The translations under genes were made by a program, and so were the position numbers. This document shows, piece after piece, positions 1 to 32,947 of a DNA stretch of 32,947 bases. The stretch covers positions 1 to 32,947 of the forward strand of contig JAFSZU010000146.1 in NCBI GenBank assembly GCA_017455585.1. The letters are read 5' to 3'. The DNA comes from Bacteroidaceae bacterium (GTDB taxonomy: Bacteria; Bacteroidota; Bacteroidia; Bacteroidales; Bacteroidaceae). How positions within the stretch are numbered: position 1 is the first letter of the stretch; each line of letters begins with the position of its first letter. The notes beneath the pieces were generated by a model. The model saw only the letters and a program-made list of their open reading frames with translations, had not been told where the DNA came from and ran no database searches.

Positions 1-131
1 CGGGCACGACGATGAAAGTGGCCTACGACCTGGGCCGCAAGTCCATCGGCATCGACCTCTCAAACGAATACATCAAGTTAGCCAAGCAAAGAATATGTCA
101 AGAGTCAGGGAACTATTTACCTTTTCAGTAG
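1..131 (+). CDS. Site-specific DNA methyltransferase, C-terminal end (partial)
   Basis: The reading frame starting at base 3 is open from the window edge to a TAG at 129-131. It encodes about 42 residues beginning GTTMKVAYDLGRKSIGIDLS and continuing NEYIKLAKQRI. This matches the C-terminal AdoMet-binding motif of beta-class N4-cytosine/N6-adenine methyltransferases, where a G-x-G-T stretch is followed by a helix and then G(I/V)(D/E)ls..Y...a..R. The start and the catalytic (D/N)PPY motif lie outside the window. The last 37 bases overlap the start of the NotI-like nuclease gene, as expected for a translationally coupled type II restriction-modification pair. The target base and recognition site cannot be read from this fragment. 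Confidence 0.8.
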   Translation, partial: GTTMKVAYDLGRKSIGIDLSNEYIKLAKQRICQESGNYLPFQ

Positions 132-940
132 AGCGCGACGACGTGAACTGGAAAAGCCTGCTTCGCAAGCAGCAGTGCCGCTTCTCGGGCAAGCATTGTT
201 TCAAGGTGCGCAAGAGCCAGGCCAACGTTTCCATCGGCACTTGCACCGTCCGCTATGGCGCAGACGAGAAGGATGTCATCATCTGTCCGCACCGGCTGCT
301 CGAACGCAAGCAGATATTTGCCGACTGCCTGCATCTGCTCACCTCACACCAGCCGGGAAACGAGCTGCATCTTGTTCCCGAAGTAGCCATCCCCGGCGGC
401 AGCGTCGTCTACTTCCTTGTCTCCACGGACGCCAACCGCAAGGTGAAAGACTTCGTGGGCATCGAGCTGCAGACGATGGACACCACCGGCACCGTATGGC
501 CAGAACGCGAGCTCGCACTGCAAGAATTGGGACTGAAGAAGAACGTGCCAGAGCCGGAGAAGACATTCGGCATGAACTGGAAGATGACCGCCAAGACCAT
601 CCTCGTACAGCTGCACCACAAGATAGACACCTTCGAGAGCATCAACAAGCACCTCGTACTCATCATTCAGGACCATCTGCTCGACTACATGAAGCGCGAA
701 TTCGATTTCGTTCACGTCAGCCCGCAGCCGCTGATAGGCGACTCTATGCACTTCCACTCCTACCGCCTGCAGAAAGAAGACAAGGACTACATGCTGGTGC
801 TCGACAGCCGTTGCAGCACCGACAGCGCAGGAATCTCCAAGCTCCTTGGTCTGAAAGCCGATGCCAACATCGGTTTCGAGGAAATCGCCAGAATCCTTGA
901 AGGCAAGATTTCCGACTCCACGGTATTCTCTATAGCATAA
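95..940 (+). CDS. NotI-family type II restriction endonuclease
   Basis: This 281-residue protein has the layout of NotI-family nucleases. Four cysteines (C28, C35, C50, and C64 in IICPHRLLE) fit the iron-binding Cys4 site, and a PD-(D/E)XK-like core follows with E124 and Q126 in VGIELQTMDTTGT, the NotI-type ExQ variant. It would cut unmethylated DNA while the overlapping upstream methyltransferase protects the host. The first catalytic Asp is expected in a strand of the form GGSVDYFLV, but the sequence here reads GGSVVYFLV with V105 at that place, so activity is uncertain. The ATG at 95 lies inside the methyltransferase gene. The NotI family assignment comes from recognised motifs, not a search. 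The recognition sequence is unknown and need not be GCGGCCGC. Confidence 0.75.
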   Translation: MSRVRELFTFSVERDDVNWKSLLRKQQCRFSGKHCFKVRKSQANVSIGTCTVRYGADEKDVIICPHRLLERKQIFADCLHLLTSHQPGNELHLVPEVAIPGGSVVYFLVSTDANRKVKDFVGIELQTMDTTGTVWPERELALQELGLKKNVPEPEKTFGMNWKMTAKTILVQLHHKIDTFESINKHLVLIIQDHLLDYMKREFDFVHVSPQPLIGDSMHFHSYRLQKEDKDYMLVLDSRCSTDSAGISKLLGLKADANIGFEEIARILEGKISDSTVFSIA

Positions 941-1014
941 ACATGCCGAGCGATATGAACACATATTCGTAGTGAAAGATAAAACAAATTGTGTGCTACT
1001 ACTTAGACAAGACG

Positions 1015-2334
1015 ATGAAAAAGATTCTGAATTGGGTGCTGGCCGCCACCCTCGTTTGCGGCGCAGGGGTATTCACCGCGTGCAGTAATAACGATGACAA
1101 CCCGGTAGTTGATAATAGTCTTCCCGAAAAGATTGTCGGCAAGTGGATTCACACCGATACCGACGGGGAGGCGGTCACGACTGACATGAAGTCGGTCTAT
1201 ACCTTCACGAAGAACGGCTCCGCGCTGGAAGGCTTCTACAGCATGTCGATGACGGAGAGCGGCGTGTGGGCCTACAATCAACAGACCGACGTGGCCATCA
1301 GCGGCAACGTCATCACGATGACATCGCTCCTCGACGACGGACAGGCGTCGGTGGTAGAACTGACCGACGTCACCGTCAGCGGCGACGACCTGCGCTTCAC
1401 CGCCAAGACCACGCTCTCGAAGGACGGACAGGTGACGGCCACCTACGGTCCTCGCCAGGAGCACTTCACTCGTGCCGAGGCCGACTACACCGAGGCCGTC
1501 GTGGGTCTCTGGGAGATAACCTTCACCAGCGACGACCCTGAGTACGACTCTTCTGAGCCTTACCGCGAACTGTACCGCAGCGACGGCACCGCCAGCTTCT
1601 ACGACCTCATCGACGGGCAGTGGGTGGAAGAGGAAACGACCTACAGCGAATACTTCGCCGACGGCCCCCTGGTCTGCTTCTGCGGGCAGAAGCCGGGGCA
1701 GGAAGGACGGCGCGAGAACTGGGAAATCCTCTCCTGCACGGGCAACGAGATGGTCAACAAAGCCTTCCACCAGCGTGCCGACGGCTCCACCTACACCATC
1801 ACCGCCCACCTGAAGAAGGTGGAATGGGGCGTCACGCCGAGCCAGAGCCGCGTGGGCTATTCCGCCTGGGAGACGCAGGTCAGCTACACCCACTGCGACC
1901 CGCTGCCCAAGACGGGGAAGCCCGAACTGGTCAGCGGCACGTGGGAGATGAACGACGGCATCCTGCAGCACACGGCATGTGAGCAGGCCCCGCTGGCCAT
2001 CTGCAACTATGTCATCCCCTCCGACCACTACACCATCCAGTGCACCGCCCGCAAGGACGGCGGCCCGGAGGGGTTCATCATCGTCTTTAACTATGTGGAT
2101 GCGCAGCACTACTGCTGGCTGAACATCGGCTGCGAGGGCAACACGCAGCACGCCATCGAGCAGACGAGCGGCGACAGCAGAATACAGACGGCCGTGCGCC
2201 CCGGCAGCGTGGAGACAGGGAAATGGTATGACGTGCGACTGACCCTGGCCGGCGACACCGTCAAGGCCTGGCTCGACGATGCCCTCTTGTTCGACGAAGT
2301 GCTCAAACAAACAGAAGAGGTGAAAAGGTACTAA
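1015..2334 (+). CDS. Secreted lipoprotein with concanavalin-like C-terminal domain
   Basis: The frame is open from a GTG at 991, but the ATG at 1015 begins a proper lipoprotein signal (MKKILNWVLAA..., lipobox FTAC with Cys at about residue 24), so 1015 is preferred and gives 439 residues. Residues about 35-270 contain two segments of the type GKW..., VGLWEITF..., resembling lipocalin-like domains common in Bacteroidales lipoproteins. The C-terminal part from about 300 (GTWEMNDGILQHT, GPEGFIIVFNY, GNTQHAIEQ, GKWYDVRLTLAGDTVKAWLD) resembles the concanavalin/LamG-type module found in GH51 arabinofuranosidases. No catalytic module is attached. It probably sits on the outer membrane and binds a glycan, which is inference. 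It is the first gene of a five-gene + strand run. Confidence 0.7.
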   Translation: MKKILNWVLAATLVCGAGVFTACSNNDDNPVVDNSLPEKIVGKWIHTDTDGEAVTTDMKSVYTFTKNGSALEGFYSMSMTESGVWAYNQQTDVAISGNVITMTSLLDDGQASVVELTDVTVSGDDLRFTAKTTLSKDGQVTATYGPRQEHFTRAEADYTEAVVGLWEITFTSDDPEYDSSEPYRELYRSDGTASFYDLIDGQWVEEETTYSEYFADGPLVCFCGQKPGQEGRRENWEILSCTGNEMVNKAFHQRADGSTYTITAHLKKVEWGVTPSQSRVGYSAWETQVSYTHCDPLPKTGKPELVSGTWEMNDGILQHTACEQAPLAICNYVIPSDHYTIQCTARKDGGPEGFIIVFNYVDAQHYCWLNIGCEGNTQHAIEQTSGDSRIQTAVRPGSVETGKWYDVRLTLAGDTVKAWLDDALLFDEVLKQTEEVKRY

Positions 2335-2363
2335 TATCATTAACATAAAGTAATATCAAACGT

Positions 2364-2972
2364 ATGAAAAAGCAAATGAAGTGGATGATTGCCGCCATCC
2401 GGCCCTTGGTGCTCACCATGGCCTTCTGCGGCACAAGTATGAGCGCACAGGCTCAGAATGACGACATCAAGCACGAGATCGGCATCAGCTACGGCGGCCC
2501 GGCCACTACCTACTGGGCTCGCATCGGCACCGCCATCGGCACCGCACTGTATGGTGCCAAATACGAGAACACCTCGTATTTCGGCTCGCTGTCGGCCGAA
2601 TATTTCTATCACCCGGAGCCCTCGGTGGGCATCGGTGGCATCCTGTGCTATTCCCAGGACAATGACGATATCAACTATGCCGGTTCCATTGGTGACCGCA
2701 CCACGCGCTACTTCACCGTCATGCCCGCCATCAAGTGGGAATATCTGCGCCGTGATTATTTCGGCATGTACCTGAAGGCCGCTGCCGGCTACACGCTTCA
2801 GCGCATCAACGAGACCTACAAGGGACAGGACGAGAGCACCACCGACGGCATATTCAACGTGCAGTTCTCGCTGCTCGGCATGGAAGCCGGCAGTCAGCAC
2901 ATCAGGGCCTTTATCGAACTGGGCTTCGGCGAGCAGGGTATTGCCCTGGCCGGCCTGCGCTATAAGTTTTGA
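2364..2972 (+). CDS. Small outer-membrane beta-barrel protein
   Basis: The 202-residue product has a cleavable signal peptide ending near SAQAQ (about residue 31). Alternating hydrophobic/polar strands rich in Tyr, Phe and Gly follow, and the protein ends in LAGLRYKF with a terminal Phe, the usual C-terminal signature of Gram-negative outer-membrane barrels. The length fits an 8-strand OmpX/OmpA-like barrel with no periplasmic domain. It lies 29 bases after the lipoprotein gene and 33 bases before the hydrolase gene, so co-transcription is likely. The specific ligand or function is not evident. An uncharacterised outer-membrane barrel is the safest call. Confidence 0.65.
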   Translation: MKKQMKWMIAAIRPLVLTMAFCGTSMSAQAQNDDIKHEIGISYGGPATTYWARIGTAIGTALYGAKYENTSYFGSLSAEYFYHPEPSVGIGGILCYSQDNDDINYAGSIGDRTTRYFTVMPAIKWEYLRRDYFGMYLKAAAGYTLQRINETYKGQDESTTDGIFNVQFSLLGMEAGSQHIRAFIELGFGEQGIALAGLRYKF

Positions 2973-3005
2973 GAAATGAGAAATTAAAAATAAGAACAGA
3001 AGACA

Positions 3006-4247
3006 ATGAAACAGTTTAAACTAATGATGATGGCTGCCATCTTGTTGACGGCAGCATGTACCGACCAGACCGACAGCCCCCTCCAGCCTTCAGCGCCGGA
3101 GGAGAACAAGGCTCGAATCACCGAGACCATCCGCTATGAGACGGAGAAAACGACGGCGTACAACTTTGAGTACCCTTCCACCGACCCCTACGGCAAGCCC
3201 TGCACCCTCTCGGGCACCATCACCATCGGCGATGAGGTGACCACCGCAGCGCCAGCCCGAGGCATGGTGCTCTACAACCACTTCACCGTCTATCGTGCCG
3301 ACCAGTGCCCTTCGAAGGGCGATCTCGCTGTGCAGAAGATGATTACGGGCAGCGGACTCATCACCGTCTCTGCCGACTACTATGGTTTCGGCATCACCGA
3401 GGACAAGCAGCAGGCCTACTGCATCTCTGCCGTCAATGCCCAGGCCAGTGTCGATGCCCTGCTCTCGGCCCGCGAACTGCTGAAAGGGATGGGCTACTCA
3501 TGGGATGACATCCTCTTCAACGCTGGCTATTCACAGGGCGGACAGACCTCGATGGCAGTACTGAAACTGGTCACGGAGAGGTATCCCGATATCCACTTCA
3601 CCTACACCTTCGCAGGTGGCGGTTCCTACGACATCCCCGAGACCTACCGGCAGTCCATACAGTCGGGTGAGACGGCCATGCCATCGACCGTCATCAGCGT
3701 GCTGCTGGCCTATGACGAGTATTTCCAGTTGGGCATCCCCCGCTCCGACATCTTCCGCGAGCCGACACTCAGTCACCTCGACGAGTGGGTGCTCAGCAAG
3801 AAGTACACCCGCGAGGAGATTGACGAAAGGGTGGGTTCCGGTGCCATCTCCGCCTTTGCCACCGACGACCTGCTCAATATGGAGTCCGACCTCTCGAAGC
3901 GCTATATGACAGCCCTCGACCGGGACAACCTGAGCAAGGGCTGGAAGGTGCGTGAGGGTGAAAAGATCATTCTGGTTCACAATTTGGCCGATGGTGCCGT
4001 GCCGGTGGCAAACACCGAGGCCATGTACAATTTCTTCGTAGAGCAGGGGCTGAACGTGTCGAGAACCAAGGCCGATAATCCCGACATCTACGTCCGCATC
4101 GAGAACTGGGGGGCCATCTCTGCCAAGATGCCTGCCCACGAGACGGGTGCGCTGTTTTTCGTAACCGAAGCCGTGCTGAAGGTGTGCGAGGTCCTCGGCA
4201 TCAAGCTGTGGTTCACCATCACACCTGAGATGCTGGAGGGAATGTAG
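3006..4247 (+). CDS. Lipoprotein alpha/beta hydrolase (secretory lipase/esterase-like)
   Basis: This 413-residue protein carries a lipoprotein signal (LLTAAC, Cys18). The hydrolase fold contains the nucleophile elbow GYSQGG with Ser176, a candidate acid Asp329 in HNLADGAVP and a candidate His378 in PAHETGALFF. The three are in the order and spacing of a Ser-Asp-His triad. The region around 110-130 (GLITVSADYYGFG) matches the strand preceding the oxyanion region in secretory lipases and related peptidases. Being lipid-anchored, it should act at the periplasmic or outer face of the envelope on an ester or amide substrate that cannot be named from sequence. It is in the middle of the five-gene envelope run, 24 bases before the LolA-like gene. 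Confidence 0.75.
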   Translation: MKQFKLMMMAAILLTAACTDQTDSPLQPSAPEENKARITETIRYETEKTTAYNFEYPSTDPYGKPCTLSGTITIGDEVTTAAPARGMVLYNHFTVYRADQCPSKGDLAVQKMITGSGLITVSADYYGFGITEDKQQAYCISAVNAQASVDALLSARELLKGMGYSWDDILFNAGYSQGGQTSMAVLKLVTERYPDIHFTYTFAGGGSYDIPETYRQSIQSGETAMPSTVISVLLAYDEYFQLGIPRSDIFREPTLSHLDEWVLSKKYTREEIDERVGSGAISAFATDDLLNMESDLSKRYMTALDRDNLSKGWKVREGEKIILVHNLADGAVPVANTEAMYNFFVEQGLNVSRTKADNPDIYVRIENWGAISAKMPAHETGALFFVTEAVLKVCEVLGIKLWFTITPEMLEGM

Positions 4248-4271
4248 GTAATCAATTTCTTATAAGACATA

Positions 4272-4940
4272 ATGATGGAAATGAAACATTGGATGATGGC
4301 CGCCGTCCTGACACTGTGCGGCTGGGTGAGTGCGCTGGCGCAGATAGACCCGCAGGTGACGGAGATCATGCGGAAGTGCGAGAAAGTCATGTCAAATCCC
4401 GACGGCCTGGAGATGACGATGTCTGTTGAAGCACGCATGGTGATAAAACTAACGGGTATGACAGCAACTGTGTTCGAGAAAAACGAAAAGTCGAAAGCCA
4501 CCATGGTCATGAAGGTACTGGGCAGGGAAGTCAGGACGGAGGAGGGCTTCGACGGGACGCAAGAATGGAGTTACCGGCATATCGACCTCAAGAAGAAAGG
4601 CAAGGAGATCAAGGATACCCTCACCATCAAGACAACAACCAAGAAGTCGGAAAGCGACTATGACATCGATTTCGGTGTTGACAAAGAATACAAGACCGCC
4701 ACGATGAAACTTAGTGGACAGTACTATGAGTTGACATTCACGGATCCCATCAAAAAGGACGACCCCAAGAAGATGGTGGTGAAGATCGACAAGGACACGT
4801 ACTATTTCCGCGAGATGAAGGCTAAACAGGGCGGCATGTCGATGACCATGACAGTGACCAAAATTAGGTTTGGCGTGAGCGACGATGTCTTCAAGTTCGA
4901 TCCTAAGAACTATCCCAATGCAGTCATTGTAAGAAAATAG
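4272..4940 (+). CDS. LolA-like periplasmic protein
   Basis: The product has 222 residues. A signal peptide ends near ALAQ (about residue 24), followed by PQVTEIMRKCEKVMSNPDGLEM, which resembles the start of LolA-type carrier domains. The C-terminus VFKFDPKNYPNAVIVRK resembles the conserved LolA-like ending in Bacteroidetes, and the middle is predicted to be mostly beta (KTATMKLSGQYYELTFTDP). LolA-fold proteins shuttle lipoproteins or bind lipids in the periplasm. This one is adjacent to a lipoprotein hydrolase and a barrel gene, so it may serve that cluster rather than be the housekeeping LolA. The substrate is not known. The next gene starts 4 bases after its stop. Confidence 0.65.
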   Translation: MMEMKHWMMAAVLTLCGWVSALAQIDPQVTEIMRKCEKVMSNPDGLEMTMSVEARMVIKLTGMTATVFEKNEKSKATMVMKVLGREVRTEEGFDGTQEWSYRHIDLKKKGKEIKDTLTIKTTTKKSESDYDIDFGVDKEYKTATMKLSGQYYELTFTDPIKKDDPKKMVVKIDKDTYYFREMKAKQGGMSMTMTVTKIRFGVSDDVFKFDPKNYPNAVIVRK

Positions 4941-4944
4941 AGTT

Positions 4945-5709
4945 ATGGTTGCAAGAGTAAAGAACTTGAAGATGGGCAGCATCATGAAGCAGTTTCTGCT
5001 GTCGCTGGTGGCCACCACCATCTCCATCGTGCTCACCTTCGGCACCGCCGCGTGGCTCGACGGCAAGAAGAAGGACGAGGCCCGGCGCGAGATGGTGATG
5101 ATGATACTCTATGACTTGGCTGGCAGCATCGAGCAGGTGGAGCAGACCGATTCTGTGTTACGCTGTGGATTCGAGCATCAGGTGGCTCTGGCAGAGAATC
5201 CAGACCTGCTCAGGCAGCAGCCCTGGCTCTTTGCGCAGATACTGCCATACGTGCAATTCAAATACTCCAATACCGTGGAGCGCATCTTCTCGTCGAACAT
5301 CGAGACCATCAACACCCTCGGCAATGTGCTCTTTGCAGAGAATGTTTCGTCCATCTACTTGCTGCGCAACACCTATAAAGATCTTGTATGCGACAAGTTC
5401 ATGACAGACACACAGGATGGGATGGGCCTGGTCAATTACGAGCAGGTGATGAACCTCAATTTCTGGGGCGATTACATCCTGATGGGAGGTGCAATGCTCG
5501 GCGAGATGAAAGAGAAGTTCACCCAGTGCCAGCAGATGATGGACGTGAGCGATGCCGACCTCGCCATCTACCGCCAGAAGCGCGAGGAGATGGAGAAGAC
5601 CTCAGCTGCAGACAGCACCTTGAATGCGCTGCAGAAAGAGATGCTCCAAGGCAGTAAGCGGCTGCAGAAAGCACTGGAGAAAGGTAAGAAACAAGCAGAT
5701 AACAAATAG
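4945..5709 (+). CDS. Single-span membrane protein of unknown function
   Basis: I do not recognise a family. The frame gives 254 residues from ATG 4945, but internal ATGs at 4972 and 4984 place the hydrophobic segment (MKQFLLSLVATTISIVLTFG...) more naturally at the N-terminus. One membrane helix is followed by a basic patch (DGKKKDEARREM) and a mainly helical domain. The last 50 residues are rich in Lys, Glu and Gln (QKREEMEKT...KRLQKALEKGKKQ), suggesting a coiled coil. It follows the LolA-like gene by 4 bases, so it very likely belongs to the same transcript. Its stop at 5707-5709 is only 10 bases from the convergent GH2 gene. Confidence 0.6.
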   Translation: MVARVKNLKMGSIMKQFLLSLVATTISIVLTFGTAAWLDGKKKDEARREMVMMILYDLAGSIEQVEQTDSVLRCGFEHQVALAENPDLLRQQPWLFAQILPYVQFKYSNTVERIFSSNIETINTLGNVLFAENVSSIYLLRNTYKDLVCDKFMTDTQDGMGLVNYEQVMNLNFWGDYILMGGAMLGEMKEKFTQCQQMMDVSDADLAIYRQKREEMEKTSAADSTLNALQKEMLQGSKRLQKALEKGKKQADNK

Positions 5710-5719
5710 ACCGGTGACA

Positions 5720-8700
5720 CTATAGATGGGTCACTTCCACGACGGGTTGTTGGCCGCGGGCGTCCTGTTGCTGCCAGGTGATGGTGACGGTGCGCTGTTC
5801 GCCGGGCATGAGGGTGAGGTAGTTATCGCTGTAGGTGGCGGGCAGGATCTGCTGGCCGTCTGTTCCCTTCAGGTTCAGGCGCAGGAAGACGGCGGGTGTC
5901 TTGCCGGTGTTCCTGAGCGTCACGGTGGCCTGCTGGCCGCTGACTTTCACTTGTTGTTGCAGTTGTGGTGCGGGCAGTGAGAGCAGCGCACGGTAGTCCT
6001 CGCCTTGCGGAAGTCCTTGATTCCCATCGCCTTGCGGTAGTCCCTCGGTCGAGGACTTCTCCTCGCACCCCATGATGTAGAGATTCTCTGAGATGATATC
6101 TTTCCCTTTGTAGAGCTGTAGCCGCAGGAAGGAGGCGAGGGCTCTTTTCTGTTCCTTCCGTTCGTTTCCTGTTTTTCCCATTGTTGAGAGCTTCAGCCAG
6201 GCCACGGTGCTGTCATCGGTGCTGGCGAGGCGTGCTCGCTGCTGCCCCACGCGTTTGCCGTTCAGGTCAAAGACGGTGGCTACGGCGGTGAGGGCGGTCT
6301 GGTCGCCGGCCGAGTGGTTCACTATTTCTATGCTGTCTGTGAGGGCGTTGTACTGGATGTGCAGTGGCTCGCAGGCTTTTTTGCATCCGAAGTAGGCGGC
6401 CGTGGGGTCGAAGTAATAGTCGTAGGTCTGCCATACCATGGACGGCCAGCAGGGGTGTGTCATCCACAGCAGCAGTCCGGCGCGGCTGCGGCTGGTGGAC
6501 TCGAACATGGCACGGTAGCCGTTGTAGTTGATGAGCTGTGCGCGGCGGCAGAACTCCTCGGCCGTGGCGGACTGTCCGAAGCCTGTCTCCACGAGGCGGT
6601 TGAAGTCCGAGGCACGTTGTGCTCCCTCGAGCGTGTAGTCATGCTGTCCCCACTGTCGGCTCTGCGGCCAGAGGGCATCGGGGGCGATGGTTCGCTGGAG
6701 ACTCTCGATGTTCATCACGTTGGGCATGCCGCGTTCGGAATGGATCTTGCCGCTCTGGTTCAGGAAGTACTCGCGGGCGGGCAGGGCACGGTAGGGTCCT
6801 TCGCCGCTGACACCCTGGCGTGAGGAGTGCGAGATGTACTCCATGCCGGGGGCCAGCTGGTGCACGTATTGGCGCAGCTTACGGTCGAGGCCCTCGGGCG
6901 GGAATCCCTCGTTGCGCCCGCAGTAGAGGCCTATGCTGGCGTGGGAGCGCATGCGGCGGGTATAGTCGTGGGCGACAGCGAGGAAGAGCTGGTCATCGTA
7001 TGGGTCTGGTCCGTCGGCGGGATTGGCCAGCCAGAAGTCCTGCCAGATCATGATGCCGTGTCGGTCACAGGCTTCGTAGAAAGCCTCGTCGCCAATCTGC
7101 CCCACCCAGTTGCGAATCATGGTGAAGTGCATGTCGCGGTGGTAGCCTACGGCGATGTCATACTCGCGGGAGCGGTAGAGCAGGTTGTGCTCGTCGAATC
7201 CCCAGTTGCCGCCCAGGGGGATGAAGCGGCGCCCGTTGACATAGATGCGCAGGGAGTCGCCGATGCCCTCGTAGCGCATCTCGCGGAGACCGGCGCGGTA
7301 GGTGAGTTGGGGGTTGAGGGTTGAGGGTTGGGGGTTGAGGGTTGAGGGTTCTTGAGGTGTCAAGCGTCCCTGCGGGCCGAGCGGAGAGTTGAGGGGTGTG
7401 AATGTATAGCCCGCATCGTAGAGGTAAGGCTCGCCATAGCCGTTGGGCCACCAGAGGCGGAAGCCGCTGCCGGTGAGTTGCGGGAACTGTTCAGGCGCGA
7501 AGGTGACTTCCTGCTCGGTGAGGGCCGGCAGGGTGACGGTCTGCTCGAAGCGCACGTCGCCGATATAGCCGCTCAGGATGCCGCGGACAGCTTCACCCGT
7601 GTTGTTGCGCAGGAACACAGAGGGCCGGACGCTGGCGGTCTTGCCATCGTCCAGCAGCGTGGTCTGCACGTAGGGGTCGGAGACGGTGACGGGCCCTGTA
7701 GCAGTCAGATAGACCTCGTTCCAGATGCCTGCCTGGCGACCGCGCACGGTGGTGATCCAGTCCCATCCCACCGCGGCGTGGAACGTCGGGTTGTCGGCAC
7801 CCAGGATGCCGCCGTTGTACTGTGTGGTCTTCTCGTCCTTCTCCTTGACGGCGGCGAAGTGTTCGTTGCAGCATATCTCCACGGCCAGGTAGTTGCGCCC
7901 TTTGCGCAGCAGCCCCGTGACGTTGAAGCGGCCCCGCATGAATGCGCCCTCGATGCGACCCAGCCGCTGGCCGTTGAGGAAGACGTTGGCCTTCCAGTTG
8001 ATGCCGTCGAAGTGTAGCCACTGTACCTGTCCTTCAGGCAGTTGGACAACCTCAAATTCATCGCGATACCAGAAGTTGCTGCGGAAGAATGACTCGGAGA
8101 TCTGATCCACGTCGTCGGCGTAGTTGGGGTTGGGCACGGCACCGATATTGATGTACGAGGAGAGCACCGTTCCGGGCACGGTGGCCACCACCCAGTTCCG
8201 CGCGTCGAAGTCGGCCGAGGCAATCTGCTCGCCGGTGGCTGTCACCTCCGAGGCCCGTTGCAGGAGCCATCCGCCGCCGCTCAGTTCATAGCGTCCCTGA
8301 CGGACACCGGCCACGGTGTGAGGCGTATAGACCACCTGTCGGGGAGAGAGGATCTCCATCTCGCGCAGGGCGTAGTAGCCTGCGTCGCCCGGTTCCTGCA
8401 ACAGCAGACGCACATAACGCCCCTCGGCCTTCACCCTCTCGGTAGCGATGTCGGCCACGGTGGTCCACGTCTGCGCGTCGTCGGACACCTGAATCTGTCC
8501 GCGTCGCGGAGCCTGACACCAGTGGAGTCGCACCTGCTCGATGGGCAACCGCTGTCCTAGGTCGGCATAGAGCCACTGCTGTCCGCCGCCGTTGCTCATC
8601 CACAGGCTGGTGAACTGCTGCGAGGGCAGCAGCTCCACCGCGTCGTTGCGGGCATCCTTGAACAGCAGCTCGCGGATGTCCCAGTGGGCGGCACCGTCCA

Positions 8701-9379
8701 TCTCCAGCAGGACCCGCAGGTGTGCCGTCTGCACAGGGCGGTCGAAGCGTATCTCCTCGTTGAGCACGCGGGCTGGCAGGTAGTCCTGTGCCTCCTGCTT
8801 GTTGGGGTCGGAGTGGAGCTTGTAGTGCAGCGGCGTGCCGGGCAGCCCCTTGCCACGGAGCGACCCCACGGTCTGCCACGTCACTCCGTCCTCTGATGTC
8901 TGGCAGCTGAGGGCATAGCCCTGTGTGGCCACCTGGTCGTCGTAGGCCATCATGCCTGTCACCGTGACGCTTCTGGCGGCGATGTTCATGCCGCCGTCCC
9001 AGTCATATTGCAGGAAGGTGGGGCTTCCCAGAAGGATGTTCCGTGAGTATGGCCCGCCGTCGATGGCCCACTCTGCCTCTCGGCGCGGCAGCGGTCCTGC
9101 GGGGGTTGAGACCGTGAGTGTGACCGGCTGGCGGGTGTCGCAGATGCCGTCGGTCACCAGGTGTGCCGTGTGGTTGTAGTCGCGCGCCGACGAGGCGTAG
9201 GCCGCGCGGTGCAGTGCCACGTTTGTCAGTGTGCCGTCCGTGGTCGCGGCCCAGGTCAGGGTGGGGGAGAAGTTCTCTGCCGGGTCGCCCGGATAGTGCC
9301 CGATGCCCCGGTTCTCTTTGTTGTCGCCACCGCTGGCAACCGTCAGTGCCATGCAGGCCAGAAAAATCAGATATGTCAT
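5720..9379 (-). CDS. Secreted GH2-type glycoside hydrolase with discoidin-like N-terminus
   Basis: This protein has 1219 residues. A signal peptide (about 1-17) is followed by two F5/8-type-C-like segments (about 50-240 and 240-350, with SEDGVTWQTVGSL and SDDAQTWTTVAD). A GH2 sugar-binding domain (about 370-560, GTVLSSYI..., GIWNEVYL), an immunoglobulin-like domain and a TIM barrel from about 700 come next. The likely acid/base is Glu824 in GLYCGRNEG and the likely nucleophile Glu882 in IHSERGMP. The layout is closest to beta-mannosidase or exo-glucosaminidase-like GH2 enzymes, but the substrate is not certain. Two oddities are visible: a linker at about 664-692 with the heptapeptide STLNPQP duplicated, and a repeated EGLPQGD/QGLPQGE segment near the C-terminus. 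The promoter region holds a four-copy 22-bp array. Confidence 0.85.
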   Translation of the reverse strand: MTYLIFLACMALTVASGGDNKENRGIGHYPGDPAENFSPTLTWAATTDGTLTNVALHRAAYASSARDYNHTAHLVTDGICDTRQPVTLTVSTPAGPLPRREAEWAIDGGPYSRNILLGSPTFLQYDWDGGMNIAARSVTVTGMMAYDDQVATQGYALSCQTSEDGVTWQTVGSLRGKGLPGTPLHYKLHSDPNKQEAQDYLPARVLNEEIRFDRPVQTAHLRVLLEMDGAAHWDIRELLFKDARNDAVELLPSQQFTSLWMSNGGGQQWLYADLGQRLPIEQVRLHWCQAPRRGQIQVSDDAQTWTTVADIATERVKAEGRYVRLLLQEPGDAGYYALREMEILSPRQVVYTPHTVAGVRQGRYELSGGGWLLQRASEVTATGEQIASADFDARNWVVATVPGTVLSSYINIGAVPNPNYADDVDQISESFFRSNFWYRDEFEVVQLPEGQVQWLHFDGINWKANVFLNGQRLGRIEGAFMRGRFNVTGLLRKGRNYLAVEICCNEHFAAVKEKDEKTTQYNGGILGADNPTFHAAVGWDWITTVRGRQAGIWNEVYLTATGPVTVSDPYVQTTLLDDGKTASVRPSVFLRNNTGEAVRGILSGYIGDVRFEQTVTLPALTEQEVTFAPEQFPQLTGSGFRLWWPNGYGEPYLYDAGYTFTPLNSPLGPQGRLTPQEPSTLNPQPSTLNPQLTYRAGLREMRYEGIGDSLRIYVNGRRFIPLGGNWGFDEHNLLYRSREYDIAVGYHRDMHFTMIRNWVGQIGDEAFYEACDRHGIMIWQDFWLANPADGPDPYDDQLFLAVAHDYTRRMRSHASIGLYCGRNEGFPPEGLDRKLRQYVHQLAPGMEYISHSSRQGVSGEGPYRALPAREYFLNQSGKIHSERGMPNVMNIESLQRTIAPDALWPQSRQWGQHDYTLEGAQRASDFNRLVETGFGQSATAEEFCRRAQLINYNGYRAMFESTSRSRAGLLLWMTHPCWPSMVWQTYDYYFDPTAAYFGCKKACEPLHIQYNALTDSIEIVNHSAGDQTALTAVATVFDLNGKRVGQQRARLASTDDSTVAWLKLSTMGKTGNERKEQKRALASFLRLQLYKGKDIISENLYIMGCEEKSSTEGLPQGDGNQGLPQGEDYRALLSLPAPQLQQQVKVSGQQATVTLRNTGKTPAVFLRLNLKGTDGQQILPATYSDNYLTLMPGEQRTVTITWQQQDARGQQPVVEVTHL
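6000..6043 (-). repeat. Intragenic 17-bp direct repeat in the GH2 gene
   Basis: The 17-mer TCGCCTTGCGGAAGTCC at 6000-6016 recurs at 6027-6043 with a single change (A to T), a period of 27 bases. In the gene it encodes the repeated peptide (E/Q)GLPQG(D/E). It lies in a linker before the C-terminal domain and looks like an in-frame duplication. Confidence 0.75.
7306..7347 (-). repeat. Intragenic perfect 21-bp tandem duplication in the GH2 gene
   Basis: Two perfect copies (7306-7326 and 7327-7347) of a 21-bp unit are each made of GGGTTGA-like heptamers. Read in the gene they give the heptapeptide STLNPQP twice. The composition is unlike the surrounding gene and resembles the stuttered heptamers near 14061-14109. 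It seems to be a repeat expansion placed between the Ig-like domain and the catalytic barrel. Confidence 0.85.
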
Positions 9380-9407
9380 GGTTGTGTATGGAATAGCTGT
9401 TGTGGTT

Positions 9408-9415
9408 CAAATTTA
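9408..9415 (-). promoter_or_regulatory. -7 promoter box for the GH2 gene
   Basis: The minus strand reads TAAATTTG, a full match to the Bacteroidetes -7 consensus TANNTTTG, 29 bases upstream of the GH2 start. No TTTG/TTG is seen at the -33 position, which suggests dependence on an activator. The adjacent array of ACGT motifs begins at the edge of this box. Confidence 0.6.
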
Positions 9416-9492
9416 CGTCTGCACGTGAAGACCGTTACGTCCGCACGTTCATCAAAAAACGTCCGCACGTGATGCTGTTTACGTGCGGACGT
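9415..9492. repeat. Four 12-bp near-palindromes at exact 22-bp spacing (candidate operator array)
   Basis: The motif ACGTCYGCACGT or its reverse complement occurs at 9415-9426, 9437-9448, 9459-9470 and 9481-9492. The starts are each exactly 22 bases apart (about two helical turns). The first copy has one change (CTG for CCG) and the fourth is in reverse orientation. The linkers between copies are unrelated, so it is the motif and its phase that are kept. The array lies directly upstream of the GH2 -7 box, which suggests binding sites for a dimeric regulator. Confidence 0.75.
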
Positions 9493-9493
9493 T
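9451..9493 (-). terminator. Candidate rho-independent terminator after tyrS
   Basis: Bases 9458-9470 and 9481-9493 form a perfect 13-bp inverted repeat with a 10-base loop. On the minus strand the stem is followed by a run of T (complement of the A run at 9454-9459). It lies about 50 bases after the tyrS stop. The stem is made of copies three and four of the ACGT array, so the same DNA may serve both roles. Confidence 0.6.
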
Positions 9494-9540
9494 GTTTTTG
9501 CTTTCTCATGATGAATGTTCTGTGTTCCCGCTGGTCGCTG

Positions 9541-10836
9541 TTACTCGGCGATGAGGAGGAAGTAGTTCTTCTTGCCTTTCTGGACGAGGAGATAGCGGCC
9601 GTCGATGAGGTCGGCCGTGGTGACGGGCTGGTCAAAGGCGGCCAGTTTCTCCTTGTTGAGGCTCACGCCGCCGCCCTGGGCGGTCTTGCGCATCTCGCCC
9701 TTGCTGGGGAAGCACTGTGTCTCCACGGCCATGAGGTCGATGGCCTTGATGCCTTCGCCGTCGAGGAGGCTGCGGCTGATGCGGAACTGTGGCACGCCGT
9801 CGAAGACATCGAGCAGTGTCTGCTCGTCCAGGCTCAGCAGGGCTTCCTTGGTGCTCTTGCCGAAGAGCATCTGGCTGGCTTCCTGGGCCATGCGCAGGTC
9901 GTCCTCGCTGTGCACCATCTTCGTGACTTCCTCAGCCAGGCGGCGCTGCAGCTCGCGGCGTCCCGGATCCTCGCGGTGGCGGGCGATGAGGTCGTCGATC
10001 TCGTCCTTGGGCAGGCTGGTGAAGATCTTGATGTAGCGTTCGGCATCCTCGTCGGCCACGTTGATCCAGAACTGGTAGAAGCGGTAGGGGCTGGTGTATC
10101 GGCGGTCGAGCCAGATGTTGCCCTGCTCGGTCTTGCCGAACTTGCGGCCGTCGCTCTTGGTGATGAGGGGGCAGGTGAGGGCGTATGCCTCGCCGCCGCC
10201 CATGCGCCGGATGAGCTCTGTGCCGGTGGTGATATTGCCCCACTGGTCGCTGCCGCCCATCTGGAGCTTGCAGCCTTTATGGGTGTTCAGGTAATAGAAG
10301 TCATAGCCTTGCAGCAGCTGATAGGTGAACTCGGTGAAGGAGAGTCCGTCGCGTGCCTCGCCGTTGAGGCGTTTCTGCACGCTGTCCTTGGCCATCATGT
10401 AGTTGACGGTGATGTGCTTGCCCACGTCGCGGGCGAAGGCCAGGAAGGTGAAGTCCTTCATCCAGTCATAGTTGTTGACGAGTTCGGCACGGTTGGGCGC
10501 GTCGCTCTCGAAGTCGAGGAAGTGTGCCAGCTGCGCCTTGATACAGGCGACGTTGTGTGCCAGTGTCTCCTCGTCCAGGAGGTTGCGCTCCTGGCTCTTG
10601 CCGCTGGGGTCGCCGATCATGCCGGTGGCACCGCCCACGAGGGCGAGGGGCTTGTGTCCGCAGCGCTGCAGGTGGCGCAGCATCATCACGCCGCAGAGGT
10701 GTCCGATGTGGAGGCTGTCGGCAGTGGGGTCGATGCCCACGTAGGCCGTGACCTGCTCTTTCTGGAGGAGTTCCTCGGTGCCCGGCATCATCTGGTGGAT
10801 CATGCCGCGCCATTTGAGTTCTTCTACAAAGTTCAT
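9541..10836 (-). CDS. tyrS: Tyrosyl-tRNA synthetase
   Basis: The 431-residue product is a class I aminoacyl-tRNA synthetase that charges tRNA-Tyr in the cytoplasm. Clear motifs are [15 protein letters not shown] with the HIGH signature at 43-46, [14 protein letters not shown] (68-81), [12 protein letters not shown] (194-205, tyrosine and ribose contacts), and KFGKT (232-236), the normal bacterial TyrS version of KMSKS. The C-terminal 80 residues form an S4-like RNA-binding domain ([17 protein letters not shown]). Length and motif order are normal and no defect is visible. It is separated from the upstream CoA-transferase gene by 183 bases filled by a palindromic repeat element, so it may have its own promoter, though no clear TANNTTTG is seen. 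Confidence 0.97.
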
Positions 10837-10854
10837 GTTTGTCTGTTTATTAGA

Positions 10855-11013
10855 ACCACAGATTACACAGATTTATCAGATTCATGTCCTCTCATTATAT
10901 CTTGTTATTTCACAGATTAACATAGTTTGATTTATCAGCTATCTTTAATCTGTGAATATATAGGATATAATCTTCATTTGAAAAGAATCCGTTTAATCTG
11001 TGTAATCTGTGGT
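10855..11013. repeat. Palindromic intergenic element A (nested inverted repeats)
   Basis: The outer arms ACCACAGATTACACAGATT (10855-10873) and its exact reverse complement (10995-11013) are a perfect 19-bp inverted repeat. Inside it, TTCACAGATTAA (10909-10920) and its exact complement (10945-10956) form a second 12-bp pair. The AT-rich 159-bp element fills the gap between the CoA-transferase and tyrS genes. A related element with the same nested design is at 29250-29426. It encodes no credible protein. Confidence 0.8.
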
Positions 11014-11019
11014 GAATAA

Positions 11020-12528
11020 TTACTTGATATATTCAGCCAGGTCAGTGAGGCGCATGTCGCCCTTGCGCAGGAAGGTGTCGTGCATGGCGAAGGCGGCACT
11101 GAGGCAGTGGTGGGTGTGGCCGCTGTACTTCTCGGCATAGCGCAGGTAGTCGCGCAGCATGGGCTGGTAGTCGGGGTGAGCCACGCGGATGAGTTCCTCG
11201 GCCTTCTCCATGGCACACTTGCCGCGGAGGTCTGCCACGCCGTACTCGGTGATGACGGCATCCACGAAGTGGCTGGTGTGGTCGATGTGGCTGGCGAAGG
11301 GCACGATGCTGGAGATGGCGCCGCCCTTGGTGGTGGAGCCGCAGGTGAAGATGCTAAGGTAGGCGTTGCAGGTGAAGTCAGCACTGCCGCCGATGCCGTT
11401 CATCATCTTGGTGCCGCATATCTTGGTGCTGTTGACGTGGCCGTAGATGTCGGCCTCGATGGCAGTGTTGAGGGAGCAGACGCCGATGCGGGCGATGACC
11501 TCGGGGTTGTTGCTTATTTCGGAAGGACGCAGCACCAGCTTGTCCTTGAAGAAGTCGATGTCATCATAGATGCCTTTCAGGCACTCGTTGGTCACGGTGA
11601 GGGAGCAGGCCGAGGCAGAGAGCACGCGGCCCTCGCGCATCAGCTGGACGGGAGCGTCCTGGAGCACCTCGGTGTAGATGTTGAAGTTGGGCACTTCTGT
11701 GCTGTGGCCAAGGGCGCCGAGGACGGCGTTGGCACCGCTGCCCACGCCGCTCTGCAGGTTCAGGAAGGTGGGAGGAATCTTGCCCTCGCGCATGTTCTGG
11801 ACGAGGAAGTCTGCCACGTTCTGCCCGATCTTGGTGGTGATGGGGTCGGGATCCTTGAAGGCGCGGGCCTCGTCGGGGATGTCGCATTCAATGATGCCCA
11901 CGATGCGGTCAGCATCCACTTCCACGTAGGGCTTGCCGATGCGGTCGTTGGGGTGACAGATGGGAACGGGTGTGCGATAGGGGTGGTACTCAATCTCATA
12001 GACATCGTGCAGTCCCTTGCTCTTGGGGCTGTGGAAAGCGTTAAGCTCCACGAAGATGCCGCGCTTGGCCAGACGGCAGGCGGTGGGGCTGATGCCACCG
12101 GCGGCGGTGAGGAAGATGTGGGCCTTGGAGCCGTGAATCTCCACGTCGCAAGCCTCGATGATGGCCCAGTCGATGTCGCCGAGGTAGCCCTGACGAATCT
12201 GGGTGGCCATGTTGGAGAGGTTGAGGTCGGTGTAGCGAATCTCGTTGAGGTTCACGTGCTTGCGGAAGTCGGGGTTGGTGGTGTAGGGCGCACGCAGACC
12301 GATGGCCTGTTCGTTGGCCAGCACGCCGTCGCAGCTCTGGCCTGTGGAGGCTCCGGTGAAAATGTTGACTTTGAAGGGACGGCCGGCCTCATGCTCGACA
12401 TGCGCCTTTTTGGCAACTTCGGCGGTGACAGACTTGGGAACGCCGGCGGGTGTGAAGCCAGAGAGGCCCAGTGTTTGGCCATTCTCGATTTGTGCTGCGG
12501 CTTCTGCAGCAGTGATGCGTTTGATCAT
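11020..12528 (-). CDS. Succinyl-CoA:acetate CoA-transferase / acetyl-CoA hydrolase family
   Basis: The product has 502 residues from ATG 12528; the frame extends to a TTG at 12543, but the ATG is preferred. It belongs to the class I CoA-transferase family of Cat1/AarC type. Features include GLSGFTPAGVPKSV near the N-terminus, SGVGSGANAVLGAL (about 260-273), and NIYTEVLQDAP with the likely catalytic Glu287, the residue that forms the glutamyl-CoA thioester. The late region GGAISSIVPFASHIDHT also fits. The enzyme swaps CoA between succinyl-CoA and acetate or between acetyl-CoA and succinate. In fermenting Bacteroidales this plausibly helps release acetate or handle succinate. It has its own promoter candidate at 12618-12625. 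Confidence 0.9.
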   Translation of the reverse strand: MIKRITAAEAAAQIENGQTLGLSGFTPAGVPKSVTAEVAKKAHVEHEAGRPFKVNIFTGASTGQSCDGVLANEQAIGLRAPYTTNPDFRKHVNLNEIRYTDLNLSNMATQIRQGYLGDIDWAIIEACDVEIHGSKAHIFLTAAGGISPTACRLAKRGIFVELNAFHSPKSKGLHDVYEIEYHPYRTPVPICHPNDRIGKPYVEVDADRIVGIIECDIPDEARAFKDPDPITTKIGQNVADFLVQNMREGKIPPTFLNLQSGVGSGANAVLGALGHSTEVPNFNIYTEVLQDAPVQLMREGRVLSASACSLTVTNECLKGIYDDIDFFKDKLVLRPSEISNNPEVIARIGVCSLNTAIEADIYGHVNSTKICGTKMMNGIGGSADFTCNAYLSIFTCGSTTKGGAISSIVPFASHIDHTSHFVDAVITEYGVADLRGKCAMEKAEELIRVAHPDYQPMLRDYLRYAEKYSGHTHHCLSAAFAMHDTFLRKGDMRLTDLAEYIK

Positions 12529-12535
12529 AGTTTTA

Positions 12536-12560
12536 TTTGACAATTTGACAATTTACGATT
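12536..12560. repeat. Stuttered AT-rich repeat upstream of the CoA-transferase gene
   Basis: The words TTTGACAATTTGACAATTT and TACGATT here share sequence with the repeats before queA (17072-17131), inside hypD (21359-21395) and upstream of hypD (23226-23270). It falls in the 5' leader of the CoA-transferase gene. Confidence 0.6.
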
Positions 12561-12617
12561 AGACCTTTTATGCTTTGTTATTTGACGATTCTGTGTGCAT
12601 TTCTCACTTTGCGGGCG

Positions 12618-12625
12618 CAAAGTTA
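12618..12625 (-). promoter_or_regulatory. -7 promoter box for the CoA-transferase gene
   Basis: The minus strand reads TAACTTTG, matching TANNTTTG, about 90 bases upstream of the ATG at 12528. This implies a leader of about 80 bases that includes the stuttered repeat. No clear -33 element is seen. Confidence 0.55.
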
Positions 12626-12698
12626 CGCAAAAGTTTGGAGTATAATGGTTAAAGTTACAAGAATTTGTGCTTTTGGGCAAAGATTTTTGTCATTTTAC

Positions 12699-12729
12699 TT
12701 GACTTCGCCTTTTTGAGGTTGTATCTTTG
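12699..12729 (+). promoter_or_regulatory. Bacteroidetes-type promoter of miaB
   Basis: TATCTTTG at 12722-12729 matches TANNTTTG, and a TTG at 12699-12701 sits 20 bases upstream at the -33 position. Transcription should begin near 12735. This rules out the TTG at 12727 as the miaB start and supports ATG 12751. Confidence 0.7.
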
Positions 12730-12750
12730 CACCCGAATTTGATAACTTTG

Positions 12751-14073
12751 ATGAAAAAGCTGTTCATTGAGACCTACGGTTGCCAGATGAATGTGGCCGA
12801 CTCTGAAGTGGTAGCGTCCATCATGCAGATGGCGGGGTATGAGGTCACAGGCAATCTGGAAGAGGCCGATGCGGTCTTCCTCAATACTTGTTCCGTTCGT
12901 GACAATGCGGAACAGAAGATTCTTGCCCGGCTGGGGTTCCTCCAGAGCGTGCGCCGCAAACGCCCGCTCATCATTGGCGTGCTGGGTTGCATGGCCGAGC
13001 GTGTGAAAGAGGAACTGCTGGAGTTGCACGGTGCAGACCTGGTCTGCGGGCCGGATGCCTATATGTCCTTGCCCGACCTCATCGGACAGGTGGAGTCGGG
13101 GCACAAGGCCATCAATGTGGAGCTTTCTACGGTCGAAACCTACCGCGACGTGGTGCCGCAACGACTGCACACCGGCGGCATCAGCGGTTTCGTGAGCATC
13201 ATGCGCGGCTGCAACAATTTCTGTCACTACTGCATCGTGCCCTATACCCGTGGACGCGAGCGCAGCCGCGATGTAGAAAGCATCCTGCGCGAGGTGCGCG
13301 ACCTGCGGGACCGCGGCTTCAAGGAGGTGACGCTGCTGGGGCAGAATGTAAACAGCTACGACAACGCTTCAACAGACTTTGCAAGCCTGTTGAGGCGTGT
13401 CGCAAGCACTGCTCCCGAGATGCGCATCCGCTTCACCACCAGCCATCCGAAGGACATGAGTGACGAGACACTGCGGGTGATTGCGGAGGAACCCAATGTG
13501 TGCCGCCACATTCACCTGCCCGTGCAGAGCGGCAGTGATGCCGTGCTGGCACGTATGAATAGAAGGTACACGCGCGCGTGGTATCTCGACCGCGTGGCAG
13601 CCATCCGGCGCATCATCCCGGACTGCGGACTGTCAACAGACATCTTCGTGGGCTATTGCGGCGAGACAGAGGAGGACCACCAGCTCTCGCTATCGCTGAT
13701 GCGCGAGGTGGGCTATGACTCCGCCTTCATGTTCAAATACAGCGAGCGCCCCGGCACATACGCCTCCAAACACCTGGCCGACGATGTGCCGGAGGAGGTG
13801 AAGCTGAGAAGACTCAACGAACTGATTTCCTTGCAGACGCAGCTCAGTGCCGAGGCCAACAGGCGTTGCGAAGGGAAAACATACGAGGTCCTCATCGAAG
13901 GAACCAGCAAGCGCAGCCGCGAACAGCTCTTCGGGCGCACAGAACAGAACCGTGTCGTGGTCTTTGACCGTGGTCAACACCACATCGGCGATCGCGTCAT
14001 GGTGCACATCACCAGCAGCAGTTCTGCCACACTCAAGGGAGACGTGGTGGACGTTGAGGGAGTTGAAAGTTGA
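12751..14073 (+). CDS. miaB: tRNA-2-methylthio-N6-dimethylallyladenosine synthase
   Basis: From ATG 12751 the protein has 440 residues, normal for MiaB. The N-terminal MTTase domain holds C11 (ETYGCQMN), C47 (LNTCSVRDNAEQK) and C80 (LGCMAERVKEEL), which bind the auxiliary iron-sulfur cluster. The radical SAM domain has C154, C158 and C161 in RGCNNFCHYCIVPYTRGRERS. A TRAM domain ends the protein (LIEGTSKRS...FGRTEQNRVVVF). The enzyme adds a methylthio group to i6A37 of tRNAs reading UNN codons. Its last codons and stop run into a GTTGAAA-type repeat. It heads the housekeeping block that continues with ftsX, with an 11-base gap. Confidence 0.96.
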   Translation: MKKLFIETYGCQMNVADSEVVASIMQMAGYEVTGNLEEADAVFLNTCSVRDNAEQKILARLGFLQSVRRKRPLIIGVLGCMAERVKEELLELHGADLVCGPDAYMSLPDLIGQVESGHKAINVELSTVETYRDVVPQRLHTGGISGFVSIMRGCNNFCHYCIVPYTRGRERSRDVESILREVRDLRDRGFKEVTLLGQNVNSYDNASTDFASLLRRVASTAPEMRIRFTTSHPKDMSDETLRVIAEEPNVCRHIHLPVQSGSDAVLARMNRRYTRAWYLDRVAAIRRIIPDCGLSTDIFVGYCGETEEDHQLSLSLMREVGYDSAFMFKYSERPGTYASKHLADDVPEEVKLRRLNELISLQTQLSAEANRRCEGKTYEVLIEGTSKRSREQLFGRTEQNRVVVFDRGQHHIGDRVMVHITSSSSATLKGDVVDVEGVES

Positions 14074-14109
14074 AAGTTGAGAGTTGAAAGAGAATAGTAA
14101 ACAGTTGAA
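14061..14109 (+). repeat. Stuttered GTTGAAA heptamer repeats at the miaB-ftsX junction
   Basis: AGTTGAAAGTTGAAAGTTGA is followed by further GAGTTGAAAG and CAGTTGAAAG copies. The repeat contains the end of miaB (codons GVES plus TGA) and the possible TTG/GTG starts of ftsX, so it has probably reshaped both termini. Confidence 0.75.
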
Positions 14110-14974
14110 AGTGAAAAAGAGAAGATTATTCCCCATGCAGTGGCTGACGTCCTGCATCAGTACAACCCTCGTGCTCATGCTTCTGGGGTTGGTTGTGCTC
14201 TTCGGCCTCTCGGCTCATGAGCTGTCACAGACGGTGCGCGAGAACTTCACCATCACGCTTTTGCTCGACGATGACCTGGATCTGGACGATGCACGCATCT
14301 TCCAGGCACGCATGGAGGCGATGCCCTACGCCCGTTCCACCACACTCATCACCGCCGAGGAAGCCCTGAAAGAGGAAACGGAGCGCATGGGCACCGACCC
14401 CACCGACTTCCTGGGCGGGCAGAACCCTTACACCGCCAGCATAGAGATGAATGTGGTGGCCGACTATGCCTGCACAGACAGCCTCCTGTGGATCCAGAAG
14501 GAACTGCGTGATATGTGGCAAGTCAGTGACGTGGTCTATCAGCAGGACATCATCGAGAACCTGAACCGTACCCTGCAGCGTGCTACGCTCGTGCTGGCCG
14601 TCCTGGCGGTGTTGCTCATCATCATTTCCGTGGTGCTGGTGAATAACACCGTGCGTCTGAGCGTCTATGCCCGCCGCCACATCATCCACACCATGCGGCT
14701 GGTGGGGGCTTCCTGGGCATTCATCCAGCGACCGTTCCTCAGCCGCAGCCTTGCTATCGGTCTCACCGCCGCCGTGCTGGCCACGGCCTTCCTGCTTGGC
14801 GGCGTGCACTGGGCTCGCCAGCAGGATGCATTCGTCCAGACCATCATCTGCCCGCAGACCATCATCATCATGGTTGCCACGGTCTTTGTGGCAGCCCTGC
14901 TCCTCAGTGTTGTCTGCACGTGGTTGAGTGTGAACCACTTCCTCAATATGCGCGAGAACGAGATGTATCGTTAA
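14084..14974 (+). CDS. ftsX: Cell division protein FtsX
   Basis: This FtsX-family permease has up to 296 residues. TM1 lies near residues 22-46 (SCISTTLVLMLLGLVVLFGL), an extracytoplasmic domain of about 120 residues follows, and three further helices lie at about 170-190, 222-245 and 258-280. The C-terminus MRENEMYR is cytoplasmic. FtsX pairs with the ATPase FtsE at the divisome and controls peptidoglycan hydrolysis. ftsE is not in this window, which is common in Bacteroidetes. The start is uncertain: the frame opens at TTG 14084 inside a repeat, with later choices at TTG 14105, GTG 14111 and ATG 14135. GTG 14111 (VKKRRLFPMQW) gives the most family-like N-terminus. Confidence 0.9.
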   Translation: MKENSKQLKVKKRRLFPMQWLTSCISTTLVLMLLGLVVLFGLSAHELSQTVRENFTITLLLDDDLDLDDARIFQARMEAMPYARSTTLITAEEALKEETERMGTDPTDFLGGQNPYTASIEMNVVADYACTDSLLWIQKELRDMWQVSDVVYQQDIIENLNRTLQRATLVLAVLAVLLIIISVVLVNNTVRLSVYARRHIIHTMRLVGASWAFIQRPFLSRSLAIGLTAAVLATAFLLGGVHWARQQDAFVQTIICPQTIIIMVATVFVAALLLSVVCTWLSVNHFLNMRENEMYR

Positions 14975-14979
14975 CCCCG

Positions 14980-15050
14980 CTATACAATCTATAGCTTCTA
15001 TAGCATCTATAGACTCTATAGTATCTATGAAACTCTATTATCTCTATATA
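14980..15050. repeat. Stuttered CTATAG-type repeats between ftsX and DUF3098
   Basis: At least six spaced copies of (T)CTATA(G/C/T) words, such as ATCTATAGCTTCTATAGCATC, fill the whole gap. The unit length is about 9-12 bases. A similar but different word (CTTATAAG/CCTATAA) fills the gap before truB. Confidence 0.7.
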
Positions 15051-15052
15051 CA

Positions 15053-15286
15053 ATGGAAAAGAATTTTTTTGCATTTGACCGCATGAACTACATCCTCCTG
15101 GCCATCGGCATGGCAGCGGTCGTCATCGGATTCATCCTCATGTCCGGTTCCGGCTCCACAGAGGACCAGTTCAACCCCGAGATATTCTCGGCAATGCGCA
15201 TTCGGGTGGCACCCATCGTGTGCTTCCTCGGCTTCGCCTTTATGGTCTATGGTATCATGCACAAACCCAAAGACGTTGAGAACTGA
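15053..15286 (+). CDS. DUF3098 family small membrane protein
   Basis: The product is a 77-residue protein with two membrane helices (about 12-30 and 52-69). Between them lies the conserved stretch DQFNPEIFSAMRIRVAPIVCFLGF, divided here as FNPEIFS and RIRVAPIVC, which is typical of DUF3098. In Bacteroidetes this gene regularly sits between ftsX and uppP, as it does here. No biochemical role is established to my knowledge. The position suggests a function in the envelope or division. An 89-base gap with no notable content separates it from uppP. Confidence 0.85.
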   Translation: MEKNFFAFDRMNYILLAIGMAAVVIGFILMSGSGSTEDQFNPEIFSAMRIRVAPIVCFLGFAFMVYGIMHKPKDVEN

Positions 15287-15375
15287 ATAACGGAAGTAAC
15301 GGAAATGTTTTCGCCTATTTCAGACGATTCCCGTCTCCTCCGATGTTAAGAATTGATAACTGAATAAATACTTTA

Positions 15376-16179
15376 ATGGATACTATTGAAGCTATTCTTA
15401 TGGGACTTTTGCAGGGACTCACCGAGTATCTGCCAGTCTCCAGCAGCGGACATCTGACGATTGCTGCAGCTCTCTTAGGAGTGAATGGCGAAGAAAACCT
15501 CACCTTCACCATTGCCGTGCATGTGGCCACCGTCCTATCCACCCTCGTCATTCTTTGGAAGGAGATTGCATGGTTGCTACAGGGTCTCTTTCGCTGGGAC
15601 GGCAAACTGAATGCCGAGCAGCGTTATGTGCTGGCCATCCTCGTCTCCATGATTCCCGTGGGCATCGTGGGTGTCTTCTTCAAGGACTACGTGAAGGAGA
15701 TTTTCGGCGCGGGGCTATTTATCGTGGGTTGCTGTCTGCTGGTCACTGCGGCCCTGCTCATCTTCAGCTACTATGCGCGCCCGCGTCAGAAAAAAGAGGT
15801 ATCGCTGAAGGACGCTTTCATCATCGGTCTGGCTCAGGCTGTGGCTGTGCTTCCCGGTATCAGCCGTTCTGGCAGCACCATTGCCACGGGTCTCCTCCTT
15901 GGCAACAAGAAGGAGAAACTGGCACAGTTCAGCTTCCTCATGGTGATCCCTCCCATCCTTGGCGAAGCACTGTTGGACGTGGTGAAAGCCATGAAAGGTG
16001 GTGCCGAGGCAGTGACCACTGGCATCGGCACCGTACCCCTCATCGCAGGTTTCCTGGCAGCCTTCATCAGCGGCTGTCTGGCTTGCAAATGGATGATTGG
16101 CATTGTGCGCAAAGGCAAACTCATCTACTTTGGCATCTACTGTGCCATCGTGGGTGCATTGCTGATCATCTTCAGCTGA
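15376..16179 (+). CDS. uppP: Undecaprenyl-diphosphatase
   Basis: This 267-residue integral membrane protein belongs to the BacA/UppP family. Both signature regions are present: [13 protein letters not shown] with Glu17 and the Ser-Ser-Ser-Gly-His cluster (12-26), and [17 protein letters not shown] with Arg164 (160-176). It dephosphorylates undecaprenyl diphosphate to recycle the lipid carrier for peptidoglycan and other surface glycans, and the family can confer bacitracin resistance. Length and motifs are normal. It lies between DUF3098 and truB, the usual Bacteroidetes order. Confidence 0.96.
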
Positions 16180-16192
16180 AGAAGTCATGAGT

Positions 16193-16217
16193 CCTATAAG
16201 ACTTATAAGACCTATAA
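16193..16217. repeat. Short stuttered CTTATAAG repeat before truB
   Basis: CCTATAAGACTTATAAGACC and a following CTATAA make three near-copies of a 9-base word just upstream of the truB start. It is of the same style as the repeats at 14980-15050. Confidence 0.6.
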
Positions 16218-16227
16218 ACCAAACCCT

Positions 16228-17058
16228 ATGAGCCCAATAGAAACCGAGGGATGGGTCGATCCTGGTCGCATCCTCTACATCGACAAGCCTTATCGCTGGA
16301 CGTCGTTCGACGTGGTGAATAAGGTGCGGTGGCTGTTGTGCAAACGTCTGGGCACCAGGAAACTGAAGGTGGGACATGCCGGCACGCTGGATCCACTGGC
16401 CACGGGTGTGATGGTTGTCTGCACGGGTCGTGCCACCAAACGCATCGATGAGTTGCAAGCCCAAACCAAAGAATATGTGGCAACCCTCCGTCTCGGAGCC
16501 ACCACACCGTCCTTTGACCTGGAACACCCCATCGATGCCTACTATCCCACCGACCACATCACCCGCGAACAGGTGGAAGCCACTCTCAAGACCTTCCTCG
16601 GCCCCATCCAGCAGATTCCGCCCGCCTACTCTGCTGTGAAGGTTGATGGCAAACGTGCCTACGACCTCGCCCGCCGCGAGAAAGACGTGGAGTTAAAGCC
16701 CAAACTGTTGGTGATTGATGAGATAGAGCTGGTGGCGTGCCAACTTGATTGTGTGGTGACAAACGGCACCACACAATCAAGTGTCATTCCCCGCACCGGC
16801 ATGAGAAACAAAGCCTTCCTCACCTCGCCCGCTGTTCCAGAGGATGCCCCAGAAGGCTATCCCTCTATTACTATACGGGTGGTCTGCTCCAAAGGCACCT
16901 ATATCCGCGCCCTCGCCCGGGACATCGGACAAGCTCTCGGCAGCGGAGCACACTTGACAGCCCTGCGCCGCACACGGGTAGGAGATGTTCGAGTGGAAGA
17001 CTGCCTCCCGATGGACACCTTCCCCGATTGGCTGGAACAACAACCCATGATAACCTAA
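16228..17058 (+). CDS. truB: tRNA pseudouridine(55) synthase
   Basis: The 276-residue product has the TruB active-site motif KVGHAGTLDPLATGV with catalytic Asp55. The conserved segments TKEYVATLRLGATT (80-93), PPAYSAVKVDGKRAYDLAR (131-149) and RVVCSKGTYIRALARDIG (217-234) are also present. It converts U55 to pseudouridine in the T-loop of tRNAs. Compared with the usual Bacteroidales length of about 230-240 residues, there is an extra block at about 171-211 (CQLDCVVTNGTTQ...PEDAPEGY), placed between two core strands. The DNA of that block contains a perfect 16-bp hairpin. The frame is kept and all catalytic motifs are intact, so the enzyme is probably functional. Confidence 0.94.
   Translation: MSPIETEGWVDPGRILYIDKPYRWTSFDVVNKVRWLLCKRLGTRKLKVGHAGTLDPLATGVMVVCTGRATKRIDELQAQTKEYVATLRLGATTPSFDLEHPIDAYYPTDHITREQVEATLKTFLGPIQQIPPAYSAVKVDGKRAYDLARREKDVELKPKLLVIDEIELVACQLDCVVTNGTTQSSVIPRTGMRNKAFLTSPAVPEDAPEGYPSITIRVVCSKGTYIRALARDIGQALGSGAHLTALRRTRVGDVRVEDCLPMDTFPDWLEQQPMIT
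16743..16782. repeat. Perfect hairpin inside truB
   Basis: ACTTGATTGTGTGGTG (16743-16758) is the exact reverse complement of 16767-16782, with an 8-base loop. It lies at the start of the extra segment of TruB, coding for LDCVVTNGTTQSS. A 16-bp perfect stem within a conserved coding gene is not expected by chance and fits an inserted palindromic element. Confidence 0.85.
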
Positions 17059-17071
17059 TCCCATATCACAC

Positions 17072-17131
17072 CAATTTGTAAATTGTCAATTTGTAAATTG
17101 TCAAATCGTAAATCGTCAAATCGTCAAATCA
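17072..17131. repeat. Stuttered AATTGTCAAATCGTAAA-type repeats before queA
   Basis: The gap holds TTTGTAAATTG twice, then TCAAATCG-type words in a row. The 15-mer TAAATCGTCAAATCG (17109-17123) is found exactly, in reverse complement, inside hypD at 21367-21381. It ends just before the queA start. Confidence 0.8.
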
Positions 17132-17135
17132 ATAT

Positions 17136-18200
17136 ATGAAGCTCTCACAATTCAAATTCAAACTCCCCGAGGAGCGCATTGCCCTCTATCCCGCACCTTT
17201 CCGTGACGAGTGCCGTCTCATGGTCCTCCACACCCAAAGCGGTGTGATTGAGCACCGCGAGCATTTCTATGACATCCTCGAATACTTTGATGACCATGAT
17301 GTCCTGGTTTTTAATGACACCAAGGTCTTCCCGGCCCGCCTTGAAGGCAACAAGGAGAAGACGGGTGCCAAGATCGAGGTCTTTCTTCTGCGAGAGCTCA
17401 ACCCGGAGTTCCGCCTCTGGGATGTACTGGTGGAACCCGCCCGCAAGATTCGTATTGGCAACAAACTCTATTTCGGTGAGGACGAGAGCATGGTGGCAGA
17501 AGTCATCGACAACACAACCAGCCGCGGTCGCACCCTGCGTTTTCTCTACGACGGCCCGCACGAGGAGTTCAAAGAGGCACTCTTTGCCTTGGGCGAAGCG
17601 CCCATTCCCCACAAGATACTGAACCGTCCTGCCGAACTACAGGACATGGAGGACTTCCAGTGTGTCTTTGCCAAGAACGAGGGTGCAGTGACAGCCCCAA
17701 CCGCAGGTCTGCATTTCTCCAAGCAGCTGCTCAAGCGCATGGAGATCAAGGGCATTGAGTCGGCGTTCGTCACTCTACATTGCGGCCTTGGCAATTTCAG
17801 AGACATTGATGTGGAGGACTTGTCCAAGCACAAAATGGAGAGCGAGGAACTGCATGTGAATGCTGAGGCGTGCCAGATTGTCAACCGTGCCAAGGACGAC
17901 GGCCGACGTGTCTGCGCCGTAGGCACCACTGTGCAGCGTGTGCTGGAGACGGCCATCGGCGCCGACATGCGCCTGAAGCCCTTTGATGGGTGGACCAACA
18001 AGTTCATCTATCCGCCCTACGAGTTCGGCATCGCCGATGCTATGGTGGCCAATTTCTACATGCCGCTCTCCACGCTGCTCATGCTCACTTGTGCCTTCGG
18101 AGACTACGATTTGGTGATGAAAGCCTACAAGGAAGCCCTGCGTGACACCCGTTACCGCTTCGGTACATACGGCGACGCCATGCTCATCCTTAAGGACTAA
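17136..18200 (+). CDS. queA: S-adenosylmethionine:tRNA ribosyltransferase-isomerase
   Basis: This 354-residue QueA transfers and isomerises the ribosyl group of AdoMet to make epoxyqueuosine in tRNAs with a GUN anticodon. Family motifs are [13 protein letters not shown] at the N-terminus, [14 protein letters not shown] (about 61-74), [13 protein letters not shown] (about 186-198), [14 protein letters not shown] (about 210-223), and [23 protein letters not shown] late in the chain, given here in parts. Length is normal for the family. It follows truB with a 77-base gap made of stuttered repeats. The pairing of two tRNA modification genes with folK is normal for this phylum. Confidence 0.96.
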
Positions 18201-18203
18201 CAT

Positions 18204-18387
18204 CATTTACCATTTAGCCATTTACCATTTAGCCATTTACCGTTTTACCATTTAGCCATTTACCATTTACTATTTATGTACTATTTAAATCATTGGCTAT
18301 TTGCAGAACGGTCGGAGCCATTATCAATGCCAATAAAACTCATCGTCAATAAATGGTAAATGGTAAAATGGTAAATGGTAAATTAGT
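18204..18387. repeat. Inverted cluster of ATTTACC words between queA and folK
   Basis: CATTTACCATTTAGC-type words repeat about six times at 18204-18277, and the complement AAATGGTAAATGGTAAA repeats at 18351-18387, so the two clusters face each other around about 70 bases of unique DNA and could form a long imperfect hairpin. The right cluster supplies the folK start. Its 17-mer at 18351-18367 recurs exactly (reverse complement) inside hypD at 21378-21394. Confidence 0.8.
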
Positions 18388-18841
18388 TTATCTCTCCCTT
18401 GGCAGCAATCTGGGTAACCGTCATGCCTTGTTGCTGCGTGCCATTGACCTACTCGCCCGTCGGGTAGGTCGCCTCCTTCGCGCCTCATCCTTCATCGAGA
18501 CAGAGCCGTGGGGCTTCAACTCGCCGCACCCGTTCCTCAATGCCGCCGTTTGTCTCCAGACCCCCCTCGCACCCCATCAGATCCTCGCCGAGACACAGGC
18601 TATCGAGCGTCTGCTGGGTCGCAAGTCAAAGTCGGTGGTCAGCGGTTTCCCCGCTGACAAGTCCCTCCCCTCCTATCAGGACCGCCCCATCGACATAGAC
18701 ATCCTCCTTTATGGCAATCTGCACCTCTCAACGCCTGAACTGACCATTCCCCACCCGTTGATGCACCTCCGCGACTTCGTCCTCCGTCCCCTTCGCGAAA
18801 TCATGCCGCCAGAAGAATGGGAACAAGTCATGCGACGGTGA
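18353..18841 (+). CDS. folK: 2-amino-4-hydroxy-6-hydroxymethyldihydropteridine diphosphokinase
   Basis: The 162-residue HPPK transfers pyrophosphate from ATP to the pterin in folate synthesis. Motifs are VYLSLGSNLGNR near the start, SSFIETEPWGF, FLNAAVCLQT, and DRPIDIDILLYG followed by PELTIPHPLMHLRDFVLRPL. The first residues MVNGKMVNGK are encoded by a duplicated repeat; the starts at 18353 and 18368 are both possible. Between GRK and DRPID the protein has about 9 residues more than I expect for Bacteroidales (around SGFPADKSL), and this DNA holds a perfect 8-bp hairpin at 18638-18658. The catalytic Asp pair is intact, so it is likely active. Confidence 0.92.
   Translation: MVNGKMVNGKLVYLSLGSNLGNRHALLLRAIDLLARRVGRLLRASSFIETEPWGFNSPHPFLNAAVCLQTPLAPHQILAETQAIERLLGRKSKSVVSGFPADKSLPSYQDRPIDIDILLYGNLHLSTPELTIPHPLMHLRDFVLRPLREIMPPEEWEQVMRR
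18638..18658. repeat. Small perfect hairpin inside folK
   Basis: GTCAGCGG (18638-18645) pairs exactly with CCGCTGAC (18651-18658) around a 5-base loop. It lies in the surface loop of FolK that looks longer than usual, similar in placement to the hairpin in truB. Confidence 0.6.
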
Positions 18842-18850
18842 GAACCACCG

Positions 18851-20713
18851 TCACAGCTGTTGCATGTCATTCAAGTGCTTGTAATAACCATTGATGGAGA
18901 GCAGCTCCTCGTGGGTGCCGCGTTCGACGATGCGTCCTTCGTGAAGCACACAGATGAGGTCGGCGTTCTTGATGGTGGAGAGGCGGTGGGCTATGGCGAT
19001 GGTTGTGCGTGACTTCATCAGTCGCTCCAGGGCCTCCTGCACCAGTCGTTCGCTCTCGGTGTCAAGGGCACTGGTGGCTTCGTCGAGAATAAGAATTGGC
19101 GGGTTCTTCAGGATGGCGCGGGCAATGCTGATGCGCTGTCGCTGTCCGCCGCTGAGGCGGCAGCCGCGGTCGCCCACGTAGGTGTCATAGCCGTGCTCGC
19201 TCTGGAGAATGAAGTCGTGAGCGTTGGCAATCTTGGCAGCTTCCACCACCTGTTCCATCGTAGCCTCTGGCACGCCAAAGGCGATGTTATTGAAGAAAGT
19301 ATCGTTAAAGAGGATGGCTTCCTGGTTGACGTTACCGATGAGCGAGCGCAGGTCATGGAGGCGGAGGTCCTTGACGTTGATGCCGTCAATGAGAATCTCG
19401 CCACCTGTGACATCGTGGTAGCGGGGCAACAGATCGACAAGGGTTGATTTACCGGAGCCCGACTGCCCTACGAGGGCTATTGTCTGTCCCTTCGGTACGA
19501 TAAGATCCACGCCGTGGATGACCTCCTGCGGGTTGTTGCTGTAGGAGAAGTGCACATCGTGATATTCGATGCCATGAAAAGCCCCTTCGCCAAGGTTGCT
19601 GAGACTGACGGGCTTCTCGGGCTCCTTGATGGGATTCTCGGCATCCAGGATCTTGTCGATGCGCTCCATGGAGGCCAGTCCCTTGGGGATGGCGTAGCTG
19701 GCCTTGGAGAGATCCTTCAGCGGATTGATGACGCTGTAGAGAATCACCATGTAGAAGATAAAGGTGGGCGCGTCGATGGGTGACTGGTCAGAGAAAATGA
19801 GCGTCCCGCCAAACCAGAGGACAATGACGATGATGCATGTTCCCAGGAACTCGCTCACGGGGTGTGCCGAGGACTGTCGGATGGCCACTCGGTTGGTGGC
19901 ATCGCGGAACTCGTTGCTGACGCGGCAGAAGCGGTCCAGCATCTTGTCTTCGGCAATGAACGCTTTGATGATTCGCAGCCCGCCCAGCATCTCGTCCAGT
20001 TGACTCATCGTCTCGCTCCACTTGGACTGTGCATAGAGACTGTCTGCTTTCAGGCGACGGCCGATGGCTCCCATAATCCAGCCCAGCACGGGGATGACAA
20101 GCAGGGTAAAGAGCGTCAGCTGCCAAGATATGAAGATGAGCGTGGCGAAGTAGAAAATGATGAGGATGGGGTTCTTGATGAGCATGTCCAGTGAGGACGT
20201 GATGCTGTTTTCCACCTCTGTCACGTCGCCGCTCATGCGGGCGATGATGTCACCTTTGCGCTCATCGTTGACAAAGGCCAGCGGCAGGTGCAGCACCTTA
20301 TCATAGACCATGATGCGTATGTCGCGGACGATGCCCGTGCGCAGGGGTACCATCACGGCCGATGACATGAAGTAGCAGAAAGTCTTGAGGAAGGTGGTGA
20401 CGACCAGGAAGAGGCCAATCAACAGCAATGCTGTCTCCCGACCGAACCTGCCTATCAGCAGCGTAGTGTAATAATAGAGGTTGTTGATGGCGATGTCCTT
20501 GATGCCTTCCGGGCCGTCCCACGGCATGAAGTGGTAGGCTGTGGTGTCCATGCCGAAGAGCATCTGCAACATGGGCATGATGCTCATGAAGGAGAATACA
20601 TTGAGCACTGCCGAGAAGAGATTGGCAGCAACCGCCCCCGTGATATAGCCTTTATAGGGTAGCGCAAACCGGCGCAGGACATGAAGGAAAGCAGAGAAAG
20701 AACTGTTATTCAT
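18851..20713 (-). CDS. MsbA-like ABC exporter (fused permease and ATPase)
   Basis: This 620-residue half-transporter has an N-terminal six-helix ABC exporter domain (about 15-340) and a C-terminal ATPase. Walker A is GQSGSGKS (416-423), the signature LSGGQ (520-524), Walker B ILILDE (540-545), and the switch His is in IAIAHRLST. The domain order and length fit MsbA/lipid A flippases and related lipid or peptide exporters. Since it is the type usually found once or twice in Bacteroidetes genomes, lipid A-core export is plausible but not proven. It lies 46 bases downstream of the glycyl radical enzyme gene on the same strand, though no functional tie is evident. Its 3' end converges with folK. 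Confidence 0.85.
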   Translation of the reverse strand: MNNSSFSAFLHVLRRFALPYKGYITGAVAANLFSAVLNVFSFMSIMPMLQMLFGMDTTAYHFMPWDGPEGIKDIAINNLYYYTTLLIGRFGRETALLLIGLFLVVTTFLKTFCYFMSSAVMVPLRTGIVRDIRIMVYDKVLHLPLAFVNDERKGDIIARMSGDVTEVENSITSSLDMLIKNPILIIFYFATLIFISWQLTLFTLLVIPVLGWIMGAIGRRLKADSLYAQSKWSETMSQLDEMLGGLRIIKAFIAEDKMLDRFCRVSNEFRDATNRVAIRQSSAHPVSEFLGTCIIVIVLWFGGTLIFSDQSPIDAPTFIFYMVILYSVINPLKDLSKASYAIPKGLASMERIDKILDAENPIKEPEKPVSLSNLGEGAFHGIEYHDVHFSYSNNPQEVIHGVDLIVPKGQTIALVGQSGSGKSTLVDLLPRYHDVTGGEILIDGINVKDLRLHDLRSLIGNVNQEAILFNDTFFNNIAFGVPEATMEQVVEAAKIANAHDFILQSEHGYDTYVGDRGCRLSGGQRQRISIARAILKNPPILILDEATSALDTESERLVQEALERLMKSRTTIAIAHRLSTIKNADLICVLHEGRIVERGTHEELLSINGYYKHLNDMQQL

Positions 20714-20759
20714 TGGTCAGGACACAAGTCAATCTTTAATGTGATGGCCGCATGTGCTG

Positions 20760-23195
20760 TCACACCTCTTCATTCTCGGTGCGGGCGATGATTTCGTTCT
20801 GCAACTGCGCGGTCATATCGTTGAAGTAGTCTGAGTACCCGGCGACGCGGACCAGGAGATCCCTGTAGTTGTCGGGGTGCTTCTGGGCATCGAGCAGGGT
20901 GGCGGTATCGACGATGTTGAACTGGATGTGGTGGCCGCCGAACTTGAAGTAGGTGCGGATGAGGTGTCCGAGTTTCTTCATGTCTTCCTCGCGCTTCAGC
21001 AGGTTGGGCACGAAGCGGACGTTGAGCAGTGTGCCGCCGCTCTTGGTCTGGTCGAGTTTGCCTAGCGACTTGATGACGGCTGTGGGGCCGTGGCTGTCGC
21101 TGCCATGGGCGGGGCTGGTGCCGTCCGAGATGGCGAAGTGTGCGAAACGGCCGTTGGGTGTGGCACCGCAGACGCTGCCGAAGTAGTTGTGACAGGTCGT
21201 GGAGAGCATGTTTAGCTGCGTCTTTCCGCCGCGGGTGTTGGGCCGGCCCTCGATGGCCTTCACCAGGTCATCATAGACGCGCACGGCGATGTTGTCGGCA
21301 TACGGGTCGTCATTGCCGAAGAAAGGCGTGTGGTTGCGGATGTACTGACGCACCACTTCAAATTTACGATTTGACGATTTACCATTTACCATTTCTCCTG
21401 TTCCCCAGTTGCTGGCGCACGCCTCCAGTATCTCATCCATCGTATAACGCTTGTCCTCAAACACATGCTTCTTCAAGGTCGTGAAGCAGTCTGTGATGGT
21501 GCCGAGACCTGTGCACTGGATGTAGGTGGTGTTGTAACGGGCACCGCCGCTGTAATAGTCCTTGCCCTTCTCAATGCAGTCGTCGATGTAGAGGCTGAGG
21601 AAGGTGGCGGGGGCATAGAGCGAGAACATTCGCTCGATGTAGTTGTTCACCGAGAGCTTCAGGTTGACGAAATACACCATCTGCTTGTGCCAGGCGTCGT
21701 AGAGTTCCTCGAAGGTCTTGAACGTGCGCGGGTCGCCGGTCTCCAGTCCCAGCTTCTTGCCCGTTTCGGGGTCAATGCCGTTGTTGAGGGTGATTTCCAG
21801 TATCTTCGGGGTATTGAGGTAGCCCGTGAGCAGGTAGGCCTCCTTGCCGAAAGCACCCACCTCTATGCAGCCAGAGCAGCCGCCCTCGCGGGCATCCTCC
21901 AGCGTCTTGCCCTCGCGCACGAGTTCCTTAATATAAGTATCTGGGTTGAAGACCGAGGGGTAGCCGTGCCCCTGACGGATGACCTTGATGCCCTCAAGCA
22001 GGAACTCGTCGGGCGTGTTCTCTGCGATGTGTATGCTGAGGCCGGGTTGCAGCTCATGTAACTCTTCCTGGATCTCCAGAATCATGTAAGAAATCTCGTT
22101 GGCCGCGCTGTTGCCGTTGCGGTCCACGCCACCGATATTGATGTTCGTGAAGTCGTTGTAGGTGCCGCTCTCCAAAGCCGTTACGCCCACCTTCGGCGGT
22201 GCAGGCTGGTTGTTGAACTTGATCCAGAGGCACGAGATGAGTTCCTTGGCTTGGTCACGTGTCAATGTGCCTTCTTCCACCCCCTTCTTGTAGAAAGGAT
22301 AAAGGTGCTGATCGATGTGTCCAGGATTCATGCTGTCCCACCCGTTCAGCTCCGTGACGGTGCCCAGGTGCACAAACCAGTACATCTGAATGGCTTCCCA
22401 CAGGTCACGTGGCGCGTGGGCTGGCACATGATGACAAACGTCTGCTATCTTCTTTAATTCATTCTTCCTTTGAAGGTCGTTTGTTTGGGCTGCCATCTTC
22501 TCTGCCAACTCCGCATGGCGCTCTGCGAAGAGGATGGCCGCGTCGCAGGAGATGGCCATGGCCTCCAGCTCCTGCTGCTTGTCGGTGGCTTCGGGGTCGT
22601 AGATGTAGTCGAGGCTTTTGATTTTGGCTTCGATGCGGGCCTTCACGTCCAGGAGTCCCTCATGGTACATCTTGCCGTCCATTGCGGTGTGTCCGGCTGC
22701 GCGCTGTTCCATGAACTCCGTGAAGACGCCGGCGTGGTAGGCCTCTTCCCACTCCTTGGAGACGTGGTTGAAGATGCGCTCGCGCTGTGTCTTGCCGGCC
22801 CAGTAGGGGATGACCTCGCGCTCGTAGGTATCGATGTCCTCCTGCGAGATGGTGTAACGCTGCAGCTCGCGCTCGTTCAGCGTATGCAGGTCTTCCACAC
22901 TGTGGCAGGTCAGCTCGGGGAACGTGGGCACGGCCTTGGGCAGTGGGCCGCGCTCACCCACGATGAGTTCATCCTTGCCGATATAGATTGTCTTCTTTTT
23001 ACATATCTCATAGAAGTTGCGGGCGCGCAGCACGGGTGTGGGCATGGTGCCGTAGTTCTGTTTGTAGAACGCCGTCTCAATGAGTGCGCGCTCGATGCTG
23101 AGCGTGGTTGGGGTATCAAAGTTCTCTTGGCGGAGCCGCTTGATGCGCTCGTTCATGCCGCCTTCATTCTCTGGATGTTTGATGCTAAAGTTCAT
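20760..23195 (-). CDS. hypD: Glycyl radical enzyme, trans-4-hydroxy-L-proline dehydratase type
   Basis: This 811-residue enzyme has a PFL domain and a C-terminal glycyl radical loop RVAGYSDYFND with Gly786. The active-site motif GGCSGCIEVGAFGKEAYLLTGY, read in parts as SGCIEVG and LLTGY, carries the thiyl Cys443 and base Glu445. D287, S343, F349 and Y459 line up with HypD residues D278, S334, F340 and Y450 at a constant +9 offset (numbering from memory), supporting dehydration of hydroxyproline to pyrroline-5-carboxylate, which ProC can reduce to proline. No activating radical SAM enzyme is adjacent. Residues 602-611 (MVNGKSSNRK) are encoded by a dispersed repeat. An alternative start is Met14. 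It is oxygen-sensitive by family, consistent with an anaerobe. Confidence 0.88.
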   Translation of the reverse strand: MNFSIKHPENEGGMNERIKRLRQENFDTPTTLSIERALIETAFYKQNYGTMPTPVLRARNFYEICKKKTIYIGKDELIVGERGPLPKAVPTFPELTCHSVEDLHTLNERELQRYTISQEDIDTYEREVIPYWAGKTQRERIFNHVSKEWEEAYHAGVFTEFMEQRAAGHTAMDGKMYHEGLLDVKARIEAKIKSLDYIYDPEATDKQQELEAMAISCDAAILFAERHAELAEKMAAQTNDLQRKNELKKIADVCHHVPAHAPRDLWEAIQMYWFVHLGTVTELNGWDSMNPGHIDQHLYPFYKKGVEEGTLTRDQAKELISCLWIKFNNQPAPPKVGVTALESGTYNDFTNINIGGVDRNGNSAANEISYMILEIQEELHELQPGLSIHIAENTPDEFLLEGIKVIRQGHGYPSVFNPDTYIKELVREGKTLEDAREGGCSGCIEVGAFGKEAYLLTGYLNTPKILEITLNNGIDPETGKKLGLETGDPRTFKTFEELYDAWHKQMVYFVNLKLSVNNYIERMFSLYAPATFLSLYIDDCIEKGKDYYSGGARYNTTYIQCTGLGTITDCFTTLKKHVFEDKRYTMDEILEACASNWGTGEMVNGKSSNRKFEVVRQYIRNHTPFFGNDDPYADNIAVRVYDDLVKAIEGRPNTRGGKTQLNMLSTTCHNYFGSVCGATPNGRFAHFAISDGTSPAHGSDSHGPTAVIKSLGKLDQTKSGGTLLNVRFVPNLLKREEDMKKLGHLIRTYFKFGGHHIQFNIVDTATLLDAQKHPDNYRDLLVRVAGYSDYFNDMTAQLQNEIIARTENEEV
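21359..21395 (-). repeat. Dispersed repeat inserted in frame within hypD
   Basis: This AT-rich stretch is composed of two words found elsewhere in the window: bases 21367-21381 match the reverse complement of 17109-17123 (before queA), and 21378-21394 match the reverse complement of 18351-18367 (start of folK), both exactly. It codes for MVNGKSSNRKF in a place where the family has no such segment, and keeps the frame. Confidence 0.85.
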
Positions 23196-23217
23196 GGTGC
23201 TTCACGTTTTTGCGGCG

Positions 23218-23225
23218 CAAAGGTA
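23218..23225 (-). promoter_or_regulatory. -7 promoter box of hypD
   Basis: The minus strand reads TACCTTTG, matching TANNTTTG, with 22 bases between it and the ATG at 23195. No clear -33 box is seen. Just upstream (23226-23270) are stuttered words such as ATTTACGATTTTGCGATTTAC. Confidence 0.6.
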
Positions 23226-23270
23226 CATATTATTTACGATTTTGCGATTTACTATTTACAATTTATTTGA
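23226..23270. repeat. Stuttered repeat in the hypD/CotH divergent promoter region
   Basis: TATTTACGATTTTGCGATTT and then ACTATTTACAATTTATTTGA repeat the ATTTACRATTT words seen at 12536-12560, 17072-17131 and inside hypD. It occupies the region where the -33 element of hypD would be. Confidence 0.6.
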
Positions 23271-23328
23271 AGAATACATCTTTTTTATGCCTTTTTATCC
23301 CATGCACAAATAAAAAGTTGGATTTTGC

Positions 23329-23359
23329 TTGCGCATCATGAGGAAACGATGTACTTTTG
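23329..23359 (+). promoter_or_regulatory. Promoter of the CotH-family gene
   Basis: TACTTTTG at 23352-23359 matches TANNTTTG, and TTG at 23329-23331 is 20 bases upstream at the -33 position. Transcription should begin near 23365, so the TTG at 23357 cannot be the start and the ATG at 23387 is used. Confidence 0.65.
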
Positions 23360-23386
23360 CAAGGTCATCAATCAATCATCAATAAT

Positions 23387-26209
23387 ATGAAACACTATCT
23401 ACTTTCTCTGATTCTGTTCCTGCTGGCTCTGCCCATGTGCGCCCAGGACACACCACAACTCACCAATCTGCCGACGGTCTATATCAAGACCGCCAACGGC
23501 GCGGCTGTCACCACCAAGAAGACATTCGTCAACGCCACGTGGACGATGGTCGATGGCGACGAGACAGAGACCATCACAGGCATGAAGATACGCTGCCGCG
23601 GCAACTCCACCTTCAGCGGTGCCGGTGCCACCAAGAAAGCCTACCGCATCAAGTTTGACAAGAACGTAAGTCTGCTGGGCGATAAAGGTGTGGCCGACAA
23701 GAACTGGGTTTTGATGGCCAACCACTATGACAAGTCGCTCATCCGTAACGCACTCACCACCGACATCATGGGCCGCTTCGTCGGCATGGAGTTCAACCCC
23801 GGCGCGCGCTTCGTGGACGTGGTGCTCAACGGCACATATATCGGCAACTATCAGATTACCGACCATCCGGATGTGGAGAGCGGCCGACTGGACATCGAGA
23901 CGCCGGGCGAGCTGGCCGAGGGCGAGGAACCCAGCGAGGGTTTCTTCCTCGAGGCCGACGGATGGAAGGACCACAAATATGTGACGACCACCAAGAAAAG
24001 TGTACCCGTGCGCATCCACAAGCCCAAGGACGGCGAGGTGACGACGGCGCAGGCCAACTACGTAAAAGATTGGTTAGACCGCTTCGAGACGGCGCTCTTC
24101 AGCAAGGACTACAAGGATGCGGAAAAGGGCTATCGCAAGCTCGTGGATTCAATATCACTGGCCAACCTCTATCTTTGCACAGAGATGAGTGCCAACTATG
24201 ACGGCTTCTGGAGCACCTACCTCTATAAGCGCCCCAACGACCAGCGCATGTACTTCGGCCCCCTGTGGGACTATGATATCGCCTACAACAACGACACGCG
24301 CGGCAACGACACTTCCACCCGCATGATTGTCGATATCAACACCGGCGTGTGTCGCACATGGTTCATACGCATGTGGCGTGACCCGTGGTTCCGACAGCTC
24401 ATCCTGCGCAGATACAACGAACTGCGCGAGGCCGGCATCGAGGCCCACCTGCTGAACGCCGTGGATAGCCTGGGCACGCTGCTGGCACAGTCGGCCAAGC
24501 TGAACTTCGACAAGTACGGCATCAACACCAAGGTCTATAATGAAGTGGTGATGCGCAACACCTACGCCGAGTATATCACTGACCTCAAGAATTTCCTCAC
24601 CAAGCATTTTGCCTACCTTGACAAGGAACTGGTCGAACGCGCCAACGCCACCTATGAGGACGATGCCCGTGAGTTCGAACTCAACGTCAACTACTTCTAC
24701 CGCATACAGAATGTGAACGCCAAAACCCTCTTCGACGTGGTGGACGAGGGCCTGAAGGAGGGCAGTCTCACCTATCTGTGGACAAACGACACCACCCGGC
24801 GCACACAGCAGTGGAGCATCAAGCAGGTGGGTGATGCCTACCAGTTCATCAACCGTGCCAGCGGGCTGGCACTCAACGCACCCAGCGGTGACCTCAGTAC
24901 ACGCCTCAACATCGTCCAGCCCAATGCTGAGGACGAGGCACAGCTTTGGAATATCGTGCTGGCCAGCGACGAGGCCAGCTACTACAACATCATCAACAAG
25001 AAATATGAGCGCACGGCAAACGTGGAGGGTGGCAACACTGCTGCTGGCACGTCACTCATTGCCTGGAAGAGCGATGCCAGTAACCAGACCAGCCTCAACC
25101 GGCAGTGGATCATCACGCCCGCCGACTTCAACTCCGACGAGGTGTGGAACATCGGAGACATCACCGAGGTACTGCAGACAGAGATTGCCAAGTACGAAGA
25201 GCTGATGGCCGCTGAGTCTGTGGGCACAGGACCAGGGCAGGTGAGCCAGGCCAGCATGACCAAGCTGGCTGCCATCATCGCCGAGGCCAAGGATGTCATT
25301 GCCCAGGGTAAGTTGAACACCAACCTCACACATACCTATATATATTATATGGAACGCGCGTGGGCAGCCGTTGAGGCCAGTCGCCGTGCCGAGGGTGAGG
25401 AGGAACCCATCGACTTCGATGCTGAGGGCAACTATCACCTCTTCCGAACGGCCGACGGAGCCAGCACAGCCACTGTAGATGCCGCCTTCGCACAGAACGG
25501 CGACACGCCGTGGGGCTTCTACCGCTACACCGTGGCAGACGGTGCCTACATACGCTTCTCCACTTTCGACACCAACAACTCCAAGGCCAAAGCCGCCAAC
25601 GGCAGTGCCTGGTACACCAACGTGGAATATGTCTTCGTGACCGAGAATGGCAACGCCCACGCCACGCCCACCGCTTCCCCCGCTGTCATGTTCACCGCAC
25701 CCCAGGACGGCATCTACTACGCCACCGCCACTGTCTTCCGAGACAAAAGCGGCAAAACCAACGCGCTCTACCTGCGTAGCCGCTACCTTGACGCTGGGGA
25801 ATCGCAGTGTGACAAGGATGAGTGTATCTTTGCCAAGGGCTACGGCACGGTCGAGTTCGACGGCTCTGACGGTAAGGTGCCGCAGACGCTGGACTTCTAC
25901 ATCAGCATGAAGCAGGGCACCAGCTTTACCTTCGAAATTGAGAACTACACCTCCGGCTCGGATGCCGACGGGCGCACACACATCGCCGACCTGGCCGTGG
26001 CATCTTGTCGCGCCGAGGGCAAGCCCTTCACCTTCGCCGAGGCCAGTAAGTATCCCCGCTTCTACGAGCCGCTGGTGACCGGCCTGGCACCGGCTCTGCC
26101 CGCTATGCCTTGCCAGCAGCTCTTCGACCTGTCAGGCCGTAGGGTCAAAGCCACTGGCAAACTGCCCAGCGGCATCTATATTCGTAACGGCCAGAAAGTT
26201 GTCAGATAG
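23387..26209 (+). CDS. Secreted CotH-family protein with beta-trefoil-like domain
   Basis: This protein has 940 residues from ATG 23387. A signal peptide ends at MCAQ (residue 20). A CotH domain (about 30-400) shows [36 protein letters not shown], and [14 protein letters not shown], the acidic segment that in CotH kinases binds metal and ATP. Residues about 440-585 look like a ricin-type beta-trefoil ([22 protein letters not shown]). A helical linker and a beta-rich module follow, then the tail [29 protein letters not shown], seen as DLSGRRV and [11 protein letters not shown], resembling Prevotella C-terminal or T9SS-like tails. CotH proteins phosphorylate secreted proteins in spore formers; the role here is unknown. 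Confidence 0.85.
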
Positions 26210-26237
26210 CCGAGTCTTTGAACTAAACGAACAAATA

Positions 26238-27950
26238 ATGGACTGGCTCATTAACCTCTTCACCAACACAGACAGCATCGCGCACATCGTGGTGCTCTAC
26301 TCGCTGGTCATCGCCGTGGGCATCGCCCTCGGACGATTCAAGATCTTCGGCATCTCGCTCGGTGTCACCTTTGTGCTCTTTGCCGGCATCCTGGCCGGGC
26401 ACATCGGCTTCACGGGCACGCCCGAGGTGCTCAACTACGTGCAGGACTTCGGTCTCATCCTCTTCGTCTATTGCATCGGCTTGCAGGTGGGACCGGGCTT
26501 CTTCGAGAGCTTTGCCAAGGGCGGCATCACGGCCAACGCGCTGGCCATGGGCGTCGTGGGACTGAACGTGGTGACCATGCTCGCGCTCTACTTCATCCTC
26601 TTCTATGACCCGGCTGTCAAGGGCGGCGAGAACGTCTGGAACCTCTCCATGATGACGGGTGTGCTCTGCGGTGCCATCACCAACACGCCGGGCCTGGGTG
26701 CTGCCTCCGAGGCCGTCAATTCCATCTACAAGGGTGCTGCACAGATTCCGCAGATAGCCTCGGGCTATGCCTGTGCCTATCCCCTTGGTGTCGTCGGCAT
26801 CATCGGAGCCACCATCGCTGTCCGCTACATCTGTCGCATCAGCCTGAAGAAGGAACAGGAACAGATTGAGCAGGAGATGAACGAGAACCCCCACGCCAAG
26901 CCTCATCGCATGACGCTGCGGGCCGAGAACAGGGCGCTGGCCGGGCGCAGCATCCTGCAGGTCAGAGACTTCCTGGGGCGCAACTTCGTGTGCTCACGCT
27001 ATCTGCATGACGGCCACGTCACCATCCCCAATAAGGACACCATCGTCAATGTGGGCGACCTCATGTATATCACCTGCGCCGAGGATGACTGGGAGGCCAT
27101 CTCCGCCTTCATCGGCCCTGTGGATCACTTGGAATGGGAGCAGCAGGACGTGCAGATGGTCTCCAAGAACGTGCTCGTCACGCAGCCCGCCGTGAACGGG
27201 AAGACCTTCGGACAGCTCCACTTCAGTTCCGTCTATGGTGTCAACGTCACCCGCATCCATCGTAACGGCATGAACCTCTTTGCCGACCGCAACCTGCGCA
27301 TCCAGATTGGCGACAAACTCGTCTGCGTGGGTCCGGAGGATGCCATCGAGCGTGTGGCCAACATGCTGGGCAACGAGGTCAAGCGCCTGGATCATCCCAA
27401 TCTGGCCGCCATCTTCATCGGCATCGTCGTCGGCATCGTCTTCGGCATGATGCCCATCGCCCTGCCGGGCGTGCCCACGCCCGTGAAGCTGGGTCTGGCC
27501 GGCGGACCGCTTATCGTGGCCATACTCATCGGGCGTTTCGGCTACAAGGCGCATCTGGTATCCTACACCACCACCTCCGCCAACCTCATGCTGCGTGAGT
27601 TCGGACTCGTGCTCTTCCTCGCATCCGTCGGCATCAAGGCCGGTGCCACCTTCTGGCACACCGTCACCGAGGGCGACGGCCTCACTTATGTCTGGACCGG
27701 ATTTCTCATCACCGTGCTGCCTATTTTGATAATAGGTACGCTCGCGCGCATGAAGTACAAGATGAACTACTTCACCCTCATGGGACTCATCGCCGGCAGC
27801 ACCACCGACCCGCCGGCCCTGGCCTACGCCAACCAAACGGCTAACAACGATGCGCCCGCCGTGGGCTACAGCACCGTCTATCCCCTCTGCATGTTCCTGC
27901 GCATCCTCACCGCACAGCTCATCATTCTGCTGCTCTACAGCGTTGTGTAA
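26238..27950 (+). CDS. AspT/YidE-family transporter with RCK_C domains
   Basis: The frame opens at TTG 26199 inside the previous gene, but ATG 26238 fits better and gives 570 residues. There are two homologous membrane halves (about 1-200 and 390-570), each with the AspT duplication motif: [17 protein letters not shown] in the first and [17 protein letters not shown] in the second. Between them lie two RCK_C/TrkA-C domains (about 205-375; e.g. [18 protein letters not shown] and [16 protein letters not shown]). This matches the aspartate-alanine exchanger family and its YidE/YbjL relatives. The substrate is unknown, most likely a carboxylate or amino acid. It may be co-transcribed with the CotH-family gene, 28 bases upstream, but no shared function is apparent. 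Confidence 0.88.
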
Positions 27951-27985
27951 GCCCCTCGCAGCCCCTAAGACGGAGGTGAGTGATG

Positions 27986-29230
27986 CTACCACTCGATGAC
28001 TTCTGCGTCGCCGAAGCGGTCATAGCCGCTGATGAGCACACGGTCGCCGGCTTGCAGACCTTCCAACACCTCATAATGCTCCGTGTTCTGCCGTCCCAGC
28101 TTGATGGGCACGCGCCGGGCACGGTGCTGTGTTTTATCCACCCGCATAATCCACTGCCCGCCCGTCTGGGCGTAGAAGTTGCCGCGTGGGAGGATGAGCC
28201 GCCGCTCCGACTGCCCCAGCTCGATTTGCAGACGGAGGGTGAGACCCTGGCGTAGAGCGGGCGGCGACGCCGTCGCAGCCAGCTCTACGCCGAAACTGTG
28301 CTCCTGCACCTGCGGCGTGATGCGGCTGACTTGCAGGGCAATGCGCTGTCCTTTGTAGAAGGCGGTGGCGGGTTGGCCGTTCTGGATGCGGTCGATGTAG
28401 TATTCATTCAGCCGGGCGGTCACCTTGTAGTCGGTCTGCACGCCGATTTCACCCACCTGCTCGTTGGCGGCTATCTGTGCGCCGACGGTGGCGTTGAGGT
28501 TGCTGATCTGTCCGTCTGTGGGCGCGAGGATGACAAGGGCGGCACTCCGTCTGTTGCTGCTCTCCAGCTTCTGCGCCTCCATGGCCATCTGCTGCTCGAT
28601 GAGCTGGCGGCCCAGCACATTCAGCACAGAGTCGTGCCGCAGGTTCTCGATGGTCAGTAGCGTGCGGCGGCGGTTGTATTCATATTCCTCCTGCGCCACC
28701 TCCAACTGTGCCTGGCTCTTCACACCCATGCGCGCCTCCTCCTGTTCCAGCTCAAAGTTCTTGGCCATCTTCCTCAGCTCGAAGTCGGCCTGCAGGGCTT
28801 GCTGCCGCAGGGTGATGCTCTTCTGCTGCATCTCGATGAGCTGCTTGCGGTGCTGCATCTGCTGCAAGTCATGGTTGCGCCGCTGGTCTGCCATCTCCTC
28901 CAGCACCTTCGGGTTAGAGAGCACGAGGATGGTGTCGCCGCGCTGCAGCAGGTCGCCATTGTGACAGCAGATGCGCTCCACCGTGCCGCCCTCGGCGGCA
29001 CTCACACGCATCGACGCGACGGGGCAGACGAGGCCGTTCACATCCACGTATTCCAGGAAGTCGCTGTCGCACACCACGGCCAGTTCATCGCCGCTGACCT
29101 CCACTTTCAGGGTCTTCGGTCTCAGCTGCAAGACCACGACATAAGCCATCAGGGCGATGAGTACGGCACTGCCCAACAAATACATACGGTACTTCACATA
29201 CCACGGCTTAGGGGCTAACTTAATATCCAT
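27986..29230 (-). CDS. HlyD-type periplasmic adaptor (membrane fusion) protein of efflux system
   Basis: The product has 414 residues. One N-terminal membrane helix (about 17-37, YLLGSAVLIALMAYVVVL) is followed by a lipoyl half-motif (GGTVERICCHNGDLLQRGD, about 80-98). A long helical hairpin rich in Gln and Glu (about 105-235), the second lipoyl half (ILAPTDGQISNLNATVGAQI) and beta-barrel/membrane-proximal domains come next. This fits the adaptor of an ABC-type tripartite exporter. It is the last of four genes in the order permease, ATPase, TolC-like channel, adaptor. A 202-base gap with palindromic element B separates it from the TolC-like gene, which may lower or uncouple its expression. 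Confidence 0.9.
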   Translation of the reverse strand: MDIKLAPKPWYVKYRMYLLGSAVLIALMAYVVVLQLRPKTLKVEVSGDELAVVCDSDFLEYVDVNGLVCPVASMRVSAAEGGTVERICCHNGDLLQRGDTILVLSNPKVLEEMADQRRNHDLQQMQHRKQLIEMQQKSITLRQQALQADFELRKMAKNFELEQEEARMGVKSQAQLEVAQEEYEYNRRRTLLTIENLRHDSVLNVLGRQLIEQQMAMEAQKLESSNRRSAALVILAPTDGQISNLNATVGAQIAANEQVGEIGVQTDYKVTARLNEYYIDRIQNGQPATAFYKGQRIALQVSRITPQVQEHSFGVELAATASPPALRQGLTLRLQIELGQSERRLILPRGNFYAQTGGQWIMRVDKTQHRARRVPIKLGRQNTEHYEVLEGLQAGDRVLISGYDRFGDAEVIEW

Positions 29231-29249
29231 GATTCCTTATCTTTTATAC

Positions 29250-29426
29250 ACCACAGATTGCACAGATTACACGGATTACCTATCCTCTTGTCTTTTTTAA
29301 TTTATTTCGATATTACACAGATTTTTAGTGAAAGACTACGCGAGAATGGTGTACTGTCTGAAATCTGTGAAATGATAGACCAAGATTTCATATCAGAGAA
29401 CAAGAAAAATCTGTTTAATCTGTGGT
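29250..29426. repeat. Palindromic intergenic element B (relative of element A)
   Basis: The outer arms ACCACAGATTGCACAGATT (29250-29268) and AATCTGTTTAATCTGTGGT (29408-29426) pair at 17 of 19 positions. Inner words ACACAGATT (near 29315-29323) and AATCTGTGA (29362-29370) face each other. The design and end sequence match element A at 10855-11013, but the unique interior differs. It sits inside the efflux operon between the TolC-like and adaptor genes. Confidence 0.75.
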
Positions 29427-29432
29427 ATATTA

Positions 29433-30893
29433 TTAGAACTTCAAAGTGAGGCTGCGCAGTCCGTAATACAGGCTCCAGTAGGCCTGCAGGGCACTGATGA
29501 AGGCGCGCTGGGCGTTGTCCTTCTCGCTGATGCTGGTGTTGAACTCCAGTAGGCTTGTGCGCCCTTGCAGATACATCCACCGCGCCACCTCATAGCGCCG
29601 CAGGGCTGTCTCCCGCGTGCGGTAGGCAATCTTCACGCGGTAGCCTTGCAGGTTGTATTGCCTGACCATCTTCCGCACGTTCAGCCGGAAGTCCTGCATC
29701 GCCTGTTCACTCTGAGTCTGCGTCAGCTCCAGCCTCGACTTCGCCACCTGCACCTGTCCCTTGCCGCGTCCCCAGTCGAGCAGGGGCAGCGACAGTGACA
29801 GGCTCACATACTGCTGGTTGAGTGGCTTGGTGTAGGCTTCCTTCAGTGTGACACCTGTCTGCGAAAGGCCAAACTGCACGTAGAGTTCTGCCTTCAGGCC
29901 ACGGGCGGCCTTGGCCGATGACAGCGCACTCTCGCTCTCCATGACGTTCAGCCGCAGTTGTTCCGGGTCGGGGTTGTTCTGCAGGGCCAGCACCAGTGCC
30001 TCCCCGGCATCCACCACGTCTGCGCTGATGAGCGTGTCAGGCACCACCGCCAGCGGCACCTCGTCCTTGATACCCAAGTAGGAGCGCAACGTCTGCATGG
30101 CATCTTCCACCTCCGCCTCCGCGTTCAGGCGGTTGGTCTCCTCGCTGAGTTTGCTGACCTCCAGCTGCAACATCTCGTTCTCGGTGATGCTGCCCCGCTC
30201 ATAGCGCCGACGTGCATAGCGGTGCAGGGTGTCGCTGACGGCGTAGTTCTGCCGCGCGATGTCGAGGTTGGTCTGTGCCGAGGCGAGCATAAAGAAATAA
30301 GTACTCGCGCGCGAGGCCACCAGCTCCATCGTCTCGGCATACTGCTTGCGGGCGATGCGGTGGCGCAGCGGCTCCGTGCGGCGTGCCCACCGCAGGCTGT
30401 TGTGCCCGAAGAGGCTCTGCTGATAACCGACGGAGAAAGGCACGCTGCTGTAGCCGTATGTCCGCTGCTCGAACTCGTCCTGGCGGTAGAGGTTGCTGCG
30501 CATGAAAAGCGTGCCGCCCGTGGATGCTACGTTCTGTGTGACAGAGAGCCCGAGGTCTGTGCTGAGTTGGTTCTGCCGCACAAAAATATTGGTACCATTG
30601 GGCTGCGTGATGCTGCTGACCTGGCGGTTCAGGGCGGGCGAACTGCTCAAAGACACCGATGGCAGGTAGTTGGCCTGATAGTAGCGGAAACTCCATTCTG
30701 CCGCCTCCAGCGTGTGCCGTGCCGCCAGCGCATCGCTTGACTGCCGCTGTGCCAGTGCCACGGCTTCGGAAAGTGTCAGCGTCAGCGTGTCGGCAGGGAG
30801 GGTTCTCGACGGGGAAACCGCCGAGCACACTCCAGCAGGTATCATCGTCGCCAGCAATGCTATGAACATCCACCTTCTCATCACGTCCCTCAC
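29433..30893 (-). CDS. TolC-family outer-membrane efflux channel
   Basis: The product has 486 residues with a signal peptide (cleavage near VCSA, about 25). Two repeated OEP halves follow (about 38-250 and 270-480), each with long heptad-rich helices and a strand pair: LTLSEAVALAQRQSSDALAARH opens the first (seen as LTLSEAVALAQ), and AGEALVLALQNNPDPEQLRLNVMESE the second (seen as LALQNNPDPEQLRLN). This is the trimeric channel that receives substrate from the adaptor. Its start overlaps the end of the ATPase gene by 4 bases (ATGA), showing translational coupling. A start 12 bases later (Met5) is possible. Confidence 0.92.
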   Translation of the reverse strand: MRDVMRRWMFIALLATMIPAGVCSAVSPSRTLPADTLTLTLSEAVALAQRQSSDALAARHTLEAAEWSFRYYQANYLPSVSLSSSPALNRQVSSITQPNGTNIFVRQNQLSTDLGLSVTQNVASTGGTLFMRSNLYRQDEFEQRTYGYSSVPFSVGYQQSLFGHNSLRWARRTEPLRHRIARKQYAETMELVASRASTYFFMLASAQTNLDIARQNYAVSDTLHRYARRRYERGSITENEMLQLEVSKLSEETNRLNAEAEVEDAMQTLRSYLGIKDEVPLAVVPDTLISADVVDAGEALVLALQNNPDPEQLRLNVMESESALSSAKAARGLKAELYVQFGLSQTGVTLKEAYTKPLNQQYVSLSLSLPLLDWGRGKGQVQVAKSRLELTQTQSEQAMQDFRLNVRKMVRQYNLQGYRVKIAYRTRETALRRYEVARWMYLQGRTSLLEFNTSISEKDNAQRAFISALQAYWSLYYGLRSLTLKF

Positions 30894-31633
30894 AGTTCCA
30901 CTTCTGTCATCACTTGACCGTCGAAGAGGTTGATGATACGCTGGGCATAGGAAGCATCGCGTTGCGAGTGGGTCACCATGACGACGGTGGTGCCCTCGCT
31001 GTGCAGTTGCTTGAGCAGTTCCATCACCTCGCGGCCGTTCTTGGAGTCGAGGTTGCCCGTGGGCTCGTCGGCCAGAATGAGCTTGGGACGCGAGACCACG
31101 GCACGGGCGATGGCTACGCGCTGCTGCTGACCGCCACTGAGCTGGCGCGGGAAGTGTTTGGCACGATGGCTGATGCCCATGCGCCGCATGACTTCGTACA
31201 CGCGTTGGCGGCGTTCGCTCCTCGGGATGCCCATATACAGCAGCGGCAGCTCGATATTCTCTTCCACACTCAGGTCCTCGATGAGGTTGAAGCTCTGGAA
31301 GACGAAGCCGATGAGGCCTTTGCGCAGACGGTCGCGCTGCGGCTCGCTGAGGTTGCTCACGTCCTGTCCGCCTAAGAGATACTGCCCTTCGGTGGGGGCA
31401 TCCAGGAGTCCGAGGATGTTGAGCAGCGTGGATTTGCCGCAGCCGCTGGGACCCATGATGGCGACGAACTCGCCTTCATTGATTTCGAGATTCACGCCGT
31501 TGAGGGCGATGGTGCGCACTTCTTCTGTCGTGAAGCTGCGCTGGAGACTTTGGGTGTGAATAAAAGACCCACCCCCGACCCCACCCGTAAGGGAGGGGCG
31601 GGGTTGGCGCAATGTTTGATTTTGATTACTCAT
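30890..31633 (-). CDS. MacB/LolD-type ABC transporter ATPase
   Basis: The product has 247 residues. Walker A is GPSGCGKS (61-68), the signature LSGGQQQRVAIARA begins at 165, and Walker B is LILADEPTGNLDS (185-197), the LolD/MacB variant. It powers the MacB-type permease encoded upstream. The family core begins at HTQSLQRSF (about 26); the residues before it, PRPSLTGGVGGGS (11-23), are encoded by a G-rich dispersed repeat that occurs twice more nearby. The ATG at 31633 lies before that repeat, so it probably entered between the start codon and the core. The catalytic core is intact. The gene is coupled to the TolC-like gene by a 4-base overlap. Confidence 0.93.
   Translation of the reverse strand: MSNQNQTLRQPRPSLTGGVGGGSFIHTQSLQRSFTTEEVRTIALNGVNLEINEGEFVAIMGPSGCGKSTLLNILGLLDAPTEGQYLLGGQDVSNLSEPQRDRLRKGLIGFVFQSFNLIEDLSVEENIELPLLYMGIPRSERRQRVYEVMRRMGISHRAKHFPRQLSGGQQQRVAIARAVVSRPKLILADEPTGNLDSKNGREVMELLKQLHSEGTTVVMVTHSQRDASYAQRIINLFDGQVMTEVEL
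31566..31607. repeat. G-rich dispersed repeat at the 5' end of the ATPase gene
   Basis: GACCCACCCCCGACC (31566-31580) followed by a CCC..AAGGGAGGGG hairpin-like stretch. On the coding strand it reads RPSLTGGVGGGS. The first 15 bases are identical to 32933-32947, and the CTCCC/GGGAG portion resembles 31685-31723. Confidence 0.85.
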
Positions 31634-31684
31634 AGTAGCTTAGTGGTTTATAGTTATAAATGAATATTATTCTTGAGAGGTAAC

Positions 31685-31723
31685 TTCCCCCTCCCCTCCC
31701 TCATGGGAGGGGGCGGGGGTGGG
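31685..31723. repeat. G-rich dispersed repeat/hairpin after the permease gene
   Basis: CCCCTCCC (31693-31700) and GGGAGGGG (31705-31712) form an 8-bp stem with a 4-base loop, followed by GCGGGGGTGGG. It begins directly at the permease stop codon (31726-31728 on -) and may act as a processing site or attenuator, though there is no T run. Confidence 0.75.
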
Positions 31724-31725
31724 TT

Positions 31726-32947
31726 TTAGTTCTCCTTCAGCACCTCATACGCCCTGATCCTCGTGGCCTTCCACACCTGCTGCCACAGCGTCAGAGCGCA
31801 GAGCGCGAGGATGAGGGCAATGCTGGCAAGGGGAATCCACCAGGCGAAGGAGGTGCGGACGGTGTAGGTGGCCATGAGACGGTGGATGACGAGGAGGCTG
31901 ACGGGTAGCGAGGCGACGGCAGCCATGGTAAAGACGATGAGGTAGCGGCGGGAGAGCAGCAGGGCGATGTCTCGGAAGGTGGCGCCGTGCACCTTGCGGA
32001 GGGCTATCTCGCGGTAGCGGCGGCGTATCTCAAAGAGCATCAGCCCCAGCACGCCTAAGCAGGTGACAGCGATGGCCAGCAGCGAGAAGGTGACGAAGAT
32101 GCGGGCTGTGCGCTGATCCTCGCTGTAGAGCGCCTTGCGCTGGTCTTCCACCCATTGGTACTTCAGGTCGTTGGTGCCGAAGAGTTCTTTCTGCAAGTCC
32201 TTCAGGTCGCGGATGATATCCTCCTCGTGTCCTTCGGCTATATCAAGCAGGTAATTGCGTCCCTCCATCTGATGTGCATCAAAGATATCGTATTCTTTTG
32301 TCCAGTTCTCGATCATCAGCAGCAGAGGGCGTATGGGTTCCGACTGACGTCCCGGGTTGAAGTCCTTCACCACACCTATAATCCGATAGGGCGGGTTGCT
32401 GCTGCAGTCTTTGTCACTGCTCCACCAGAGGCGGTCGGCAAACTGCACAAAGTCCGTCTCGCGGTTCTTGATGCCTAATGCTTTGATAGCCGACTCGTTG
32501 GCCACGCAGACATAATCATCCATCGATAAACTGTCACTGGGCAAGATGCCCTCTATCAGTTGCAGACCAAACATGCGTACTGCATCTCCCGTGATATACA
32601 TGATATCTACCTTGTTGCCATCTGCAAGGTCGAATGGCATGTTCCCGTTAATGAATCCCCCGTCCAAGGTAACCCCCTTCAAGTAGGGACAGGCATCTAA
32701 CTTCTGTTTCACCACCTGCGTCTGGCTGTTCTTCTGCGCAATCATGGCTTCAAATTCTTCCATCGTCCACGAGCCACGAGAGGGTGGTGGATAGATGGTG
32801 GCATTGAGCAGCCCACGGGTGCGGAACCCCGGGTCGGCACTCATCATCACGTTCAGCTGGCGCATGAAGTAGAGGCTGACGTTGAGGAGGGTGAGGGAGA
32901 TGAAGAATTGGAGGAAAAGAAAAGCCCCAGCAGACCCACCCCCGACC
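31726..32947 (-). CDS. MacB/FtsX-type ABC transporter permease, C-terminal part (partial)
   Basis: The minus-strand frame is open from the window end (first full codon 32946-32944) to the stop, at least 406 residues. An ATG at 32865 is internal. The N-terminal visible part AFLFLQFFISLTLLNVSLYF is a membrane helix, followed by QLNVMMSADPGF, the typical MacB sequence after its helix. A periplasmic domain of about 200 residues and the FtsX-type three-helix end (LGLMLFEIRRRYREIALRKVHGAT, seen as RRRYREIALRKVHGAT) follow. It forms the export complex with the downstream ATPase, TolC-like and adaptor genes. Just before the helix the residues VGGGSAG are encoded by a dispersed repeat. Substrate is unknown. 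Confidence 0.9.
   Translation of the reverse strand, partial: VGGGSAGAFLFLQFFISLTLLNVSLYFMRQLNVMMSADPGFRTRGLLNATIYPPPSRGSWTMEEFEAMIAQKNSQTQVVKQKLDACPYLKGVTLDGGFINGNMPFDLADGNKVDIMYITGDAVRMFGLQLIEGILPSDSLSMDDYVCVANESAIKALGIKNRETDFVQFADRLWWSSDKDCSSNPPYRIIGVVKDFNPGRQSEPIRPLLLMIENWTKEYDIFDAHQMEGRNYLLDIAEGHEEDIIRDLKDLQKELFGTNDLKYQWVEDQRKALYSEDQRTARIFVTFSLLAIAVTCLGVLGLMLFEIRRRYREIALRKVHGATFRDIALLLSRRYLIVFTMAAVASLPVSLLVIHRLMATYTVRTSFAWWIPLASIALILALCALTLWQQVWKATRIRAYEVLKEN
32933..32947. repeat. G-rich dispersed repeat in the permease gene, cut by window end
   Basis: These 15 bases are identical to 31566-31580. They lie in frame in the permease gene directly before a membrane helix, coding for VGGGS. 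The rest of the copy lies beyond the window. Confidence 0.8.

Follow-up and report, generated by a model that had tools for sequence, protein, structure and literature searches.

Palindromic elements of Rickettsia, reportedly described by Ogata et al. in 2000 and 2002, are said to be about 150 bp long and to lie in frame in several genes. A review (PMC10969869) describes Rickettsia as a group in which dispersed repeats have invaded metabolic genes in frame unusually often. For five Bacteroidetes (MacGregor 2015, PMC4679880), TAACTGA heptamers are reported as forward direct repeats just upstream of start codons; the genes concerned are functionally unrelated, and a translational role of the repeats was proposed. 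The Bacteroidetes phylum is mostly devoid of Shine-Dalgarno sites (PMC3155529), and in Flavobacterium initiation is reported to be favored by adenines at positions -3 and -6, as well as by those in a region that extends to -13 (PMC6847099).

Here we analyzed a 32,947-nt stretch of DNA of a Bacteroidaceae bacterium (contig JAFSZU010000146.1), referred to as the window. We propose, with a probability of roughly 0.86, that a 37-base piece of its hypD gene derives from AAATSGT, a dispersed repeat specific to the lineage, and was inserted in frame. No report of in-frame and leader repeats of this kind was found in the literature searched, in which few subscription papers were within reach; the accessible part of PMC5771137 held no relevant passage.

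The in-frame insertion in HypD

The features of the window are collected in Table 1. In a profile search, the equivalog model NF043068 matched residues 15-809 of the HypD protein with 1129.2 bits (cutoff 1100). The Cys of SGCIEVG (443) and the Gly of RVAGYSDYF (786), both aligned with 6vxc, we take to be the catalytic Cys and the glycyl radical Gly of the enzyme.

Table 1. Coordinates of hypD, its insertion and the remaining repeat-related features of the window.
Feature	Position	Strand	Remarks
queA leader array	17081..17127	+	final AAATCGT ends 11 bases upstream of ATG 17136
queA	17136..18200	+	
Longer related array between queA and folK	18203..18276	-	A-rich on minus strand
Repeat at folK start	18350..18384	+	HPPK domain from residue 13
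hypD, trans-4-hydroxy-L-proline dehydratase	20760..23195	-	811 aa, uninterrupted; NCBIfam and 6vxc
In-frame repeat insertion with GAA flanks	21357..21395	-	reads E-MVNGKSSNRKF-E
Related repeat upstream of hypD	23232..23264	-	36 bases before ATG; off the 11-base leader spacing
Palindromic element, AGACCC-like	31564..31727	.	arms 31564-31603 and 31688-31727

As given in the preliminary description, the piece codes for MVNGKSSNRKF, which we located at residues 602-612 of the 811-residue frame (bases 21360-21392, minus strand). The region is encoded by a 36-base insertion; at this place 12 residues are missing from the C. difficile enzyme (6vxc/6vxe). Before the site query residue 421 corresponds to chain residue 432, and after it 727 corresponds to 726; the offset thus shifts by 12, indicating a 12-residue insertion between the two anchors and agreeing with the displacement of about 12 residues previously noticed between the catalytic residues. 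The site in the window consists of NWGTGE, MVNGKSSNRKFE and VVRQ, and empty sites of relatives have the form NW...EVMRQ, e.g., NWGTQEVMRS in L205. The words shared with the queA leader and the folK start were also recovered, but their lengths, put earlier at 15 and 17 bases, had to be corrected to 17 and 18, respectively. Other 37-base pieces of hypD have at most 10 bases in common with these leaders when compared on the same strand.

The insert itself folds weakly. For the 39-base stretch a z of -2.80 was obtained, with 5 of 200 shuffles folding as well, and internal inverted repeats were therefore rejected as its basis. No terminal inverted repeats were found in it, its hairpin comprising 6 pairs only, while inserts of relatives have long arms. 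The loop that carries the peptide is presumably exposed and the enzyme would still be working.

Should folK start at ATG 18353, its first 10 codons (MVNGKMVNGK) would likewise be derived from the repeat. Repeats of yet another dispersed type, CACAGATTACACAGATT, occur in the window at 10855-11019, 29244-29277, and 29404-29435.

Copies inside genes and before start codons

The repeat is built of 7- and 8-base units, AAATSGT with an optional base, and two units make 15 bases, or five codons. Searching the genome to which the window belongs (G000; 2.82 Mb, 80% complete) gave 72 matches to AAATSGTNAAATSGT (43 forward, 29 reverse) vs. 3 for the reversed control, and 6 matches to the exact 19-base word AAATGGTAAATCGTMAAAT vs. 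none for its control. These counts bear out the dispersed nature of the repeat claimed at the outset. By merging neighbors at most 60 bases apart, the 72 matches were grouped by place into 55 arrays, and 54 were retained after one with identical flanks (C1:14719) was set aside. Fourteen of these are in coding frames, 28 are leaders and 12 are unclassified; the last class includes L102 (C45), which has open frames yet also lies 11 bases before an ATG. The copies are lineage-specific: AAATSGTNAAATSGT matched 72 times in G000, 77 times in G015, 23 in G019, 20 in G018, and 0-13 times in the 21 other genomes of the same genus. Among 16 genomes of the same order, G034 gave 23 matches (control 5) and the remaining ones 0-1.

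All 14 in-gene arrays, a list settled by hand, lie on the coding (A-rich) strand, and 13 of them in one frame. The matched array reads K[S/W][S/L]N[G/R] in 13 cases; that of L133 is shifted by one base (MVNGKMVN). The resulting unit peptide, NGKSSN or NGKWSN, is short and hydrophilic. Apart from HypD, the copies reside in GuaA (L092), RlmN (L104), UxaC (L125), a GH127 enzyme (L138; aceric-acid-hydrolase model, score under its cutoff), the beta-xylosidase Xyl3A (L096), CarA (L121), and at seven protein C-termini (L087, L090, L108, L119, L133, L141, and L146), with the frames of L119 and L141, of about 100 residues, ended by contig ends. Some of the C-terminal copies have the arrangement YDLSGRQ-MVNGKWSNGQ-ISKGVYIVNGKK, with YDLSGR-like or FDL.GR-like motifs in the tails; tails of the YDLSGR type resemble, we assume, a secretion tail. 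Of the six exact AAATGGTAAATCGTMAAAT copies, five belong to this in-frame set, namely those in HypD, GuaA, RlmN, UxaC, and the GH127 enzyme; the sixth (L139) is part of a non-coding array whose end lies 11 bases before the ATG of a putative gene. The commonest unit can be read without a stop in four of its six frames, of which two belong to the opposite strand and give hydrophobic peptides. The uniform strand and frame of the in-gene copies, despite four open frames, point to selection, which would have acted against broken or hydrophobic insertions. We also observed that RlmN (L104, 436-1704, plus strand) appears to contain three repeat-like segments, SSKFKVDSS, EMVNGKSSNGKWLNGQ, and the C-terminal THPLTPPCEGGE.

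Each of the 28 leader arrays is followed, after 45 bases at most, by an ATG that begins a long frame, with the A-rich strand as the coding one; among the non-genic arrays, 3 have an ATG of this kind facing the other way. Sixteen of them end exactly 11 bases before the ATG. Of 127 leaders from the repeat-carrying loci, window included, 20 contain at least two units, and 13 of these 20 have their last unit ending 11 bases before the ATG; leaders without units show no such 11-base preference for AAAT. At distinct ATG places among the listed rows (71 of 84 for G000, all 59 for G015, and all 20 for G003), the spacing of 11 was found in 27 of 64, 28 of 52, and 5 of 19 places, respectively. The other 37 places in G000 have different spacings, the next commonest being 2 (15 places), where the ATG is mostly inside AAATGG or AAATG words, i.e., repeat-derived. 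Several genes with the 11-base spacing do begin at this ATG, judged by homology, which extends to residues 1-2 in RpsJ, Kbl, NrdD, LpxC-FabZ, and QueA. For 6 of the 16 genes with this spacing no NCBIfam model matched at 1e-20, and the named ones have no evident common function.

Insertions in HypD and other enzymes of relatives

To the HypD of the window we aligned the best 80 of 568 tblastn matches. Of these 81 sequences, 27 have 6-34 extra residues at the main site and 54 have no insertion of at least 5 residues there, in keeping with the insertion first proposed. A second site near residue 240 has more than 3 extra residues in 12 of the 81, the window not among them. In several of the 27 sequences, unrelated repeats, including palindromic elements and CAACTGTC-type arrays, occupy the main site, which is a hotspot. 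We assigned 13 of the 27 inserts to families: AAATSGT (window and L022), CAAYTSTC-like (L054, L064, L065, and L074), GC-rich palindromes (L018, L020, L024, L025, L026, and L044) and, weakly, GAACTCC (L015). The other 14 have no assigned family and some may be ordinary loop growth. The insert of L022 is of the same length and type as that of the window, yet L022 belongs to another clade.

The palindromic inserts gave hairpin z values of -4.33 (L020), -12.91 (L024), -8.22 (L025), -3.80 (L026), and -5.07 (L044); that of L018 (z -1.42, 22 of 200 shuffles as good) was rejected as a better-than-shuffled fold. Long hairpins with inverted ends are formed by the inserts of L020, L024, and L025, and five palindromes tested from the second site reached z values of -3.58 to -9.10. 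A word of the L020-type element, AGACCCNCCCCCNACCCCTCC, matched 60 times in the L020 genome, 30 times in G015 and 21 times in the genome of the window; it was present in 7 of the 10 genomes searched, with a control of 0 in all ten. The hypD element of G015 had 67 matches in G015, 32 in the genome of L025 and 3 in that of the window, most of the G015 and L025 matches covering one arm or a part of the element only. The GC-rich palindromes probably move in a MITE-like manner. The palindromic element of the window (Table 1) is not among the 21 exact AGACCCNCCCCCNACCCCTCC matches. It extends across the predicted start into an ABC-transporter gene (30890-31633, minus strand), and the part RQPRPSLTGGVGGG of the predicted N-terminus would be element-derived if the ATG at 31633 is used.

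When each insert was compared with the sequence around it (flanks of 3.6-7.0 kb, or 30.5 kb in the case of the window), word sharing exceeded every control piece in 3 of the 27 sequences (window, L025, and L074), and no shared word was found in 17. As few inserts share words with their flanks, whole genomes were searched for some families. Matches to CAAYTSTCAAYTSTC vs. its reversed control, a poor one here since arrays of this periodic word can match it reversed too, were 48/16 for L054, 18/1 for L064, 164/12 for L022, 33/6 for L015, 108/73 for L074, 181/182 for L065, 17/23 for L028, 59/48 for the window's own genome, and 0/1 for L012, whose insert is among those without a family. GAACTCC matched 4 times in the genome of L015, at two places, one of them probably hypD itself, and was absent from the four other genomes searched. 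At the second HypD site, L028 and L041 carry a further tandem type in frame, TATGAGTCC-like; CTATAAGTCCTATAAG-like words also precede a start codon in the genome of the window (L140).

On a quick tree with SH-aLRT support only, in which gains and losses are inseparable, the presence of inserts took 19 changes vs. a shuffled mean of 23.06. The insert state is thus somewhat clustered, indicating that some inserts are inherited. With the 13 family-assigned inserts and the empty rows only, 10 changes were counted.

The absence of the insert in orthologues was compared for HypD, GuaA, UxaC, and CarA. In an alignment of 30 of the GuaA loci matched, 24 rows have no insert at position 174 of our protein, and in 6, among them that of our genome, the protein is longer there by at least 3 residues (SSNSKSLNGKSSNSKSLNS in our own; EAVNGKSSNG in L149). 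Extra residues at position 348 occur in 8 of the 30 rows and include SKSSNSK, NQSSNSK, and a palindrome-type peptide. A LSGEEARRVLAAGVP-type insertion in 10 GuaA rows was discarded, as no obvious repeat was seen in it. UxaC is without the segment in 19 of 23 rows; the remaining four have 8 residues (IVNGKSSN, IVNRKSSN, IAQRTSSN, and IGKNESSN), best read as one inherited insertion that would be decaying. For CarA 23 rows were aligned, one of them ending short of the linker before VVLVDCGVKA. Fourteen of the 22 that reach the site have no insert, and 8 have at least 3 extra residues, which differ in sequence (NSSLFTLHSSL, NYELCIENYEL, and LSNCKSSNRQ). The initial reading of the window is supported by these data, although it was incomplete: the hotspot, the at least six other enzymes and the phasing of many leader arrays to start codons were not part of it.

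Ordinary loop growth by local slippage, with the likeness to leaders being a convergence of A-rich words, would suit a HypD loop that is generally variable in length and the inserts without an assigned family. Yet the insert shares words of 17-18 bases with the leaders vs. at most 10 elsewhere in hypD, a 19-base word is common to five genes, and multi-copy palindromic elements of about 100 bases sit at the same site in other species. For the window this explanation is largely refuted already and we consider it very unlikely. A small chance is also given to an insert adaptive in HypD, e.g., by tuning oligomer contacts or how the activating enzyme gains access. The insert has stayed in frame and the loop has been used more than once, but sequence, length and chemistry vary by species, 54 of the 81 sequences do without it, and the same repeat is present in unrelated enzymes. 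In-gene copies and leader arrays belong to one sequence family, and the former might thus be internal translation starts or regulatory sites, as leader copies may be. Since no ATG lies 11 bases past the HypD copy, the next in-frame GTG codons being at 9 and 12, we find this highly improbable. An artefact of metagenome-assembled genomes is scarcely credible: judged by title, insert-bearing records are from metagenomes or uncultured bacteria, three apparently cultured strains (L027, L046, and L071) are without the insert and no second assembly with the window's own insert was seen, but the 80 aligned coding stretches have no in-frame stop (as tblastn matches they favor in-frame copies) and almost the same insert (95% over 105 bases) is present in L025 and L204, which are separate assemblies.

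Proposed mechanism and comparison with known systems

In-frame insertion of a dispersed repeat, our preferred reading, could have proceeded as follows. Copies would spread by recombination or template switching between arrays and become fixed inside genes where the strand and frame of the host give a short hydrophilic peptide, so that in-gene insertions would be retained where they fall in loops or linkers and keep a hydrophilic frame open. In HypD the insertion point lies between two conserved blocks, after NWG.GE and before VVRQYIRN, at a site tolerant of extra residues. Leader copies would act in translation initiation, with A-rich unstructured arrays helping it to occur without Shine-Dalgarno sites. 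More tentatively, the AAATSGT arrays may be a mobile, self-spreading translation-initiation element that settles at a fixed distance from the start codon, its 15-base period keeping a hydrophilic frame open and in-gene copies being tolerated as loop peptides. If this doubtful but possible scenario is true, bacteria of this group would carry several competing repeat families able to rewire leaders as well as to remodel enzyme loops.

In rumen Bacteroidales, too, repeats have invaded genes in frame, and loops already occupied by one family have been used by unrelated ones. Such insertions amount to natural experiments in the tolerance of enzymes for added peptides. The start-codon-phased AAATSGT leaders are, in turn, a candidate translation signal in a phylum mostly without Shine-Dalgarno sites.

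MITE-like features are confined to inserts of relatives and do not extend to that of the window; elements related to those of L020 and L025 are multi-copy in the respective genomes. As with the Rickettsia palindromic elements, one repeat is found in frame in several unrelated genes and gives a recurring peptide. Unlike these palindromes of about 150 bp, the family of the window consists of short tandem 7/8-base units with little hairpin potential and has a second home in the start-codon-phased leaders. With the TAACTGA repeats it shares heptamer-type forward tandem arrays near the start codons of functionally unrelated genes, but the unit is AAATSGT with a 7/8 spacing. In the largest TAACTGA class described, a single nucleotide (1 nt) separates the repeat end from the start codon, whereas for AAATSGT arrays the commonest distance is 11 bases. 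Forward TAACTGA contains stops in all three frames, and copies within genes are therefore mostly in reverse orientation or at the periphery; AAATSGT has open forward frames and lies inside enzymes.
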